Shown here in pieces: positions 1 to 64,000 of a stretch of 64,000 nucleotides of DNA. The notes beneath the pieces were generated by a model. That model saw nothing but the letters and a program-made list of their open reading frames with translations. It made no database searches and had not been told where the DNA came from. Each line of letters begins with the position of its first letter. Within the stretch, counting starts at the first letter, position 1. This DNA comes from Planobispora longispora (lineage in GTDB: Bacteria > Actinomycetota > Actinomycetes > Streptosporangiales > Streptosporangiaceae): positions 434,001 through 498,000 of the forward strand of contig NZ_BOOH01000019.1 in assembly GCF_016863135.1 (NCBI RefSeq), written 5' to 3'. A program made the translations under genes and the position numbers.

Positions 1-598
1 AGCGGCTCTGGCACTGCACTCCGCGCACCCTGGCCAGGCCGCGGAAGGTCTCCTCGTCGAACCATGTCCGCCCGTGCTGCGAGGGGTAGTGCTCGTGCAG
101 CAGGGCGCTCTTGTCCCGCAGCGCGTCCTGCGACAACGGCATGAACACGTTGGGCTGGACCAGGTCGGACTCCCACTTGAGGATCTCGTAGCCGAGGATC
201 AGGTGGTCGCGGAAGGCCGTGGGCACCAGCCGGGCCAGCCCCCGGTGGTCCTGGTGCGCGTCGTGCGGCGAGGGCGCGAAGACCACGTCCGGCTCGCACC
301 GGCGCCGCACCTCCTCCAGTGCCTGTTTGGCGCGTTCCCAGTGCGTGGGCAGCCGCCCGTCCGGGATGTCGAGGACGGTCACGTCGAGCTCCGCCTTGGG
401 GCAGAACGCGGCCAGCGCGGCCCGCTCCTCGTCCTCCCTGGCGGTGCCCCCGCCGGACAGCACGAGCGCCGTGACCCGTGTCTCCGGGCTGGCCCGGCAC
501 AGCTCCAGGAGCGTGCCGCCCGCGCCGATCGGGACGTCGTCGCAGTGGGCGCCGAGCACCAGGATCTCCGCGCAGCGCTCGGGGAGCAGCCGGAGCAT
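1..598 (-). CDS. PIG-L family deacetylase (partial, 3' end outside window)
   Basis: Zinc-dependent N-deacetylase of the PIG-L/LmbE family, which typically removes an acetyl group from an N-acetylated amino sugar. The N-terminus reads LVLGAHCDDVPIGAG, carrying the AHxDD zinc motif at about residues 17-21. A second motif HDAHQDH follows near residue 112. The start ATG overlaps the stop of the upstream nucleotidyltransferase gene by one base (TGATG), so the two are translationally coupled. The frame is open to the window edge, so the C-terminus is not seen. Its place in a sugar-nucleotide operon suggests it acts on a glycan precursor, but the substrate is unknown. Confidence 0.85.
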   Translation of the reverse strand, partial: MLRLLPERCAEILVLGAHCDDVPIGAGGTLLELCRASPETRVTALVLSGGGTAREDEERAALAAFCPKAELDVTVLDIPDGRLPTHWERAKQALEEVRRRCEPDVVFAPSPHDAHQDHRGLARLVPTAFRDHLILGYEILKWESDLVQPNVFMPLSQDALRDKSALLHEHYPSQHGRTWFDEETFRGLARVRGVQCQSR

Positions 599-1416
599 CA
601 CGAAACCTGCTCGACCAGTCGGCGCGGGCTCTTCTTCGGCCCGTCGTTCTCCCAGACCATCCACGGGCGCTCGCCGCGCGCGTAGGCCTCGTTCAGCGCG
701 ACGCGCTCCCTGACGGTGTCGGTCGGCTTCCAGAACCCCCGGTGCGGGTAGGCCAGCAGCCGCCCCGCCTTGGCCAGCTCCGCGCAGCCGTCGGCGACCA
801 GGTCGCCGCCGGGCGGGATGTGGTCGAAGATCTCCTGGCGGAGCACGAAGTAACCGCCGTTGATCCACAGCGGCATCTCGCTGACCGGGGTGATCCCGCC
901 CACCGAGCCGTTCTCGCCGACCTCGATGCAGTGGAAGGTGTCCGTCGGCGGGACGACCACCATGGACGCGCCCGCGTCGGAGGCGGCGAACCGCTCGATC
1001 ATCTCGGGCAGCGGCGCGTCGGTGAGCACGTCGGCGTAGTTGGCCAGGAACAGCTCGTCGTCGCCGAGGTGCTCGCGGACCCGGCGGAGCCGCTCCCCGA
1101 TCGGCGACTCGATCCCCGTCTGCACGAACGAGATCGACCAGTCGGCGATGTCGGTGGAGAGCAGCTCGACGGTGCCGCCGCGCAGGATGAAGTCGTTGGA
1201 CGTCGTCTCCCGGTAGTTCAGGAAGAAGTCCTTGATGTGCTCGGCGCCGTACCCCAGGCAGAGGATGAACTCCGTGTGGCCGTAGTGCGCGTAGTAGCGC
1301 ATCACGTGCCAGATCAGCGGCCGGGGACCGACGAGCTGCATCGGCTTGGGCGGGTCCCCGGGGAGGCCGCTGCGCATGCGCGTGCCGTACCCGCCGCAGA
1401 AGAGGACCACCTTCAC
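598..1416 (-). CDS. Sugar-phosphate nucleotidyltransferase, glucose-1-phosphate cytidylyltransferase-like
   Basis: A 272-residue nucleotidyltransferase that would activate a hexose 1-phosphate. The N-terminus VKVVLFCGGYGTRM holds the GGxGTR nucleotide-binding loop, PKPM follows near residue 26, and the C-terminal GFWKPTDT block resembles RfbF-type glucose-1-phosphate cytidylyltransferases (about 257 residues). I chose GTG at 1416 because it forms a GTGA overlap with the stop of the upstream methyltransferase gene; starting at 1464 would add 16 residues unlike the family. Its partners (C-methyltransferase upstream, PIG-L downstream) fit a branched or deoxy sugar pathway. No matching 4,6-dehydratase (RfbG) is in the window. 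CTP versus another nucleotide is inferred. Confidence 0.82.
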   Translation of the reverse strand: MKVVLFCGGYGTRMRSGLPGDPPKPMQLVGPRPLIWHVMRYYAHYGHTEFILCLGYGAEHIKDFFLNYRETTSNDFILRGGTVELLSTDIADWSISFVQTGIESPIGERLRRVREHLGDDELFLANYADVLTDAPLPEMIERFAASDAGASMVVVPPTDTFHCIEVGENGSVGGITPVSEMPLWINGGYFVLRQEIFDHIPPGGDLVADGCAELAKAGRLLAYPHRGFWKPTDTVRERVALNEAYARGERPWMVWENDGPKKSPRRLVEQVS

Positions 1417-2618
1417 GAGACGACCTCCAGGGTCGGGATCGGAAAGACCAACCGGCCGCCCCACCGGCGGACGTAGGACAGCTGCTCGACGAGTTCCTCA
1501 CGCAGGTTCCACGGCAGGACCAGCACGTAGTCGGGCCGGTCCTCGGCGATCCGCTCCGGCGGCAGGATCGGGATCCTGGTGCCGGGGGTGAACCTGCCGT
1601 GCTTGTAGGGGTTGCGGTCCACGGTGTAGGCCAGCAGGTCGGGCCGGATGCCGCAGTGGTTGAGCAGCGTGTTGCCCTTGCCGGGCGCGCCGTACCCGAC
1701 CACGGTCTTGCCCTGGTCGGCGGCGTCGATGAGGAACCTGAGCAGGTCCCGCCGGACCTTGGCCACCCGGGCGGCGAAGTCGGCGTAGCCGGACAGCTCG
1801 TGCAGCCCCGCGGCCTTCTCCCGGGCCAGGACCTCGGTCACCCGGGGGCCGGGCTCGCCGCCGGGCCGCGCCCACAGCCGGATCGAGCCGCCGTGCGTGG
1901 GGAGCAGCTCCACGTCCACCAGCGTCAGCCCGCCGCTCGCCAGGGCGCGCTGCGCGGAGGCGACCGTGTAGTACTGGAAGTGCTCGTGGTAGATCGTGTC
2001 GTACTGGTTGAGCTCCATCAGCGTCAGCAGGTGCTGGACCTCCACGGAGACCAGGCCGTCGTCGGCCACCAGTGCCCGCAGCCCCTCGGTGAAGCCGATG
2101 ACGTCCGGGATGTGCGCGTAGACGTTGTTGGCGACGACGAGGTCGGCGGGGCCGTGCTCGGCGCGCACCGCCGCGCCGGTCTCCGGGGTCAGGAACGCCG
2201 TGAGGGTCGGGACCCCCCTGTCCCGGGCCGCCTGGCCGACGTTCGCCGACGGCTCGATGCCCAGGCACCGCACGCCCCGCTCGACGACGTGCTGGAGCAG
2301 GTAGCCGTCGTTGCTGGCGACCTCCACCACGAAGGCGTCCGGCGCCAGGTCCCGCTCCCGGACGAACCTGCGGGCGTGCTCCACCCACGAGGTGGAGTAG
2401 GAGGAGAAGTAGGCGTACTCGGTGAAGGTGTCCTCGGGCGTGATCAGCGGCGGGATCTGCGCCAGCCAGCAGTCGGCGCACACCCTCAGGTGCAGCGGGT
2501 AGGCCGGTTCGGGCAGGTCCAGCCGGTCCTCGGTGAGGAACAGCTCACAGGGCGGCGTCGCGCCGAGATCGACGACGCTCTCCAGATTCGCGGAACCGCA
2601 CAGCCGACACGTTGTCAT
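1413..2618 (-). CDS. Sugar C-methyltransferase (zinc-binding N-terminus, SAM domain, C-methyltransferase C-terminus)
   Basis: Predicted SAM-dependent methyltransferase acting on a nucleotide-linked keto-deoxysugar, as in the TylC3/NovU group. The N-terminus has a CxxC pair (CRLCG) and a later CADCW pair, the putative zinc-binding domain of this family. The SAM-binding segment VVEVASNDGYL lies near residue 95, and the C-terminal domain contains GYGAPGKGNTLLNH. At 401 residues the length matches the family. ATG at 2618 is preceded by GGGGGAG at good spacing; a TTG 15 bases upstream lacks support. The 3' end overlaps the next gene by 4 bp. Together with the cytidylyltransferase it points to a branched-chain sugar. 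Confidence 0.87.
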   Translation of the reverse strand: MTTCRLCGSANLESVVDLGATPPCELFLTEDRLDLPEPAYPLHLRVCADCWLAQIPPLITPEDTFTEYAYFSSYSTSWVEHARRFVRERDLAPDAFVVEVASNDGYLLQHVVERGVRCLGIEPSANVGQAARDRGVPTLTAFLTPETGAAVRAEHGPADLVVANNVYAHIPDVIGFTEGLRALVADDGLVSVEVQHLLTLMELNQYDTIYHEHFQYYTVASAQRALASGGLTLVDVELLPTHGGSIRLWARPGGEPGPRVTEVLAREKAAGLHELSGYADFAARVAKVRRDLLRFLIDAADQGKTVVGYGAPGKGNTLLNHCGIRPDLLAYTVDRNPYKHGRFTPGTRIPILPPERIAEDRPDYVLVLPWNLREELVEQLSYVRRWGGRLVFPIPTLEVVS

Positions 2619-2716
2619 CGGCACTCCCCCCAACCGCCGGACGTGACACGTCCTAATTCGCGTAGATCGCCGCAGGCGTTACAGCCCCGCGGGCCGCACG
2701 TGTGCCCTCCCGCCAC

Positions 2717-3640
2717 TCAGCTCGCCCCCGCCGGGGTCCTGGCCTCCGCGACGGCGGCCGCCTCGGCCTCGTACTCCAGCGCGAGCTCCTCGGGCATCGC
2801 CGCCAGGTCGGAGGCGCGCAGGAAGTCGCGCAGGGTGGTGCCGGTGCAGGCCGCGTCGACGTTGGGGGCGCCCCGGCGGGCGCGCACGTCGCCGATGTCG
2901 ACCGTACGGAAGTCGATGCTGAAGCGGGTCCGGCCCGAGGTGTTGGGCACCGTCGAGTGGAGCTGGGCGCCGGAGAAGAGCATCGCCCCGCCCGGCTCCG
3001 GGACCACCCGGACCTGCGGTTCGAGCTCGACCGGCTCCTCCGGGCGGGGCTGTTCCCGGGTGTCGGAGCGCACGTGCCGGGCGGCGCTGACCCTGCTGGT
3101 GCGGTTCCACTCGCCGTAGTCGTAGCGGGCGCTGCCGTTGCGCACCGGGCTGTCGAAGTAGCGGGGGTGGAAGGCCATCACGTTCTCCGGGACCACCGCG
3201 TAGACCGGGATCCACCAGTTGACCTGGTTGAACGGCGCGGAGTACCAGCAGTCGCGGTGCGGGTGGAAGGCGTAGGAGATGCCGGAGCTGAGGTAGTCGT
3301 CGGAGGTGGAGGTGCGCAGTCTGGGCACGTCGAAGTAGGTGCTCTCCAGGTCGCACCCGCGCTCCTCCATGACCGCGGGCAGCAACTCCTTGCAGCGCGG
3401 GTGGTGGATGAAACGCGGCTTGAGGTCGGCGAGCAGCGCGGCGAAGTCCTCCACGGCCATGTGGTACTGGGCGGTCTCGGGGTCGCGCCCGTCGAACGCG
3501 TCGTCGATCAGCTCACGCGTGAAGTCGATCAGCTCGCGGGTGGCGGGCGTCGCCGAGTACACGAACACCTCGCCCCGGTAGAGCAGATCCCGGCGTCCTG
3601 CGTCGTCCATACCGCTGTTGGAGAGAACGGCGGTCATCAT
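2717..3640 (-). CDS. Phytanoyl-CoA dioxygenase-like Fe(II)/2-oxoglutarate oxygenase
   Basis: A 307-residue protein of the PhyH-like non-haem iron oxygenase type. Visible motifs are HPHRDCW near residue 152, giving the HxD iron ligands, and a distal GAQLHSTVPNTSGRTRFS block with the third His and an Arg placed to bind 2-oxoglutarate. GGAG sits 6 nt before the ATG. It lies 98 bp upstream of the methyltransferase gene and divergent from rmlC, so it is probably co-expressed with the sugar genes. Such enzymes can hydroxylate or epimerise small molecules; the substrate here, perhaps a sugar or lipid group of the glycan, cannot be read from sequence. Confidence 0.72.
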   Translation of the reverse strand: MMTAVLSNSGMDDAGRRDLLYRGEVFVYSATPATRELIDFTRELIDDAFDGRDPETAQYHMAVEDFAALLADLKPRFIHHPRCKELLPAVMEERGCDLESTYFDVPRLRTSTSDDYLSSGISYAFHPHRDCWYSAPFNQVNWWIPVYAVVPENVMAFHPRYFDSPVRNGSARYDYGEWNRTSRVSAARHVRSDTREQPRPEEPVELEPQVRVVPEPGGAMLFSGAQLHSTVPNTSGRTRFSIDFRTVDIGDVRARRGAPNVDAACTGTTLRDFLRASDLAAMPEELALEYEAEAAAVAEARTPAGAS

Positions 3641-3713
3641 GGAGATCTCCTTCTGGACAATTCACGATCATTCGTGCTGAAGATCCACACTGGGTCATGG
3701 CATGCTTCGGCTC

Positions 3714-4337
3714 ATGGAGCCTCTGAGCATCGGCGGAGCCTGGCAGTACACCCCCCGCGTCCACGCCGACTCCCGCGGCGCCTTCCTGGAGGCGTTCCGC
3801 GCCGCCGACCTGCGGCGGGCCGCCGGGCACCGGTTCGACCTCGCGCAGATCAACTGCTCGGTGTCGAAGCGCGGCGTGCTGCGCGGCGTGCACTTCGCGG
3901 ACGTGCCGCCCGGTCAGGCCAAGTACGTCATGTGCGTCTCCGGCGCGATCCTCGACGTGGTCGTGGACCTCCGGACCGGGTCGCCGACCTTCGGCCGGTG
4001 GGAGGCCGTGCGCCTGGACGACACCGACCGCCGGGCCGTCTACCTCGCCGAGGGGCTCGGCCACGCGTTCCTCGCGCTGAGCGACCAGGCGGCCGTCATG
4101 TACGCGTGCTCGCAGCCGTACGCGCCGGGGCGCGAACACGGGATCCACCCGCTCGACCCGGACCTCGGCATCGATTGGCCGCTGGAGGGCGAGCCGCTGC
4201 TGTCGGACAAGGACGCCGCCGCCCCCAGCCTGGCGGAGGCGCTGGCGGTCGGGCTGCTCCCGGACTACGCCGCCTGCCTGGACTACGAGCGGACGCATCA
4301 CGGGTCACCGTCGATCAGCGACGGCCAGGCCGTCTGA
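3714..4337 (+). CDS. rmlC: dTDP-4-dehydrorhamnose 3,5-epimerase
   Basis: Cupin-fold epimerase of dTDP-rhamnose biosynthesis, converting dTDP-4-keto-6-deoxyglucose to dTDP-4-keto-rhamnose. Family landmarks are SRGAFLEAF near residue 20, KRGVLRGVHFAD with the catalytic His around residue 60, AILDVVVDLR, and the aromatic-rich VYLAEGLGHAFLAL. Length (207 residues from ATG 3714) is normal; ATG 3702 would add four residues. It is on the opposite strand from rmlD/B/A, and its last 40 bp overlap the 3' end of rmlD, a convergent tail-to-tail arrangement. Its promoter lies in the gap divergent from the dioxygenase gene. Confidence 0.92.
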   Translation: MEPLSIGGAWQYTPRVHADSRGAFLEAFRAADLRRAAGHRFDLAQINCSVSKRGVLRGVHFADVPPGQAKYVMCVSGAILDVVVDLRTGSPTFGRWEAVRLDDTDRRAVYLAEGLGHAFLALSDQAAVMYACSQPYAPGREHGIHPLDPDLGIDWPLEGEPLLSDKDAAAPSLAEALAVGLLPDYAACLDYERTHHGSPSISDGQAV

Positions 4338-5140
4338 AGCGCCTGCCGCCAGTCCCGCATGGCGGGCCGGCCGTGGTGCCCGAGCACGCTGTAGGCCGGG
4401 CGCCGGGCCGGGCGCGGGAACGCGGCGGTCGTGACCGGCCGGACGCGCTCCGGGTCGGCGCCCAGCAGGGTGAAGATCTCGCGGGCGAAGCCGTACCAGG
4501 TCGTCCGGCCGGAGTTGGTGGCGTGGTAGATCCCGCCGGGGACGTCGGCGTGGACCAGCCGGACCAGCTCGGCCGCCAGGTCGGCGGCCCAGGTCGGCTG
4601 CCCGTGCTGGTCGTCCACCACGGAGACGGTCTCCCGCTCGGCCTCCAGCCGGATCATGGTCCGCACGAAGTTCGCCCCGCGGGCGCCGTACAGCCAGGCG
4701 GTGCGCACCACGATGTGGCCGTGCTCCAGCGCCGCGCGCTCGCCGGCCAGCTTGCTCCTGCCGTAGGCGCCGACCGGGCCGGTCGGGTCGTCCTCGCGGT
4801 AGGGCCGCGAGGAGGCGCCGTCGAAGACGTAGTCGGTGGAGATCTGCACCAGCCGGGCGTCCGCCTCCGCGCACGCCTCCGCCAGGGCCCGCACGGCGTG
4901 GCCGTTGACCGCGAGCGCCTCGGCCTCGTGCGCCTCCGCGTCGTCCACGGCCGTCCACGCCGCGCAGTTGACCACCGCGTCGGGCTTGTGCAGCCGTACG
5001 GCCTCGGCCACCGCCCGCGGGTCCCGCACGTCGAGCTCGGCGCGGCCCAGCGCTGCGACCTGCTCCCCCTCCCGGTGCAGGACGCCGACGAGGTCGGAGC
5101 CGAGCATGCCCCGGGCCCCGGTGACCAGCCATCGCGTCAT
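4298..5140 (-). CDS. rmlD: dTDP-4-dehydrorhamnose reductase
   Basis: Last step of dTDP-L-rhamnose synthesis: NAD(P)H reduction of dTDP-4-keto-rhamnose. The 280-residue SDR protein begins MTRWLVTGARGMLGSDL with the GxxGxxG Rossmann motif, has STDYVFDG near residue 100, and the catalytic YGRSK pair near residue 127. The start ATG overlaps the rmlB stop by 4 bp (ATGA), so the order on this strand is rmlA-rmlB-rmlD. The 3' end is antisense to the rmlC 3' end. Confidence 0.95.
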   Translation of the reverse strand: MTRWLVTGARGMLGSDLVGVLHREGEQVAALGRAELDVRDPRAVAEAVRLHKPDAVVNCAAWTAVDDAEAHEAEALAVNGHAVRALAEACAEADARLVQISTDYVFDGASSRPYREDDPTGPVGAYGRSKLAGERAALEHGHIVVRTAWLYGARGANFVRTMIRLEAERETVSVVDDQHGQPTWAADLAAELVRLVHADVPGGIYHATNSGRTTWYGFAREIFTLLGADPERVRPVTTAAFPRPARRPAYSVLGHHGRPAMRDWRQALQTAWPSLIDGDP

Positions 5141-6096
5141 ATGAGCGCCTTCCACCAGTCGGGGTTGTCGGTGTACCAGCGGATGGTCTCCCGCAGCCCC
5201 GTCTCGAAGTCGATCTTCGGGGCGTATCCCATCCCGCGCAGCTTGGTGTCGTCCAGGGAGTAGCGGCGGTCGTGCCCCTTGCGGTCCTCGACGCGCTCGA
5301 CCATGTCCCAGTCGGCCCCGCAGAGCTCCAGGATCCACTCGGTGAGCCGGAGGTTGGTCATCTCCGCCGTGCCGGCGATGTGGTAGATCTCGCCGGGCTC
5401 GCCCTCCTCGGCCACCAGCCGGATTCCCGCGCAGTGGTCCTCGACGTGGATCCAGTCGCGGACGTTGCCGCCGTCGCCGTAGAGCGGCACCTTCCGGCCC
5501 CGCAGGAGATTGGTGATGAACAGCGGGATCACCTTCTCCGGATACTGGCGGGGGCCGTAGTTGTTGCCGCAGCGCGTGATGGAGACCGGCAGGCCGTGGG
5601 TGATCGCGTACGCGCGGGCGATCATGTCCCCGCCCGCCTTGGAGGCCGAGTACGGCGAGCGCGGCCGCAGCGGCGCGAACTCGTTCCACGAACCGGACTC
5701 GATGGACCCGTAGACCTCGTCGGTGGAGACCTGCACCACGCGCGGGGTCCCGGCCTCCAGGCACGCCTGCATGAGCGCCTGCACGCCCAGGACGTTGGAC
5801 CGCACGAACTCGGCCGCGCCGTCGATCGACCGGTCCACGTGGGACTCGGCCGCGAAGTTGACGACGACGTCGTGGCCGGGGACCACCTCGGCGAGCAGCC
5901 CGGGGTCGCAGACGTCGCCGCGCACGAACGTGTGGGCGACCCCCTCCAGATTCGCCGGGTTGCCCGCGTAGGTGAGCTTGTCGAGGACCGTCACGGAGAT
6001 CCCGTCCGCCGCGAGCATGCGGACGTAGGCGGAGCCGATGAACCCGGCGCCGCCGGTGACCAGGACGCGCGAGGGCTCCCGGGTGGACGCTGTCAT
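5137..6096 (-). CDS. rmlB: dTDP-glucose 4,6-dehydratase
   Basis: NAD+-dependent dehydratase producing dTDP-4-keto-6-deoxyglucose. The 319-residue extended SDR has the VTGGAGFIGS nucleotide motif near residue 14, STDEVYG with the catalytic Asp-Glu pair, and the YSASK active-site Tyr-Lys. The segment NNYGPRQYPEKVIPLFI is characteristic of RmlB. ATG 6096 overlaps the rmlA stop by 4 bp, and the gene overlaps rmlD by 4 bp at its end. Coupling of the three genes implies balanced production of the pathway enzymes. Confidence 0.96.
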   Translation of the reverse strand: MTASTREPSRVLVTGGAGFIGSAYVRMLAADGISVTVLDKLTYAGNPANLEGVAHTFVRGDVCDPGLLAEVVPGHDVVVNFAAESHVDRSIDGAAEFVRSNVLGVQALMQACLEAGTPRVVQVSTDEVYGSIESGSWNEFAPLRPRSPYSASKAGGDMIARAYAITHGLPVSITRCGNNYGPRQYPEKVIPLFITNLLRGRKVPLYGDGGNVRDWIHVEDHCAGIRLVAEEGEPGEIYHIAGTAEMTNLRLTEWILELCGADWDMVERVEDRKGHDRRYSLDDTKLRGMGYAPKIDFETGLRETIRWYTDNPDWWKALI

Positions 6097-7160
6097 GAGC
6101 TGATCTGGACCTTGCTGTGATCGCCCAGCACGAGGCGGTGGGCTCGGGGTGTGTTGGGCGCGGGGGTGACCTCGACGTCGTGGCCGATGAGCGACGACTC
6201 GATCCGGGAGACCCCGGCGATCGAGGACCTGGGCAGCACGATGGAGTATTCGATCTCGCTTCCGCTGATCGTGCAGCCGGCCGCGATCGAGGTGAAGGGG
6301 CCGACGTAGCTGTCCAGGACCCGCGCCCCGGCGCCGATGATCGCCGGGCCGACGATGCGGGAGCGCTCGACCACGGCGCCGGGCTCCACGACCACCCGGC
6401 CGATCAGCTCGCTGACGCCGTCCACCGCGCCGTCCGTCCGGGCCTCCATGGACTCCAGGACCAGGCGGTTGACCTCCAGCATGTCGGTGACGTTGCCGGT
6501 GTCCTTCCAGTAGCCCGAGATGACGGACGACTCGACCGGCCGCCCCTGCTCGATCAGCCACTGGATCGCGTCGGTGATCTCCAGCTCACCCCGCCACGAC
6601 GGCTTGAGCTCGGCCACCGCCTCGTGGACCTCGGGGGTGAACAGGTAGACGCCCACGAGCGCCAGATCGCTCTTGGGCTCGCGCGGCTTCTCCTCCAGCC
6701 CGATCACGCGGCCGGCGGCGTCGAGCTCGGCGACGCCGAACTGCCGGGGGTCGCCCACCCGGGTCAGCATGATCTGGGCGGAGGGCCGGTCCCGGGTGAA
6801 CCGTTCGACGATGCCGTTGATGCCGCCGACGATGAAGTTGTCGCCGAGATACATGACGAAGTCGTCGGCGCCGAGGTAGTCACGGGCGATCAGCACCGCG
6901 TGGGCCAGGCCGAGCGGCGCCTCCTGGCGCAGGTAGGTCACCTGCAGGCCGAACGCCGAGCCGTCGCCCACCGCCGCCTCGATCTCGGCGTGGGTGTCGC
7001 CCACGACCATCCCGATCTCCCGGATCCCGGCGGCGGCGATGGCCTCCAGCCCGTAGAAGAGCACGGGCTTGTTCGCCACCGGGACGAGCTGCTTGGCGGA
7101 GGTGTGGGTGATCGGCCGTAACCGGGTGCCCGACCCCCCGGCGAGCACGAGTGCTTTCAC
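6093..7160 (-). CDS. rmlA: Glucose-1-phosphate thymidylyltransferase, long form
   Basis: Makes dTDP-glucose from glucose 1-phosphate and dTTP, the entry into the dTDP-rhamnose branch. N-terminal motif VKALVLAGGSGTRLRPIT, then MYLGDNF near residue 110 and a C-terminal half with hexapeptide-like repeats (SRIVGPAIIGAGARVLDSYVG). At 355 residues it is the long StrD-like form with a left-handed beta-helix tail, rather than the roughly 290-residue short RmlA. GTG at 7160 is chosen because it lies 2 bp after the stop of the phosphosugar transferase gene and begins exactly at the conserved VKALVLAGG. Confidence 0.93.
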   Translation of the reverse strand: MKALVLAGGSGTRLRPITHTSAKQLVPVANKPVLFYGLEAIAAAGIREIGMVVGDTHAEIEAAVGDGSAFGLQVTYLRQEAPLGLAHAVLIARDYLGADDFVMYLGDNFIVGGINGIVERFTRDRPSAQIMLTRVGDPRQFGVAELDAAGRVIGLEEKPREPKSDLALVGVYLFTPEVHEAVAELKPSWRGELEITDAIQWLIEQGRPVESSVISGYWKDTGNVTDMLEVNRLVLESMEARTDGAVDGVSELIGRVVVEPGAVVERSRIVGPAIIGAGARVLDSYVGPFTSIAAGCTISGSEIEYSIVLPRSSIAGVSRIESSLIGHDVEVTPAPNTPRAHRLVLGDHSKVQISS

Positions 7161-7162
7161 GT

Positions 7163-8617
7163 TCAATAGGCCCCTTCTGCGTGGACGACGGCACTCCAGG
7201 TCTTCCAGAGGATCTGCAGGTCCAGGAAGAGGGACCAGTTCTCCACGTAGCGCAGGTCCAGGCGGACCGACTCCTCCCAGGACAGGTCGGAGCGGCCGCT
7301 GACCTGCCACAGGCCCGTCATCCCTGGCTTGACCACCAGGCGGCGGCGGACGTCCACGCCGTACTGCCGGACCTCGTCGGGCAGCGGCGGGCGCGGTCCG
7401 ACCAGCGACATCTCGCCGCGGAGCACGTTGAGCAGCTGGGGCAGCTCGTCGAGGGAGTAGCGGCGCAGGAACGCTCCCACCCGGGTGATCCGCGGATCGT
7501 TGCGCATCTTGAAGAGCACGCCGTCGAACTCGTTCTCCGGCATGAGCTGCTTCTTGAGCCGCTCGGCGTCGTTGACCATGGTCCGGAACTTGACGACGTC
7601 GAACTCCTTGCCGTCCTTGCCGACTCTGACCTGCCGGAACAGGGCCGGTCCCGGGCTGGTCGCCCGGATCAGCCCGGCGATCAGCAGCATGGGCAGGGAC
7701 AACATCAGGAGGGCGAGACCCGCGCCGCACCGGTCGAACAGGTTCTTCACCCAGTAGCGGGTCCCGGTGAACTCGGGGTGCTCGACGTGGAGCAGGGGCA
7801 TCCCGGCCACCGGGCGGATGCTGACGCGCGGGCCCGCGACGTCCATGAGCGCGGGCGCCACGAACAGGTCGATGCGGTCGCTCTCCAGCCCCCAGGCGAG
7901 GCGGCGCAGCGCGGCGCCGTCCAGCTCGGGGCAGGCCAGGATGGCGACCGCGTCGGCCTTCACCTTGGCCACCACCTCGGGGACGTCGCTGAAGTCCCCG
8001 AGCGCGGGAACGCCGTCGATGTCGGACTTCCCGGCCCCGGGCGGCAGGCACGCGGCGACCACGGCCATCCCGTGGTACGGCTGCCGCCGCAGCTGCATCA
8101 CCAGGTCGAGCACCGACTCCCGGTGACCGACGGCGACCACGTGGCGCATGTACTCGCCGCTGGCGCGCCGCCGGTGCAGCCGCTTGCGCATGCGATGCCG
8201 GAAGACGAGCGTGAGCACCAGCGCGCCCGGGAGCATCGCCATGACGAAGCTCCGGGCGATGCTGGTCTGCGTCGCGTACGCGCCGATCGCGACGGCGGCC
8301 GTGAGACCGGCGCCGCCCTCGAAGACCGCGCGGAACTCCTCCGTCCCCTCGCCGTGCGTGCGCCGGCGGTAGGCGCCCCCCAGCGCCAGGGCCAGCGGCC
8401 AGGCCAGGGCGAGCCCCAGCCCGAAGATCACTTCCGTCACCGGAATGAAGGCACCCCGCCACAGGCGGATGCCCAGCACCACCTCGCACGCGAGCACCGC
8501 GCACGCGAGATCGCCCGCTACGAGAATCCGGGCATAGGAACGCGTCCAGATGCTCGAAGCGGAGCGTGACACACCGTCGAAGAGCACGACGGCGTGCTCC
8601 TCCGTCCCCACCCGCAT
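7163..8617 (-). CDS. Initiating polyprenyl-phosphate hexose-1-phosphate transferase (WbaP/CpsE-like), copy 1
   Basis: A 484-residue membrane enzyme that starts the repeat unit by moving a sugar 1-phosphate from its nucleotide to undecaprenyl phosphate. The N-terminal half has about four hydrophobic segments, then a Rossmann-like region (VVAVGHRESVLDLV), another membrane segment (GLALLMLSLPMLLIAGLI) near residue 295, and the cytoplasmic catalytic domain with KFRTMV, DELPQLLNVLRGEMSLVGPRP and GMTGLWQVSGRS. It heads the rml operon, 2 bp before rmlA, suggesting it is the priming step for the rhamnose-containing polymer. A clear paralogue lies at 26336-27790. The exact sugar, Glc or Gal 1-phosphate, is not determinable. 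Confidence 0.9.
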   Translation of the reverse strand: MRVGTEEHAVVLFDGVSRSASSIWTRSYARILVAGDLACAVLACEVVLGIRLWRGAFIPVTEVIFGLGLALAWPLALALGGAYRRRTHGEGTEEFRAVFEGGAGLTAAVAIGAYATQTSIARSFVMAMLPGALVLTLVFRHRMRKRLHRRRASGEYMRHVVAVGHRESVLDLVMQLRRQPYHGMAVVAACLPPGAGKSDIDGVPALGDFSDVPEVVAKVKADAVAILACPELDGAALRRLAWGLESDRIDLFVAPALMDVAGPRVSIRPVAGMPLLHVEHPEFTGTRYWVKNLFDRCGAGLALLMLSLPMLLIAGLIRATSPGPALFRQVRVGKDGKEFDVVKFRTMVNDAERLKKQLMPENEFDGVLFKMRNDPRITRVGAFLRRYSLDELPQLLNVLRGEMSLVGPRPPLPDEVRQYGVDVRRRLVVKPGMTGLWQVSGRSDLSWEESVRLDLRYVENWSLFLDLQILWKTWSAVVHAEGAY

Positions 8618-9060
8618 ACCACCCCACCCAACTGCCTCGGCAGTAACAGCTACCAGACGTGCTACGGGCGTTATTGGTTTACAGATTTCTCATACGCATC
8701 AGAAGCGGCTGTATCAGTGGAAATCATATTGATCAAGATAGGGGAACGGAATAGTAACTCACTGTCCGCTATTGGCCGATTAAAGGCGCTATGACACCTT
8801 GACGGAACGGTCCAAACATGTACGTCCGCCCCTCGCACCCACCGAGCGGCCAGGCGTCCGCCGCACCCCGGGCGGCCTCAGCGGCCCGGAGAATGCCCAG
8901 GTGCCCCCGGAAGGACCGCGGCCTTTTCGAAGGTCCCGGCGGTCCTCATTGTCCAGACACAAGCGGGGACACAGAAGATGCCCGCTTTGTCCATTATGTG
9001 TCTTGCCGTCCCGGGAGTGCAGAGCATTCCGGAGAACGCCTCAGCGTCCCGGGGAAACGA
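8618..9060 (-). promoter_or_regulatory. 443-bp non-coding gap upstream of the rml operon
   Basis: No convincing gene on either strand. The part nearest the transferase gene (about 8660-8795) is markedly AT-rich against the local background, as expected for the promoter region of the minus-strand operon, but I could not fix a -35/-10 pair. Further away, arms AAGCGGG (8961-8967) and CCCGCTT (8981-8987) form a small stem with a 13-nt loop downstream of the chain-length gene. It could be a weak terminator, but it has no T-tract. Confidence 0.4.
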
Positions 9061-10716
9061 TCACTTGAGAAAGCCGAGCGGCTCGTCCTTGATCACGGGG
9101 AGCATCGCGGTGCCGAGCCCGTCCTCGTCCGCGCCCACCAGACCCTTCATGTCCTCGTCCGAAGCCCCGGCCACGCGCACGTCCTCCTGACGCCGCGACG
9201 ACACGGTCTCGGCCGCGGGGGCGGCGGCCGCAGCGGGGACGGCGGCGGGGGCGGCGGGGGCCTGCCAGGGGATCACCACGGCGCCGAGGACCTCGGCACC
9301 CACCTGCTCGAGCTGGCGGATGCCATCGCTGATCTCCGCGTAGCGGGTCTTCGGCACCTCGACCACCATCAGCGCGAGGTCGGCGTGCTGGGCGAGGGCC
9401 TGGGCGTCGGCGCCCGACGTCGTGGCGGGCGCCTCGATCACGATGTAGCGGCACCGGTCGCGCAGAGAGTCGATCACCCGGGCCATGCGCTCACCCTGGA
9501 TCATGTCGATGACCTGGTCGGTCTCCTTGCCACGCGGGATGACCCGGAGCGAGGGGGGCACCGCCGCCCGGGCCTCCGCCTCCGCCAGCGTCGAGGTGCC
9601 GAGCAGCACCTCCGCGAGCCCGGACGCGGCGGGCACGCCCAGCAGGTCGCCGCTCACCGACGACCCGAGATCCGCGTTGACCAGCATGACGTCGGAGCCG
9701 GTCCGGGCGAGCGCGGCGGCGATGTTGGCGGCCACGACGGCGGTCCCCCGTCCCTCGGCCGCACCCGTGACCAGCACCACCTGGTTGGCGGGTCCCCCGC
9801 CGAGGCGGGCGGTGATCCCGTGGGAGAGCTCGTGGAAACGCTGGCCGACGCGGCCGCGCGCCGACTCCAGGCCGAGCGTGACGGTCTTGGGGTTGCTGGG
9901 CAGGTCGAGCAGCGTCTCGACGCCCAGCACCCGGCGCAGGTCGGTCGCGGCACGCACCTGCTTGTCGGAGCGGTCGGCCAGGACCGCCGCCATGATCCCC
10001 AGGATCAGGCCGACGAGAAGCCCGGCGGGCAGGAACATGATCGGACGGGGGAAGGTCGGCGCCTCGGGAGACGTCGCCTTGTCGATCACCTCTCCGACCG
10101 ACACCCCGACGGCCTCGATCTGGATGTCGGCGAGCTTGGCGCTGAACGACTGCAACTGCCCGTTGAGGTACTGCCGCTGCCCGCTGTTGCTCGTCGGCAC
10201 CGCCTTGAGCTGCTCGGACAGGGATTTGATCTGTCCCTGGAGGGCGAGGATCTGCTGCTTGTAGCGCTGCTCCACCCGCGCGCGCCGGGTGTTCAGGTAC
10301 ACGGTGGCGAAGGCGTTCGCGCCCTCGCTCGCCCGGGCGGGGGTGGAGTCCTGGAAGCTGATCTCCAGCAGGCCGGAGTCCTGGGGTGCGGTGACGCTGA
10401 GCCGCTCGACGAGGTCCACCGGGTCCTCACCGCTCTTGAGCGTCTGCCGTACCTTCCCGACCACTTCCGCACTGCGCACCCGGCCCGCCTCGGTCTCGAG
10501 GTTGACCTGGTCGTCACGGGTGTTGCTGTCGGTGGCCGTGACCAGTACGGTGGCCTCCGCGGTGTACACCTCAGGCAGGTAAACCACCGCCAGGGCAGAC
10601 ATGGCCACGCCGAGCATGGCGCTCACCGCGATGATCCACCAGCGCCGTCCCAGCAGCGCCGCGTAGTCGGCGACCTCTGTGACATCCGCGCGGGGCATCG
10701 AGCTCACTTGGTCCAC
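9061..10716 (-). CDS. Wzz/CpsC-CpsD-like polysaccharide chain-length protein with degenerate P-loop
   Basis: A 551-residue protein combining a Wzz-type membrane domain and a BY-kinase-like ATPase domain. The first TM (WWIIAVSAMLGVAMSALAVV) is near residue 26 and the second (IMFLPAGLLVGLILGIMAAV) near residue 228, with a coiled-coil-like periplasmic segment (about 155-195) between. The ATPase half departs from the family: GAAEGRGTA replaces GxxxGKS/T, LVNADLG replaces the Walker A' LxDxD, and VIEAPAT replaces the Walker B Asp. There is no terminal tyrosine cluster; the tail is Ala/Pro-rich. It probably regulates chain length or export, but kinase activity is doubtful. GTG 10716 has GGGGAG 7 nt upstream. 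Confidence 0.85.
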   Translation of the reverse strand: MDQVSSMPRADVTEVADYAALLGRRWWIIAVSAMLGVAMSALAVVYLPEVYTAEATVLVTATDSNTRDDQVNLETEAGRVRSAEVVGKVRQTLKSGEDPVDLVERLSVTAPQDSGLLEISFQDSTPARASEGANAFATVYLNTRRARVEQRYKQQILALQGQIKSLSEQLKAVPTSNSGQRQYLNGQLQSFSAKLADIQIEAVGVSVGEVIDKATSPEAPTFPRPIMFLPAGLLVGLILGIMAAVLADRSDKQVRAATDLRRVLGVETLLDLPSNPKTVTLGLESARGRVGQRFHELSHGITARLGGGPANQVVLVTGAAEGRGTAVVAANIAAALARTGSDVMLVNADLGSSVSGDLLGVPAASGLAEVLLGTSTLAEAEARAAVPPSLRVIPRGKETDQVIDMIQGERMARVIDSLRDRCRYIVIEAPATTSGADAQALAQHADLALMVVEVPKTRYAEISDGIRQLEQVGAEVLGAVVIPWQAPAAPAAVPAAAAAPAAETVSSRRQEDVRVAGASDEDMKGLVGADEDGLGTAMLPVIKDEPLGFLK

Positions 10717-10926
10717 CCCTTAACTCCCCTGACGCAACGTGGGCACAGAATACCCGCAGCAATTCCGATTCCTGCCCAACTATGACTTTAAATGTCGTAT
10801 GACCAGAATCTTGGTCCCCAGGGCGGGCGGCCGGAGGACGTTCCAGCCTCCCCTACCCCCTGCGGGACCCGTCGGGGTCACCCACCGGGGCCTCCGCCGG
10901 CCCCATGAAGCGACAGGTGAGACTAC
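10717..10926. promoter_or_regulatory. Divergent promoter region between chain-length gene and acetyltransferase operon
   Basis: A 210-bp gap between oppositely transcribed genes. The middle (about 10748-10815) is AT-rich and the plus-strand side carries GGTGAG just before GTG 10927. Both promoters must lie here, but no clean hexamer pair or operator could be assigned. Confidence 0.45.
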
Positions 10927-12033
10927 GTGCGTGTGACCATCACGCGACCGGACGGGCTCGGCGCGGCCGAGCTCGCCCTGTGGCGCTCGTGGCAGGCCCC
11001 GGGGAGCGGGCTGGACAGCCCGTTCCTGGCGCCGGACTTCGCCCTGGCGATCGACCGCGCCAGGAAGGACGTCCGCGTCGAGATCGCCGTGTTCGAGGAC
11101 GGCTCCGGCCTCGCCGGTTTCCTCCCCTACGAGCGGCACGGCCGCGCGGTGGGCAGGGCCGTCGGCATGGGGGTCTCCGACTGCCAGGGCGTGGTCCACC
11201 GGCCCGGCGCCCGGACCCCCCTGCCGGCCGCCCTGGCGGCCGCCTCGCTCTCGGTCTGGGAGTTCGACCACCTCCTCGCCGCCCAGCTGCCCCGCCACGC
11301 GCCCGACGCCGCGCGCGTGGGCTCCCCCGTCATGGACCTGAGCGAGGGATACGACCCCTACCGCGACGCCCGCCGGGCCCTGACCCGGTCGGCGATCGGC
11401 GGGGTCGAGCGCAAGGACCGGAAGCTGGGCAGGGAGCACGGCGAGCTCCGGCTGGAGTACGGCTGCCGCGACCCGGAGATGCTCCGGCTCATGATGCGCT
11501 GGAAGTCCGCGCACTACCGGCGCACCGGGGCCGCCGACCGGTTCGGCTGGCCCTGGGTGCGGCAGCTGGTCGAGGAGAGCTTCGCGACCGCCACCGAGGA
11601 GTACGGCGGCCTGCTCAGCACGCTCCACGCCGGCGACACCCCGGTGGCGGTGGAGTTCGGCCTGCGCTCTGGAACGGTCTACGAGCGCTGGTTCGGCGCC
11701 TACGACGCGGACGCGTTCGGGGCCTACTCCCCGGGCCTGGTCATGATGCTGCGGTTCGCCCGGGCCGCGGCCGACCACGGGATCCGCACCATCGACCTGG
11801 GCAAGGGCAGCGAGCCGTACAAGGAGTTCTTCGCCGGCTCCCACATCCCGCTCGCGGAGGGGTGGATCTCCCGGCCCTCGGCGCGGGCGACGCTGTACCG
11901 CGCCCGGCACGTGCCGCCCCGGATCATCAGGGACTACATCAAGAGCCACCCGGACCTGCGCCGGCGGGCCAGGGAAACCCGCGACGCCGTCAACCGCGTC
12001 CGCCGATACGGCTTCGGAGCACACCGATCATGA
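10927..12033 (+). CDS. GNAT-fold acyltransferase of the CelD/BcsL (FemAB-like) type
   Basis: A 368-residue predicted acyltransferase. The C-terminal half resembles the GNAT domain of CelD-like proteins found in polysaccharide loci: MMRWKSAHYRRTG, a central GGLLSTLHAGDTPVAVEFGLRS beta-strand region, and TIDLGKGSEPYKEFFAGS near residue 297, the segment that in this family closes the acyl-CoA site. GTG 10927 follows GGTGAG. Its stop overlaps the ATG of the polysaccharide deacetylase by 4 bp, so acylation and deacylation functions are coupled. Likely it acetylates or otherwise acylates a sugar of the exported polymer; the acceptor is unknown. Confidence 0.72.
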   Translation: MRVTITRPDGLGAAELALWRSWQAPGSGLDSPFLAPDFALAIDRARKDVRVEIAVFEDGSGLAGFLPYERHGRAVGRAVGMGVSDCQGVVHRPGARTPLPAALAAASLSVWEFDHLLAAQLPRHAPDAARVGSPVMDLSEGYDPYRDARRALTRSAIGGVERKDRKLGREHGELRLEYGCRDPEMLRLMMRWKSAHYRRTGAADRFGWPWVRQLVEESFATATEEYGGLLSTLHAGDTPVAVEFGLRSGTVYERWFGAYDADAFGAYSPGLVMMLRFARAAADHGIRTIDLGKGSEPYKEFFAGSHIPLAEGWISRPSARATLYRARHVPPRIIRDYIKSHPDLRRRARETRDAVNRVRRYGFGAHRS

Positions 12034-12950
12034 CATCCCGACTGACGATCTTCGGCTGGCACAACGTCGAGTCCACCTGGTGCTTCCCCGTCTCCGGCTC
12101 CGGCGTCGCCGGGCTGGAGGGGCAGCTGCGGCGGCTGCGGCGGATGGCCAACGTCGTCCCGCTGGAGTGGGCGCTCGACGCCCTGCGAGCCGGGGAACCG
12201 CTGCCCCCGCGGGCCGTCGCGCTCTGCTGGGACGACGGTTACCGCGACAACCTGGAGCTGGCCGTGCCCGTGCTGGAGAAGCTGGAGCTGCCCGGCACCT
12301 TCTTCCTCGTGCCGGGCCTGCTGTCCGGGGACGACCGCGCCTGGTGGGAGATCGCCGGGTGGGCCTTCGCCCGCAGCGGCCGGGAGACGGTCGAGTGGCG
12401 CGGCGAGACCTACCCGACGCGGGGAGCGGCGGGCAGGGCGGCCTACGGCAGGGCCTCCGACCGCCTGCGGGTGATGACGGCGGCCGAGCGGGCCGCGGCG
12501 CTGGAGGAGCTGGTGGACCGGCTCGCGCCGGAGGGGGCGCCCGAGGACGGGCGGCTCTTCCTCGACTGGGAGGGCGCGCGGGAGATGGTCCGGCGCGGTT
12601 TCTCGGTCGGCTCCCACACCATGCGGCACGTGACGCTCGCCCAGGAGACGCCCGAGGACCAGACCGAGGACCTGCGCCGCTCGCGCGAGATCCTCCAGCG
12701 GGAGCTGGACGTGCCGATCCGGACGGTGGCCTATCCGTTCGGCCAGGCCGACGCGGTGAGCCGGGACACCGAGGACGCCGCCGTGAAGGCGGGGTACGCC
12801 CACGGCCTGACCACCGAGTTCGGCTGGAACGGCGGGACCACGCCCGGCACCCACGGCCGCCGGATCATGCTGGACCCGGACCGGGGCTTCGTCGCGACCG
12901 GCCTGTCCCGGGTCACCGGCCGGCTCAGGCGTCTGCGGACGGCGGGCTGA
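12030..12950 (+). CDS. Polysaccharide deacetylase (NodB homology, CE4-like)
   Basis: A 306-residue NodB-fold deacetylase. Motif 1 appears as CWDDGY near residue 68 (family TFDDG), motif 2 as SVGSHTMRH near residue 194, with the two His that bind metal, and motif 3 as VAYPFGQ near residue 237. There is no obvious signal peptide, so it may act inside the cell on lipid-linked or nucleotide-linked substrate, or leave by an unusual route. It begins in the ATGA overlap with the acyltransferase gene. The replacement of Phe by Trp in motif 1 is unusual but keeps the catalytic Asp pair. Confidence 0.85.
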   Translation: MTSRLTIFGWHNVESTWCFPVSGSGVAGLEGQLRRLRRMANVVPLEWALDALRAGEPLPPRAVALCWDDGYRDNLELAVPVLEKLELPGTFFLVPGLLSGDDRAWWEIAGWAFARSGRETVEWRGETYPTRGAAGRAAYGRASDRLRVMTAAERAAALEELVDRLAPEGAPEDGRLFLDWEGAREMVRRGFSVGSHTMRHVTLAQETPEDQTEDLRRSREILQRELDVPIRTVAYPFGQADAVSRDTEDAAVKAGYAHGLTTEFGWNGGTTPGTHGRRIMLDPDRGFVATGLSRVTGRLRRLRTAG

Positions 12951-12959
12951 CCGCCGCCT

Positions 12960-14099
12960 TCACAGCGGCCGGCCCTCTCCGGCCGCTGCGGGCGGCGGGC
13001 TGACCGCCTTCACGCCGGCCGGTCCCCGCCGGCCGCGCACCACGGCGAGCGCCAGCACCCCGGCCGCCGCCACCCCGGCGAGCCCCGCGACGGCGAACAT
13101 CAGCCCGTCGCCGCCCGCGGGCGGCGCGGCGAGCTGGGCCGGGTCCTGGCCGGGGAGCTCCGGCTCCGCGCCGCCGGTGGCGGCATCGGCCGGGAGAGGG
13201 ACCCGCCACATCGGCTGGTTGAGCCCTTCGGAGTTCACCAGCAGGGATCGTCCGTCGGGGGTGAAGGCGACGCCCTCCCCCTGCCGCTGCACGGGCAGGT
13301 CGATCTCGATGGGCTTGGCCCGCATCGACTTCGCGACGTCCTCGTCCTCGATCCACCACAGGTACGCGGTGGTGGCGTTGCGGATCACCACCCGGTCGCC
13401 GTCCGGAGAGAAGGCCGCCCCGGACACACCGACGATCTTCAGGTCGGCCAGCGCCTGACGCAGGACGTTGCTCCCGCTCGCCTTGAGCGCGCCGGGAACG
13501 CTCCACAGACCGGACTTCCGGCCCGCCTTCTCGGCCTTCTCCACCAGGAACACCTTGCCGGTGACGGGGTGCACGAGCAGGGCCTCGCTGTTGTGCGGCG
13601 CCCCGTCGGCGTAGACGAGCGTGAAGACCTCGACCTGGTTCCCGGCGAGCGCGACGCGGCCGCTGGCCGAGGCCGCGGGCTCGGTGACGCGGAGCAGGCG
13701 GTAGGAGGTCCGCTCCGGCAGGCTGCCGGCCGTCCGGGCGACGAAGGCGTCCCCGGTGTCGGCGATGTACAGCTGACCGGTCCCGTCCGCGGCGCGGGCC
13801 ACGGCGACGTCCTCCCAGTCCTCGTTCAGCTCGGGCTGGGGCAGTGCCAAAATGACCTTGGTCTTTCCCTTGCCGTCGACCGCGTACACCTCGGCGGGCC
13901 TGCCGGCGTCGGGAACGGTGTAGTAACGCTTCCCGTCGGCGCTCACCGCGAGCCCGCTGGACTCGTTGATGTGCTCGCCGACGACCTGGAAGAGCGGCTC
14001 GGGCGGCTGCGGGATCCGGGCGAGGGCGTGAGCCGTCGAGGGCAGGAGGCCCGCGCACACCAGCGTCAGGAAGGGGAGGAGAGCCGTACGCCTGGCCAC
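12960..14099 (-). CDS. Secreted, membrane-anchored beta-propeller-like protein of unknown function
   Basis: Not assigned to a named function. From GTG 14099 the product is about 379 residues: signal peptide (VARRTALLPFLTLVCAGLLPSTAHA), an extracellular region with repeated blade-like patterns (SSGLAVSADGKRYYTV, GAAFSPDGDRVVIRN, GVAFTPDGRSLLVNS), a Pro/Ala-rich linker, and one C-terminal membrane helix followed by RGRR. That makes a type I topology with the propeller outside. GTG 14099 has AGGTGG 7 nt upstream, better than GTG 14117. It is convergent with the deacetylase gene. It may bind or sense the glycan at the surface, but that is inference from location only. Confidence 0.6.
   Translation of the reverse strand: MARRTALLPFLTLVCAGLLPSTAHALARIPQPPEPLFQVVGEHINESSGLAVSADGKRYYTVPDAGRPAEVYAVDGKGKTKVILALPQPELNEDWEDVAVARAADGTGQLYIADTGDAFVARTAGSLPERTSYRLLRVTEPAASASGRVALAGNQVEVFTLVYADGAPHNSEALLVHPVTGKVFLVEKAEKAGRKSGLWSVPGALKASGSNVLRQALADLKIVGVSGAAFSPDGDRVVIRNATTAYLWWIEDEDVAKSMRAKPIEIDLPVQRQGEGVAFTPDGRSLLVNSEGLNQPMWRVPLPADAATGGAEPELPGQDPAQLAAPPAGGDGLMFAVAGLAGVAAAGVLALAVVRGRRGPAGVKAVSPPPAAAGEGRPL
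12963..12988. terminator. Hairpin between convergent genes
   Basis: Arms of 10 bp, CAGCGGCCGG (12963-12972) and CCGGCCGCTG (12979-12988), with a 6-nt loop. It lies 13 bp after the deacetylase stop and overlaps the 3' end of the opposing gene, so it could stop transcripts from both sides. There is no T-tract on either side, which is common in high-GC actinobacteria. Confidence 0.5.
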
Positions 14100-14192
14100 T
14101 GACGCACCACCTATCACTTAGATCACAAAGGTAAAAAACGGTCGCTTGCCGCAGAACAGGCATACACCATTCCGGAACGACCCTAGCCTAGG

Positions 14193-15146
14193 GTGCAATG
14201 CTGCACAGAAGGGACAAAAGCCCTGAATACCCCCTCGCCTTCCGCGCCCTCCGTAACGGTGGTCGTGGCTACGCGCGACCGGCTGGAGCTTCTGCGCCGG
14301 GCGGTGACGGCGATTCTCAGCCAGGAATACGCCGGTGAGATCGACGTGATCGTCGTCTTCGACCAGTCGGACCCGGTCGCGCTCGACGTCGATTGTCCCC
14401 CGGGCCGGAGCCTGCGCGTCACGACCAACGGCCGCACCCCCGGACTCGCGGGATCCCGGAACACCGGGATCACCGCCGCCCGGACCGACTACGTCGCCTT
14501 CTGCGACGACGACGACGAGTGGCTGCCCGGCAAGCTCCGCGCGCAGGTGGAGCTCCTGGCCGCCGAGGGGGGCGTCGCCGCCGGGACCGGGATCGAGATC
14601 CGCAGCCGCGGAACGTCCAACCCCCGCCCGGGGCCCGAGCGTCCGGTCACCTTCCGCGACCTGCTCCGGGACCGCGTCTTCACGCTGAACGGCTCAAACC
14701 TGATCATCGACCGCACGGTGCTGACCGAGACCGTCGGCCTCGTCGACGAGAACCTGCCCGGCAGCTACGCCGAGGACTACGACCTGCTGCTGCGCATCGC
14801 GAAGCTGGGACCGATCCACTGCGTACGGCAGCCGCTGGTGGCCATCAACTGGCAGGGCTCCTTCTTCGCCCGCCGGTTCCCGATGATCGCCGACGCGCTC
14901 GCCCACCTGCTGGCCAAGCACCCCGAGTTCGCCACCGACCCCGTCGGCATCGCCAGGATCGAGGGGCAGATCGCCTTCTACCGCGCGGCGGCCGGCCAGT
15001 ACGGCGAGGCGTGGCACTGGGCCCGGCGGTCGCTCCGGCACAACTGGCGCGAGCGCCGCACCTACCTGGCCCTGCTCGTGGCGAGCCGGCTGACCAGCGG
15101 ACAGCGCGTCCTGGCCCTGCTCAACGCGCGCGGCCGGGGGATCTGA
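14193..15146 (+). CDS. Family 2 glycosyltransferase
   Basis: GT-A-fold inverting glycosyltransferase of the GT2 type that would add one sugar to the lipid-linked repeat unit. Visible are the beta-strand start SVTVVVATRDRLELLRRAV, the TPGLAGSRNTGI loop, and the metal-binding FCDDDDEWLPGKL (DxD-type) near residue 105. The general-base region SYAEDYDLLLRI follows near residue 194. The start is uncertain: GTG 14193 is the only normal start in frame before the conserved strand, while a CTG at 14223 lies after AAGGGA. It is the first gene of the plus-strand GT2-polymerase-flippase-sulfotransferase operon. Confidence 0.85.
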   Translation: MQCCTEGTKALNTPSPSAPSVTVVVATRDRLELLRRAVTAILSQEYAGEIDVIVVFDQSDPVALDVDCPPGRSLRVTTNGRTPGLAGSRNTGITAARTDYVAFCDDDDEWLPGKLRAQVELLAAEGGVAAGTGIEIRSRGTSNPRPGPERPVTFRDLLRDRVFTLNGSNLIIDRTVLTETVGLVDENLPGSYAEDYDLLLRIAKLGPIHCVRQPLVAINWQGSFFARRFPMIADALAHLLAKHPEFATDPVGIARIEGQIAFYRAAAGQYGEAWHWARRSLRHNWRERRTYLALLVASRLTSGQRVLALLNARGRGI

Positions 15147-15152
15147 CCAACC

Positions 15153-16454
15153 GTGGCGAGCATGGTCCAGCATCGTTCCCGGCACCGTTCCCGGATCGCG
15201 GACACCACGGCACGCGAGCTGCCGATCTGGCCGCTCCGCGCCATGTTCCTGTTCTACCCCCTGTGGTGGGTTCTCGGCCTCGCCCCGTTCGCCGGCCTGA
15301 TCTTCGGGCTCCCCATGGTGGCGAACCTGGTCCGGCGGGGGCGCGTGGCCGTGCCCAGGGGCTTCGGAATCTGGCTGCTCTTCCTGCTGGCCATGATCGT
15401 GGCGGGCACCCAGCTCGACAGCGTGCCCCGGGTGGTCGGCCTGGTGTTCAGGCTGGCCTCGTACGCCAGCGCCACGGTGATCTTCGTCTACGTCTACAAC
15501 TGCTCGTCCCGGAGGCTGCCCGTCGGCACCGCGGTCGGGTTCCTCGTCGCCTTCTGGATCTGGGTCGTCATCGGCGGATACCTGGGCGTGCTGTTCCCCG
15601 AGGGCTCGATCACCACGCCCATGGAGAAGGTGATGCCGGCCTCGATCGCCTCCAACGAACTGGTGGGCGAGCTCATCCACCCCAAGTTCGCCGAGGTGCA
15701 GCACCCCTGGGGGGCCGCGGAGCCGTTCGTGCGCCCCAGCGCCCCCTTCCCCTACACCAACGCCTGGGGCAGCCACTACGCGCTCCTGCTCCCACTCGTC
15801 CTGCTGTTCATGCGGATCCAGGGAACGATCCGCCAGGGCGTGCTGCTGGGCCTGCTCGCGACGGCCTCCCTGGTCCCGGCCTTCGCCACCCTCAACCGCG
15901 GCATGCTGCTGGCGGTGGCCTTCGCCCTCGCCTACGCCGCGCTGCGCTACGCGGCCAAGGGCCACCTGGCGGGCCTGGTCGCCATGGTCGCGGCCGGGGT
16001 GGTCGGCGTGACGGTGGCCTACCTGACCGGCGTCGCCGACGGCATCACCTCGCGGACCTCGGTGAGCGGCTCCAACGACGACCGGGTGGGCATCTACCTG
16101 GAGGCGTTCCAGCGCACCCTGGAGTCGCCGATCCTGGGCTACGGCGCCCCGCGCCCCTCCGCCACCATCGGCGTCTCGGTCGGCACCCAGGGCCAGTTCT
16201 GGAACATCATGTTCTCGTTCGGCTTCCCCGCGCTGCTGCTGTTCACGCTGTTCCTGGCCGGCCTCGCCTGGCGGACCAGGAAGCTCCCGCTGGAGCTGGT
16301 CTGGCTGCACGTCGTGCCCGTCATGGCGGTCTTCATGATGTTCTACTACGGCCTCGACAGCACCCAGCTCGTCGTCATCTTCATGGCCGCCGCGCTCGGC
16401 CTGCGCCAGCTGCGGGATCTCCGGAACCCGGCCCCGCCGGAGGTGAAGGCATGA
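15153..16454 (+). CDS. O-antigen ligase / Wzy-like polysaccharide polymerase
   Basis: A 433-residue polytopic membrane protein with about ten hydrophobic segments and a large central extracytoplasmic loop (about residues 148-205, PEGSITTPMEKVMPAS to WGSHYALL), the layout of Wzy/WaaL-type O-antigen ligase superfamily members. It would polymerise or ligate lipid-linked repeat units outside the membrane. It starts 6 bp after the GT2 gene and overlaps the flippase gene by 4 bp, so these are co-translated. GTG 15153 and ATG 15162 are both possible starts. Confidence 0.82.
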   Translation: MASMVQHRSRHRSRIADTTARELPIWPLRAMFLFYPLWWVLGLAPFAGLIFGLPMVANLVRRGRVAVPRGFGIWLLFLLAMIVAGTQLDSVPRVVGLVFRLASYASATVIFVYVYNCSSRRLPVGTAVGFLVAFWIWVVIGGYLGVLFPEGSITTPMEKVMPASIASNELVGELIHPKFAEVQHPWGAAEPFVRPSAPFPYTNAWGSHYALLLPLVLLFMRIQGTIRQGVLLGLLATASLVPAFATLNRGMLLAVAFALAYAALRYAAKGHLAGLVAMVAAGVVGVTVAYLTGVADGITSRTSVSGSNDDRVGIYLEAFQRTLESPILGYGAPRPSATIGVSVGTQGQFWNIMFSFGFPALLLFTLFLAGLAWRTRKLPLELVWLHVVPVMAVFMMFYYGLDSTQLVVIFMAAALGLRQLRDLRNPAPPEVKA

Positions 16455-17989
16455 GCGGTCAGGGAACGAACGGCGACGGCGTGGGCGCCCAGGACACCGA
16501 CGACCGCAAGGAGCTGCGGAGCTTCGCCAAGGGCGGCGTGGTCACCCTGCTGGGCTCCGTCGGCTCGGCGGCGGCCGGCTTCCTGATGACCGTCGTCGTC
16601 GCCCGGCTCCTCGGCCCCGCCGAGGCGGGCGTCTTCTTCATCGTGATGGCCCTGTTCATGATCCTCAGCGAGGTCACGGAACTGGGCGCGGACACCGGAC
16701 TCGTACGGTCGGCCGCCCGGCTGCGGGCGCTGGGACGCATGTCGGACCTGCGCCGGGTGACCGTCGCGGCGCTGGTCCCCGTGCTGGCCGTGAGCACGGT
16801 CACGGCGGTGGCCCTGTACGCCTGCGCGCCGTGGGTCGCCTCCTTCTTCGCCGACGCCGCCCACCTCGACGAGGCCACCCTCTTCCTCCGGGTCGCCGCC
16901 CCCTTCCTGGCCGTGTCCGCCGCCCGCATGGTCGCCCTGTCCGGCATGCGGGGGCTCGGCGACCTCACCGCGTACACGCTCGTCAACGTGGCCATGCCGG
17001 TCGCCCGCCCGCTGCTCGCCGTGGCGGCGGTGGGGCTCGGCCTCGGCTCCGGGGGCGTGATGCTCGCGTGGTCGCTCCCGGTCGGGCTGACCTTCGCCGC
17101 GGCGGCCGTACTGCTGTGGCGGATGGTACGGCGGGCCGGCAGCGGCGGCGAGCGGGACCCCGGCGCGGTCCGGGAGTTCTGGCTGTTCTCCGGCGCGCGG
17201 GGCGTCGCCGCGATGATCGAGATCCTGATCGTCTGGCTCGACGTGCTCATCGTCGGCGCGCTGGTCTCCAACCACGACGCCGGGATCTACGCCACCGCCA
17301 GCCGGTTCATCACGACCGGGACGCTCGTGCTGGCCGCCACCCGGATCGCGGTCGCGCCGCAGATCGCGGCCCTGCTGGCCAAGGGCGAGAACCGCACCGC
17401 CGAACAACTGAACACCATGGCGACCGGCTGGGTGATGATCGCCTCCTGGCCGCTGTACCTCGCGCTGGCCTGCTTCGGCCCGTTCGTGCTCACCCTCTTC
17501 GGGGAAGGGTTCGCCGAGGGGGCGACGGCCCTGGCGATCCTCGCCACGTCGATGCTCGTGGTGATGGCGGCGGGCAACGTGCAGACCGTGCTGCTCATGG
17601 GCGGCAAGAGCTCGTGGGCCCTGGGCAACAAGGTCGCCGCGCTCACCGTCAACGTGGTGCTCAACCTGCTCCTGGTGCCGCGCCTGGGCATCGTCGGGGC
17701 CGCGCTCGCCTGGGCCGCCGCCGAGCTGGTCGACACCGTGGCCGCCGCGCTCCAGGTCCGTTACGGGCTCGGCCTCCGGCTGGGCCTGCGCGCCCTGGTC
17801 CTCCCCGCGTTCTGGGCCCTGTTCTGGTTCGGCGGCGGCGGCGTGGTGGCACGCCTGGTCGCCGAGCCCACCGCCCTGTCCTTCGCCGCGTATCTGGCCG
17901 TCGCCTGCGCCGGATACGGCCTCGCCCTGTGGCGGGGACGCGCGGCCCTGCACATGGATCTGCTCGTCGAGACCGTTCGACGGCGCTGA
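16451..17989 (+). CDS. Wzx-like polysaccharide flippase (MOP superfamily)
   Basis: A 512-residue protein with about 12-14 hydrophobic segments, expected to flip lipid-linked repeat units across the membrane. The N-terminal segment GVVTLLGSVGSAAAGFLMTVVVARLLGPAEAGVFFI is typical of the polysaccharide biosynthesis exporter family (ARLLGPAEAGVF). A charged, membrane-free 30-residue N-terminus precedes it. ATG 16451 overlaps the polymerase gene stop (ATGA). With polymerase, chain-length protein and initiating transferase, this gives a full Wzx/Wzy-type pathway in one locus. Confidence 0.88.
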   Translation: MSGQGTNGDGVGAQDTDDRKELRSFAKGGVVTLLGSVGSAAAGFLMTVVVARLLGPAEAGVFFIVMALFMILSEVTELGADTGLVRSAARLRALGRMSDLRRVTVAALVPVLAVSTVTAVALYACAPWVASFFADAAHLDEATLFLRVAAPFLAVSAARMVALSGMRGLGDLTAYTLVNVAMPVARPLLAVAAVGLGLGSGGVMLAWSLPVGLTFAAAAVLLWRMVRRAGSGGERDPGAVREFWLFSGARGVAAMIEILIVWLDVLIVGALVSNHDAGIYATASRFITTGTLVLAATRIAVAPQIAALLAKGENRTAEQLNTMATGWVMIASWPLYLALACFGPFVLTLFGEGFAEGATALAILATSMLVVMAAGNVQTVLLMGGKSSWALGNKVAALTVNVVLNLLLVPRLGIVGAALAWAAAELVDTVAAALQVRYGLGLRLGLRALVLPAFWALFWFGGGGVVARLVAEPTALSFAAYLAVACAGYGLALWRGRAALHMDLLVETVRRR

Positions 17990-18006
17990 AAGAAGAGAGA
18001 ACCGCA

Positions 18007-18906
18007 ATGGCCCGGAGCCTGCTCGCCCGGATGAAAGACCGTTCGCCCCGGTGGATGAAGGACGCGGTGAACGCCGCGACGCGCGCGTACGCCGTGAGCA
18101 CCGCGGACCAGCGGCACCTGCCCGACTTCCTGATCGTCGGCTCCAAGCGCGGGGGCACCACGTCCCTGTGGAACTACCTGGTCCAGCACCCGCTGGTCAT
18201 GCCGATGTTCCCGGAGTCCCGGGAGATCAAGAGCCCGTGGTACTTCTACGTGAACTACGCCAAGGGCGACGCGTGGTACCGGTCCCACTTCGCCACCGAG
18301 CGGCGGCTGGACCAGATGGAGCGCAAGTACGGCACCCGCCCGCTGACCGGCGAGGCCTGCCCCTACTACATGTACTACCCACCGGTCGCCGAGCGGGTCC
18401 GGGAGCGCATGCCCGACGCGAAGATCATCATCTCGCTGCGCGACCCGGTCCGGCGCGCCTACTCCCACTACTGGGAGCGGGTGGACGCGGGGACCGAGAA
18501 GCTGAGCTTCGAGGAGGCGCTGGCCGCCGAGCCGGAGCGGCTGCGCGGCGAGGCCGAGCGCATGGCGGCCGACCCGTACTACTACAGCGAGGCGCACGAC
18601 TTCCACTCCTACCGGGATCGCGGCATTTACCTGCCGCAGGTTCAGCGCTGGCTGGAGCTGTTTCCGCGCGAGAACATCCTGATTATCGCGGCCGAAGATC
18701 TCTACCGTAATGAGAAGGAGACATTCGCCGAGGTCATCCGATTCCTCGGCCTCCCCGAGTGGGAGCTCCCGATCGCCCGGCGGCACAACTACCTGCCCGC
18801 ACCCCCGATGAACCCGGAGACGGCGGCGGAGCTCGCGGACTTCTACCGGCCGCACAACGAGGCGCTTTTCCGGTTTCTTGACCGGAAGTTCCCGTGGACT
18901 CCTTGA
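18007..18906 (+). CDS. PAPS-dependent carbohydrate sulfotransferase
   Basis: A 299-residue cytosolic sulfotransferase. The 5'-phosphosulfate loop reads IVGSKRGGTTSLWNYL near residue 43, the 3'-phosphate-binding segment IISLRDPVRRAYSHYW near residue 141, and the C-terminal YLPAPPMNPET follows the substrate region. The fold is close to the NodH/heparan-type group that sulfates sugars. AGAGAG sits 7 nt before ATG 18007 and the gene starts 17 bp after the flippase stop, so it is in the same operon and followed by a hairpin. The implication is a sulfated polymer or glycolipid; PAPS supply genes are not in the window. Confidence 0.86.
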   Translation: MARSLLARMKDRSPRWMKDAVNAATRAYAVSTADQRHLPDFLIVGSKRGGTTSLWNYLVQHPLVMPMFPESREIKSPWYFYVNYAKGDAWYRSHFATERRLDQMERKYGTRPLTGEACPYYMYYPPVAERVRERMPDAKIIISLRDPVRRAYSHYWERVDAGTEKLSFEEALAAEPERLRGEAERMAADPYYYSEAHDFHSYRDRGIYLPQVQRWLELFPRENILIIAAEDLYRNEKETFAEVIRFLGLPEWELPIARRHNYLPAPPMNPETAAELADFYRPHNEALFRFLDRKFPWTP

Positions 18907-18937
18907 TCGCCTTGTCAGGAGTTTAATAAACCTTGTT

Positions 18938-18973
18938 TCCGGTTTGACCGTTCCATCCTAAACCGGATATTTT
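18938..18973 (+). terminator. Intrinsic-type terminator after sulfotransferase gene
   Basis: Arms TCCGGTTT (18938-18945) and AAACCGGA (18960-18967) form an 8-bp stem with a 14-nt loop, followed by TATTTT. It lies 32 bp after the stop and is the only T-tract terminator I saw in the glycan locus. Confidence 0.55.
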
Positions 18974-19065
18974 GGTGTCCAGATCTGGCTCTGAGGGGCC
19001 TCACGCCCGTCACCAGCTTCTGTCCGGGCGACCACTGCAACACCCGCGTCCCCCGGGAGGAGCGC

Positions 19066-21918
19066 ATGTCATCTCCACGCCGCGCCACGACGGCCCTGGC
19101 GCTCGCCGCCCTGCTCGGCAGCGCCGCCGTCGTCACCGCGCCATCGGCATCCGCGCGCATCACGACGTCAGCAGCCCCTGACGGAACCACCTCGGCCAAG
19201 GCCGCGCCGTCCTGCTGGGCGATCAAGCAGGCCCACCCGAGCAGCGCCGACGGCGTCTACTGGCTGCAGACGCCCAAGCTCGTCGCCCCGCAGCAGTTCT
19301 ACTGCGACATGACGACCGACGGCGGCGGCTGGGTGCTCATCGGCCGGGGCCGCGAGGGCTGGACGTTCCACCACCCCGGCCAGCGCACCGCCGGCAACGT
19401 CCGCAACACCCCCACCGGAACCGCCGCGTTCGCGCCCGCCGCCCTCCCCGGCGACACCGTCAACGCGCTGCTGAACGGCGGCCGGGTGGACGCCCTCGCC
19501 GACGGCGTGCGACTGCGCCGCGCCGCCAACGCGACCGGCACCTCCTGGCAGGAGATGCGCTGGAAGTTCAAGGACCGCGACGACTGGTCCTGGACCTTCG
19601 ACGCCGGCCCCACCTTCTCCCACCCCCTCTCCTCCGTGATCGTGGACGGCACCGCCTACGCCGGCGGCAACACCCGCGACTGGAACAACAACAGCGGGTC
19701 GCGCCGCGTCTTCACCTACGAGTGGCAGAGCCACGGCTGGCAGAAGGGCTTCAGCTACGGAGCCGGCCAGAGCGGCGGCTCCACCGGCTCCACCAGCTAC
19801 CTGTGGCAGAACGGCACCGAGGGCAGCCCGATCCCGTTCACCCAGGTCTTCATCCGCCCGAAGATCACCAGCGTCTCGTACGGCGACATCCCCGACGCCG
19901 GCACCCCCGCCTCCACGGTGACCCCGCTGGTCTCCAACCAGACCACCCCCCTGCCCTGGGGCGTGACCGGCGTGATGGGCACCGGCACCGGCGAGGAGTT
20001 CCTCGAGGTCCAGGCCCTCAGCGTGCTGAACGGCACCCTCTACGTGGGCGGCAGGTTCCGGTACGTCCAGCAGGGCGCCTCCGGCACGAAGACCGAGCAG
20101 CCGTACCTGGCCGCCTTCGACGCCAAGAGCGGCGAGTGGCGCTCCACGTTCCTGCCCAAGCTCGACGGCCAGGTGTGGGACATCGAGCCGCTGGGCAACA
20201 AGATCATCATCGCGGGCGAGTTCACGAACGTCGACGGTGAGCCGAACACCGCCGGCATGGCCGCCCTCGACCCCGCGACCGGCAAGGTCGTCCCCGGCTG
20301 GCGGACCACGTTCACCCGCGCGAGCGGCCTCCCCGTCAAGGTCAAGGCCCTCGACACGCAGGACGGCTGGCTGTACGTCGGCGGCGCCTTCAACCACGTC
20401 AGCGGCGGCAACCCGCTCTCCGCCAAGGTCTGGTCCGTCATGGGAGCCCGCGTGCGGGTGACCGACGGACGTCCCGACGAGACCTGGACCCCCCGCTTCG
20501 ACCTGCCCGTGGTCGACGTCGACGCCAGCGAGAAGGGCGACCGCGTCTACTTCGGCGGCTTCTTCGAGAACGTCAACGACAAGCCCGCCAACAGCTTCGC
20601 CGTGCTCACCACCGCCGCCCCGGCCGCGCTGGTCCCCGGCCTGGGCGAGTGGAAGCCGAGCACCCCCACCGCCAACCGCGACTACCGCCAGTCGGTCGCC
20701 GAGTACGGCAACGGCGTCTGGATGGGCGGCTCCCAGCACGACTTCCAGCTCTACACCCGCGACGACCTGACCAAGGTCGCCGGCCACATCACCAAGAAGG
20801 GCGGCGACATCCAGGCGTCCGTCATCAAGGACGGCATCATCTACGGCTCCTGCCACTGCCCGGAGTTCGTCTACAACGGCGCCTCCAGCTGGGAGAGCCC
20901 GACCGGCTGGTCGAACGTGCACCAGATCGTCTGGATCGGCGCCTGGGACGCCAAGACCGGCAAGTACCTGCCGAACTTCGCCCCGTCGATCGACTCGCGC
21001 CGCGGTGACGGCCCCTGGGCCATGACCACCGACGACAACGGCTGCCTGTGGTTCGGCGGCGACATGAACCGCGGCTCCTGGAACAGCGCCACCTCCTCCT
21101 ACCAGTGGCTGGGCGGCTTCGGCCGGCTGTGCTCCACGGACTCCAAGGCCCCGTCCGCCCCGTCCGGCCTGCGCCTGGCCGGGACCGCCGGCGGCAACCA
21201 GCTCGCCTGGTCCGCCGCGTCCGACAACTCCGGCTCGGTCAAGTACGAGGTGCTGCGCGACGACCGGGTGATCGCCACCACGACCACCGCGTCCTACACA
21301 GACACGACCGCCTCGGGCGCCGCCAAGTACTGGGTCCGGGCCGTGGACGACGCCGGCAACCGCTCGGCGAGCACCGCCGCGCTCCCCGTGGACGGCCCCG
21401 TCAACACCGCGAACCTGCTGGCCAAGGGCGCGACCTGGAAGTGGCGCTACGACGGGACGAACCCGGGCGCGACCTGGACCGCCCCGGCCTTCGACGACTC
21501 CGCCTGGTCCGCCGGCCCCGGCGAGCTCGGCTACGGCGACGGCGACGAGGCGACCCTGCTGCCCGCGGGCACCACGCCCCGGCACGTGACCGCCTACTTC
21601 CGCACCACGCTGAAGGTCACCGACCCGGCCGCCTACAAGAACCTGCTGATCGACCTCGTCCGCGACGACGGCGCCGTGGTCTACATCAACGGGACCGAGG
21701 TCGGCCGGGCCAACCTCCCCGAGGGCGCGATCACCCCGGACACGACCGCCCTGGTCGGCTACTCCACCAACGCCGAGGAGCGGACCCCCGTCCGCTTCAC
21801 CGTCCCCGCCGACGTCCTGGTCGCCGGGACCAACACGATCGCGGTGGAGATGCACCAGTACGACAAGTGGAGCGCCGACCTCAGCTTCGCGCTGACCGTC
21901 GACGCGACCGTGAAGTAA
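19066..21918 (+). CDS. Large secreted protein: fibrinogen-like domain, propeller-like repeats, FN3-like and C-terminal jelly-roll-like domains
   Basis: A 950-residue exported protein of unknown role. Residues 1-32 form a signal peptide ending PSASA. Residues about 48-270 look like a bacterial fibrinogen-related/COLF1 domain (CWAIKQAHP, QQFYCDMTTDGGGWVLIGR). About 300-680 carry repeats such as LYVGGRFRYVQQ, IIIAGEFTNVDG, LYVGGAFNHVSG and VYFGGFFENVND, a propeller-like array. About 695-775 resemble an FN3 module, and the last 170 residues (KWRYDGTNPGATW onward) a sugar-binding jelly-roll. All these domains bind ligands, so a surface lectin or scaffold for the sulfated glycan is plausible. A strong hairpin follows; no cell-wall anchor is visible. 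Confidence 0.72.
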   Translation: MSSPRRATTALALAALLGSAAVVTAPSASARITTSAAPDGTTSAKAAPSCWAIKQAHPSSADGVYWLQTPKLVAPQQFYCDMTTDGGGWVLIGRGREGWTFHHPGQRTAGNVRNTPTGTAAFAPAALPGDTVNALLNGGRVDALADGVRLRRAANATGTSWQEMRWKFKDRDDWSWTFDAGPTFSHPLSSVIVDGTAYAGGNTRDWNNNSGSRRVFTYEWQSHGWQKGFSYGAGQSGGSTGSTSYLWQNGTEGSPIPFTQVFIRPKITSVSYGDIPDAGTPASTVTPLVSNQTTPLPWGVTGVMGTGTGEEFLEVQALSVLNGTLYVGGRFRYVQQGASGTKTEQPYLAAFDAKSGEWRSTFLPKLDGQVWDIEPLGNKIIIAGEFTNVDGEPNTAGMAALDPATGKVVPGWRTTFTRASGLPVKVKALDTQDGWLYVGGAFNHVSGGNPLSAKVWSVMGARVRVTDGRPDETWTPRFDLPVVDVDASEKGDRVYFGGFFENVNDKPANSFAVLTTAAPAALVPGLGEWKPSTPTANRDYRQSVAEYGNGVWMGGSQHDFQLYTRDDLTKVAGHITKKGGDIQASVIKDGIIYGSCHCPEFVYNGASSWESPTGWSNVHQIVWIGAWDAKTGKYLPNFAPSIDSRRGDGPWAMTTDDNGCLWFGGDMNRGSWNSATSSYQWLGGFGRLCSTDSKAPSAPSGLRLAGTAGGNQLAWSAASDNSGSVKYEVLRDDRVIATTTTASYTDTTASGAAKYWVRAVDDAGNRSASTAALPVDGPVNTANLLAKGATWKWRYDGTNPGATWTAPAFDDSAWSAGPGELGYGDGDEATLLPAGTTPRHVTAYFRTTLKVTDPAAYKNLLIDLVRDDGAVVYINGTEVGRANLPEGAITPDTTALVGYSTNAEERTPVRFTVPADVLVAGTNTIAVEMHQYDKWSADLSFALTVDATVK

Positions 21919-21930
21919 CCGACTCCCCCA

Positions 21931-21968
21931 CGAAGACGCCCGGCCGGGTCCCCGGCCGGGCGTCTTCG
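21931..21968. terminator. Perfect 18-bp terminator hairpin
   Basis: The arms at 21931-21948 and 21951-21968 are exact reverse complements over 18 bp with only two bases between them (an effective 4-6 nt loop). It begins 12 bp after the stop of the secreted 950-residue protein. No T-tract follows. It also marks the border between the glycan genes and the repeat island. Confidence 0.75.
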
Positions 21969-21981
21969 CGTATGGCGGTTG

Positions 21982-22039
21982 TGCCGGTACGGCGGGTTGG
22001 TGCCGGTACGGCGGGTTGGCCGGTGCCGGTACGGCACGC
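21982..22039. repeat. Short tandem repeats of a 19-bp unit
   Basis: Two exact 19-bp copies (unit TGCCGGTACGGCGGGTTGG) at 21982-22000 and 22001-22019, with a third partial copy sharing TGCCGGTACGGC from 22024. The core CCGGTACGGC recurs at 22061. This array sits directly against the outer edge of the long inverted repeat and is absent beyond the outer edge of the other copy. Confidence 0.7.
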
Positions 22040-22497
22040 ACCCGGGCCGAAAGCCCGGCGCCGGTACGGCGAGAGGTGGCGCGGTGGTGTCCGGCGCCGC
22101 TGTACGGCGTGTCACCCGGGCTTCGGGGAGGCGGGTCCGGGGTGGTCGGGGCGGGTCCGGGGTGGGGTCTGCTGTTGTGGGTCATGGTCGCGCTGTGCGG
22201 GCGGATGTTCCAGCCGGCCGTCGGGGTTCTGTCTGGTTGTTCAGGCCTCCGGCCTGGCGGGCGCGCGGGGTTGCCGGCCCGTTTCTACGCCGGCTGGAAC
22301 ATCCGCCCGCGCCGCACTCCTCATGCTTCGCCGTAGCGGGTGCGGGCCGTATGGATGCGGCCCTGTCCCGGACGACCGTGGTCCTCGCCGTCGCTGAAGC
22401 GCACACGCGGCGCCGTTCAGGGCTGGTCGCCGTTGCCTGCGGCCATCCTGACGGGAAGGAGCTCAGGGCTGCTCGCCGTAGCGACCCGCGTAATGAT
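22020..22497. repeat. Long inverted repeat, copy A
   Basis: About 475 bp that recur in reverse orientation at 23525-23998; by eye roughly nine bases in ten agree, with long identical runs (for example 22131-22260 against 23761-23888) and a few indels. Inside it a 22-bp arm at 22197-22218 has its exact reverse complement at 22289-22310, leaving a 70-nt loop that includes CAGGCC/GGCCTG. Short frames run through both copies, but their predicted products diverge in frame after indels, so the conservation is of nucleotides rather than protein. Confidence 0.88.
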
Positions 22498-22556
22498 CGA
22501 AACCTGTGGATCACCGGACGGGGTGTACTTTTCCGGATCACCCGATGAAGGTTTCG
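22498..22556. repeat. Small inverted repeat at the inner edge of copy A
   Basis: Arms CGAAACCT (22498-22505) and AGGTTTCG (22549-22556) with an inner CCGGA/TCCGG pair. It lies about 45 bp upstream of the transposase remnant, so it may be an insertion-sequence end or a regulatory hairpin. No matching copy was seen downstream of the remnant. Confidence 0.4.
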
Positions 22557-22598
22557 AGATAAGGCCGACGTTGCCACGTCGGTCAGGAAGGCACGCCC

Positions 22599-22910
22599 GT
22601 GCCGCTTACCGTAGTTCCTGATCTCCCTGCCGACGACAGTCATCCGACAATCGACTCGGCCGCGCTGATCGATCAGATCGTCCGTGAGGGCGCCCGTCGC
22701 ATGCCGGCCGCTGCCCTGCCGGTCGAGGTGGGCGCCTACCTCGCCGCTTTTGCCGATGGGCGTGACGCAGGCGGTCGCCGCCTGGTGGTGCGCAACGGCT
22801 CCCACGCCCTGTGCGAGATCCTGACCGCGGCCGGCGTGATCGAGGTCCACGCGCCTCGGGTCAACGACGAACGCGCCGATCCAGTCACCGGCGAGCGTCA
22901 GCGATCCTCC
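22599..22910 (+). pseudogene. Truncated IS256-family transposase (5' fragment)
   Basis: From GTG 22599, preceded by GGAAGG, about 103 codons match the N-terminal part of actinobacterial IS256/mutator transposases: VPDLPADDSHPTIDSAAL, IVREGARRMPAAAL, LVVRNGSHALCEILTAAG and the APRVND segment. Homology ends after DPVTGERQR at about 22905; the remaining open frame to 23108 is unlike the family. The usual length is near 400 residues, so the DDE catalytic region is gone. A short stretch GCGATCCTCC in another frame could be leftover coding sequence after a small deletion. The element is dead by itself and has an unrelated gene joined to its broken end. Confidence 0.8.
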
Positions 22911-23005
22911 GATTGCGCCCGATCCTGGGACGGGCAAGGTGCCGAGCTGGGAGCCCCGTCCCGGGCGCGTCTCCACGGGCGGGGCACCGTCCCGGCGTCT
23001 GATGG

Positions 23006-23425
23006 TCAGCTGTCGAGCACCTCGGTGTTCTGGCAGGCGACCAAGCGCCAGCGGCCGTCCTCCTTGGACATGACGTACAGCGGGCTCCCCACGCTCTCGA
23101 CCGACTGATCGCTGAGCGTCGTGTACCGCTGACGCACCTTGACGGCGGCGACATCGGAACGGATGAACAGCACGTGTTCGACCTCATAGGTGGCCGTCGA
23201 GTCCTTCATCGCACCAGGAAGCACTCTGTGGGTGAACGCCGAGATCTCATCTCGGCCGAAGAGGCGCTTGCCGTGGCCCGTGGTCCAGATCGCATCGGAC
23301 CGGAACAGGCCGACGAACTCGTCGGGGAGCTCATTCTGCTGGGAGTGCTCAACTGAAGCGACCACCTGCTTGATGGCCTCGATCTCAGCTTCGCGCGTCT
23401 GCTCATCGATCAGTGTCGTATTCAT
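23006..23425 (-). CDS. SgcJ/EcaC-type SnoaL-like (NTF2-fold) protein
   Basis: A 139-residue protein of the SnoaL-like superfamily, SgcJ/EcaC subgroup: an N-terminal helix (EAEIEAIKQVVASVEHSQQNE), then FVGLFRSDAIWTTGHGKRLFGRDEI, and the beta-strands SDVAAVKVRQRYTTL and WRLVACQNTEVLDS. Such proteins form dimers with a hydrophobic pocket; the reaction is unknown here. ATG 23425 is preferred over an upstream start because the promoter at 23432-23462 would begin transcription at or next to this ATG, with no ribosome site needed. The gene sits alone between the long inverted repeats, next to the transposase remnant, and has no regulator beside it. Confidence 0.78.
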   Translation of the reverse strand: MNTTLIDEQTREAEIEAIKQVVASVEHSQQNELPDEFVGLFRSDAIWTTGHGKRLFGRDEISAFTHRVLPGAMKDSTATYEVEHVLFIRSDVAAVKVRQRYTTLSDQSVESVGSPLYVMSKEDGRWRLVACQNTEVLDS

Positions 23426-23431
23426 GAGGCC

Positions 23432-23462
23432 AGCCTGATACCTCAAGCTTCCTTGAGGTCAA
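23432..23462 (-). promoter_or_regulatory. MerR/SoxR-type promoter with perfect dyad
   Basis: On the minus strand a -35 TTGACC (23462-23457) is followed by a 19-bp spacer and CAGGCT (23437-23432). The spacer is mostly filled by the dyad ACCTCAAG (minus) / CTTGAGGT at 23440-23447 and 23452-23459, spaced by four bases. A long spacer holding a CCTCAAG-N4-CTTGAGG palindrome is the known pattern for MerR-family activators, SoxR in particular. The expected start is near 23425, the A of the ATG, suggesting a leaderless transcript. An alternative TATCAG with a 16-bp spacer is possible. Confidence 0.72.
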
Positions 23463-23524
23463 GCCCGATGAGAGATGCGGCTGGACCATCAGTGTCCTGG
23501 AACGTCCGTGTGCGCTTCTCCATT

Positions 23525-23998
23525 CGGCGCAACTACGGCGAGCAGCCCTGAGCTCCTTCCCGCGGGCATGGCCGCAGGCAACGGCGACCAGCCCTGAACG
23601 GTCCTGAACGTACGCGTCAGCGACGGCGAGGACCACGGTCGTCCGGGGCGGGACCGCATCCATACGGCCCGCACCCCCTACGGCGGGCAACCAGGAGCGC
23701 GGCGCGGGCGGATGTTCCAGCCGGCGTAAAAACCGGCCAGGACCCCACGCGCCCGCCAGGCCGGAGGCCTGAACAACCAGACAGAACCCCGACGGCCGGC
23801 TGGAACATCCGCCCGCACAGCGCGACCATGACCCACAACAGCAGACCCCACCCCGGACCCGCCCCGACCACCCCGGACCCGCCTCCCCGAAACCCGGGTG
23901 ACACGCCGTACAGCGGCGCCGGACACCACCGCACCACCTCCCGCCGTACCGGCGCCGGGCCTTCAGCCCGGGTGCGTGCCGTACCGGCACCGGTGCCG
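23525..23998. repeat. Long inverted repeat, copy B
   Basis: Reverse-complement partner of 22020-22497. It keeps the same internal hairpin: 22-bp arms at 23704-23725 and 23795-23816, identical to those of copy A. Differences include TTTTTACGCC against TTTCTACGCC in the loop flank and several small indels near the inner end. Its outer end stops about 9 bp before the stop codon of the Alg13-like gene, so it occupies almost the whole 3' flank of that operon and could also serve as its terminator. Confidence 0.88.
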
Positions 23999-24006
23999 GG
24001 TGGTTC

Positions 24007-24570
24007 TCAGCCGCGCCTGAGGCGGTCCATCCCGCGGGGGCGGGAGACCAGGTCGCCGACGAGTTTGCCGAACAGGAGGGTCGTCGCCACCGGGCTGGTG
24101 CCGCTGTCCGGGACCACGCGGTACCGGGAGGGGTCGGCGAGCGCGGTGTCGAGGTGGGCGGTGAGTTCCTCGGCCGAGCCGGCCAGGGCGATACGGCCGC
24201 TGGCCGCCATGACCTGGGTGAAGCGGATCTGGTGGTCGTCGACGTGCTCGCCCAGGCGGGAGGTGCGGGGCACCACGATGGGCAGCCGGCCGGCCGACCT
24301 GCTCTCCGTGATCCCGCCGGGGCCGCCCTGGCAGACGACGGCGGCGGCCTGCTCCATCAGGCTCCGCAGCTCGCCGTGGGGCAGCATGGTGTGGCACTCC
24401 GCGCCCCGCACGGCGTGGGAGGTGCCGTTCTGCACCACGCAGCGGACCGTGTCGCCCCTGCTCGCCAGCCAGCGCTCGATCCAGTCGCTGAGCCGGTTGA
24501 AGGGGTGGTGGTCGGTGCCGACCGTGACCAGCACCAGGGGACGGTCGTCCGTTCTCATCCGCTCGCTCAT
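24007..24570 (-). CDS. Alg13-like glycosyltransferase subunit (GT28 C-terminal domain)
   Basis: A 187-residue protein equal to the C-terminal, nucleotide-sugar-binding half of GT28/MurG-type enzymes, as in Alg13, PssE or EpsE-type subunits. Landmarks are LVLVTVGTDHHPFNRLSDW at the start and CQGGPGGITESRSAGRLPIVVPR near residue 80, the UDP-sugar-binding GGxG segment. It starts 1 bp after the Alg14-like gene, so the two subunits are made together. By analogy with Alg13/14 it would add a sugar, often GlcNAc or GlcA, to a lipid-linked acceptor. It is the last gene of the second glycan operon. Confidence 0.85.
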   Translation of the reverse strand: MSERMRTDDRPLVLVTVGTDHHPFNRLSDWIERWLASRGDTVRCVVQNGTSHAVRGAECHTMLPHGELRSLMEQAAAVVCQGGPGGITESRSAGRLPIVVPRTSRLGEHVDDHQIRFTQVMAASGRIALAGSAEELTAHLDTALADPSRYRVVPDSGTSPVATTLLFGKLVGDLVSRPRGMDRLRRG

Positions 24571-24571
24571 C

Positions 24572-25021
24572 TCACAGCACCTGTCCGACCACGACGCCCC
24601 GGGGGTAGACCTTCTGCTGCTCGGGCCACTGGAGCAGGAACAGGTCGGACAGCGGGTAGCAGAGCCGGCCGGTCAACGTGCCCGAGTCGATGCGGTCGTA
24701 GACCTCCAGGTACACCGTGCGGCACCGGAAGAGCTTGGCGAGCAGGAAGAACGGGAACGCCACGCCCGCGCCGGTGCTGACGACGACGTCCGGCCGGAAG
24801 CGGGGCAGCAGCCGGATCGCGAGGCCGAGGTTGCGGATCAGGTTGGGGATGTTGCGGGTCGTCGGGTGGTAGGCCCAGCTGACGTTCTCGCCGTCGAGCA
24901 GAGAGAGCGCGTCGGGCTGCTTGAAAGTCACCCAGTGCCGCTCGTGCCCGCCCCACCAGCCGCGGAGCCGGTGCAGCTGGGTCAGGTGCCCTCCGCCCGA
25001 GCACACGAAGAGCACTTTCAT
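24572..25021 (-). CDS. Alg14-like glycosyltransferase membrane subunit
   Basis: A 149-residue protein equal to the acceptor-binding half of a GT28 enzyme, like Alg14/PssD. It begins MKVLFVCSGGGHLTQLHRL, the typical SGGHxxQL glycine-rich start, and contains RPDVVVSTGAGVAFPFFLLAKLF near residue 82, a short membrane-associating helix. It overlaps the upstream APH-like gene by 4 bp and precedes the Alg13-like gene by 1 bp. It should recruit the catalytic partner to the membrane. Confidence 0.86.
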   Translation of the reverse strand: MKVLFVCSGGGHLTQLHRLRGWWGGHERHWVTFKQPDALSLLDGENVSWAYHPTTRNIPNLIRNLGLAIRLLPRFRPDVVVSTGAGVAFPFFLLAKLFRCRTVYLEVYDRIDSGTLTGRLCYPLSDLFLLQWPEQQKVYPRGVVVGQVL

Positions 25022-26283
25022 CCCATTGTCTCCATCTCACGCAGAATCGGGAGCATCGCCTCGGGGAACACCCGGGAGTGCCAGCCCCCGCCCCCCTGTT
25101 CGAGGCGGCACGTCCGCACGAACATCTCCAGCAGGTAGAGGGCCGCGAGCAGCCCCCGGTCACCGGCCGGCACACCGGCCTCGCCCAGCTCGGCCCGGGC
25201 CGCGGCGCGGACGGCCTCGACGCCGTCGTCCAGCGGGAGGTCCCGCATGGCGACGGCGACCTGGAAGCGCCAGTGGAGCAGGTCGAACCCGACGGGCACC
25301 TCGGCGGTGCTGTGCTCCCAGTCCCAGATCCACAGGTCCTGGCCGTCCCAGCCGAGGTTCCACGGGGTCCAGTCGCCGTGCCAGCGCCCGAAGCGCACCC
25401 GGGTCCGGCCGTGGACGGCCTCGATCCGGCGCATCGCGGCGACGATCGCGGCGGGCGTCTCACCCGCCATCCCCCCGGCCTCGGCCGCGAGCCTGCGCCA
25501 GTAGCCGGACTCGGCCAGCGGCATGGTGCTGATCCCGGTGCTCTCGGCGATGCTCAGCGGGATGCGGGGGTCGAGCGGCCGGTCGGGGTCGGGGTGCCGC
25601 CGGACGCCGGGCGGCAGCGGGGCGGTGACCACGACCTCCCGGCCCCGCCACGATCCGTGGTGCACGAGTTCGGGCAGGCGTGCCGGCACGGCGTGCCGCA
25701 CCGCCGCCGTGGCCCGGGCCTCCCGGGTGACGAGTCGCCGGGTCGCCTCGTTCCAGCCGATCTTGGCGAAGCCGGCGGGCTGCCCGTCCGGGCGGAAGAG
25801 CTGCAGGATCGGCTTGAGGTTGGGGTCGGGCTCGCGCACGCTGATGCCCGCGGCCAGCGGCCCGCCCAGGATCCCGGAGAGGTGGGCGGTCAGCAGGTGG
25901 TCGGCGAGCGAGGCGTCGGGCAGGTCCCCGGGGGCCGAGATCACCAGGGTGCGCCGCATGAGGAGCGGCGCGAGGCCGCTGCGGAAGCCGAGGCCGAGCA
26001 GGGTCCGGGCCGCCCGGGTCCGGAGCGGGCGCAGGCCGTTGTACCGGCCGACCGAGGCCGCCGCGGACGCGCGGGTGGTCAGGGGGACGAGGAACCGGGC
26101 GCGGGCCGGATCGGGAACGATCGCGTAGCGTTCGACGACCCTGTGGCCGGCGGGAGCGCGGTCGAGGGTCGCGCGGATCGTGGGCGTGCCGTCCGCCGGC
26201 TGCCACAGCTGGGTGACCAGCGTGTGCAGGGCCTCGGACGACTCGACGGCCGGGTGTGGACCGTCGTCGAGCGTCGTGCGCAA
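25018..26283 (-). CDS. Aminoglycoside-phosphotransferase-fold protein of unknown substrate
   Basis: A 421-residue protein whose C-terminal half has the APH/choline-kinase catalytic signature: FGRWHGDWTPWNLGWDG near residue 317, supplying the catalytic Asp and Asn, then LWIWDWEHS, the metal-binding Asp. The preceding KIGWNEAT region can supply the Lys of the ATP site. The N-terminal 150 residues match nothing I recognise. TTG 26283 is the likely start, after GGATTCC. It is coupled by ATGA overlap to the Alg14-like gene and follows the initiating transferase by 52 bp. The context suggests a sugar or lipid kinase for glycan synthesis rather than drug resistance. Confidence 0.7.
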   Translation of the reverse strand: MRTTLDDGPHPAVESSEALHTLVTQLWQPADGTPTIRATLDRAPAGHRVVERYAIVPDPARARFLVPLTTRASAAASVGRYNGLRPLRTRAARTLLGLGFRSGLAPLLMRRTLVISAPGDLPDASLADHLLTAHLSGILGGPLAAGISVREPDPNLKPILQLFRPDGQPAGFAKIGWNEATRRLVTREARATAAVRHAVPARLPELVHHGSWRGREVVVTAPLPPGVRRHPDPDRPLDPRIPLSIAESTGISTMPLAESGYWRRLAAEAGGMAGETPAAIVAAMRRIEAVHGRTRVRFGRWHGDWTPWNLGWDGQDLWIWDWEHSTAEVPVGFDLLHWRFQVAVAMRDLPLDDGVEAVRAAARAELGEAGVPAGDRGLLAALYLLEMFVRTCRLEQGGGGWHSRVFPEAMLPILREMETMG

Positions 26284-26335
26284 AAGGAATCCATTCGGGT
26301 GATGTGCGATGGTGTGCGGTGACCGCCCGGTCGGC

Positions 26336-27790
26336 TCAGTAGGCGCCTGTCCCCCGGATCACCGCCGACCAGGTCTTCCAGAGGATCTGCAGGTCCAGGG
26401 CGAGGGACCAGTTCTCGACGTAGCGCAGGTCGAGCCGGACCGACTCCTCCCAGGACAGGTCGGAGCGGCCGCTGACCTGCCAGAGCCCGGTCATCCCCGG
26501 CTTGACGACCAGGCGGCGGTGCACGTCGGTGCCGTACTGCGCGACCTCGGCCGGGAGCGGGGGACGCGGCCCCACCAGGGACATCTCTCCGGTGAGGACG
26601 TTCATGAGCTGGGGCAGCTCGTCCAGGGAGTAGCGGCGCAGCCAGGAGCCGACCGGCGTGACACGCGGGTCCTTCCTGAGCTTGAACAGGACGCCGTTGC
26701 CGTCGTCGGTGCCCAGGTCCGCCTGGATGTGCTCGGCGCCGACCACCATGGTCCTGAACTTCAGGACGCGGAACTGCCGGCCGTTCTTGCCGACCCGGGT
26801 CTGGGTGAAGATCGCCGGCCCGCTGCTCGTCGTGCGGATGGCCAGGTAGATCCCGATCAGCAGGGGGGACAGGACGAGCAGGACCGCGAGGGCGGCGACC
26901 TTGTCGAAGGCGCTCTTGACCAACTGCCGGGGGCCGGTCAGGTCCGGGTGCTCCACGTGCAGCAGGGGGAGGCCGGCCACCGGGCGCACGCTCGTGCGGG
27001 GCCCCGCCACCTCCATCAGCGCGGAGGCGACGTAGAGGTCCGTGTCGCTCTCGGCGAGCTGCCAGCTCATCCTGCGCAGCGCCGCGCCGTCGAGCTCGGG
27101 GCAGGCGAGCACCGCGACGGCGTCTCCGGAGACCCGGGCCACCACCTCGGCGACGCCGGTGAAGTCGCCCAGCACCGGGACGCCTCCCACGTCCGCGGGG
27201 AGCCCCTCGGGAGACGGCGGCAGGCAGGCGGCCACGACCCTCATCCCGTGGTACCGCTCGCGGCGCAGCTGGGAGATCAGCTCCGCCACCGTCTCCGAGT
27301 GGCCGACGACGACCACCCGGCGCAGCCCTTCGCCCTGCGCCCGGCGCCGGTGCAGCCGCTTGCGCCAGCCGTACCGGAAGCAGAAGGTGACGAAGGCCAG
27401 CAGCGGGAAGCCGGCCATCACGTAGCTGCGGGCGATCGGCGTCTGGGTGGCGTAGGCGATGATGGCGACCAGGGAGGCCAGCGCGGCCGCGGCCTGGAGC
27501 ACCGCGCGGTACTCGTCGGGCCCGTCGCCGACGCGGTGCGCCTGGTAGCCGCCCGCGATCGAGACGGCGACCGGCCACAGCACGGTCAGCATCACTCCGA
27601 GCGCCAGCTCGGGCAGGTAGAAGCCGCCGAGCGCCGTCCGCGTGGCGATGAGCCCGGCGAACACCAGCAGACCGCAGGCGGTGTCGCCCAGGACGCTCCC
27701 GCGGACGTAGCCCTTTTCCCAGTTCATGTCGCCGACCAGGGGGAACGTTCCAGTCACCGGCAGGGAACGGTCGTCGGCCGTGGCAACCAT
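26336..27790 (-). CDS. Initiating polyprenyl-phosphate hexose-1-phosphate transferase, copy 2
   Basis: Paralogue of the transferase at 7163-8617 with the same order: membrane segments, a VVVVGHSETVAELI Rossmann-like region, ACPELDGAALRRMSW, a further TM (VAALAVLLVLSPLLIGIYLAI), and the catalytic KFRTMV and DELPQLMNVLTGEMSLVGPRP motifs. Both end in almost the same WKTWSAV-x3-GAY tail. ATG 27790 is chosen because AGGA lies 5 nt before it; ATG 27802 has its purine block too close. It heads the second glycan operon with the APH-like and Alg14/Alg13 genes, implying a second priming step or a second polymer. Confidence 0.9.
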   Translation of the reverse strand: MVATADDRSLPVTGTFPLVGDMNWEKGYVRGSVLGDTACGLLVFAGLIATRTALGGFYLPELALGVMLTVLWPVAVSIAGGYQAHRVGDGPDEYRAVLQAAAALASLVAIIAYATQTPIARSYVMAGFPLLAFVTFCFRYGWRKRLHRRRAQGEGLRRVVVVGHSETVAELISQLRRERYHGMRVVAACLPPSPEGLPADVGGVPVLGDFTGVAEVVARVSGDAVAVLACPELDGAALRRMSWQLAESDTDLYVASALMEVAGPRTSVRPVAGLPLLHVEHPDLTGPRQLVKSAFDKVAALAVLLVLSPLLIGIYLAIRTTSSGPAIFTQTRVGKNGRQFRVLKFRTMVVGAEHIQADLGTDDGNGVLFKLRKDPRVTPVGSWLRRYSLDELPQLMNVLTGEMSLVGPRPPLPAEVAQYGTDVHRRLVVKPGMTGLWQVSGRSDLSWEESVRLDLRYVENWSLALDLQILWKTWSAVIRGTGAY

Positions 27791-28063
27791 CGCCGTCCTC
27801 ATGACTCCCTGCTCATTTCGTAGCGCACAGCCGTCCCACCCGCCGTAGAGATCACGCCAGGCGCGATTGCCCGGTCCGACTCACATGACCTAATAGATCA
27901 CAATGATTACGTAAATAAATGTTAACCTCTATACTGGACATGACATGACAATAACCCCATAGTTCGCATAAAGGATCTACTATTACTTTGCGAACGATGG
28001 GGGCGGGCATGGTCGGCGCTTCCCGGCCGGCCGGCTTTCCCGCCGCCTCCCGATGAGAGTGAG
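27791..28063. promoter_or_regulatory. Divergent AT-rich promoter region with a 7-bp dyad
   Basis: A gap between the second transferase operon and the GH26-like gene. The stretch 27885-27990 is the most AT-rich in this part of the window. Arms GTTCGCA (27962-27968) and TGCGAAC (27989-27995) flank 20 bp, wide for a simple operator but fitting either a transcript hairpin or two half-sites. GAGAGTGAGATG precedes ATG 28064. No clean -35/-10 pair was fixed. Confidence 0.45.
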
Positions 28064-29656
28064 ATGCGCGTAGTTTCCCGCCCCGTCCTCGCCGCCTTCG
28101 CCATCGTCATCGCCCTGGCCACGGCAGTCGTCCTCGTTCTCGTACGGACATCGCCCGAGCCCGGCGGCACGGCCGCGCCGGTGACGACGGGAACCCTGGT
28201 GACCAGGACCGTCGAGGACACCTACGTCACCGCGCTCGACGAGGCCGCCTCCCGGGGCGGGGAATCGCGGCTCCGGGCGGGCGCGCCCGGTCAAGAACGT
28301 CAAGCCCTGGTCAAGTTCGCCATCACCGGTGTGCCGTCCGGCGCCTGCCCGGTCACGGCCCGCCTGCGGCTGTGGTCGCACACGGCCACCGGCGCGGACA
28401 CCGCGACCACCGTCCACACCGTGGACGCCGCGCGGTGGCGGGAGAACACGGTCTGGCGGGACAGGCCGTCCCTGGGAGAGGCGCTCTCGGCCGCCGATTC
28501 CCTGCCCGCCGGGGGCTGGGCCGTCTTCGACGTGTCCCGGGCGGTGACCGGCAACGGCACGTTCTCCTTCGCCGTCGCCCACGCGGCGTCCGAACCCGTG
28601 GACTTCGCGGCGAGGGAGGACCGCGACACGGGCCACCCCGCCGAGCTGGAGGTGCGTTACGCGACCGCGGGGCCGGACGACCGGCTGGCCCCCGCCTGCG
28701 GCGGCGCGTGGTGGGGCCTGTACCGCTCGGGCAACGCCGACGTCGGCGCCTACGAGGGCGACGAGCTGGGCGACCGTACGGTGCCCCGCCGCTTCGACGC
28801 CTTCCGGCGTTACTACAGCCTCTCGCAGATCACCGGGACGGCCCCGGAGCAGACCCTCATCTGGCCCACCGCCAGGGACGTCGAACTGGCCCGCGACCGG
28901 ATCCTGTTCCTCCAGATCGACGGGCGCTGCTTCGGCTCGTGCCCGTCGAGCTTCAACGGGCACGCGCTGCCGGAACCCGCCACCTTCGACGACTCCGAGA
29001 CCCCGCCGGACTTCACCGGCGAGTGGATCCGGCCCGACGACGTCGCCGAGGGGCGTTTCGACCCGCTGCTGAACGCCGCGGCGGACCGGCTGAAGGCCTT
29101 CCCCGGGGAGATCGTCCTGGACCTCTCCAGCGAGATCGACACGCAGGTCGACTGGATGACCGACCGCGAGCTGCGCACCTCGTGGACGGCCGGCTACAAG
29201 CGCATGTGGCAGCACGTGCACGACCTCTTCGCCGCCAGGGGCGTCACCAACGTGCGGTGGAACTACGTGGTCGGCGGGTTCTCCGGCGACGACTCCATCT
29301 ACACCGCCTCCTACCCGGGTGACGCGTACGTGGACTGGATCTCCTGGGACCCCTATGACAACGGGTGCTCGTACGGCTCCGCCCACGCGGTCCTCAACCG
29401 GTTCTACGCCCGCCTGGAGGCCGGGCTCCTGGGGCCGGGCGCCCGGAACAAGGCCTACGGCATCATGGAGCTCGGTTTCGGCAAGGCGTGCCAGGAGACC
29501 TACTTCCGGAACCTGGCGGGCGACCTCAAACGTCTGCCCAAGATTCGCGCGATTCTCTATTTCGACCGTCCTTCAGCGGAGTACGCGCTGACCCCGGAGG
29601 GCTGGCGCGGATACGCGAACGCCGCCCGGGATCCTTACCTGAACCGGCATCCCTAG
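28064..29656 (+). CDS. Secreted DNRLRE-domain protein with GH26-like glycanase domain
   Basis: A 530-residue exported protein. Residues 8-30 form a signal anchor or uncleaved signal. Residues about 48-200 fit a DNRLRE/CBM96-like domain (VEDTYVTALDEAASRGGESRLRAG, QALVKFAI, WAVFDVSRAV). The C-terminal 300 residues resemble GH26/mannanase-like TIM barrels: IVLDLSSEID as a possible acid/base site, YVDWISWDPYD, and GIMELGFGKACQ as a possible nucleophile Glu, then AILYFDRP. The location next to the glycan operon suggests a polymer-trimming or release enzyme. Family assignment is by pattern only and the catalytic residues need alignment. Confidence 0.6.
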   Translation: MRVVSRPVLAAFAIVIALATAVVLVLVRTSPEPGGTAAPVTTGTLVTRTVEDTYVTALDEAASRGGESRLRAGAPGQERQALVKFAITGVPSGACPVTARLRLWSHTATGADTATTVHTVDAARWRENTVWRDRPSLGEALSAADSLPAGGWAVFDVSRAVTGNGTFSFAVAHAASEPVDFAAREDRDTGHPAELEVRYATAGPDDRLAPACGGAWWGLYRSGNADVGAYEGDELGDRTVPRRFDAFRRYYSLSQITGTAPEQTLIWPTARDVELARDRILFLQIDGRCFGSCPSSFNGHALPEPATFDDSETPPDFTGEWIRPDDVAEGRFDPLLNAAADRLKAFPGEIVLDLSSEIDTQVDWMTDRELRTSWTAGYKRMWQHVHDLFAARGVTNVRWNYVVGGFSGDDSIYTASYPGDAYVDWISWDPYDNGCSYGSAHAVLNRFYARLEAGLLGPGARNKAYGIMELGFGKACQETYFRNLAGDLKRLPKIRAILYFDRPSAEYALTPEGWRGYANAARDPYLNRHP

Positions 29657-29680
29657 CCGGGTCCCGGCCGCCGGCGGCGG

Positions 29681-29707
29681 GAGAGCCGGGTCCTCGGCCC
29701 GGCTCTC
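29681..29707. terminator. Bidirectional hairpin between convergent genes
   Basis: Arms GAGAGCCGGG (29681-29690) and CCCGGCTCTC (29698-29707), a perfect 10-bp stem with a 7-nt loop. It lies 24 bp after the GH26-like gene and touches the stop codon of the opposing small gene, so it can serve both. Confidence 0.65.
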
Positions 29708-30068
29708 AGTCGTATTCCAGATCCGGCAGGGCCGAGGGCGGCTCCGGACTGCGCCACACGACCACGTAGGAGTCGCGGACGACGTCCACCGCCGCCATCA
29801 GCCGATCGAGGTCGAAGTCCGGGAGATAACGGAGCCGGGTGAGGAACGCCCCATCGGTCGCCGACTTGGGCACGACGCACCCCTGGCCGTCGCGGTCGAG
29901 CAGGACGTACAGAATCTCTGTGTCCTTCTCACCCGCGACGTCCCCCACCACCCGGACCTCGACGACGTCCTCCCAAGCGAGGGCGTCGACACTGCCGTCC
30001 GCGTAGTGGCGGGTCACGCCTTCCTCAGTGACGTACACGTAGGTATCCGGCATGGAATTGCCGTGCAT
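29706..30068 (-). CDS. Small uncharacterised protein
   Basis: A 120-residue acidic protein with no recognised family. The sequence is mostly beta-strand-like (DTYVYVTEEGVTRHYADG, ILYVLLDRDGQGCVVPKSA) followed by a helix-prone end (FLTRLRYLPDFDLDRLMAAV), which resembles a PH-like or YcxB-type domain. ATG 30068 and ATG 30053 are both possible; neither has a clear ribosome site. It stands alone between a terminator and the GntR gene. No membrane segment or signal peptide is visible. Confidence 0.6.
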   Translation of the reverse strand: MHGNSMPDTYVYVTEEGVTRHYADGSVDALAWEDVVEVRVVGDVAGEKDTEILYVLLDRDGQGCVVPKSATDGAFLTRLRYLPDFDLDRLMAAVDVVRDSYVVVWRSPEPPSALPDLEYD

Positions 30069-30159
30069 GGCCGCGATTGTGACGACTTAAGGGCTTCCCG
30101 TGCAATAGAGCCACGCAAGGAGGTCGGCGAACGTGCATCCCGGCCACCGGTCCGGACGT

Positions 30160-30783
30160 TCAGCGGTCGCCCCAGCCGTGGTCGAGATGGGCGGCCACCG
30201 CGCGGCGGGCGGCCTCGGCCGGGCCCCGGGCGATCGCGTCGAGCAGATCGCGGTGCTCGGCCACCAGGACGTCCCGGTCGGGGTAGACGGTGCGCAGCCG
30301 GACCAGGCCGAGCTGGGTCTCGGCGGCCAGGCTGGCGTAGAGGCGCTCCAGCCGGGGGCTGCCAACCGCGACGATCAGCGCCTGGTGCAGCGCCATGTGC
30401 TCGGCGACGGCCTCGGACCAGGGAGCGTCGGCGGGCAGCGCGCCCATCCGCGCCAGCGCCCCGTCGGCCCCGGCGACCCGCCGCCCGGCCAGGGCGGTCG
30501 CCATCAGGTCCTCCAGCGGGCGGCGGACGAACATCAGGTCGTCCAGGTCCGCCACGGTGACCTCGGCCACCTGGGCGCTGCGGTGCCGCTCCCTGCGGAG
30601 CAGCCCCTCGTGGACCAGGACCGCCAGGGCCTCGCGGACGGTCGGGCGGGCCACGCCGTAGGCCGCGGAGAGCTCCTGCTCCGGCAGCGGCGTGCCGGGC
30701 TCGATCTCGCCGGAGAGGATCCGGCTGCGGAGCGCGTCGGCGAGGGCGGCGACCGCGGAGACGGGATGGAGCGGGATGGTCAC
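30160..30783 (-). CDS. GntR-family regulator, FadR/FCD subfamily
   Basis: A 207-residue repressor-type protein. The winged helix (ALADALRSRILSGEIEPGTPL, AYGVARPTVREALAVLVHEGLL) covers residues 10-68, followed by an all-helical FCD ligand domain with a likely metal-binding pattern: an Asp-type helix near LMFVRRPLEDLM and His in ALHQALIVA and LVAEHRDLLDAI. Its start overlaps the stop of the EamA exporter gene by 4 bp, so it is made with the transporter it probably controls. A palindrome TTGTCTGACAA lies just upstream of the transporter gene. Confidence 0.88.
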   Translation of the reverse strand: MTIPLHPVSAVAALADALRSRILSGEIEPGTPLPEQELSAAYGVARPTVREALAVLVHEGLLRRERHRSAQVAEVTVADLDDLMFVRRPLEDLMATALAGRRVAGADGALARMGALPADAPWSEAVAEHMALHQALIVAVGSPRLERLYASLAAETQLGLVRLRTVYPDRDVLVAEHRDLLDAIARGPAEAARRAVAAHLDHGWGDR

Positions 30784-31652
30784 GAGGGGAGCTTATTGAG
30801 GGGAGCGGTCGCCGTGTTGACGGCGGCGCGTTCGGGCAGGGCGACCGCGGCCAGGCTCCCGCCGATCAGCAGCAGCCCGGCGGCCGACAGGGGGGTCAGG
30901 TCCTCCCCGAGGATGACGACGCCGAGCAGGGTGGCGACGGCGGGCTCGGCGAGGGCGAGGGTGGCGGCGGTCGCCACCGGGGTGGCGCGCAGGCCCCTGC
31001 CGTACAGGAAGTAGGCCAGCGCGGTGGTGGCGCAGCCGAGGTAGAGGGCGGCGAGCAGGCCGCGCGGGTCGGCGAGCCAGCCGGCGCCGGTGTGGATCAG
31101 AACCGGGAGCATCAGCAGCGCGGCTCCGCCGAACATGGCGCCCATGACCGCGTCGGAGGAGGCTCCCGCACCGATCACCCTGGCCGCGGCCACCGCGTAG
31201 CCGGCGTAGATCAGCCCGCCGAGGAGCGCCAGCAGGATCCCGTCCGCGCGGGCCTCGCCGCCCCCTCCGGTCAGTACGGCGCAGCCGGCGACCGCGGCGG
31301 CGGTCGCCCCGGCCCAGCGGCGGGTGGGCGCCACCCGGTCGGCCAGCCAGGACAGGAGCCCGGTGAAGATCGGGCCGCTGCCGATGGCGACCACGGTGCC
31401 GATGGCCACACCGGTCCGGCTGACCGCGGCGAAGTAGCAGAGCTGGTAGGCGGCCACGCCCGCGGCGGCCGCCACGAGCAGCCCCCGCCGGGGCAGCGCC
31501 CGGATGGCCGCGCCCGCCGCGACGGCCAGCACCAGACCGCCGATCACCAGCCGGGCCGCGGCGATCGAGATCGGGTCGACGCCGGTGACGAGCAGTCCGG
31601 CGGTTCCCGCGGTGCCCCAGAGCACGGCGGCTCCGACGATGGCGAGCTTCAT
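30780..31652 (-). CDS. EamA/DMT-family transporter
   Basis: A 290-residue inner-membrane protein with ten hydrophobic segments arranged as two EamA repeats (first MKLAIVGAAVLWGTAGTAGLL, second from about LLALLGGLIYAGYAVAAARV). DMT-family members export amino acids or other metabolites. ATG 31652 is preferred over TTG 31679, because the latter lies inside the palindromic operator and adds nine residues unlike the family. The downstream GntR gene overlaps it by 4 bp, giving a self-regulated two-gene unit. Confidence 0.85.
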   Translation of the reverse strand: MKLAIVGAAVLWGTAGTAGLLVTGVDPISIAAARLVIGGLVLAVAAGAAIRALPRRGLLVAAAAGVAAYQLCYFAAVSRTGVAIGTVVAIGSGPIFTGLLSWLADRVAPTRRWAGATAAAVAGCAVLTGGGGEARADGILLALLGGLIYAGYAVAAARVIGAGASSDAVMGAMFGGAALLMLPVLIHTGAGWLADPRGLLAALYLGCATTALAYFLYGRGLRATPVATAATLALAEPAVATLLGVVILGEDLTPLSAAGLLLIGGSLAAVALPERAAVNTATAPLNKLPS

Positions 31653-31668
31653 GGAAGACACGGAAGGA

Positions 31669-31706
31669 TTGTCTGACAACCAGACAGCGACTGTCCACCC
31701 ATTATC
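31669..31706 (-). promoter_or_regulatory. FCD-GntR type operator and candidate -10 for the EamA/GntR unit
   Basis: The perfect palindrome TTGTCTGACAA spans 31669-31679, matching the TNGTNNNACNA pattern typical of FadR/FCD regulators. An overlapping TGTCTG/CAGACA pair extends it to 31686. On the minus strand GATAAT (31706-31701) is a good -10, putting the operator about 15-25 bases after the transcript start, where a bound repressor would block elongation. No convincing -35 was found. Confidence 0.6.
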
Positions 31707-31810
31707 GGGGCAAGTGTCTTTTTCTTCCGTTTTTACTGAGTGCCACCTTTTCCCTGATCCGCACGCGGATAGCCTGCGGACATCGACGGGAAACCACGCG
31801 GGGGTGGCCT

Positions 31811-32173
31811 ATGTTGTCCAGGGGAATGTTCGAGCGGGGCTCGATGGAGGTCTTCGAGAAGACGCTCCGCACCGGAACACCCCACCGGTTCGACGGCTCG
31901 ACGGTCACCACGTCGGCCGAGGCCATGACCGCGATCGCCAAGGCCCTGTCGTTCCCCGACTGTTTCGGGCACAACCTCGACGCGCTCTACGACTACCTGA
32001 CCGACCTGTCGTGGCTGCCGCCGGGCGAGCACGTCCTGGTCTGGTCGGATCCGTCGGTGCTGCGCGGCGCCGACCGTCCGGCCTACGAGGCGATCCGGAC
32101 CGTGCTCTCCGAGGCCGTCACCGACGACACACCGGAGGAGGCCTTCTTGTCCGTCCTCCTCCTGACCGACTGA
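31811..32173 (+). CDS. Barstar-family RNase inhibitor
   Basis: A 120-residue protein of the barstar family, which neutralises secreted barnase-type ribonucleases by plugging the active site. The hallmark is ALSFPDCFGHNLDALYDYLTDLSWLPPG, near residues 45-72, where the Asp-rich helix of barstar inserts into barnase. ATG 31811 has GGGGG 6 nt upstream. No barnase or other toxin gene is next to it, so it is an orphan immunity-type gene. Its last 91 bp are antisense to the 3' end of the SWIM-finger gene. Confidence 0.85.
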   Translation: MLSRGMFERGSMEVFEKTLRTGTPHRFDGSTVTTSAEAMTAIAKALSFPDCFGHNLDALYDYLTDLSWLPPGEHVLVWSDPSVLRGADRPAYEAIRTVLSEAVTDDTPEEAFLSVLLLTD

Positions 32174-32424
32174 GCGGCCGCCACGCAGTGGGCGCAGAAC
32201 GCGCCCTCCCTGCCCTCCGGGCAGGCGCAGTACCACTCCAGGCGGTCATCGGCCACCCGGAACTCCACGCGCGCGGAGGCGTCGCCCACCTCGGCGATCA
32301 CCAGCAGCGGGCCGAACCTGACGAGTTGCACCGCTCCCGAGCGTTCCAGCTCGTCGCCCGTCGCCAGGGCGGTCTCCGCCGCGCGACCGAGCTCCGCGTC
32401 TACCAGTTCCGCGACCTTCGCCAT
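32083..32424 (-). CDS. Small SWIM-type zinc-finger protein
   Basis: A 113-residue protein. Residues 1-65 form a compact domain (VAELVDAELGRAAETALATGDEL, VRFGPLLVIAEVG), then WYCACPEGREGAFCAHCVAAA near residue 67 gives the CxC-x(n)-CxH spacing of SWIM zinc fingers, which bind DNA or protein. The last 30 residues are Ser/Thr-rich and lie antisense to the barstar gene; they are unlikely to be conserved. ATG 32424 follows AGGCGTCC. It is divergent from the conservon kinase gene. Role unknown. Confidence 0.72.
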   Translation of the reverse strand: MAKVAELVDAELGRAAETALATGDELERSGAVQLVRFGPLLVIAEVGDASARVEFRVADDRLEWYCACPEGREGAFCAHCVAAAQSVRRRTDKKASSGVSSVTASESTVRIAS

Positions 32425-32607
32425 GGACGCCTCCCCCTTTTGTCATCTACAGACGTGCCCGAGGGGCCGGCGGTTCCGCATCACCGTGAGGACACAAAGC
32501 CTTTCTCGGTCTTTCGCGAATTAAGTGTGCACCTCTCTGGTCTGATTCGTTGGGCGTTGCTAGGGTTTCGCCACTGTTAACCGCGCATATCCGCAATGCG
32601 AGGTACT

Positions 32608-34776
32608 ATGGCTGGCCGCAAGCATTCGATCAAGGTGAAGATATTCACCCTGCTCCTGGTACCTCTCGTCTCGCTTGTGGCGATCTGGGGCTACGCGGCG
32701 ACCCTCACCCTGCAGAACGGTCTGGACCTGCTGAGGATCAGCAACCTCTACGACAGCCTCATCGTCCCGACCCGCGCGGTGACCAGCGCGCTCCAGCACG
32801 AACGGCTGCTCTCCCTGAAGCTGCTGGGCGATCCCGCCTTCTCCCGGACGACCCTGGACGTGCAGCGGGTCAAGACCAACGCCGCGCGGAACGAGCTGGC
32901 GCGGCTGTCGGCGGATGTCCTCGCCGGCACCTCGGGCCCCTTCCAGGACACCGTGACCCGGTTGCTGACCGCGACGGACCGGCTCACCGGGATCCGCAGC
33001 GAGGTGGACGGCCACTCCGCCGGCCGCAGGCAGACCCTCGACGCCTACTCCTCGATCATCGACGCTGCCTTCGACGTCTACGACAGGATCCGCCTGGCCC
33101 AGGACGACGAGCTCCTCACCCAGACCAAGGCCGCCGTCGTCATGGGGCGCAGCCGCGAGCTGCTGAGCCAGCAGGCCGCCCTGATCGCCGGAGTGACGGC
33201 CGCCAAGTCCATCGAGAACGCCGACCGGGCCGTGTTCGCCGAGCTGGCCGGGGCCCGCAAGCTCCTGTACTCCATCGGGGTCAAGCAGCTCGACCAGGAG
33301 CTCCGCGCCGCCTACGTCAAGCTCGCGACCACCCCCTACTACCGGGGGTTCGAGCAGATCGAGGCCGCCTTCGCCACGGCCTCCCGCCCCGACGCCTCCT
33401 GGGCGTCGTCCGCCACGGCGCTGGCGGACTCCCTCGACCGGATCGCCGGTGACGTCAGCCGCCGCATCTCCGACCGCTCCAAGCCCCTGGCCACCGGCAT
33501 CCTGGTCCAGATCGGCATCGCGGGCGGGCTCGGCCTGGTGGCGGTCGCCGCCTCGATCTTCATCTCGGTACGGTTCGGCCGCCGGATCGGCACCGAGCTG
33601 GTGAGCCTGCAGGAGACGGCCCTCGACCTCGCCGACAGGCGCCTGCCGAGTGTGGTCGCCCGCCTCAGCAAGGGAGAGGACGTCTGCCCCCAGGGCGAGA
33701 CCCCCGACCTGAACCACGGCAGCACAGCCGAGATCGTGAAGGTCGGCGAGGCGTTCTCCTCGGTCCAGCGCACCGCCATCCAGGCGGCCGTGGGCCAGGC
33801 GGAGATGCGCAAGGGGGTCAACAAGGTCTTCGTGAACCTGGCCAGGCGCAGCCAGACCCTCCTGCACCGGCAGCTCAGCATGCTGGAGGCGATGGAGTCC
33901 CGCGCCAGCGACCCGGAGACCCTCGACGAGCTGTTCGCCCTGGACCACCTGACCACCCGCATGCGCCGCCACGCCGAGGGCCTGATCATCCTGTCGGGAT
34001 CGGCGCCGGGCCGCGGCTGGCGGGTCCCGGTCGCGGTCTACGACGTCGTCCGCGCCGCCATCGAGGAGGTCGAGGACTACCTCCGCGTCACGGTCGCCGT
34101 CCCGCAGGGGCCCGCGCTCGTCGGCCCCGCCGCCACCGACGTCATCCACCTCCTCGCCGAGCTGGTGGAGAACGCCGTGATCTTCTCCCCGCCCACCACG
34201 ACGGTCCGCGTGTTCGGCGAGACGGTGGCCCGGGGTTACGCGATCGAGGTGGAGGACCGCGGTCTCGGCATGAGCGCGGCCGAGCTGGACCACCACAACG
34301 CCCGGCTGGCCGACCCGCCGGAGTTCGACCTGGCCGACAGCGACCGGCTGGGCCTGTTCGTGGTCGGCAGGCTCGCCGCCCGCCACGGCATCCGCGTCTC
34401 CCTGCGGCCCTCGCCGTACGGCGGGACCACGGCGATCGTGTTCATCCCCGCCGAGCTGATGTCCCAGCCGCCGGAGCTGACGGTTCCCTCCTCTCCCGCC
34501 TCGGTCGAGGTCACGCAGACCATCACGGGCAGCGGCCTTCCCAAGCGCACCCGGCAGGCCGTACCGCAGCGGATCTCCGCGACGCAGGTCGCCCCGGGCG
34601 AACGCCCTCCGGCCCAGATCACGTCCGGTGAGGCCGTCCCGCCCCCGGCCGCGCCCGGCGGCCTGCCCCGGCGGACCCGGAACGCCGCCGGCGTGGAGGC
34701 CGTCGTCCCGGGCAGCGTGCTGACGTCGTTCCGGGCGGGATGGCGCCGTGGTGAGGAGGAGGGCGGTGAGCGATGA
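32608..34776 (+). CDS. Conservon-type sensor histidine kinase with nitrate-sensor-like domain (CvnA-like)
   Basis: About 722 residues: TM1 (IFTLLLVPLVSLVAIWGYAA) near residue 15, an extracytoplasmic helical NIT-like domain to about 295, TM2 (GILVQIGIAGGLGLVAVAAS), a HAMP-like stretch, a dimerisation region (VFVNLARRSQTLLHRQLSMLE) and HATPase_c with the N box LLAELVENAVIFSPP and G box EDRGLGMS. The C-terminal 110 residues are Pro/Arg-rich. ATG 32608 is chosen for GAGG nearby. In conservons it works with a roadblock protein, DUF742 and a small GTPase; here only DUF742 follows. Confidence 0.85.
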   Translation: MAGRKHSIKVKIFTLLLVPLVSLVAIWGYAATLTLQNGLDLLRISNLYDSLIVPTRAVTSALQHERLLSLKLLGDPAFSRTTLDVQRVKTNAARNELARLSADVLAGTSGPFQDTVTRLLTATDRLTGIRSEVDGHSAGRRQTLDAYSSIIDAAFDVYDRIRLAQDDELLTQTKAAVVMGRSRELLSQQAALIAGVTAAKSIENADRAVFAELAGARKLLYSIGVKQLDQELRAAYVKLATTPYYRGFEQIEAAFATASRPDASWASSATALADSLDRIAGDVSRRISDRSKPLATGILVQIGIAGGLGLVAVAASIFISVRFGRRIGTELVSLQETALDLADRRLPSVVARLSKGEDVCPQGETPDLNHGSTAEIVKVGEAFSSVQRTAIQAAVGQAEMRKGVNKVFVNLARRSQTLLHRQLSMLEAMESRASDPETLDELFALDHLTTRMRRHAEGLIILSGSAPGRGWRVPVAVYDVVRAAIEEVEDYLRVTVAVPQGPALVGPAATDVIHLLAELVENAVIFSPPTTTVRVFGETVARGYAIEVEDRGLGMSAAELDHHNARLADPPEFDLADSDRLGLFVVGRLAARHGIRVSLRPSPYGGTTAIVFIPAELMSQPPELTVPSSPASVEVTQTITGSGLPKRTRQAVPQRISATQVAPGERPPAQITSGEAVPPPAAPGGLPRRTRNAAGVEAVVPGSVLTSFRAGWRRGEEEGGER

Positions 34777-35129
34777 CGGAGCGCTGGCTCGACCAGGACG
34801 CCGGACCGATCGTCCGCCCCTACACCGTCACCCGGGGCCGGACCCGTCCCACGAGTGACCGGTTCGACCTGATCGCCACGGTGGTGGCGACCGGGCCCGC
34901 GCCACCGGACCTGCCCCCCGAACACCTGCGTGTCCTGAGCGTGTGCCGCCGGCCGATCTCGGTGGCCGAGGCGGCCTCGGGGGCGGGCATGGCCGTCGGC
35001 GTGGTCCGGGTGCTCCTGGGCGACCTGTTCGAGGCCGGGCTGCTGACCGTCCGCACTCCCCCCGCCGCCGTCACCGCCCCTCGCGAGGATCTTCTCCGCG
35101 ACGTCCTCGCCGGCCTCAAGACTCTCTGA
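34773..35129 (+). CDS. DUF742 protein (CvnC-like)
   Basis: A 118-residue winged-helix-like DUF742 protein: GPIVRPYTVTRGRTRP at residues 10-25, then HLRVLSVCRRPISVAEAASGAGMAVGVVRVLLGDLFEAGLLTV. ATG 34773 overlaps the kinase stop by 4 bp. In full conservons CvnC sits between the roadblock protein CvnB and the GTPase CvnD; here CvnB is missing between kinase and DUF742, and the next gene on this strand is an unrelated acetyltransferase. It is directly followed by a 15-bp tandem repeat. Confidence 0.85.
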   Translation: MTERWLDQDAGPIVRPYTVTRGRTRPTSDRFDLIATVVATGPAPPDLPPEHLRVLSVCRRPISVAEAASGAGMAVGVVRVLLGDLFEAGLLTVRTPPAAVTAPREDLLRDVLAGLKTL

Positions 35130-35187
35130 TCCAAGACTCCCCCGCCCAAGACTCCCCGATCCAAGACTCCCCGGCCCAAGACTCCCC
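35128..35187. repeat. Four tandem copies of a 15-bp unit
   Basis: Units begin at 35128, 35143, 35158 and 35173, sharing CCAAGACTCCCC with alternating first bases (GAT, CGC, GAT, GGC). The array starts inside the stop codon of the DUF742 gene. A degenerate half-copy (CAAGACTCTC) is already present in the last codons of that gene (35117-35126), suggesting it grew from the gene end by slippage. Confidence 0.8.
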
Positions 35188-35217
35188 GGCGACCTCTCCG
35201 GCTTGACGGCAGCGCCC

Positions 35218-35709
35218 TCAGTCGGTGGCCAGGCGGGCGTGGCGCTCCACGTCGTGACGGACGTCCCCGTACTTGAGCTTGGCCCGCTCGACGCCCTCCA
35301 CCGTGAACCCGGCCCTGGTCGCCACCGCGCAGGAGGCCGGATTGTCCAGGCGATGCCCGAGCTCCAGCCGGAACAGTCCCCGCTCCCTGAAGGCCCACTC
35401 GGCCAGTCTGATCGCGGCGGCCGCCGCGACGCCCCTTCCCCGCGCGTGCGACGAGGTCCAGTAGGACACCCAGCCGGTGTCATGTGCGTCGATGTTGCTC
35501 ACCGCGACGTTCCCGACGACCTCGCCGCCGACCACCACCGCGAAGGCCCGCGCGTCGTCGCGGAACCCCCAGAAGGCCATCCACTCCAGTGCCGCCGCGG
35601 GTGTGTCGATCGGGCGGGCCGCCTGCCGGGCCATGTCGGGCGCGCGGAAGGCCGCGAGCACGACGGGCACGTCGTCGGGGCGCCAGCCGCGCAGCTCCAC
35701 CTCGATCAT
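35218..35709 (-). CDS. GNAT acetyltransferase (RimJ/RimL-like)
   Basis: A 163-residue GNAT protein: LRGWRPDDVPVVLAAF at the start, GNVAVSNID and VSYWTSSHARGRGVAAAAAIRLAEWAF near residues 80-115, containing the acetyl-CoA-binding RGRGVA loop, and HRLDNPASCAVATRAGF. This pattern is that of RimJ/RimL-type enzymes acting on protein N-termini or small amines. ATG 35709 is preferred over TTG 35733 since it starts the conserved MIEVELRGW. It is convergent with the conservon genes. Confidence 0.82.
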   Translation of the reverse strand: MIEVELRGWRPDDVPVVLAAFRAPDMARQAARPIDTPAAALEWMAFWGFRDDARAFAVVVGGEVVGNVAVSNIDAHDTGWVSYWTSSHARGRGVAAAAAIRLAEWAFRERGLFRLELGHRLDNPASCAVATRAGFTVEGVERAKLKYGDVRHDVERHARLATD

Positions 35710-35818
35710 GCGGAGCAAGGGTAACAGCGGCAATCAGCGCAGATAACCCCTCTCCGCCCCCGATCCGCGGGCGGCCGTCCCTCCGGCCGAGAACCGCCGG
35801 GCGGACGCCATAAAAATC

Positions 35819-35848
35819 TTGTGAGAGCGCTCTCAGGTAAAGCATGAT
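35819..35848 (+). promoter_or_regulatory. LacI-type operator inside promoter of GNAT gene
   Basis: The perfect 14-bp palindrome TGAGAGCGCTCTCA spans 35822-35835, the form typical of LacI-family operators in actinobacteria (CebR-like sites differ slightly). It overlaps a candidate -35 TTGTGA (35819-35824) and lies before CATGAT (35843-35848), an 18-bp spacer. The expected start at about 35855 coincides with the ATG, and no ribosome site is seen, so the transcript may be leaderless. Confidence 0.7.
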
Positions 35849-35854
35849 GACTCC

Positions 35855-36469
35855 ATGACGACCGTCCGCCCCTATCGCCCCGACGACCGCGCCGCGCTCT
35901 ACGATATCTGCGTGCGCACCGCCCACGAGGGCGGCGACTCCCGGCACATCTATCCCGACCACGACCTGATGCCGAGCATCTTCGCCGCCCCCTACGCCGA
36001 ACTGGAGCCGGACCTGGCCTTCGTCGTCGACGACGGGGAGCGCGCGGTCGGCTACGTCCTCGGCACCGCCGACACCCCCGCCTTCGTCGAGGCCTGGCGC
36101 GAGTCGTGGCTCCCCCGGATGAGAGAGCGTTTCCCCGAACTGAGCGGCCCGCCGGCCACTCCCAGCGAGTCGATGATCGACCTGATGTACCGCCCGGAGC
36201 GCATGATCGTCCCCGAGGTCGCCGGGTACCCGGCCCACCTCCACATCGACCTGCTCCCGGAGTACCAGCGCAAGGGTCTCGGGCGGGAGCTGATGCACGC
36301 CTTCCTGGACGCGCTCCACCGCAAGGGGGTCCCGGCCGTCCACCTCGCCATGGTCACCGCCAACACCCCCGCCCGCGCCTTCTACGGCCGTCTCGGCTTC
36401 CACGAGATCCCGGTGCCCGACCCCGGCCCGCTAACCTACCTCGGCCGGAGTACGGACCGGGCGGAGTGA
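35855..36469 (+). CDS. GNAT acetyltransferase related to the OGA pseudo-HAT group
   Basis: A 204-residue GNAT protein. The acetyl-CoA loop is HIDLLPEYQRKGLGRELM near residues 130-147, followed by HLAMVTANTPARAFYGRLGF. The middle section (RHIYPDHDLMPSIFAAPYAELEPDLAFVVDD, GYVLGTADTPAF) resembles bacterial homologues of the histone-acetyltransferase-like domain of O-GlcNAcase. The substrate is unknown; an amino sugar is possible. A LacI-type operator directly upstream suggests sugar-controlled expression, though no LacI gene is in the window. Confidence 0.8.
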   Translation: MTTVRPYRPDDRAALYDICVRTAHEGGDSRHIYPDHDLMPSIFAAPYAELEPDLAFVVDDGERAVGYVLGTADTPAFVEAWRESWLPRMRERFPELSGPPATPSESMIDLMYRPERMIVPEVAGYPAHLHIDLLPEYQRKGLGRELMHAFLDALHRKGVPAVHLAMVTANTPARAFYGRLGFHEIPVPDPGPLTYLGRSTDRAE

Positions 36470-36653
36470 CCCACCGCGGCGACATGACGGCGCCCTCCGC
36501 GCAGCGGGCCGGCCGGCCTTCCCGAACCCGCCGGAAGACGAGGAGCGGCTCGATCGGCTCGATCGATTCCATGAGCACCTTCGCCGGTTATCAGTAGTGC
36601 TGACTATCAGTAATAGAGATTATTCCGTCCCGCGAAGGGCCTACAGTGGGATC

Positions 36654-37094
36654 ATGCGAACAGGGGCCGGCGACCGGATCGACACCCACACCGGTTACAT
36701 GCTCGTCAGGCTGGGCGTCGCCGCGGCGGCGCTGTTCGACGACGCCCTGATCCCCCTGAACCTGCGCGGCAGGCACGTCAAGGTGATGGGCCACATCCAC
36801 GACGGGACCCCATCCCAGCAGGATCTCTGCCGGCTCACCGGCATGGACCGCACGACCATGGTCGCCGTGGTGGACGACCTGGAGCGGCTCGGGCACGCCC
36901 GCCGCGAGCGCAGCGCCACCGACCGCCGCAAGCACGTCGTCATCCTCACCGCCGAGGGCGCCGCCGCCCTCACGGAGGCGCTGCGACTCCTGGCCGAAGC
37001 CCAGGAAGAGCTTCTCTCGCCGCTCCCGGCCGCCGAGCGGGACCAGTTCCACGACCTGGTGAGCCGCCTGTTCGCCGCCCGCGCCGGGGAGTGA
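36654..37094 (+). CDS. MarR-family regulator
   Basis: A 146-residue winged-helix protein: HTGYMLVRLGVAAAALFDDAL, recognition region TPSQQDLCRLTGMDRTTMVAVVDDLERLG near residue 50, and wing RERSATDRRKHVVILTAEG. MarR proteins dimerise on palindromes and release on ligand binding. ATG 36654 is chosen; the frame extends upstream to 36597 through an AT-rich leader. That leader holds two direct copies of TATCAGTA (36590-36597 and 36606-36613). The DHFR-like gene 132 bp downstream has a strong operator-bearing promoter and is the likely target. Confidence 0.85.
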   Translation: MRTGAGDRIDTHTGYMLVRLGVAAAALFDDALIPLNLRGRHVKVMGHIHDGTPSQQDLCRLTGMDRTTMVAVVDDLERLGHARRERSATDRRKHVVILTAEGAAALTEALRLLAEAQEELLSPLPAAERDQFHDLVSRLFAARAGE

Positions 37095-37155
37095 CCTCGC
37101 GGGGCGCGGCGGGCGCCCCGTTCCTGCGGAGCCGTACACGATCACAGGCGATCCT

Positions 37156-37185
37156 TTGACACCACTCTACTTGTAGTACTACATT
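37156..37185 (+). promoter_or_regulatory. Strong promoter with 12-bp palindromic operator
   Basis: TTGACA (37156-37161), an 18-bp spacer and TACATT (37180-37185) give near-consensus sigma-70-type hexamers. The perfect palindrome TGTAGTACTACA (37172-37183) overlaps the spacer and -10, ideal for repression. The region is AT-rich compared with its surroundings. The MarR protein encoded just upstream is the simplest candidate binder. Confidence 0.72.
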
Positions 37186-37226
37186 CCTAATCACTACAAA
37201 CGAAGCACTTTGAGCGGAGTGGTTTT

Positions 37227-37796
37227 ATGCGAAAGCTCGTCTACTACGTGGGCGTCAGCATCGACGGCTACATCGCCGGCCCCGGCGGCGAGATCGACTT
37301 CTACCCTCTGGGCGACGACATGGCGGCCTGGTTCACCGCCGACTATCCGGAGACCGTCCCCACCCACATCCGCGCCCGCCTGGGCATCGACGCGCCGAAC
37401 AAGCACTTCGACACCCTGGTGATGGGCCGCGGCACCTACCAGCCGGCGCTCGACATCGACGTCACCAGCCCCTACGCGCATCTGAAGCAGTACGTCGTCT
37501 CCACCTCGATCCCCGAGATCACCGATCCCGGGGTCGAGCTGGTCCCGGGCGACCCCGTCGCGCTGGTGCGGCGGCTGAAGGAGGAGGACGGCATGGACAT
37601 CTGGCTGTGCGGGGGCGGGAAGCTCGCCGGCTCCCTGCTCCCCGAGATCGACGAGCTGATCGTCAAGAGCTACCCCGTGGTCGCGGGCACCGGCGTCCCC
37701 GCCTTCTCCGGGGAGTTCCGTCCCACCCTCTTCACCCCGGTCCGGGCACGCTCCTTCGGCAACGGCGCCACCGTCACCTGGTACGGCAGGGCGTGA
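37227..37796 (+). CDS. Dihydrofolate reductase-like protein (RibD C-terminal domain)
   Basis: A 189-residue NADPH-dependent reductase of the DHFR/RibD-C superfamily: KLVYYVGVSIDGYIAGPGGEIDFY at the start, TLVMGRGTYQPAL near residue 62, and the nucleotide-binding DIWLCGGGKLAGSLL near residue 126. GGAG lies 9 nt before ATG. Such stand-alone proteins are usually not true folate enzymes. The upstream promoter with a palindrome suggests tight repression, plausibly by the neighbouring MarR protein. Confidence 0.85.
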   Translation: MRKLVYYVGVSIDGYIAGPGGEIDFYPLGDDMAAWFTADYPETVPTHIRARLGIDAPNKHFDTLVMGRGTYQPALDIDVTSPYAHLKQYVVSTSIPEITDPGVELVPGDPVALVRRLKEEDGMDIWLCGGGKLAGSLLPEIDELIVKSYPVVAGTGVPAFSGEFRPTLFTPVRARSFGNGATVTWYGRA

Positions 37797-37834
37797 CCCC
37801 GGCCCGCGCTCCCCGCGGGACCGCCGGGGCGCGC

Positions 37835-37861
37835 CGCCCGGCCGCCGGACGCGGCCGGGCG
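37835..37861. terminator. Bidirectional hairpin terminator
   Basis: Arms of 11 bp at 37835-37845 (CGCCCGGCCGC) and 37851-37861 (GCGGCCGGGCG) with a 5-nt loop. It ends one base before the stop codon of the opposing gene and lies 38 bp after the DHFR-like gene. Confidence 0.65.
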
Positions 37862-38314
37862 TCAGGAGACCCTGGTGAAGTCCATGATCCAGTTCGTCTC
37901 CCAGGTCCGCTCGCCGTCGTAGGAGAACGCCTGCTCCCAGCGGCACGACTCCGGCGTGGCGACCGTCCAGACGAACCGGACCCGGACGGGACGGCCGTCG
38001 TCGGTGTCGTCGGCGTAGAACGTGCCCACCCCGTCGGTGAACCGGCCCACCATCGGGACCGGGTCGAGACCCCGCGTGCTGTTGATCCAGTGGATGGACC
38101 ACTCGTCGCGCCCGGAGTCGTAGACGCGGACCGTCGCGCCGTCGAACTCCTTGGTCGGGAAGGTGATCTCGTCGAAGCTCCCCGCTCCGCCGAAGAAGCC
38201 GCGCGCGACGCTCCGGCCGGGGAACTCCTCCCAGTCGTCGCTCCCGGCGTCGCGCTTGCGCAGCCTGCGGTTGACGACGTCCCAGGTCCCGATGAAGAAG
38301 TCGAAGTCGTTCAC
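37862..38314 (-). CDS. Uncharacterised protein, lipocalin-like strand pattern
   Basis: A 150-residue protein with no named family that I can assign. It begins VNDFDFFIGTWDVVNRRL, where the GTW element followed by repeated beta-strands (EEFPGRSVARGFFGG, EWSIHWINSTRGLDPVPMVG, VRVRFVWTV, WEQAFSYDGERTWETNWIMDF) resembles a lipocalin-like barrel. GTG 38314 is fixed by the GTGA overlap with the upstream gene. No signal peptide. It is likely co-regulated with its partner by the divergent WYL regulator. Confidence 0.7.
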   Translation of the reverse strand: MNDFDFFIGTWDVVNRRLRKRDAGSDDWEEFPGRSVARGFFGGAGSFDEITFPTKEFDGATVRVYDSGRDEWSIHWINSTRGLDPVPMVGRFTDGVGTFYADDTDDGRPVRVRFVWTVATPESCRWEQAFSYDGERTWETNWIMDFTRVS

Positions 38315-38784
38315 AGTCCCACCAGGCCTTCGGGGCGCGTGTCGGCGAGGTAGCCGTCGAGGTCCGGGCTGTCCTTGACGAACATGTGCCGGACCCAGGC
38401 GGACCGCTCGTACTCCAGGGCCGGCAGTTCCCACACGCACCCCGCCCAGCGCCGCGTCTCGGGGACGAAGTGCGCGGGATCCTCGTCGGGGCAGCCGACG
38501 GCGGGCTGGCCGGCCGCGGCGGTGCGCACCTCCACCACGTTGTCCCACGCCCAGGTGTAGACGAGCAGGTAGGCGCCGGTGTCCCCGCCCCGGTGGAGGA
38601 CGATCCAGCCGGCCGGGGAGTCGTCGGCGGGCGCGGGCACGAGCTCCGGCAGATACTCGTAGGCCGCCTTCTCGACCTCCGGCTCGATCGGCCGCTCGGG
38701 CCGGTCGACGTGATAACGCTTGTACGGCCGGCCGCCCACGACGATCGGGGCGAGTGGCCGCATGTTCTTCTCGATGAACGCCAT
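38311..38784 (-). CDS. Uncharacterised protein coupled to the lipocalin-like gene
   Basis: About 157 residues, no family recognised. It is rich in aromatic and acidic residues (YKRYHVDRPERPIEPEVEKAA, GWIVLHRGGDTGAYLLVYTW, DNVVEVRTAAAG). Cys residues occur in VGCPDEDP and WAGCVWELP. ATG 38784 begins MAFIEKNMRPL; a GTG at 38814 would add ten residues. It overlaps the next gene by 4 bp and is divergent from the WYL regulator gene, with about 45 bp between starts. Confidence 0.65.
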   Translation of the reverse strand: MAFIEKNMRPLAPIVVGGRPYKRYHVDRPERPIEPEVEKAAYEYLPELVPAPADDSPAGWIVLHRGGDTGAYLLVYTWAWDNVVEVRTAAAGQPAVGCPDEDPAHFVPETRRWAGCVWELPALEYERSAWVRHMFVKDSPDLDGYLADTRPEGLVGL

Positions 38785-38829
38785 GACCGGACCGTACGGC
38801 CCCTCCCCTGACACGTATCGTCAGCAGAT

Positions 38830-39846
38830 ATGCGAGCATCCCGGCTTCTCTCGATCCTCCTGCTGCTGCAGTCCCGCGGCCGGCTGACCGCCCGGCAGCT
38901 CGCCGACGAGCTGGAGGTCAGCGTCCGCACGATCTACCGCGACGTCGAGTCCCTGCACACCGCCGGCATCCCGATGTACGGCGAGGCCGGCCACCGGGGC
39001 GGCTACCAGCTCCTCGACGGGTTCCGCACCCGCCTCACCGGCCTGACCGCCCAGGAGGCCCAGGCGGTGTTCCTCACCGGGATGCCCGGCCCCGCCGCCG
39101 AACTCGGCCTGGGCGCGCTGGCCGCCGCGGCCGAGCTCAAGATCGAGGCAGCGCTCCCGCCCGACCTGCGCGAGGGGTCCCGGTGCGTCCGGGAGCACTT
39201 CCACCTGGACGCGCCCGGCTGGTACCACGACGGCGACCGCGTCCCGCTCCTCCCGCAGGTGGCGGACGCCGTCTGGAACAAGCGCGTCATCACCGTGCTC
39301 TACCGCCGGTGGGCCGAGCCGTGCGAGGTCACCAGGGTGCTGGAGCCGTACGGGCTGGTGCTCAAGGCCGGGAAGTGGTACCTCGTGGCCCGCTGCGACG
39401 GCACGCTGCGGACCTACCGGGTCAACCAGATCCTCGACCTGCTGGTGACGGACGAGACGTTCGAGCGCCCGGCCGGCTTCGACCTGGCCGGGCACTGGAG
39501 CGCGCACCTGACGGACTTCCGGTCCCGGCTGTTCCGGGGCCACGCGGTGATCCGGATCTCGCCGGCCGGACGGGAACGCCTCCCCGACCTGATGAGCTCG
39601 GCCGTGGTCGACGCCGTGGCCGAGACGGCCGGCCCGCCCGACGCCCTCGGCTGGGTCACCGCCACCGTGCCCATCGAGTCGCCGATCCACGCGCGGACCG
39701 AGTTCCTCAAGTTCGGCGCCGAGGTCGAGGTCCTGGAGCCCGCCGAGCTGCGCGAGGCGATGGCGGAGAGCGCCCACCGCCTCGCCGCCCTCTATCCGAG
39801 CCGGGACCGCGCCGGGCGCGCCCTCACAGCAGCGTCCCGCCGGTGA
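38830..39846 (+). CDS. YafY-type HTH/WYL-domain regulator
   Basis: A 338-residue regulator. The N-terminal HTH ([38 protein letters not shown]) covers residues 5-45, followed by [20 protein letters not shown] and a WYL domain centred on [34 protein letters not shown] near residues 175-210, where WYL proteins bind ligands such as nucleic acids. A C-terminal extension completes the family. It lies divergent from the two uncharacterised genes, its most likely targets. The 3' end overlaps the aldo/keto reductase 3' end by 23 bp. Confidence 0.88.
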
Positions 39847-40804
39847 CCTCGAACTTGGCGAGGGCCCGGCCGATCCGGGCGAGGGTGTCCGGGTGCAGAG
39901 TGAGGTCCGCGGCCGCCGCGTTCTCCTCGATGTGGGCGGGCGTACGGCTGCCGGGGATCGCCACGACGTGCTCGTCCCGGTGGAGCAGCCAGGCCAGCGC
40001 GAGCTGGGCCGGGGTGATCCCCAGCTCGACCGCCAGGTCGCGGATCGGGGCGTACCGGTCGTTGTTGGCGGTGAGGTTCTCCGCGGAGAAGCGCGGCGCG
40101 TTGTGCCGGAAGTCGCCCTCGTCCAGGCTTGCCACGGTCCCGGTGAGGAACCCGCTGCCCAGCGGGCTCCAGGCGACGACGCCCACCCCCAGCTCGCGGG
40201 CGGCGGCGAGCAGGTCCGCGTCGATGGGCCGCCACATCGACCACTCGTTCTGCACCGCCGCGATCGGGTGCACCGCGTGCGCCCTCCTGAGCTGCCCGGC
40301 GGTCACGTTGGACAGCCCGAGATGCCTGACCAGGCCGTCGCCGGCCAGCTCGGCCATCGCCCCGACGGTCTCCTCGATCGGCACCGCGGGGTCCGGGTAG
40401 TGCAGGTAGTACAGGTCGATCACGTCGAGGCCCAGGTTCGCCAGGCTCCGCTCCGCGTAACGCCGCACCAGCCGGGGCTCGCCGTTCACCCTCAGCTCGC
40501 CGAAGGAGAACCCGACCGGGAAGGGCCTGCTGTCCTCCCCGTCCGGTACGGCCAGGCCGAACTTCGTGGCGACGACCACCTCCTCGCGCCGCCCCTTGAC
40601 GGCCCGGCCGACCAGGCGCTCGTTGTGCCCGTCCGCGCCGTAGGCGTCGCTGGTGTCCACATGGGCCGCGCCCGCGTCGAGCGCCGCGTCGATCGCCCGT
40701 TCCGCGCGGTCGTCGTCGATGTCGCCGTACATGCCCGGGGAGAGCACCATGGCGCCGAATCCGATCGCCGGGACCTTCAGGTTTCCGAGTTCACGTGTCT
40801 TCAT
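39824..40804 (-). CDS. Aldo/keto reductase
   Basis: A 326-residue NADPH-dependent oxidoreductase with the (beta/alpha)8 fold. The catalytic tetrad can be read: Asp and Tyr in DTSDAYG near residues 51-56, Lys in VVATKFGL near residue 80, and His in YYLHYPDP near residue 132. The cofactor site lies in the C-terminal [17 protein letters not shown]. It is divergent from the LysR gene with 61 bp between starts, the usual layout of a LysR-controlled target. Substrate unknown. Confidence 0.9.
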
Positions 40805-40865
40805 ACGTCGATCATGTGATCCGTCCCTCCTTGCCGTCCAAGACCTTCTGCGATAACCACTGGCT

Positions 40866-41726
40866 ATGGACGTGCACCTGCGTGAGCTCCGCTACTTCGT
40901 CGCCGTGGCCGAGGACCTCAACGTCACCCGCGCCGCCCAGCGGCTGTTCGTCTCGCAGCCCGCGCTGTCCAAGCAGCTCAGGGTCCTGGAGCGGCAGCTC
41001 GGCTTCCCGCTGTTCGAACGGGTGCGCAGCGGGGTGGTCCTCACCCGGCAGGGGCGGGCGCTGCTGCCGTTCGCCCGCGAACTGCTGGGACGGTGGAACG
41101 AGGGGGTCGAGGCCGCGCGGGCGGCGGCGCCCAGCGGCACCCTGGTCGTCGGCATGCAGACCGCCGTGGGCCGGGGACTCCAGCAGGAGGCCCTGCGGAG
41201 GTTCCGGGAGGCGATGCCGGGCTGGGAGATCTCGCTGCGGCTGGTCGCCTGGACCGACCCGAGCGGAGGGCTCGCCGACGGCACCTCCGACGTGGCCTTC
41301 GTCTGGCTGCCCGCGGCGCCGGGCCTGGAGACCCGCGTGCTGTCCGTCGAACGCAGGTTCGTCGCCCTGCCGGACTCCCACCCGCTGGCCGCCGGGGCGG
41401 AGATCCCCTTCGCCGAGCTGCGGGACGAGCCGTTCATCGCGCTGCCCGCCGAGGCGGGCCCGCTGCGGGACTTCTGGCTGGGGCGCGACGCCAGGGACGA
41501 CGACCCGGCCGTCGCGGTGACGGCGAGCACCGCCGACGAGACCTTCGAGGCGATCACCAGCGGTCTGGGGATCGCGCTGCTGGCGGAGGGAAACGCCTCG
41601 CTCTACAAGCGGCCGGGCGTGGTGTACCGGCCGGTGGGCGGGCTCGCCCCGGCCGAGCTGGCCGTCGCCTGGCGCGCGGGCGATCACCGCCCCCACGTCC
41701 GGGCCTTCCTCGACGCCCTCCCCTGA
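40866..41726 (+). CDS. LysR-family transcriptional regulator
   Basis: A 286-residue regulator. Residues 1-60 are the winged helix (LRELRYFVAVAEDLNVTRAAQRLFVSQPALSKQLRVLERQLG), followed by a linker and an inducer-binding domain with GTLVVGMQTAVG and the second-lobe segment ITSGLGIALLAEG. LysR proteins usually bind in the gap shared with a divergent gene and repress themselves; here that gap is only 61 bp and the divergent gene is the aldo/keto reductase. Confidence 0.92.
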   Translation: MDVHLRELRYFVAVAEDLNVTRAAQRLFVSQPALSKQLRVLERQLGFPLFERVRSGVVLTRQGRALLPFARELLGRWNEGVEAARAAAPSGTLVVGMQTAVGRGLQQEALRRFREAMPGWEISLRLVAWTDPSGGLADGTSDVAFVWLPAAPGLETRVLSVERRFVALPDSHPLAAGAEIPFAELRDEPFIALPAEAGPLRDFWLGRDARDDDPAVAVTASTADETFEAITSGLGIALLAEGNASLYKRPGVVYRPVGGLAPAELAVAWRAGDHRPHVRAFLDALP

Positions 41727-41794
41727 CCCGCCCGGATCCGGATCCCCCCGACGGCCTCCGGCGCCGGAAGGCGTCCGCCGGGCGAGCCCGCGGG

Positions 41795-42361
41795 TCACAG
41801 CATGAACACCAGCTGTACGGCGATCAGGATGTCGAGGACGCCGCACCACTCGGCGTAGGAGCGGGACACGACCTTGTCGAGCTTGAGGTGGACGAAGTCC
41901 CAGACGCCGTGGAAGAACCAGCCGGCCGCCACCAGGTAGCGGCCCAGCTCCGGATCGACGATCAGCCCCGCCAGCGCGACCGCGCCGAAGCCCAGCATCC
42001 CGAGCGCCTGGACCCTGAACTGCCCCGACCGGTACAGCTGCCCGTCCACGGCGCCCCAGACCAGCACCACCATCGCCACGCCGCCGAAGACGGCGGCCGG
42101 GGCGATGACGTCCAGGACGCGCAGCGCGATCAGCAGGGCGACGCAGATCAGGAGCACCGGCCACGACGCCTCGCGCCGCCGCAGCTTGGCGACCACCAGG
42201 TACAGCAGCGGGAGCAGCAGGAGGACCTCGGAGAGGGAGAGGACCCCCTGGTCGGTGGCTCCTCCGCCGAAGGTCAGAATCTCCAGCCCGACGGCCAGCG
42301 CGGTGGGCCAGCGCCGCAGCACGGCCGTCCACAGCCGCCGGGGGGATGTGGTTTCGGACAT
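41795..42361 (-). CDS. Small integral membrane protein of unknown function
   Basis: About 188 residues with five or six hydrophobic segments (VLSLSEVLLLLPLLYLVVA, WPVLLICVALLIALRVLDVI, AAVFGGVAMVVLVWGAVDGQLY, GMLGFGAVALAGLIVD, YLVAAGWFFHGVWDFVHL). ATG 42361 has GGAAGG about 9 nt upstream; the open frame continues to 42502 but the extra part is unlike a protein N-terminus. It is divergent from the two-component system at 42587-44394 and might be its target. No family recognised. Confidence 0.72.
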   Translation of the reverse strand: MSETTSPRRLWTAVLRRWPTALAVGLEILTFGGGATDQGVLSLSEVLLLLPLLYLVVAKLRRREASWPVLLICVALLIALRVLDVIAPAAVFGGVAMVVLVWGAVDGQLYRSGQFRVQALGMLGFGAVALAGLIVDPELGRYLVAAGWFFHGVWDFVHLKLDKVVSRSYAEWCGVLDILIAVQLVFML

Positions 42362-42586
42362 GGACCGGACCTTCCTCTCGATCATGGGATCGGCGCCGGA
42401 CGAGCGCGGAGCCGATGTCCTCCAGACTCGCGGCGCGGGCGGCCCGGCAGCAGTGCCGTACCTCACGGAAGATCGTGGATCCGTCACCGGATCAGGTGAC
42501 ATCTGTCATCCGCCGCCTGCCGTCCGCTGCCGGGTCCCGGCGCCGGGCGGCGTGTCACGGCGTGGCCGCCCTGCGACAATGACCGC

Positions 42587-43795
42587 GTGCCGGACGTGCC
42601 GATCGAGCGCGAGACAGGGCTGGGGAACCTCCGCCGCTACACGTGGTGGAGCCTCGCCGTCACCTTCGCGTCCCTCCTGGTCTTCATCGCCGGGCGGTGG
42701 GTCCTGGATCCGCACCTCGCGCTCCGGACCAGACTCCTCGGCGTCGCCGCGCTGGGCGTCGCGGTGGTGGCCGGCGCGGCGCTGCTCAGCCGGCGCCTGC
42801 CGCACGTGCCCGCCGGGACCGTCCGCGTCGTCCCGCCCGGCGGTCTCCCCGTCGCCTGGCTGGTCGCCGGGGGCGCGGCCGCGGCCGTGCTCGGCGCGGT
42901 GCCGCTGTCCGCGCACCGGCCCGAGTGGCCGACGGCGCCGGCCGTGATCGTGTCGATCGCCGCGACGTTCCTGCCGCCGCGGCGACGGCGGATGCTGATC
43001 ACCGTCGCGGTGGCCGCCGCCGCGGCGGCCGGGGCGGCGGTCAGCGCGGCCTCCGGCGAGCGGTGGCTGTTCGCGGCGGCGTTCCCGGCCGGGATGGTGG
43101 CCATGACCGCCTGGGTGACGCTGGGAACGCTGTGGGCCTGGGACATCGCGGAGCGGCTGAACCGGGCGCGCCGGCTGGCCGCGGAGCTGGCGGTCAAGGA
43201 CGAGCGGCTGCGGTTCGCCGCCGAGCTGCACGACATCCAGGGCCACCACCTGCAGGTGATCTCACTCAAGAGCGAGCTCGCCGCGCGGCTCGTCGAGGCC
43301 GACCCCGCACGGGCCGCCGCGGAGATGAGGGAGGTGCGGCGGCTGTCCGCCGACGCGCTCCGCGACACCCGCGCCGTGGTCCAAGGCTACCGCCGTACGA
43401 CCGTGGAGGAGGAGATCTCCAACGCGGTCAAGGTGCTGACCGCGGCGGACATCACCACCCGCATGGAGCTGGACCCCGGCGCCGCCGCGCGGCCGCTGCC
43501 GCAGACCGGCCGGCACCTGATGGGACTGGTGGTGCGGGAGGCGACCACCAACGTGCTGCGCCACAGCCGGGCGCGGCACGCCGAGGCCGACTACCGGGTC
43601 ACGGCCGGCATGGTCCGCCTGCGGGTGAGCAACGACGGCGCGGTCCCGCCCCGCGAGGGCACGGGCACCGGGCTGCGCTCCCTGGCCGAACGCCTGGAGG
43701 GGGCCGGCGGCACACTGACCTGGAAACGTGACGGGGACCGGTTCGAGCTCGTCGCCTCGCTGCCGGTCGACACAGCGGAAGGAGGCGCGGGATGA
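42587..43795 (+). CDS. NarL/DesK-type sensor histidine kinase
   Basis: A 402-residue kinase with four to six N-terminal membrane helices (up to about residue 185), then the HisKA_3 dimerisation region LRFAAELHDIQGHHLQVISLKSELA, whose His in ELHD is the phosphorylation site near residue 214, and HATPase (VREATTNVLRHSRARHAE, TGTGLRSLAERLEGAGG). GTG 42587 is taken as start. The stop overlaps the response-regulator ATG by 4 bp. The stimulus is probably membrane state, as for DesK, but this is only analogy. Confidence 0.9.
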   Translation: MPDVPIERETGLGNLRRYTWWSLAVTFASLLVFIAGRWVLDPHLALRTRLLGVAALGVAVVAGAALLSRRLPHVPAGTVRVVPPGGLPVAWLVAGGAAAAVLGAVPLSAHRPEWPTAPAVIVSIAATFLPPRRRRMLITVAVAAAAAAGAAVSAASGERWLFAAAFPAGMVAMTAWVTLGTLWAWDIAERLNRARRLAAELAVKDERLRFAAELHDIQGHHLQVISLKSELAARLVEADPARAAAEMREVRRLSADALRDTRAVVQGYRRTTVEEEISNAVKVLTAADITTRMELDPGAAARPLPQTGRHLMGLVVREATTNVLRHSRARHAEADYRVTAGMVRLRVSNDGAVPPREGTGTGLRSLAERLEGAGGTLTWKRDGDRFELVASLPVDTAEGGAG

Positions 43796-44394
43796 TCCGG
43801 CTCCTGATCGCCGACGACGAGGACATGCTGAGAAGCGCCCTGGCGGCGCTGCTGGAGCTGGAGGACGACCTGACCGTCGTCGCGGAGGCGTCCACCTCGA
43901 CCGACGCCGTCCGGCTGGCGCGCGAGCACCGGCCGGACCTCGCCGTACTCGACCTGGAGATGCCTCCCGCCGACGGGCTGCACGCCGCCGCGGAGATCCT
44001 CGCGGCGCTGCCCACCCGGATCATCCTGGTCACCCGGCACGCCCGGCCGGGCGTGCTGCGGCGCGCCCTGGCCGCCGGGGTGCGCGGCTTCGTGCCCAAG
44101 ACGACGCCCGCGGCCAGGCTCGCCGAGATCATCCGCGATGTCGCCGGGGGGAGGCGCTACGTGGATCCCGACATCGCCGCCTCCGCGCTGACCGAAGACG
44201 ACTGCCCGCTCACCGAACGGGAGCTGGAGGTGCTGCGCGCCTGCCGGACCGGCGCATCGATCAGCGAGATCTCCGCGCAGGTCCACCTCGCCCCGGGAAC
44301 GGTGCGCAACTACCTGTCCGCGGCCATGGCGAAGCTGGGCGTCGGCTCGCGGCACGCCGCCGCGCACCGCGCCTGGGAGGAGGGCTGGATCTGA
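43792..44394 (+). CDS. NarL/LuxR-type response regulator
   Basis: A 200-residue regulator. The receiver domain starts MIRLLIADDEDMLRSAL, with acidic residues Asp-Asp-Glu at 8-10, the phospho-acceptor Asp in DLAVLDLEMPPADGL near residue 53, and Lys in GFVPKTTPAARL near residue 103. The LuxR-type HTH is CPLTERELEVLRACRTGASISEISAQVHLAPGTVRNYLSAAMAKLG near residues 138-183. It is cotranslated with the kinase. It ends 6 bp before the convergent SARP gene. Confidence 0.93.
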   Translation: MIRLLIADDEDMLRSALAALLELEDDLTVVAEASTSTDAVRLAREHRPDLAVLDLEMPPADGLHAAAEILAALPTRIILVTRHARPGVLRRALAAGVRGFVPKTTPAARLAEIIRDVAGGRRYVDPDIAASALTEDDCPLTERELEVLRACRTGASISEISAQVHLAPGTVRNYLSAAMAKLGVGSRHAAAHRAWEEGWI

Positions 44395-44400
44395 CGCCGT

Positions 44401-46977
44401 CTAGGCCGTGGACCGTCCGCGCGACTCGAGGCGACTGATCGACGCGAGCATCTCGGCCTCCCCGGGGCGGTAGCCGAGGTCCCGGAACAGGGCCAGGGCC
44501 CGGGTGAAGTGGTCCGCGGCCCGGGTGTGGTCTCCCTCCCGCTCGTACGCCGTGCCCAGGTTGCCCAGGACGGTGGCCTCGCCGGCGCGCGTCCCGAGGT
44601 CGCGGAAGAGGGCCAGAGCCTGGTGGAGGACCCGGTGGGCCTGATCATGACGATCCTGACGGCTGTGGACCAGGCCCAGGTTGCCCAGGACGATGGCCTC
44701 GCCCCGCCGTTCCCCCGTCTCGCGGTAGAGGGACAGCGCTCGATCGTAATGCGCGCGGGCCTGGTCGACGTCCCCCGAGTCCCAGGCGACGTCGCCCAGG
44801 CTGCAGAGGGCGCGGGCCTCGGCATGGCGGTCGCCCGCCTGGCGGGCGAGGACCAGGGCCCGCGGGGTGTGGAGATGGGCCTGGTCGTGACGGCCCAGCC
44901 TCGCGTGCATGACGCCCCGGTTGAGGAGCGCCTGGGCCTGGGCGGCCGGGTCGCGGGCGGCGTGGACGGCGGCGTCGTAGAGCGGCAGGGCCTCGGCGTG
45001 GTGGATGTGGCCGTCCAGGTACGCGTAGAGGGTCGTCGCCAGGTCGGTGGTGTGGCACGGCCGGTCGGCGGCGGCGTGGACGCCGGAGGCGATCAGGTTG
45101 GCGCGTTCGGCGTCCAGCCAGGCGACCGCGGCGGCGGGGTCCTCCAGGAGGGGGCCGTCCGCACCCGGCGCGGACGGCCGCAGGTGCCGGGAGTACGGGA
45201 AGAGCCGGTCCGTCGCCGTGATCGCGGTGCGGAGGTAGTGGTCGGACAGGCGACCGAGGGCGCCGGGGACTTCGTCCGGCGCGGCGAGGGCGCGGGCGTG
45301 GTCGCGGAGCAGGTCGTGGAAGGTGTATCTGCCGGGCTCGTGCTGCAGGAGCATGTGGGCGTCGAAGAGTTCCTCGAGCAGTCCCTCCGCCTCGTAGACG
45401 TCCGTCCCCATGAGGGCCGCCGCGGCGTACGGGTCGAAGTCACGGCCGGGGTGGACGCCCAGCAGGCGGAACATGCGCTGCCCGTCCGGGGCGAGCTGCC
45501 GGTAGGAGAGGGTGAAGGCCGCGGCGACCCCCCGCTCACCGGTGGAGAGCTCCGCGAGCCTGCGGCGCTCGCCCCGCAGACGGCCCGCCAGATACTCGAC
45601 CGTCCACTGCGAGCGGTGGTGGAGGCGGGCCGCGGCGATGCGGACGGCCAGCGGCAGGAATCCGCAGAGCTGGAGCACGTCCAGGACGGCGAGGGGCTCC
45701 TTGTCGGCGCGTTCGCCGACGATGCCGCCGAACATGGCGATGGCGTCCGCCGCGGGGAAGACGTCCATGGACAGGGCGCGGGCGCCGTCCAGATCGGTGA
45801 GCCGGCGCCTGCTGGTGATCAAGGTGAGGCTCCCGGGCGCGCCGGGGAGCAGGTGCCGCACGTGCTCGGCGTCGGCCGCGTTGTCGAGGATCAGCAGCAC
45901 CCTGCGGCCGGCGAGTTCCGCGCGCCAGAGCGCGGACCGCCCGGCCAGGTCGGCGGGGATGCGGTCGGCGGCGACGCCGATCTGGCGCAGCAGGATCTCC
46001 AGCGCCGCGACCGGGTCGAGCGGCCGCTGGCCCACCGTGTGGGCGCGGAGATCGACGAACAGCCGGCCGTCGGGATAGCGGCCGGCGAGCCGGTGAGCGG
46101 TGTGGACCGCCAGCGTCGTCTTGCCGACGCCGGCCATCCCGTCGATCGCGTAGATCATTCCCTCGCGGGTCCCGCGGGTCAGATGGTCGAGCTCGCTGTC
46201 GCGGCCGGCGAAGTCGGGGAGGTCGTAGGGGAGGAACGACACCTGTCTCACCGGTGCCCGGGTCGCGTCGCCGGCCAGGATCTCCCGTTCCAGGGCGGTG
46301 AAGGCACGGCTCGGGTCGAGGCCCTGCTCGTCGGCGAGCCTCGCGCGGAAGGCGCGGGCGACGGCGAGCGCGTCGGGCTGCCGCCCGGCGAGGTGGAGGG
46401 CGCGCATGAGGTGGCAGGTGAGCTTCTCGCGCAGCGGATGCGCCGCGGTCTGCGCGATCAGCTCGTCGATGAGGTGCTCGTGGCGGCCGAGGGCGAGTTC
46501 GAGCTCGGCGAGCCGCTCGAACGCCGCCAGGCGGCGCTCGGTCAGCCTCGTCCGGGCGTCGGCGGCGTAGTCGGCGGTGACGTCGGCGAGCGCCTCACCG
46601 CGCCACAGGGCCAGAGCGGCGCGGATCCGCTGCGGGTCCTCGGCGGCCGACAGCGCCGCGGTGAACTCGTCCAGGTCCAGCTGCCCGGCCTCCGGGACGA
46701 TCACGTATCCGGCGTCGCGGGTCTGCAGCACGTCCGCGGCCCCGGCCCGGCGGAGCACCCGCCGGATCGCGGTGACGGCCGCGTGGATCTGGGAACGGGC
46801 CGTCTCCGGGGGCGTCGGCCCCCACATGGCGTCGCTCAGGCGGTCGTGGCCGAGCACGGTCCTGGCGTGGAGCAGCAGATAGGCCAGCACCGCACGGTGC
46901 CGGGGCGCCAGCCCGTCCAGCCGGGTTCCGTCGACGGTGACCTCGACCGGGCCGAGAACCGTGAACCGCACCCCCAT
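44401..46977 (-). CDS. AfsR/SARP-family regulator with BTAD, NB-ARC and TPR domains
   Basis: An 858-residue STAND-type regulator. From MGVRFTVLGPVEV come an OmpR-like DNA-binding domain (1-90), a BTAD domain (about 95-240), NB-ARC with P-loop GMAGVGKTTLAV near residue 280 and Walker-B-like RRVLLILDNAAD, and about four C-terminal TPR units spaced 40 residues apart (GEAIVLGNLGLVHSRQDRHDQA, GEATVLGNLGTAYEREGDHTRA). SARPs activate secondary metabolism or development genes. ATG 46977 is used; ATG 47010 has no ribosome site. The divergent AhpD-like gene shares its 75-bp promoter gap. Confidence 0.92.
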   Translation of the reverse strand: MGVRFTVLGPVEVTVDGTRLDGLAPRHRAVLAYLLLHARTVLGHDRLSDAMWGPTPPETARSQIHAAVTAIRRVLRRAGAADVLQTRDAGYVIVPEAGQLDLDEFTAALSAAEDPQRIRAALALWRGEALADVTADYAADARTRLTERRLAAFERLAELELALGRHEHLIDELIAQTAAHPLREKLTCHLMRALHLAGRQPDALAVARAFRARLADEQGLDPSRAFTALEREILAGDATRAPVRQVSFLPYDLPDFAGRDSELDHLTRGTREGMIYAIDGMAGVGKTTLAVHTAHRLAGRYPDGRLFVDLRAHTVGQRPLDPVAALEILLRQIGVAADRIPADLAGRSALWRAELAGRRVLLILDNAADAEHVRHLLPGAPGSLTLITSRRRLTDLDGARALSMDVFPAADAIAMFGGIVGERADKEPLAVLDVLQLCGFLPLAVRIAAARLHHRSQWTVEYLAGRLRGERRRLAELSTGERGVAAAFTLSYRQLAPDGQRMFRLLGVHPGRDFDPYAAAALMGTDVYEAEGLLEELFDAHMLLQHEPGRYTFHDLLRDHARALAAPDEVPGALGRLSDHYLRTAITATDRLFPYSRHLRPSAPGADGPLLEDPAAAVAWLDAERANLIASGVHAAADRPCHTTDLATTLYAYLDGHIHHAEALPLYDAAVHAARDPAAQAQALLNRGVMHARLGRHDQAHLHTPRALVLARQAGDRHAEARALCSLGDVAWDSGDVDQARAHYDRALSLYRETGERRGEAIVLGNLGLVHSRQDRHDQAHRVLHQALALFRDLGTRAGEATVLGNLGTAYEREGDHTRAADHFTRALALFRDLGYRPGEAEMLASISRLESRGRSTA

Positions 46978-47052
46978 GCTCCCCGCCCCCGATTCCATGC
47001 GCATCGCCAACGCATCGCGAACTTATCAGTACCTTTCCGCAGCATTGTGGGC

Positions 47053-47553
47053 ATGCAAGGACTACCGCTGATCGATCCGGACACCGCCACCGGCGCGGCG
47101 AGGGCCCAGCTCACCGCCGCCCGGCGGGTCCTCGGCGTCACCCCGAACCTCGCCAGGGCGATGGCCCACAACCCGCCGGTCCTCGCCGGTTACCTGGCCG
47201 CCGTGGACGGGCTGCGGAACGGCCGCCTGACCCCGGGCGACCAGGCGGGTCTCGCGCTGCTCGCCGCCCAGCACCACCGCAGCGAGTACGCGCTCTCGAT
47301 GCACGCGTTCCTCGCCGAGAAGGTCGTCGGCCTGACCGCGCCCGAGCTCACCGCCGCCCGGCGCGGTGAAGGCTCACCCGCCCTGGCGTACGCCGCCACG
47401 CTGCTGCGCGGCGGAGCCGCCCCCCAGGCTCACGGCCTCTCCCCCGCCCAGGTCGCGGAGGTCGTCGCCCACCTGGCGGTCAACCACTTCACGTCCTGTT
47501 TCACCACCGCGGCGCACGTCCCTCTCGACTGGCCGCGCGTCGCCCTCCCGTAG
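47053..47553 (+). CDS. Carboxymuconolactone decarboxylase/AhpD-like protein lacking the CxxC cysteines
   Basis: A 166-residue all-helical AhpD-fold protein: LGVTPNLARAMAHNPPVLAGYLAAVDGL, LALLAAQHHRSEYALSMHAFLAE near residue 75, and EVVAHLAVNHFTSCFTTAAHVPLDWP at the end. In AhpD-type peroxidase partners the middle segment carries CxxC before the His; here SEYA stands in its place, so thiol peroxidase chemistry is unlikely. ATG 47053 begins MQGLPLIDPDTA. It is divergent from the SARP gene and may be its target. Confidence 0.8.
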   Translation: MQGLPLIDPDTATGAARAQLTAARRVLGVTPNLARAMAHNPPVLAGYLAAVDGLRNGRLTPGDQAGLALLAAQHHRSEYALSMHAFLAEKVVGLTAPELTAARRGEGSPALAYAATLLRGGAAPQAHGLSPAQVAEVVAHLAVNHFTSCFTTAAHVPLDWPRVALP

Positions 47554-47675
47554 CCGTCCCGCGAGGCCGGTCGACACCCCCGGCCGGAGACGGCGACCAG
47601 GTCCATGACCACGTACCGCTCGCGGGCGCCGTTCCCCCAGAACGGCAGCGGTCCACCGGAGTCCGTGCCGCCGGC

Positions 47676-48344
47676 TCATCCGTCTCGCCGGCGCACCATC
47701 TCGGAGATCCAGACGGGCGCGAACGGAGACGTGCAGCCCGGAGAGGTCGGGTAGTCCTTGAGCACCTGCAGGCGCTCACCGATGCCGATCGCACGGGCGC
47801 GGTGCTCGGCGTGCTCGATCCCGATCTGAGCCAGGCAGTGGTTCATCGCCCACTGCAGGCGATCCGGAGCGTCTTTCATCTCCGCCTCGATGACGTCGAG
47901 CAGCCCCGCGAGATCGAGGCCCTCGGGTTTCTTCGCCACGCGTTCGACGGTCAACGCCCAGCCGGCACTCGCGACCACCGGATCCGGATCCGCGGACCAG
48001 GCCAGACGCAGCTCTTCGACGTGCGGATTCTTCTTCACCACGTAGTTCACGAGCCAGTCATGCACCTTGGGCGCGCGTGCCTCGCGCACCATGGCGTCCA
48101 GCCGGTCACGCTCGAACGCCTTCGGGCGGCAGATCAGGATCGCCAGCAGTCTCGCCGCGGTGTCATCCGTCTCCCAGAGCCGGCACGCGAGTTCCTGCTG
48201 CGTCTTCAGCCGCTTCGCGAGCGCACGCAGCTTGCCGAGGTTCACACCGTGATCGTCGCCGTGCTTCTCGTTCACCTCGCGTGCCCTCGGGTCCTCCAGC
48301 TCGGCCAGCTCGGCCATCACCTCGGCCACCGTCGTCCCGGCCAT
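47676..48344 (-). CDS. AlkD-like DNA alkylation repair protein
   Basis: A 222-residue HEAT-repeat-like helical protein resembling AlkD/AlkC-type DNA glycosylases that remove alkylated bases without base flipping. Typical segments are ELACRLWETDDTAARLLAILI near residue 53, VHDWLVNYVVKK, and LRLAWSADPDPVVASAGWALTVERVAK near residue 112, with aromatic residues placed for DNA contact. AGGAGGCTGAG directly precedes ATG 48344. It stands alone, with no ada or alkA nearby. Confidence 0.82.
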   Translation of the reverse strand: MAGTTVAEVMAELAELEDPRAREVNEKHGDDHGVNLGKLRALAKRLKTQQELACRLWETDDTAARLLAILICRPKAFERDRLDAMVREARAPKVHDWLVNYVVKKNPHVEELRLAWSADPDPVVASAGWALTVERVAKKPEGLDLAGLLDVIEAEMKDAPDRLQWAMNHCLAQIGIEHAEHRARAIGIGERLQVLKDYPTSPGCTSPFAPVWISEMVRRRDG

Positions 48345-48487
48345 CTCAGCCTCCTGCGCGTCACGTGGGGGACTCAGGCTACGACGGAAACCGGCTCCCC
48401 GCCGTACCCGCCGGTGCGGCGGCGGCCGATGACGCGAGATCCCCCGCCTTCACGAATTCGCGGCAGTTCACAATGACGGGTGACTCT

Positions 48488-48919
48488 TCACACGACGCGG
48501 CCGTGGAGCACCTTGACGACCTGGTCGCGGGCCCGGTGGAGGCTGACGCCCAGAGCCTCGGCTCCCTCCTCCCGAATGACGCCGAGCAGGAGATGCTCGG
48601 TCCCTATGTACCGGTGACCGAGCTCGGCAGCCTCACAGCGGGCCCGCTCGATGACGCGGCCCAGCTCTCCCCCCGCCTCCCGGGTGCGCGCACCGCCGAT
48701 CTCGACACCGAGGCTGCCGAGCGTCCTGACGGCCACGCACTCGTCCAATCGAGCCAGCCCTGCCAGGAGGTGCTCCGCGGTGACGCGGTCGTCGCCCCGG
48801 GCACCGGCTTCCCGCTCGGCCAGATCCAGCGCCCGCCGCGCAAGAGCCGTCAAGAGAGGCTCCAGGGGGCCGCGAAGGACCGCTCTCTTCCTCCGCTCCC
48901 GCAATAGCTTCCGCAGCAT
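48488..48919 (-). CDS. Clp N-terminal-domain protein
   Basis: A 143-residue protein made of two ClpN repeats: LTALARRALDLAEREAGARGDDRVTAEHLLAGLARLDECVAVRTLGSLGV and IERARCEAAELGHRYIGTEHLLLGVIREEGAEALGVSLHRARDQVVKVL. It lacks any ATPase domain. In ClpC/ClpA this domain binds adaptors and substrates, so a free copy may act as an adaptor or competitor, or as a ClpS-like helper. The first 18 residues are Arg-rich. Some actinobacterial Clp-N proteins of this size occur alone. Confidence 0.85.
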   Translation of the reverse strand: MLRKLLRERRKRAVLRGPLEPLLTALARRALDLAEREAGARGDDRVTAEHLLAGLARLDECVAVRTLGSLGVEIGGARTREAGGELGRVIERARCEAAELGHRYIGTEHLLLGVIREEGAEALGVSLHRARDQVVKVLHGRVV

Positions 48920-49007
48920 GGCGCCTCCTCACGGGGACAGCGCCTCGATCCTCCCACCGCGACCGCGTCATGACCCCGCACTCATCGCCACCGCCGGTCT
49001 CGGCTGA

Positions 49008-49407
49008 TCAGCAGGCGGAAGGAATGCCCACCTCGGCCGCGAGTCCGGCGGTGAAGACGACCATGACGTCGTCGGCGCCCAGGTAGTAGTCCCCGGAGGG
49101 CGGCCATGACGCCCGCCGCCGACCCCCACGGCTCTCCGGTCCTCACCGGGTGACTGGTCATCGGGCCGGGAAAAACTTCGAGCCCGTAGTGGTCGAAGCT
49201 GCTGCCCCACACTGCGGGGTGACAAGCGTCATCGTCGGTGAACAGCTCCACACCCATGGTGGGCTCGTGCCATGCTCCGTAATCCCACTCATCGACATCG
49301 AGGCCGTCCTCTCCGCCCGTCAAGGGGTGGTGGACAACCCTCCGGATACGTCTGCCTCGCAAAGCGGCGGCCGTACGTTCGTACTCAGCAGCGGTCAGCG
49401 ACGACAT
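49008..49407 (-). pseudogene. Small uncharacterised gene with a single-base frameshift
   Basis: From ATG 49407 (MSSLTAAEYERTAAALRG) the frame encodes a coherent small protein (DEWDYGAWHEPTMGVELFTDD, WGSSFDHYGLEVFPGPMTSHPV, GEPWGSAAGVMAALR) until about 49095. There the continuing frame becomes Arg-rich nonsense, while the other frame reads DYYLGADDVMVVFTAGLAAEVGIPSAC and stops at 49008. The join lies in a run of four G (minus strand, 49094-49091); removing one G restores LRDYYLGADD. It is either a true frameshift or a sequencing error. No function is known. Confidence 0.7.
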
Positions 49408-49541
49408 CCGTACAGCATCGCCCACCGCAGACAGCCCGAGCCATCAAGGCCGCACGCCCGGACGACGGGCGAGCGCGGGACGGTGCGCGGCGCGGAGCGC
49501 CGTCGCCTTGACCCTGTAGAGAAAATCCTCGCCGCCACTAC

Positions 49542-49871
49542 CTAGAGTGAGGACTCTTGGTCGGTGGCATCGCCGATGATCAGGTCGGCTATCCGGAGCA
49601 GGCGTGCCACATACGCACGGTTCTCACGGCGGTGGACGCGGGGCAGGAGCGCCCGCAGATCACGGGCGCACTCGCGTACGGTCTGGAGCTGATCAGGGTC
49701 CAGCACCCCTCGCCGGCTCCCCACATAGCTGGTCAGCGGACCTGCCATGCAGAAGTCCAGGTACGCCACCGGCTCACCGTGGATCTCCACCCCGCGTAGG
49801 CCGTCGGGGAAGGTCAGCCCCATATGCTCGGCCCAGAGGACCGACACCTCGTCGAAGACCGCTTTGTTCAC
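49542..49871 (-). CDS. Small uncharacterised protein coupled to msrA
   Basis: A 109-residue protein, no family recognised. Its segments are [46 protein letters not shown] and a helical Arg-rich end ([33 protein letters not shown]). GTG 49871 forms a GTGA overlap with the msrA stop and has GGGGA upstream, so it is translated from the msrA message. No signal peptide or membrane segment. Confidence 0.68.
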
Positions 49872-50530
49872 TCCCCGGCAGGCGCGATGCCGACCGGGCA
49901 GGAGAGGCCGGTGCCGCCGATCCCGCAGTAGCCGCCGGGGTTCTTGAACAAGTACTGCTGGTGATACTCCTCCGCGAAGAAGTAGTTCCCGGCGGGGGCG
50001 ATCTCGGTGGTGATCTGGCCGTAGCCGGCCTCGGTGAGCACCTTCTGGTAGGCGTCGCGTGAGGCGAGGGCGGACTTCTCCTGCTCGGGTGAGTGGGTGT
50101 AGACGGCCGAGCGGTACTGGGTGCCGACGTCGTTGCCCTGGCGCATGCCCTGGGTCGGGTCGTGGGCCTCCCAGAAGACGCGGAGCAGTTCCTCATAGGA
50201 GACCTCGGCCGGGTCGAAGACGACGCGGACGACCTCGGTGTGCCCGGTCAGGCCGGTGCAGACCTCCTCGTAGGTGGGGTTGGGGGTGTGGCCGCCGGCG
50301 TAGCCGACTGAGGTGGAGACCACGCCGGGGGTCTGCCAGAACTTGCGCTCGGCGCCCCAGAAGCAGCCCAGGCCGAAGTCCGCGGTCTCGGTTCCGTCGG
50401 GGTACGGCGGGGCGAGGGGGGCGTCGAGGACCGCGTGGCGGTCGGGCACGGGCATGGTGGCGTCGCGGCCCGGGAGCGCGTTCTCCCGGGACACCATGGA
50501 AGTCTTGTCCTTGCCGAACAGCCAGCCCAT
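49868..50530 (-). CDS. msrA: Peptide methionine sulfoxide reductase A
   Basis: Reduces methionine S-sulfoxide in proteins. The 220-residue product has the catalytic [13 protein letters not shown] motif near residue 58, with the active Cys, then [22 protein letters not shown] and the C-terminal [16 protein letters not shown] whose cysteines recycle the enzyme. ATG 50530 is fixed by AGGAGGAGG 7-8 nt upstream. A 45-residue N-terminal extension ([21 protein letters not shown]) precedes the core, as is usual for the longer actinobacterial MsrA. Confidence 0.95.
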
Positions 50531-50687
50531 CGCGGACCTCCTCCTGTTGCCTTCTCCGGCATGCGCAAGCATGCCTCAGCCGTGCACAACCACGCGCGGG
50601 CTTCCCGGATTCCCGTAAGCGATCCTTAACAATACGACAAGCATTGCTAATTTGTATTAAATCGGGTAAGCAGCAAAAATAGATGAC

Positions 50688-51602
50688 ATGCCTGAATCGC
50701 GCCGTGGAGTCCTGTACGGTATCGCCGCCTATGCCATGTGGGGTCTCTTCCCCCTGTACTGGCCGCTCCTGAAGCCCTCCGGGGCCCTGGAGATCCTGGC
50801 CCACCGCATGGCGTGGTCGCTCGTCGCCGTCCTGGTCATCCTCGCCGCGATGCGGCACTGGTCATGGATCCGCGAGCTGCTGCGCACGCCCGGGAAGCTC
50901 GGCCTGCTGACCCTGGCCGCACTGATCATCACGGTCAACTGGGGCGTCTACATCTACGCCGTCAACACCGGCCACGTCGTCGAGAGCGCCCTGGGATACT
51001 TCATCAACCCGCTGGTCAGCGTGGTGTTCGGGGTGGTCCTGCTCAAGGAGCGCCTGCGGCCCCTGCAGTGGGCGGCGGTGGGGCTGGGCACCCTGGCCGT
51101 GATCGTGCTGACCCTCGACTACGGGCGGCTGCCGTGGATCGCGCTGGTCCTGGCCATGAGCTTCGGCACCTACGGCCTGGTCAAGAAGACGGCGCAGGTC
51201 GGCGCCGCGGAGAGCATGGCCGTCGAGACGCTCGTGCTGCTCCTGCCCGCGCTGGGCTACCTGCTGTATCTGGGCGGGCAGGGCCAGAGCACCTTCGGCA
51301 CGGCGGGCGCGGGCCACGCGCTGCTGCTGGCCGGGGCCGGTGCGATCACCGCGGTCCCGCTGATCTGCTTCAGCGCCGCCGCGATCCGGGTGCCGCTCAC
51401 CACGATCGGCCTGCTGCAGTACATCGCCCCGGTGCTGCAGTTCCTGTGCGGCGTGTTCATCGTCCACGAGACCATGCCCGCCAGCCGCTGGGCCGGGTTC
51501 GCCATCGTCTGGCTGGCCCTGTCGGTCTTCACCTGGGACAGCCTCCGTACGGCCCACCGGGCCCGCCGCGCCGAGAGGGAGCCGGAGCCCGTCCCCGCCT
51601 GA
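50688..51602 (+). CDS. rarD: RarD-type EamA transporter
   Basis: A 304-residue membrane protein with ten hydrophobic segments. The start MPESRRGVLYGIAAYAMWGLFPLYWPLLKPSGALEILAHRMAWS is typical of RarD, as are VNTGHVVESALGYFINPLVSVVFGVVLLKERL near residue 85 and the final LQYIAPVLQFLCGVFIVHE. RarD proteins are putative permeases of unknown substrate, once linked to chloramphenicol tolerance. It is divergent from msrA; the 157-bp gap is AT-rich near ATG 50688 and no strong ribosome site is seen. Confidence 0.88.
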   Translation: MPESRRGVLYGIAAYAMWGLFPLYWPLLKPSGALEILAHRMAWSLVAVLVILAAMRHWSWIRELLRTPGKLGLLTLAALIITVNWGVYIYAVNTGHVVESALGYFINPLVSVVFGVVLLKERLRPLQWAAVGLGTLAVIVLTLDYGRLPWIALVLAMSFGTYGLVKKTAQVGAAESMAVETLVLLLPALGYLLYLGGQGQSTFGTAGAGHALLLAGAGAITAVPLICFSAAAIRVPLTTIGLLQYIAPVLQFLCGVFIVHETMPASRWAGFAIVWLALSVFTWDSLRTAHRARRAEREPEPVPA

Positions 51603-51691
51603 CGGGGACGCCCGAACCCACCCGGCCTCACCGCCGTACGGCCCTCCGGATAGGCCCGCCCGGCCTCACCCCCGCACGGCTCCCGGCGGGC

Positions 51692-52102
51692 TCATCTGGT
51701 CCCGGCGGTCCGCACGGCCTCGGCCAGCGGTCTGAGGACCGGGTCGGCGCAGGCCCGGTCCAGGGCGGTCGCCAGGCAGCCCTCGTAGGCGGGGGTGGCC
51801 TCGGACAGGCGGGTCCGGCCCGCGGCGGTGATCACCGAGTAGACGCCGCGCCGGTCGTCGGAGCACAGGGTCCGCCGCGTCAGGCCCGCCTCCTCCAGGC
51901 GGGTGATGAGGCGGGTGACCGAGCTCTGGTTCAGGCCCACGGCCTCGGCCAGTTCCTGCATCCGCAGCTCGCCGCCGGGGGCGGCGGCCAGCTGCCTGAG
52001 CGCCCGGTATTCCGACAGCCCGAGGCCGTGCCCGCGCTGCAGCGCCTTGCCCAAGTCGGCTTCGACCCGTGCGTAGAGGAGTGCGAACAGATCCCACGTC
52101 AT
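51692..52102 (-). CDS. MarR-family regulator
   Basis: A 136-residue winged-helix protein: LGLSEYRALRQLAAAPGGELRMQELAEAVGLNQSSVTRLITRLEEAGL near residues 32-80, with wing RRTLCSDDRRGVYSVITAAG. ATG 52102 has AGGAGA 8 nt upstream. Two Cys (CSDDRR and GCLATALDRACADP) could allow redox sensing, but this is speculative. A strong -10 and an 11-bp dyad lie just upstream, so autoregulation is likely. The closest possible target gene is itself; rarD is convergent. Confidence 0.87.
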   Translation of the reverse strand: MTWDLFALLYARVEADLGKALQRGHGLGLSEYRALRQLAAAPGGELRMQELAEAVGLNQSSVTRLITRLEEAGLTRRTLCSDDRRGVYSVITAAGRTRLSEATPAYEGCLATALDRACADPVLRPLAEAVRTAGTR

Positions 52103-52134
52103 TGTGAGTCTCCTAGCGACGGCTACTGCCGCGA

Positions 52135-52167
52135 AGTATACCTGCGCGTACAAAAATTGCACACGCA
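52135..52167 (-). promoter_or_regulatory. Promoter and dyad operator of the MarR gene
   Basis: On the minus strand TATACT (52140-52135) is a near-perfect -10, about 33 bp before the ATG. Upstream, arms TGCGCGTACAA (52143-52153) and TTGCACACGCA (52157-52167) form a dyad matching at 9 of 11 positions, with three A between. This covers the spacer and -35 region, the expected place for MarR self-repression. Confidence 0.62.
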
Positions 52168-52189
52168 AGCAACGATCATCCGGAGAATG

Positions 52190-53182
52190 TCATCCGGAGC
52201 GCTCGACCACGTAGTCGCACATGGCCAGGTAGGCGGCGCGGGCGGGGATGTCCGGCAGGCCCGACAGCTCGGCGCGGGCCCGGTCGGCCCAGGCGATCAG
52301 CTCGGCGCGGGCGCGCTCCATGGCGGGGTTGGCGCGCAGCAGCCGGAGGGTCTCCTCGACGTCCTCCTCGGCCACCGGACCGGCCAGCAGCTCGCGCAGG
52401 CGGGCGTCGGCCGGGTCGTCGCCGGACAGGACGTACAGCGCCGGGAGCGTCCGGATGCCCTCGCGCAGGTCCGTCCCGGGCGTCTTGCCGGACTCGGCCG
52501 ACTCGGAGGCGACGTCCAGCAGGTCGTCGCTGAGCTGCCAGGCGACGCCGATGGCCTCGCAGGCGCTGGTCAGCCGCTCGACGACGTCGGGCGAGGCGCC
52601 GCTCAGCAGCGCGCCGAACCGGCCGGAGGTGGCGATCAGGGAGCCGGTCTTGTCGGCCAGCACCTCGATGTAGTGCCGCACCGCGTCCTGGTCGCCGGGG
52701 CCGGCGGTCTCGCGGATCTGGCCGCGGACCAGGCGGGAGAACGTCTGGGCCTGGATCCGGATGATGTCGGGTCCGAGGTCGGCCAGGATCAGCGAGGCCT
52801 GGGCGAACAGGTAGTCGCCGGTCAGGATGGCCACGGTGTTGTTCCACCGGGCGTTGGCCGAGGAGGAGCCCCGGCGGACCGGGGCCTCGTCCATGACGTC
52901 GTCGTGGTAGAGCGTGGCCAGGTGGGTCAGCTCGATGACCACGGCCCCGGGCACCACGCCCGGGGCGTCCGCCCGGCCGAACTGGGCGGCGAGCAGGACC
53001 AGCATGGCCCGGAAGCGCTTGCCGCCGGCCTCGATGAGGTGCTTGGACGTCTCCGTGACGAAGGCGTCCTCGCTCTCCACCGAGGACCGCAGCAGCTTCT
53101 CGACCTCGGCCAGACCGGCGGCGAGGTCCTGCGCCAGCCGCTCATCGACGAGCGGTAAATCGACAACCGGTGGCGCAGCCAT
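52190..53182 (-). CDS. Long-chain all-trans polyprenyl diphosphate synthase
   Basis: A 330-residue trans-isoprenyl synthase. First aspartate-rich motif LYHDDVMDEAPVRRG near residue 92, GGKRFRAMLVLL before it, and second motif WQLSDDLLDVASES near residue 218. Small residues before the first motif (HLATLYHDDVMD) suggest a long product such as a C35-C45 chain. It sits 14 bp after nuoN on the same strand, a common actinobacterial arrangement, so it most likely makes the side chain of menaquinone, the electron acceptor of complex I. AGGAA precedes ATG 53182. Confidence 0.93.
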   Translation of the reverse strand: MAAPPVVDLPLVDERLAQDLAAGLAEVEKLLRSSVESEDAFVTETSKHLIEAGGKRFRAMLVLLAAQFGRADAPGVVPGAVVIELTHLATLYHDDVMDEAPVRRGSSSANARWNNTVAILTGDYLFAQASLILADLGPDIIRIQAQTFSRLVRGQIRETAGPGDQDAVRHYIEVLADKTGSLIATSGRFGALLSGASPDVVERLTSACEAIGVAWQLSDDLLDVASESAESGKTPGTDLREGIRTLPALYVLSGDDPADARLRELLAGPVAEEDVEETLRLLRANPAMERARAELIAWADRARAELSGLPDIPARAAYLAMCDYVVERSG

Positions 53183-53196
53183 GCGTTTCCTACTCC

Positions 53197-54753
53197 CTAG
53201 CGGATGAACAGTGCGGAGGCGGCCTGGTCGGCCAGGTTCAGCACCGGCTCCGGGAACACGCCCAGCACTACGGTAGCCGCTGCCGCGAGGGCCACCACAG
53301 CCGAGGTCCCGACGGTCGGCATCGCGATGCTCGGGCCGTCGGCCGCGGGCTCGCTGAAGAACATCAGCACGATGACGCGGACGTAGAAGAACGCGGCGAT
53401 GGCCGAGGCGACCACGCCCACGACGACCAGCGGGAGCGCGTCGGCGGCGACCGCGGCCGAGAACACCGCGTACTTCCCGAAGAAACCGCTGGTCAGCGGG
53501 ATGCCCGCGAAGGCCAGCAGGAAGAACGCGAAGATTCCGGCCAGGAGCGGGGCCCGCTTGCCGAGACCGGCCCACCGGGACAGGTGCCCGGCCTCGCCGC
53601 CCGCGTCGCGGACCATGGTGACCACCGCGAAGCCGCCGACCGTGGCGAAGCCGTACGCCACGAGGTAGAACAGGATCGCCGACAGGGCCTCCTGGTTCTG
53701 CTCGGGGCCGCCGGTGGCGATCACGCCGGTGAGCAGGAAGCCCGCGTGCGCGATCGACGAGTAGGCCAGCATGCGCTTGATCTCGGTCTGGGTGATGGCC
53801 ACGATCGCGCCGACGACCATCGTGAGAATCGCCACACCCCACATGACCGGCCGCCAGTCCCAGTCCAGGTTGCCCAGGGCGACCCAGAAGACCCGCAGCA
53901 CGGCGCCGAAGGCCGCCACCAGGACGGTGGAGGCCATCAGGGCGGTGATCGCGGTGGGCGCGCCCTGGTAGACGTCGGGCTTCCACGCCTGGAACGGCGC
54001 GGCGCCGATCTTGAACAGCAGGCCGACGCCGAGCAGCGCCACACCGACGTACAGCAGGATGTCCTGGCCCGCGACGGTGCCGAGCGCGGAGCTGATGGCC
54101 CTCAGGTCGATCGAGCCGGCGTAGCCGTACACCAGGGCCATGCCGTACAGGAAGAAGGCCGAGGAGAAGGAGCCGAGCAGGAAGTACTTGACCGAGGCCT
54201 CCTGCGACAGCAGGCGGCGCCGGCGGGCCAGGCCGCACAGCAGGTACAGCGGCAGGGACATGACCTCCAGGGCCACGAACATGACCAGCAGGTCGTTGGC
54301 CGCCGGGAAGAGCAGCATGCCGCCGACCGAGAACAGCAGCAGCGGGTAGACCTCGGTCTGCGCGTAGCCGTGCCGGACCGCCGCCTCCTCGTCGCTGCTC
54401 CCCGGTACGGCGGCCGCCTGCGCGACGAACTGCTCGTCGTCGTTGATCAGCAGCGTGCTGACGAAGGCCAGCACGAGGATGATGCCCCAGATGAACAGGG
54501 CGGGGCCGTCCACCGCGACGGCGCCCATGGCCGCCGGAGTGGTCGGGACGCCCTCCCGGACGGCCTGGAGGATCGTCAGCAGGAAACCGCCGGCCAGCGC
54601 CAGCAGCGTCAGCGGCACGTGGATCGACTTGCGCAGGTAGCGGGGCGCGAACGCCTCGACCAGCACGCCGACGACCGCCGCGCCGAAGATCAGAAGCATC
54701 GGCGCGAGCAGGGCGTATTCGATCGTTGGCGCCTCGATGGTGCCGCCGTTCAC
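53197..54753 (-). CDS. nuoN: NADH-quinone oxidoreductase subunit N
   Basis: Antiporter-like membrane subunit of complex I, 518 residues with about 14 hydrophobic segments. Conserved Lys-bearing helices can be seen in GLLFKIGAAPFQAWKPDVYQGAPT and EIKRMLAYSSIAHAGFLLTG. It is believed to move one proton per cycle. GTG 54753 overlaps the nuoM stop by 4 bp. It is the last nuo gene of the operon. Confidence 0.96.
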   Translation of the reverse strand: MNGGTIEAPTIEYALLAPMLLIFGAAVVGVLVEAFAPRYLRKSIHVPLTLLALAGGFLLTILQAVREGVPTTPAAMGAVAVDGPALFIWGIILVLAFVSTLLINDDEQFVAQAAAVPGSSDEEAAVRHGYAQTEVYPLLLFSVGGMLLFPAANDLLVMFVALEVMSLPLYLLCGLARRRRLLSQEASVKYFLLGSFSSAFFLYGMALVYGYAGSIDLRAISSALGTVAGQDILLYVGVALLGVGLLFKIGAAPFQAWKPDVYQGAPTAITALMASTVLVAAFGAVLRVFWVALGNLDWDWRPVMWGVAILTMVVGAIVAITQTEIKRMLAYSSIAHAGFLLTGVIATGGPEQNQEALSAILFYLVAYGFATVGGFAVVTMVRDAGGEAGHLSRWAGLGKRAPLLAGIFAFFLLAFAGIPLTSGFFGKYAVFSAAVAADALPLVVVGVVASAIAAFFYVRVIVLMFFSEPAADGPSIAMPTVGTSAVVALAAAATVVLGVFPEPVLNLADQAASALFIR

Positions 54754-56306
54754 TGGCCGGCCCCCTTCTTCTCAGCGACGGTGGAGACGGGCTGCTTGTC
54801 CGTCACCTGGGCGTTGGTCAGCGTCTGGTCCACCGCCGGGTTGATCACGTCGAGCACCGGCTTGGGGAAGAAGCCGAGCGCGATGATCACCGCGATGAGC
54901 GGGGCCACCACCCACTTCTCCCGGCCGTCGAGGTCGGTGAAGCCCTTGACCGCCTCGGCCGTGGGGCCGTTCATCGTGCGCTTGTACATCCACAGGATGT
55001 AGACGGCCGCCAGGATCACACCGGTCGCGCCGATGATCGCCGGGACCGCGTAGCGCTCGTAGGTGCCGATCAGGACCATGAACTCGCTGACGAACGAGGA
55101 CAGGCCGGGCAGCGAGAGGCCGGACAGGCCGGCGATCAGGAAGGCGCCCGCCAGCAGCGGGGCGACACTCTGCACGCCGCCGTAGTCGGCGATCCGGGCG
55201 GAACCGCGGCGGTAGATCAGGAACCCGGCGAGCAGGAACAGCGCGCCGGTCGAGAAGCCGTGGTTGACCATGTAGAGCGTGGCGCCCGACTGGGCGTTCT
55301 GGGTCATCGCGAAGACGCCCATGGCGATGAAGCCGAAGTGCGAGATCGAGGTGTAGGCGATCAGGCGCTTCATGTCGGTCTGGCCGATGGCCACGATCGC
55401 GCCGTAGACGATGCCGACCACCGAGAGCACGATCACCAGCGGGGTGAAGAACTTCGACGCCTCGGGGAAGAGCTCCAGGCAGAAGCGGAGCATGCCGTAC
55501 GTCCCGACCTTGTCCAGCACGCCTACCAGCAGGACCGCGGCGCCGGCCGGGGCCTGCGCGGCGGCGTCGGGCAGCCAGGTGTGGAACGGCCAGAGCGGGG
55601 CCTTGATCGCGAAGGCGATGAAGAAGCCCGCGAACAGCCACTTCTGCGTGGTCGGGTCCTGGATGGCCCCGATCAGCTCGGGGAACATGAAGGTGTCCTT
55701 CTCGGCGACCACGTAGAGCGCGATCACCGCGACCAGCATGAGCAGGCCGCCGAAGAGCGAGTAGAGCAGGAACTTGACGGCCGCGTAGGACCGCTGCACG
55801 CCGCCGTACGACCCGATCATGAAGTACATCGGGATCAGCATGGCCTCGAAGAAGACGTAGAAGAGGAAGATGTCGGTCGCCGCGAAGACGCCGATCATCA
55901 TCGCCTCCAGCACCAGCAGCAGCGCGAAGTAGGTCTTCGCGGAGCGCTTGGGCGGCACGACCTCGCTCTTGAGGTCGAGCCGCGTCGCCCCCTCGGCGTC
56001 GTGCCAGGAGGCCAGGATGACGATCGGCACGAGGACCGCCGAGAGGGCGATCAGCACGAGCGCGATGCCGTCCACCGCGACGCCGTAGTGGACCCCGAAG
56101 CTGGGGATCCACGCGTACTTCTCCTCGAACTGGAAGCGGTTCCCGTCGGGGCTGAACTGGACCGCCATCGCGACGGTCAGCGCCAGCACCACGAGCGAGA
56201 CCGCCAGGGCCAGTTGCTTGGCGAGCTTGTCACTGCCCTTGGGCAGCAGCGCCACCCCGACCGCGCCCAGCACGGGCACGGCCATCAGTATCGAGAGCCA
56301 GGGCAT
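54750..56306 (-). CDS. nuoM: NADH-quinone oxidoreductase subunit M
   Basis: Antiporter-like subunit, 518 residues. Key segments are IFLFYVFFEAMLIPMYFMIG with the functionally important Glu near residue 145, IAFAIKAPLWPFHTWLPDAAAQAP with the conserved Lys, and DMKRLIAYTSISHFGF. ATG 56306 overlaps the nuoL stop by one base. The C-terminal 40 residues (KPVLDVINPAVDQTLTNAQVTDKQPV) are a soluble tail. Confidence 0.97.
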   Translation of the reverse strand: MPWLSILMAVPVLGAVGVALLPKGSDKLAKQLALAVSLVVLALTVAMAVQFSPDGNRFQFEEKYAWIPSFGVHYGVAVDGIALVLIALSAVLVPIVILASWHDAEGATRLDLKSEVVPPKRSAKTYFALLLVLEAMMIGVFAATDIFLFYVFFEAMLIPMYFMIGSYGGVQRSYAAVKFLLYSLFGGLLMLVAVIALYVVAEKDTFMFPELIGAIQDPTTQKWLFAGFFIAFAIKAPLWPFHTWLPDAAAQAPAGAAVLLVGVLDKVGTYGMLRFCLELFPEASKFFTPLVIVLSVVGIVYGAIVAIGQTDMKRLIAYTSISHFGFIAMGVFAMTQNAQSGATLYMVNHGFSTGALFLLAGFLIYRRGSARIADYGGVQSVAPLLAGAFLIAGLSGLSLPGLSSFVSEFMVLIGTYERYAVPAIIGATGVILAAVYILWMYKRTMNGPTAEAVKGFTDLDGREKWVVAPLIAVIIALGFFPKPVLDVINPAVDQTLTNAQVTDKQPVSTVAEKKGAGQ

Positions 56307-58222
56307 CAGATGTTCCCTACGTAGAGCAGCGCGCCAACGACGGCGGCGGCACCGAAGAGGATGGACAGCGCGTACGACCGGACGAAACCGGTCTGCACGC
56401 GGCGCAGCCGCCCGGAGGTTCCGCCGATGCCCGCGGCCAGCCCGTTGACGAGGCCGTCGACGCCGCGGTTGTCGAAGAACACCGCGATCCGGGTGAGCCA
56501 CTGGCCGGGGCGCATGAGCAGCGCCTCGTTCAGGGCGTCGCCGTACAGGTCGCGGCGGGCGAAGGTGGTGAGGAAGGAGGCGCGCGGGGCCACGGCGGGC
56601 ACCTCGGCGGCGCCGTACCGGAACCAGGCGAACGCGGCGCCGGCGGCGACCAGGGCGAGCGTGGCCAGGGCCGCGGTGCCCACGCCGAAGACGTGGGGCT
56701 CGGGCATGTCCGCCGGCTGGGGCAGGCCGACCGCCGGGCTCAGGAAGTTCATGAACCGGTTGCCCAGGACCAGGAAGGCGCCCAGGCCGATCGAGCCGAT
56801 CGCCAGAATGATCAGCGGCCAGGTCATCACCGCGGGCGACTCGTGCGGGTGCGCGTCGTCGGCCCAGCGCTTCTTGCCGAAGAAGGTCATGAAGACCATC
56901 CGCGACATGTAGAAGCCGGTCAGGCCCGCGCCCAGAACGGCCAGCCAGCCGAGGATCTGGTTGTGGTGCATCGCCGTCTCGATGATGCCCTCCTTGGTGT
57001 AGTAACCGGAGAGCAGCGGGAAGCCGATGATCGCGAGGTAGCCGACGATGAAGGTGACCGCGGTGATCTTCATGACCGGGAACAGCGCGCCGTAGCGGCG
57101 CATGTCCACCTCGTCGTTCATGGCGTGCATGACCGAGCCGGCCCCGAGGAACATGTTGGCCTTGAAGAAGCCGTGCGTGATCAGGTGGCCGATGGCGAAG
57201 GCGTAGCCCGCCGGGCCGAGGCCCGCGCCGAGCATCATGTAGCCGATCTGCGACATCGTCGAGCCGGCCAGGCCCTTCTTGATGTCGTCCTTGGCGCAAC
57301 CGATGATCGCACCGGCGAGCAGCGTGGCGACGCCGACGATGGTGACGACCAGCTGCGCGGTCGGGGCGGCCTCGAAGAAGGCGCCGGACCGCACGACCAG
57401 GTAGACGCCGGCGGTGACCATGGTCGCGGCGTGGATGAGGGCCGAGACCGGGGTCGGGCCCTCCATCGCGTCCAGGAGCCAGGACTGCAGCGGGAGCTGG
57501 GCGGACTTGCCGCACGCGCCGAGCAGGAGCAGCAGGCCGATCGCGGTCAGCGTGCCCTCCGACGCCTGGCCGGCCACCTCGTGGGTGAGGTCGGCGAAGG
57601 CCAGCGAGCCGAAGGTCGTCCAGATCGTGAAGATCCCGATCAGGAGGCCGAAGTCGCCGACGCGGTTGACGATGAACGCCTTCTGGGCGGCGGTGGCCGC
57701 GCTCGGCTTGTGCTGCCAGAACCCGATCAGCAGGTAGGACGCGAGGCCCACGCCCTCCCAGCCGATGAACAGGCCGATGTAGTTGTCCGACAGGACCAGC
57801 AGGAGCATGGCCGCGACGAACAGGTTCAGGTAGGCGAAGAACCGGCGGCGGTCGCGGTCGTGCGACATGTAGCCGACCGAGTAGATGTGGATCAGGGATC
57901 CGACACCCGTGATCAGCAGGGCGAAGCTGATCGACAGCGGGTCGATCAGCATTCCCAGGTCGACCATGCCGGGGATGAACTCGAAGAGCCCGATGTCCCG
58001 GCGCCGCTGCTCCGGCTGCAGGCCGAGCAGTTCCACGAAGGTGACCACGGCCACCGCGAAGGCGCCCAGCGACATCGCGACGCCGAAGAAGTGGCCCCAG
58101 GCGTTGGTACGGCGGCCGCCCAGCAGAAGGACCGCGGCGCCGAACAACGGCAGCGCGATCATCAGCCAGGAGACCCCCGTCACCCCGCCGGCGTGCGAGA
58201 CGATCTCAGCAGGAGATTGCAC
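56306..58222 (-). CDS. nuoL: NADH-quinone oxidoreductase subunit L
   Basis: Largest antiporter-like subunit, 638 residues, with 15-16 hydrophobic segments and the C-terminal lateral helix plus final TM. Landmarks are [18 protein letters not shown] with the essential Glu, [37 protein letters not shown], and [21 protein letters not shown] 58222 has GAGGTGG upstream. It follows nuoK by 10 bp. Confidence 0.97.
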
Positions 58223-58232
58223 CGGCCACCTC

Positions 58233-58529
58233 TTAGTACTTCAGCAGGTTGGCGTTGTCCACGGACGCCGACCTGCGGGTTCGGAAGATCATCACGATGA
58301 TGGCAAGGCCGATCACGACCTCCGCCGCGGCCACCACCATCACGAAGAACGCGATGAGCTGGCCGTCCAGGTTGCCGTGCTGCCGGGCGAAGGTGACGAA
58401 TGCCAGGTTGCAGGCGTTGAGCATGAGCTCCACGCACATGAAGACCACGATCGCGTTGCGCCGCAGCAGGACGCCGACGCCGCCGATCGCGAACAGCAGC
58501 GCGGAGAGCACCAGGTAGTGGGTGGTCAC
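58233..58529 (-). CDS. nuoK: NADH-quinone oxidoreductase subunit K
   Basis: A 98-residue subunit with three membrane helices; conserved Glu residues appear in [13 protein letters not shown] and [14 protein letters not shown], positions thought to form part of the proton path linking quinone chamber and antiporters. GTG 58529 forms a GTGA overlap with nuoJ. Confidence 0.96.
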
Positions 58530-59431
58530 TTGCCGTCCTCCTCCTGAGGCGCGTTCTCCTTGCGGGACGTGGTCCCGGCCTGCGGCTCGCCCTCATCCCG
58601 GAGCTCGCCCTCGTCCTGGAGCGCGTCCTTGACCTGGATGGGCTTGTCGCCCTCGACCGGCGCGGCGTCCCGGGCCGCGTCCTTCTCCAGGACCTGCTTG
58701 ATGAGCGCGGCCTTCTCCGGGTCGGTCGGCGCGTAGCCCTCCTCCATCTCGTGCCGGGCGAGCACCCGGTTGATGGAGGTGACGGCGACGGTGCCGTCCG
58801 GCAGCAGGGCCGGCATGTCGATGGCGTTGTGCAGGGCGTAGGTGCCCGGACCGGGCAGCGGCGAGGGCTGCGGGCCGGCGAAGCGGGTGCGGGCCAGGTC
58901 CCGCTGGGTGGCCTTGGGCCGGACCCGCTCGCGGTGGGCCAGCACCATCGCGCCCAGCGCCGCGGTGATCAGCAGCGCCGAGGTGACCTCGAAGGCGAAG
59001 ACGTGCCGGGTGAAGATCTCCTCGGCCAGCGCCGGGACGTTCCCGTCGCGGCCGCTCACCGCCCGGCCCATGCCCGCCGCCGGGCTGAAGGCCACGTTGC
59101 CGACGGCCAGGGCCAGCAGGAGCCCGAAGCCGAGGCCCGCCACGATCGCCCAGAAGCGCTGGCCCCTGATCGTCTCGACCAGGGAGTCCGCGGAGTCCAC
59201 GCCGACGAGCATGAGCACGAACAGGAAGAGCATCATGACGGCGCCGGTGTAGACGATGATCTGCACCGCGGCGAGGAAGGGCGCGTCCTGGACCGCGTAG
59301 AGCACGGCCAGCGAGAGCATGACGACGCCCAGCATGAGCGCCGAGTAGACCGCCTTGCGGCTGAAGACGAGTCCGAGCGCCGCGGCCACGGAAACGACCG
59401 CCAGCACCCAGAACGTGATGGTCTCACCCAT
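58526..59431 (-). CDS. nuoJ: NADH-quinone oxidoreductase subunit J, with long charged C-terminal tail
   Basis: A 301-residue membrane subunit. The first 170 residues hold five helices including [20 protein letters not shown], with the pi-bulge helix typical of NuoJ. After [11 protein letters not shown] the remaining 120 residues are hydrophilic, ending in a repetitive acidic stretch ([18 protein letters not shown]). Core NuoJ is about 170-185 residues, so the tail is an addition, found variably in actinobacteria. ATG 59431 overlaps the end of nuoI by 8 bp. Confidence 0.94.
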
Positions 59432-59939
59432 TGTTTCGTCCCAGCCGGTAGTAGTCCTCTTCGGTCTCACCGAGACGCATGGCGTGGGGCGGGGCCTCCA
59501 TGCCGGGGCCGAGCGGCGCGAGGAGCATCTCCTTGGTGTAGATGAGGCTCTCACGAGTCGAGTCGGCGAGCTCGTATTCGTTGGTCATCGTCAGCGCGCG
59601 CGTCGGGCACGCCTCGATGCACAGCCCGCACAGGATGCACCGCAGATAGTTGATCTGGTAGGTGCGCCCGTAACGCTCACCGGGCGAGTAGCGCTCCGTC
59701 TCGGTGTTGTCCGCGCCCTCCACGTAGATCGCGTCGGCCGGGCACGCCCAGGCGCACAGCTCGCAGCCGACGCACTTCTCCAGGCCGTCGGGCCAGCGGT
59801 TGAGCTGGTGCCGGCCGTGGAAGCGCGGGGCCGTGGGCCGCTTCTCCTCCGGGTAGTTGACCGTCTCGACCTTCTTGAACATCGTGTGGAAGGTCACGCC
59901 GAACCCCTTGACGGGGTTGAGCCAATCAGTTAGTCCCAC
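59424..59939 (-). CDS. nuoI: NADH-quinone oxidoreductase subunit I
   Basis: Peripheral-arm subunit holding clusters N6a and N6b. Two ferredoxin motifs are clear: [12 protein letters not shown] near residue 56 and [12 protein letters not shown] near residue 101. It passes electrons from NuoG toward NuoB. At 171 residues the length is normal. GTG 59939 lies inside the end of nuoH (14-bp overlap). Confidence 0.96.
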
Positions 59940-61290
59940 TGGGAACCTCCTTGCGCCCCACCCCGTGGTAGTGCGGCAGGTCGAGTGGCGGCACCGGGAA
60001 GCCGCCGGCGGTGGGTTCGGCCTGGAGCTGCTCGAACTCGGCCTCGACCTGCGCGGCCTTGGCCTCTCTGCGCCGCTGCAGAGTGGTGTCGAAGCGCAGC
60101 CAGATCGCCAGGGCCCCGGCGAGGACGACCGCCCCCAGGATCAGGACGACGGTCTGGTTCACCCCGTCCAGCCGCATGGCGCGCATGGTGGCGACCAGCA
60201 GGATCCAGGCCAGGTTGGCCGGGATCAGGATCTTCCAGCCGAGGGACATGAGCTGGTCGTAGCGGACGCGCGGCAGCGAGGCGCGGGCCCAGATGAAGAA
60301 GGAGAAGACCAGCACCATCTTCAGGAAGAACCACAGCAGCGGCCAGTAGCCGGTGTTCGCCCCGTCCCACATGGAGATCGGCCACGGGGCCCGCCAGCCG
60401 CCCATGAACAGGGTGATCGACACGGCCGAGACGACGAAGACGTTGACGTACTCGGCGAGCATGATGACCGCGAACTTCAGCGAGTTGGAATACTCGGTCT
60501 GGAAGCCGCCGACCAGCTCGCCCTCGCCCTCGGGCAGGTCGAAGGGGACCCGGTTGGTCTCGCCCAGCATCGTGATGACGTAGATCGCGAAGGACGGGAT
60601 CAGCAGGATCATGTACCAGGAGGGCAGCGGGATGTCCACGTCGCCCAGCGCGAACGAGCCGCCGTTCGCCTGCGCGGCGACGATGCCCGAGGTGGACAGC
60701 GTGCCGGCGAACAGGAACACGCCCACGAACGACAGACCCATCGCGATCTCGTAGGAGACCACCTGCGCGCTGGCGCGCAGCCCGCCCAGCATCGCGTACG
60801 GCGAGCGGGAGCCCCACCCGGCCAGCACGATGCCGTACACGCCGATGGAGGCCATGGCCAGCACCAGCAGCACCGCGACCGGCAGGTCGGTCAGCTGCAG
60901 CGGCGTCTCGACGCCGAACATGTTGACCTTCGGGCCCATCGGGATGACCGAGAAGGCCAGGAAGGCGGGGACCGCGAGCACGACCGGGGCGATGAAGTAG
61001 ATCACCTTGTCGACGGTCCGCGGCATCAGGTCTTCCTTCAGACCCATCTTCAGACCGTCGGCCACCGACTGGAGCAGACCGAACTTGCCCGCCCGGTTGG
61101 GGCCGTACCGGTTCTGCATGCGGGAGATGAGCTTGCGCTCGAACCACACGCCGAACAGGACGCCCAGCATCAGCACGACGAAGATGACGACGGACTTGAG
61201 GATCACGATCCCGATCGGATCGTGCCCGAAGTCGTCCAGGGTCGGATCCGCGGCCGGGGCCGCGAGCAGGGTCATGCTCATGAGGCTCAT
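59926..61290 (-). CDS. nuoH: NADH-quinone oxidoreductase subunit H
   Basis: Membrane subunit forming much of the quinone chamber, 454 residues and eight or nine helices. Conserved blocks are [31 protein letters not shown] near residue 50 and [25 protein letters not shown] near residue 245, the acidic loop near the quinone. The C-terminal 60 residues are an extra soluble tail. ATG 61290 overlaps the nuoG stop by 4 bp. Confidence 0.96.
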
Positions 61291-63710
61291 GAGGCGCTCC
61301 CGATCTTGACGAGGTCACCGGCGACGGCACGCAGGTCGCGGGTCACCGAGGAGCCGCCGGAGTTGGCCGGCAGCCACACCACCCGGTCGGGCAGGTCGGC
61401 GATCCGCACCGGCAGGCTCAGCGAACCCCGCGCGGCGGTGATGGTGATCTTGTCGCCGTCGGCGACCCCCGCCTCGGCCGCGGTGACCGGGGACAGCAGC
61501 GCCTCGGCCGCGCGGGCGGTTCCGGCGAGGTACGGCTCGCCCGCCTGCAGGCGGCCGTCGTCGAGCAGCTGGTGCCAGGTGGCGAGGAGGGCCTCACCGG
61601 CCTGCGGAGCGGTGCCCGACCGGAAGGTCACGCGGGGCGCCTCGACCCTGGCGCCCCGCCACGCGCCGATCGAGCCGAGCTCGCGGCGGGCGGCGGCCGG
61701 GTCCGGCAGGCCGAGGTGCACGTCCATGTGGTCGGCGATCGAGGAGATCACCCGCAGGTCGCTCATCACGCCGGGGACGTTCAGGGCCGCCTCGAAGGTA
61801 CGGCCGCGCCCTTCCCAGTTGACGAACGTGCCCGCCTTCTCCGACGCCGCGGCGACCGGGAGCACCACGTCGGCGCGGTCGGTGACCGCGCTGGGACGCT
61901 GCTCCAGGCTGACGATGAACGGCGTGTTCTCCAGGGCCTCCAGGGCGGCCTGCGGGTCGGGCAGGTCGTAGGGGTCGACGCCGGCGATCAGGAGGGCGTC
62001 GAGGTCCTCGTGCAGCGCCGCCGCCAGGATGGCGGAGGTGTCGCGGCCCGGGGTCTCCGGGAGCGAGGCGACGTCCCACGCCCGGGCCACCTCGGCGCGG
62101 GCGGCCTCGTCGGCGACCGGGCGGCCGATCGGCAGGAGGTTCGGCATCGCCCCGGCCTCGACGGCGCCGCGCTCGCCGGCGCGGCGCGGGATCCAGGCGA
62201 GGCGGGCGCCGCTGGCCTCGGCCAGCCGGACCAGCGCGGACAGCGCACCCGGGGAGGTGGCGAGCCGCTCACCGGCGAGGATGATCGCACCGGGCTGCTT
62301 GACCGCCTCGGCGGCGGGGGAATCGCCGGAGAGCAGGTTCTCCAGGGCCTCGGCCTCGGCCCCGGGCGCCGACGGGATGAGCGTGGCGCCCATCTTGGCC
62401 AGGGAGGAGGTGGCGAACGGCGCGACCGAGAAGACCGCCAGGCCCTTCTTCCGCCACGCCTTGCGCAGGCGCAGGAAGACGATCGGCGACTCCTCCTCGG
62501 GCTCGAAGCCCACCAGGAACACGGCCGGGGCCGCCTCCAGGTCGCGGTAGCGGACCTCGATGCTCTTGCCCGCGACGGCGTGCGCGAGGAACTGCGTCTC
62601 CTCCGCCGAGTGGGGCCGGGAGCGGAAGTCGACGTCGTTGGTCGCCAGGGCGATCCGGGCGAACTTGGCGTAGCCGTACGCCTCCTCGACCGTGACCCGG
62701 CCGCCGACCAGCACGCCCGCGCGCCCGCGGGCCGCGGCCAGGCCCTTGGCCGCGACGGCGAGCGCCTCGGGCCAGGAGGCCGGGACCAGGCGCCCCTCCT
62801 CGTCACGGATGAGCGGGGTCTTCAGCCGGTTGGGCTGGGTGGCGTAGGTGAAGGCCCAGCGGCCCTTGTCGCAGTTCCACTCCTCGTTGACCTCGGGGTC
62901 GTCCCCGGCCAGGCGGCGGGTGACCCGGCCGCGGCGGTGGTCGGTGCGCAGGGAGCAGCCGCTGGCGCAGTGCTCGCAGGCGCTCGGCGTGGAGACCAGG
63001 TCGAACGGGCGGGCCTGGAACCGGTAGGCGGCGCCGGTCAGCGCGCCCACCGGGCAGATCTGGACGGTGTTGCCCGAGTAGTAGGACTCGAACGGCGCGC
63101 CGTCGGCGGTGCCGACCTGCTCCTTGGCCCCGCGCTCGAAGAACTCGATGAGCGGGTCGCCGGCGATCTCGTCGGCGAAGCGCAGGCAGCGCGCGCACTG
63201 CACGCAGCGCTCGCGGTCCAGCAGCACCTGGGTGGAGAGCGGGACCGGCTTGGCGAAGACGCGCTTCTTCTCCTGGAAGCGGCTCTCGCCCTGGCCGTTG
63301 GACATCGCCTGGTTCTGCAGCGGGCACTCGCCGCCCTTGTCGCAGACCGGGCAGTCGAGCGGGTGGTTCATGAGCAGCAGCTCCATGACACCGCGCTGCG
63401 CCTTCTCCGCGACCGGGGAGGTGAGCTGGGTCTGGACCACCATGCCGGGGGCGACCTCGATGGCGCAGGAGGGCTGCGGCTTCGGGAAGCCGCGGCCGTT
63501 GCCCGCGTCCGGGATCTCCACCAGACACTGGCGGCAGTTGGCCGCCGGGTCCAGCAGCGGGTGGTCGCAGAAGCGCGGGATCTGGATGCCGAGCAGCTCC
63601 GCCGCCCGGATGATCAGCGTCCCCTTCGGGACGCTCACCTGGAACCCGTCGATGGTGAGGGTCACCAGGTCCACCGGCGCCTGCGCCGGGGTGGTCGCTT
63701 CAACCGTCAT
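61287..63710 (-). CDS. nuoG: NADH-quinone oxidoreductase subunit G
   Basis: The 807-residue iron-sulfur subunit. It carries N1b ([15 protein letters not shown]), N5 ([14 protein letters not shown]), N4 (CVQCARC, CPVGAL) and an extra N7-type set (CEHCASGC then NCDKGRW). The rest is a molybdopterin-oxidoreductase-like domain without a visible active-site ligand. Presence of N7 is a feature of many bacterial but not mitochondrial NuoG proteins. ATG 63710 overlaps the nuoF stop by 4 bp. Confidence 0.96.
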
Positions 63711-64000
63711 GCGTTCCCCCACACCGTGGACGGAGCGTGATCGAACGGGCAGCCGCCGATCTCGAAGTGCTTGAGGTACTCGTCGCGGAAGTACTTCACC
63801 GACGAGTGGATGGGGCTGGTGGCGCCGTCGCCGAGGGCGCAGAAGGAGCGGCCCAGGATGTTGTCGGCGATGTCGGTGATCGTGGTCAGGTCCTCCTCGG
63901 TGCCCTGACCCTTCTCCAGCCTCTTGAGCACCTGCTTGAGCCAGTAGGTGCCCTCCCGGCAGGGAGTGCACTTGCCGCAGGACTCGTGCGCGTAGAACTC
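63707..64000 (-). CDS. nuoF: NADH-quinone oxidoreductase subunit F (C-terminal part; 5' end outside window)
   Basis: The last 97 residues of NuoF, the NADH- and FMN-binding subunit. [16 protein letters not shown] at the window edge supplies three of the four Cys of cluster N3, and [23 protein letters not shown] provides the fourth Cys. The frame is open to the edge, so it is partial. It couples to nuoG by ATGA overlap, giving the order F-G-H-I-J-K-L-M-N on this strand. Confidence 0.95.

Follow-up and report, generated by a model that had tools for sequence, protein, structure and literature searches.

Inverted repeats that enclose differing genes at shared chromosomal sites in Planobispora and its relatives

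In a 64,000-nucleotide stretch of DNA from Planobispora longispora (hereafter, the window; contig C19:434001-498000 of G000, a 120-contig draft), two long inverted repeats, or arms, enclose a cargo. From sequence comparisons, we think it probable that this unit belongs to a family of exchangeable gene cassettes that are bounded by such repeats and maintained by recombination between the arms. A complete unit would consist of an arm, cargo, and an inverted arm, placed mostly between two convergent genes. Homologous recombination and gene conversion between arms may swap cargo between sites or with incoming DNA, recombination of the arms may flip cargo in place, and gene conversion or recombination may also keep the arms alike. 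Given the inverted layout, recombination within a pair would invert the cargo, not delete it. The exchanges and inversions described below are differences between species, and recombination is the process to which they appear to point.

The window unit and the anatomy of the arms

The left arm of the inverted pair occupies 22020-22481 on the forward strand and the right arm 23533-23993 on the reverse strand. As reverse complements, they are identical at 433 of 465 positions in a local alignment, which bears out the original prediction of an inverted pair about nine bases in ten identical, although the inner edges given there, 22497 and 23525, were set 16 and 8 bp too far inward. Complementarity is 98% over the outer 252 bp and 87% over the inner 214 bp, and the identity of the two mates within the conserved core is 0.90. 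The cargo begins with the 5′ end of a truncated IS256-type insertion sequence (22492-22910, forward strand), recognized by its 86% identity to contig C25 of G000, where a 424-aa open reading frame (ORF) matches Transposase_mut (PF00872, E 3.1e-60); no family was matched by the fragment's own ORF (22599-23108). A SnoaL/DUF4440-like gene follows on the minus strand (23006-23425, from the first ATG of ORF 23006-23446). A dead IS256-type fragment and a SnoaL-like gene are thus both present, as had been proposed. The flanking genes read towards the unit from either side: on the left, a gene of 950 aa (19066-21918, plus strand), and on the right, a gene with a Glyco_tran_28_C match (24007-24570, minus strand) and a relative in genome G001. 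The two neighboring genes in 24007-25021, with matches to Glyco_tran_28_C and Alg14, resemble a split Alg13/Alg14-type glycosyltransferase.

Arms form a dispersed repeat family, found in Planobispora, in Streptosporangium (both within the Streptosporangiaceae), and in two further genera. Copies besides the two window arms occur elsewhere in G000 with E-values down to 1.9e-102, contrary to the proviso that the repeat might occur nowhere else. At least 32 of 200 genomes of the family match the arm at E 0.001, a lower bound since only three candidates were scored per genome; 14 of these match at E 1e-20 or better, across four genera, and the remaining 18 matches are short and weak. A sequence profile built from 47 arms detected full-length arms in all six genomes on which it was run, which were picked for having arms, including 25 in the one-contig chromosome G123. 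An exact pattern searched genome-wide, which misses most copies, hit 16 stretches, all from Planobispora or Streptosporangium, and blastn searches of plasmid and phage collections left the arm unmatched. Other pairs in G000 include 588-bp arms that are 99% identical and enclose an inositol-monophosphatase gene (L031), arms on either side of an alpha/beta hydrolase gene, the left one only about 30 bp long (L032), and a pair where a contig starts (L036). Contigs C30 (at its end) and C31, C52, and C75 (at their starts) break within arms or the outer repeats of arms, so draft assemblies may hide further units.

Arms range from about 300 to 590 bp. A 300-bp core (22182-22481 in the left window arm, forward strand; 23533-23831 in the right) is common to 54 full-length copies, mates included, and its conservation ends at an inner GCCGTAG, beyond which the cargo is unrelated. 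All seven G000 alignments to the window arm that reach the inner end stop within 2 bp of 22482; the outer edge of homology varies among G000 copies, and the truncated copies L034 and L035 end before the inner edge. Of the fixed ends whose presence was to be checked, the inner one therefore exists in G000 and the outer one does not. Close to the inner end lie two direct repeats, one at 22417-22436 and the other (22463-22482) inside an inner-end motif at 22452-22482 (both forward strand) that faces the cargo here and in other plus/minus pairs. The outer arm contains a repeat of about 55 bp with two CGGTACGGC-like boxes (22055-22110), which also stands alone at 23 further places in G000; among 13 places inspected, four lie between convergent genes and three inside a called gene.

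The core also holds a conserved palindromic stem, in which bases covary, with halves at 22192-22218 and 22289-22315 in the left arm (forward strand) and at 23697-23725 and 23795-23823 in the right (reverse strand). Pairing is retained in 97.6% of 846 cells (shuffled mean 89.7), in a structure drawn from the same alignment. Doubly changed cells number 65 (shuffled mean 14; slid controls 1 to 6), the first of these controls being inflated by kinship. Nine pairs have double changes (shuffled mean 5.5; nine is reached in 3 of 500 shuffles), and there are 22 further pair types (shuffled mean 18.6; reached in 6 of 500). Departures from pairing comprise 12 G-U and 14 A-C cells, so neither strand looks favored, and these small counts suggest a palindrome acting at the level of DNA. 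The proposal of a duplicated regulatory RNA accordingly finds little in its favor: Rfam returned eight matches to E 5 across 21800-24200, and none of the eight reached its gathering score, as a structured RNA of a known family would.

Facing pairs, shared sites, and differing cargo

The arrangement seen in the window recurs. In the six arm-bearing genomes, 28 of 31 neighboring arms separated by less than 15 kb are in facing orientation with cargo between them, a count based on 96 profile-typed arms (one of them from the G000 similarity search). The remaining close pairs are one each of minus-plus, minus-minus, and plus-plus. At an expectation of one in four, 28 or more of 31 has a probability of 2.7e-14; when the limit is widened to 100 kb, 30 of 46 face each other. 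A facing orientation could also persist through deletion of direct pairs. Among 74 fetched arm-bearing loci, 37 have a plus-to-minus pair, 36 a single arm, and one an outward-facing pair; some single-arm loci were fetched incompletely (L147 and L188, for instance, are two ends of one unit) and others look decayed. With genes called by a simple codon-bias script and no gene finder, 28 of the 33 paired loci that have both flank genes called lie between convergent genes, as do 17 of 36 unpaired loci and 44 of 251 neighboring gene pairs outside units.

Excluding that of the window, 39 cargo stretches span 455 to 8867 bp, a set in which L072 and L073 have an assumed far edge, L173 faces outward, and L180 and L182 span a third arm. 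These last two loci, in G157, have three arms in a row (plus, minus, minus and plus, plus, minus), as though two units were nested or adjacent. L173 (3492-11235, in G123) is the sole close outward-facing pair, placed around a 7-kb stretch, and its arms are 73% identical. We rejected a 49-kb gap between two G123 arms as a unit, its first 20 kb looking by eye like ordinary chromosome; a 60-kb stretch in G157 lies between both flanks of the site termed C below and was counted as one.

Clustering of flank proteins shows that loci of different genera share gene neighborhoods. Site C is common to Planobispora, Streptosporangium, and genus g58; a response-regulator site (labeled by eye) is common to Planobispora, Streptosporangium, and g16; site P, beside PrfC and an oxidoreductase (labels by eye), is common to Planobispora and Streptosporangium; and further shared sites span two genera each. 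What lies between the shared flanks differs. At the window site, G000 has the SnoaL-like gene and G001 has an unrelated 301-aa gene with no family match (a GNAT label for it was dropped, as it had no family support) together with arm remnants; the right flank gene of the window had no match in P. siamensis (G002) or P. takensis (G003), both of the same genus as G000. Site A has the inositol monophosphatase gene in G000 versus a GNAT and PNPOx pair in P. siamensis and P. takensis, and site B a hydrolase in G000 versus a 212-aa protein without a Pfam match in P. takensis. Site C holds LysE in P. siamensis and P. takensis; an SCO4651-like lipoprotein (below the model cut-off) and an LDcluster4 gene in G060; a hydrolase, a sigma factor, and GDPD in G123; about 60 kb including GDPD in G157; and one arm in G000.

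Conversely, related cargo is found at different places. The window SnoaL gene shares 83% identity with one in L074 (G001) and 78-80% with arm-adjoining genes that P. siamensis and P. takensis have at site O (L083, L093), and the L074 and site O genes are 74-75% identical to each other; a single flank served to identify the L074 site, and likewise site O. L138 (the Streptosporangium genome G188) and L182 (G157) have in common a 2-kb segment at 76% identity, and L137 (G060) and L185 (G018) a HAD gene region at 78%, the flanks differing on the visible side in both comparisons. Cargo segments also occur in both orientations, in two between-species comparisons at site C. The LysE cargo is reversed between L086 and L098 (P. 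siamensis and P. takensis) while the flanks align colinearly into the arms, and the GDPD end runs in opposite directions in G123 and G157, between flanks that are colinear on both sides. At A, M, N, O, P, and Q, the other shared sites whose cargo is the same, no inversion was seen.

Empty sites, which it had been suggested to look for, exist at P and C. At site P, arms are present in P. siamensis, P. takensis, G008, G123, G157, and G169, and were not found in Streptosporangium G073 or in G102, G060, G096, and G018 (other genes lie there in G096 and G018); the convergent genes, without arms, are separated by 13 bp in G000 and by 4 bp in G001. Target duplication is not evident at the site P junctions, where diverged species are compared. 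Site C arms were not found in G001, G018, G096, or G102. Sites lacking arms imply that entire units have been gained or lost, a turnover for which recombination between arms does not account. At site P in G096 (L221), a pentapeptide-repeat-like gene (by eye) stands with no detected arm, and sequence similar to it starts near L088:5655 in P. siamensis, about 2 kb inside an arm. In L074, an identical 8-mer lies just outside both arms (1450-1443 and 46-39) and may be a target duplication or chance. A penicillin-binding-like gene (by eye) and the L074-side neighbor adjoin without arms in G000, G002, and G003; L074 was considered as an insertion between the two, and this was rejected as the 38 bp past the other arm do not match the neighbor. 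With only one L074 flank established, we claim no insertion there.

The genes carried are diverse. We compared 50 cargo proteins with Pfam: 49 of the 97 listed cargo ORFs (one with a later start) and the G001 gene. Hydrolases, acetyl- and methyltransferases, regulators, transporters, and dehydrogenases are represented among them, and about ten of the proteins lack a match. No transposase or integrase family was found by Pfam among these 50, which cover about half of the 97 listed ORFs, and no invertase among the 50 or six neighboring window proteins. The six ORFs that run across the two window arms matched no Pfam family at E 0.01. In L136, the ORF at 4780-5463 has a DNA_processg_A (DprA-like) match just below the cut-off, inside a stronger SLOG match, and that at 3924-4724 has a very weak IS6 transposase match (E 0.085, 12 bits against a cut-off of 200). 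In L144, L147, and L150, genes close to an arm look IS-like by eye, and the 60-kb site C stretch of G157 (L258, L259) has tyrosine-recombinase-like genes near one end as well as group II intron-like genes. Mean third-position G+C is 0.855 in 83 cargo genes versus 0.897 in 424 other nearby genes, a small difference.

Concerted evolution of the arms and competing explanations

Arms mostly resemble other arms of the same genome more than those of the same site. For 85 full arms from 14 genomes (incomplete arms were excluded, as was L141, which duplicates L185), the nearest arm is the mate in 36, at another site of the same genome in 40, at the same site of another genome in 5, and neither in 4. 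With mates left out, the nearest arm lies in the same genome for 67 of 85 (mean 9 and maximum 20 when labels are shuffled, a shuffle that ignores relatedness) and, for 7 of 85, at the corresponding site of another genome. Of 61 eligible arms, those having relatives of both kinds, 52 are closer to an arm at another site of the same genome than to the arm of the orthologous site, and nine go the opposite way. At five sites shared by P. siamensis and P. takensis, arms are 82-87% identical and aligned flanks 92-96%, and over 27 full-arm pairs mate identity runs from 0.73 to 1.00. Species-specific bursts of copying could also give this pattern.

Several other explanations bear weighing. Two readings that keep a mobile or site-specific process at the center strike us as possible but doubtful. 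The arms may be the long inverted ends of a non-autonomous transposon family akin to mobile insertion cassettes, mobilized in trans and preferring the gaps that separate convergent genes. Such a family would account for the presence or absence of arms and cargo together by genome at site P, for mates that can be nearly identical, for related SnoaL cargo at different places, and for the 8-bp direct repeat outside both L074 arms; a full IS256-type transposase gene exists elsewhere in G000, though nothing ties it to the arms. The edges are the reverse of a transposon end, fixed on the inside (7 of 7 within 2 bp) and variable on the outside in G000; none of the 50 cargo proteins belongs to a transposase family, sites are common to several genera, and target duplication is not evident at site P. 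Part of the prediction of a mobilized non-autonomous element is thus matched, by the arm-less sites and the related cargo at different places; the mobilizing enzyme, fixed outer end, and clear target duplication that would complete it were not found. With about equal reserve, the arms can be read as paired sites of a chromosomal cassette system in its own right, the integron's inverted counterpart, in which cargo would join at the sharp inner end, the palindrome would be recognized, docking sites would persist across genera, and an enzyme would move the cassettes. It is less probable still, though conceivable, that a dedicated recombinase uses the arms as paired sites, with the crossover placed at their sharp inner edge and the palindrome perhaps recognized as a folded strand; the sharp inner boundary beside the direct-repeat pair and the covarying stem (97.6% of cells paired, 65 doubly changed) agree with this, whereas no such enzyme was found among the 50 cargo proteins, the tyrosine-recombinase-like genes seen by eye being in one G157 stretch.

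That the arms are structural intergenic repeats, terminators or similar, which flank genes by happenstance seems very improbable to us: arms often lie just past stop codons between convergent genes, and 4 of 13 inspected places with the short outer-arm repeat (out of 23 further ones in G000) are between convergent genes as well, but neither 28 of 31 facing neighbors nor shared sites with differing cargo would be expected of independent repeats. We give almost no credence to an assembly artefact or a single local duplication. G000 is a draft in which contigs end within these repeats, yet the same layout is present in other species and in the one-contig chromosome G123, which contradicts this explanation. 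For our preferred reading, exchange and maintenance by recombination between arms, the sharp inner edge is a point against, as plain homologous recombination does not need such an edge. Among the guesses offered beforehand, that of a recombination-prone insertion platform appears to fit best, given shared sites, differing cargo, inverted cargo, and concerted arms.

Relation to known systems and significance

No known family that we considered is matched in full. Integron cassettes are small accessory-gene cassettes that are exchanged and have a foldable palindromic site. The arm family likewise has small accessory cargo that is probably exchanged and a foldable palindromic site, but with two long inverted arms per cargo at scattered sites and no integrase found among the 50 cargo proteins; in place of the single array and single orientation of an integron, arms are dispersed along the chromosome, and 28 of 31 close pairs are facing. 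Mobile insertion cassettes (MICs) hold passenger genes between short inverted IS ends and have no transposase. Arm units are similar in holding passenger genes between inverted ends, with no transposase among the cargo proteins compared, and differ in that arms are about 300-590 bp long, not short IS ends; where a MIC or non-autonomous IS would have a fixed outer end, outer starts vary in G000 and the inner end is constant to within 2 bp. In a composite transposon the arms would be transposase-coding insertion sequences, and the six ORFs of the window arms have no Pfam family.

Other systems share single aspects. The minimal mobile elements of Neisseria, whose exchange is thought to use flanking genes, likewise place different genes at one chromosomal site between conserved neighbors; here, in contrast, a shared repeat family bounds cargo at many sites. 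Pack-MULEs and Mutator-like elements have long inverted ends that carry host genes, a combination that the arm units resemble, and the window cargo includes a Mutator-type (IS256) fragment, but nothing found ties that fragment to the arms. REP/BIME and MITE-like sequences are, as arms are, dispersed intergenic palindromic repeats; none is known to bound conserved cargo-holding sites. Phase variation by invertases also leaves a segment in both orientations, which here is seen between species at site C. A search of the open-access literature yielded no account of such a system, a weak test.

The arm-bounded slots look like a means of storing and exchanging accessory genes that has not been described before. 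These soil actinobacteria may keep and trade such genes in chromosomal slots that are fixed in place and bounded by repeats, with no mobile element to be seen. If so, gene exchange would have an added route, one that would escape annotation pipelines, and the dispersed repeats would offer a testable case of evolution in concert.
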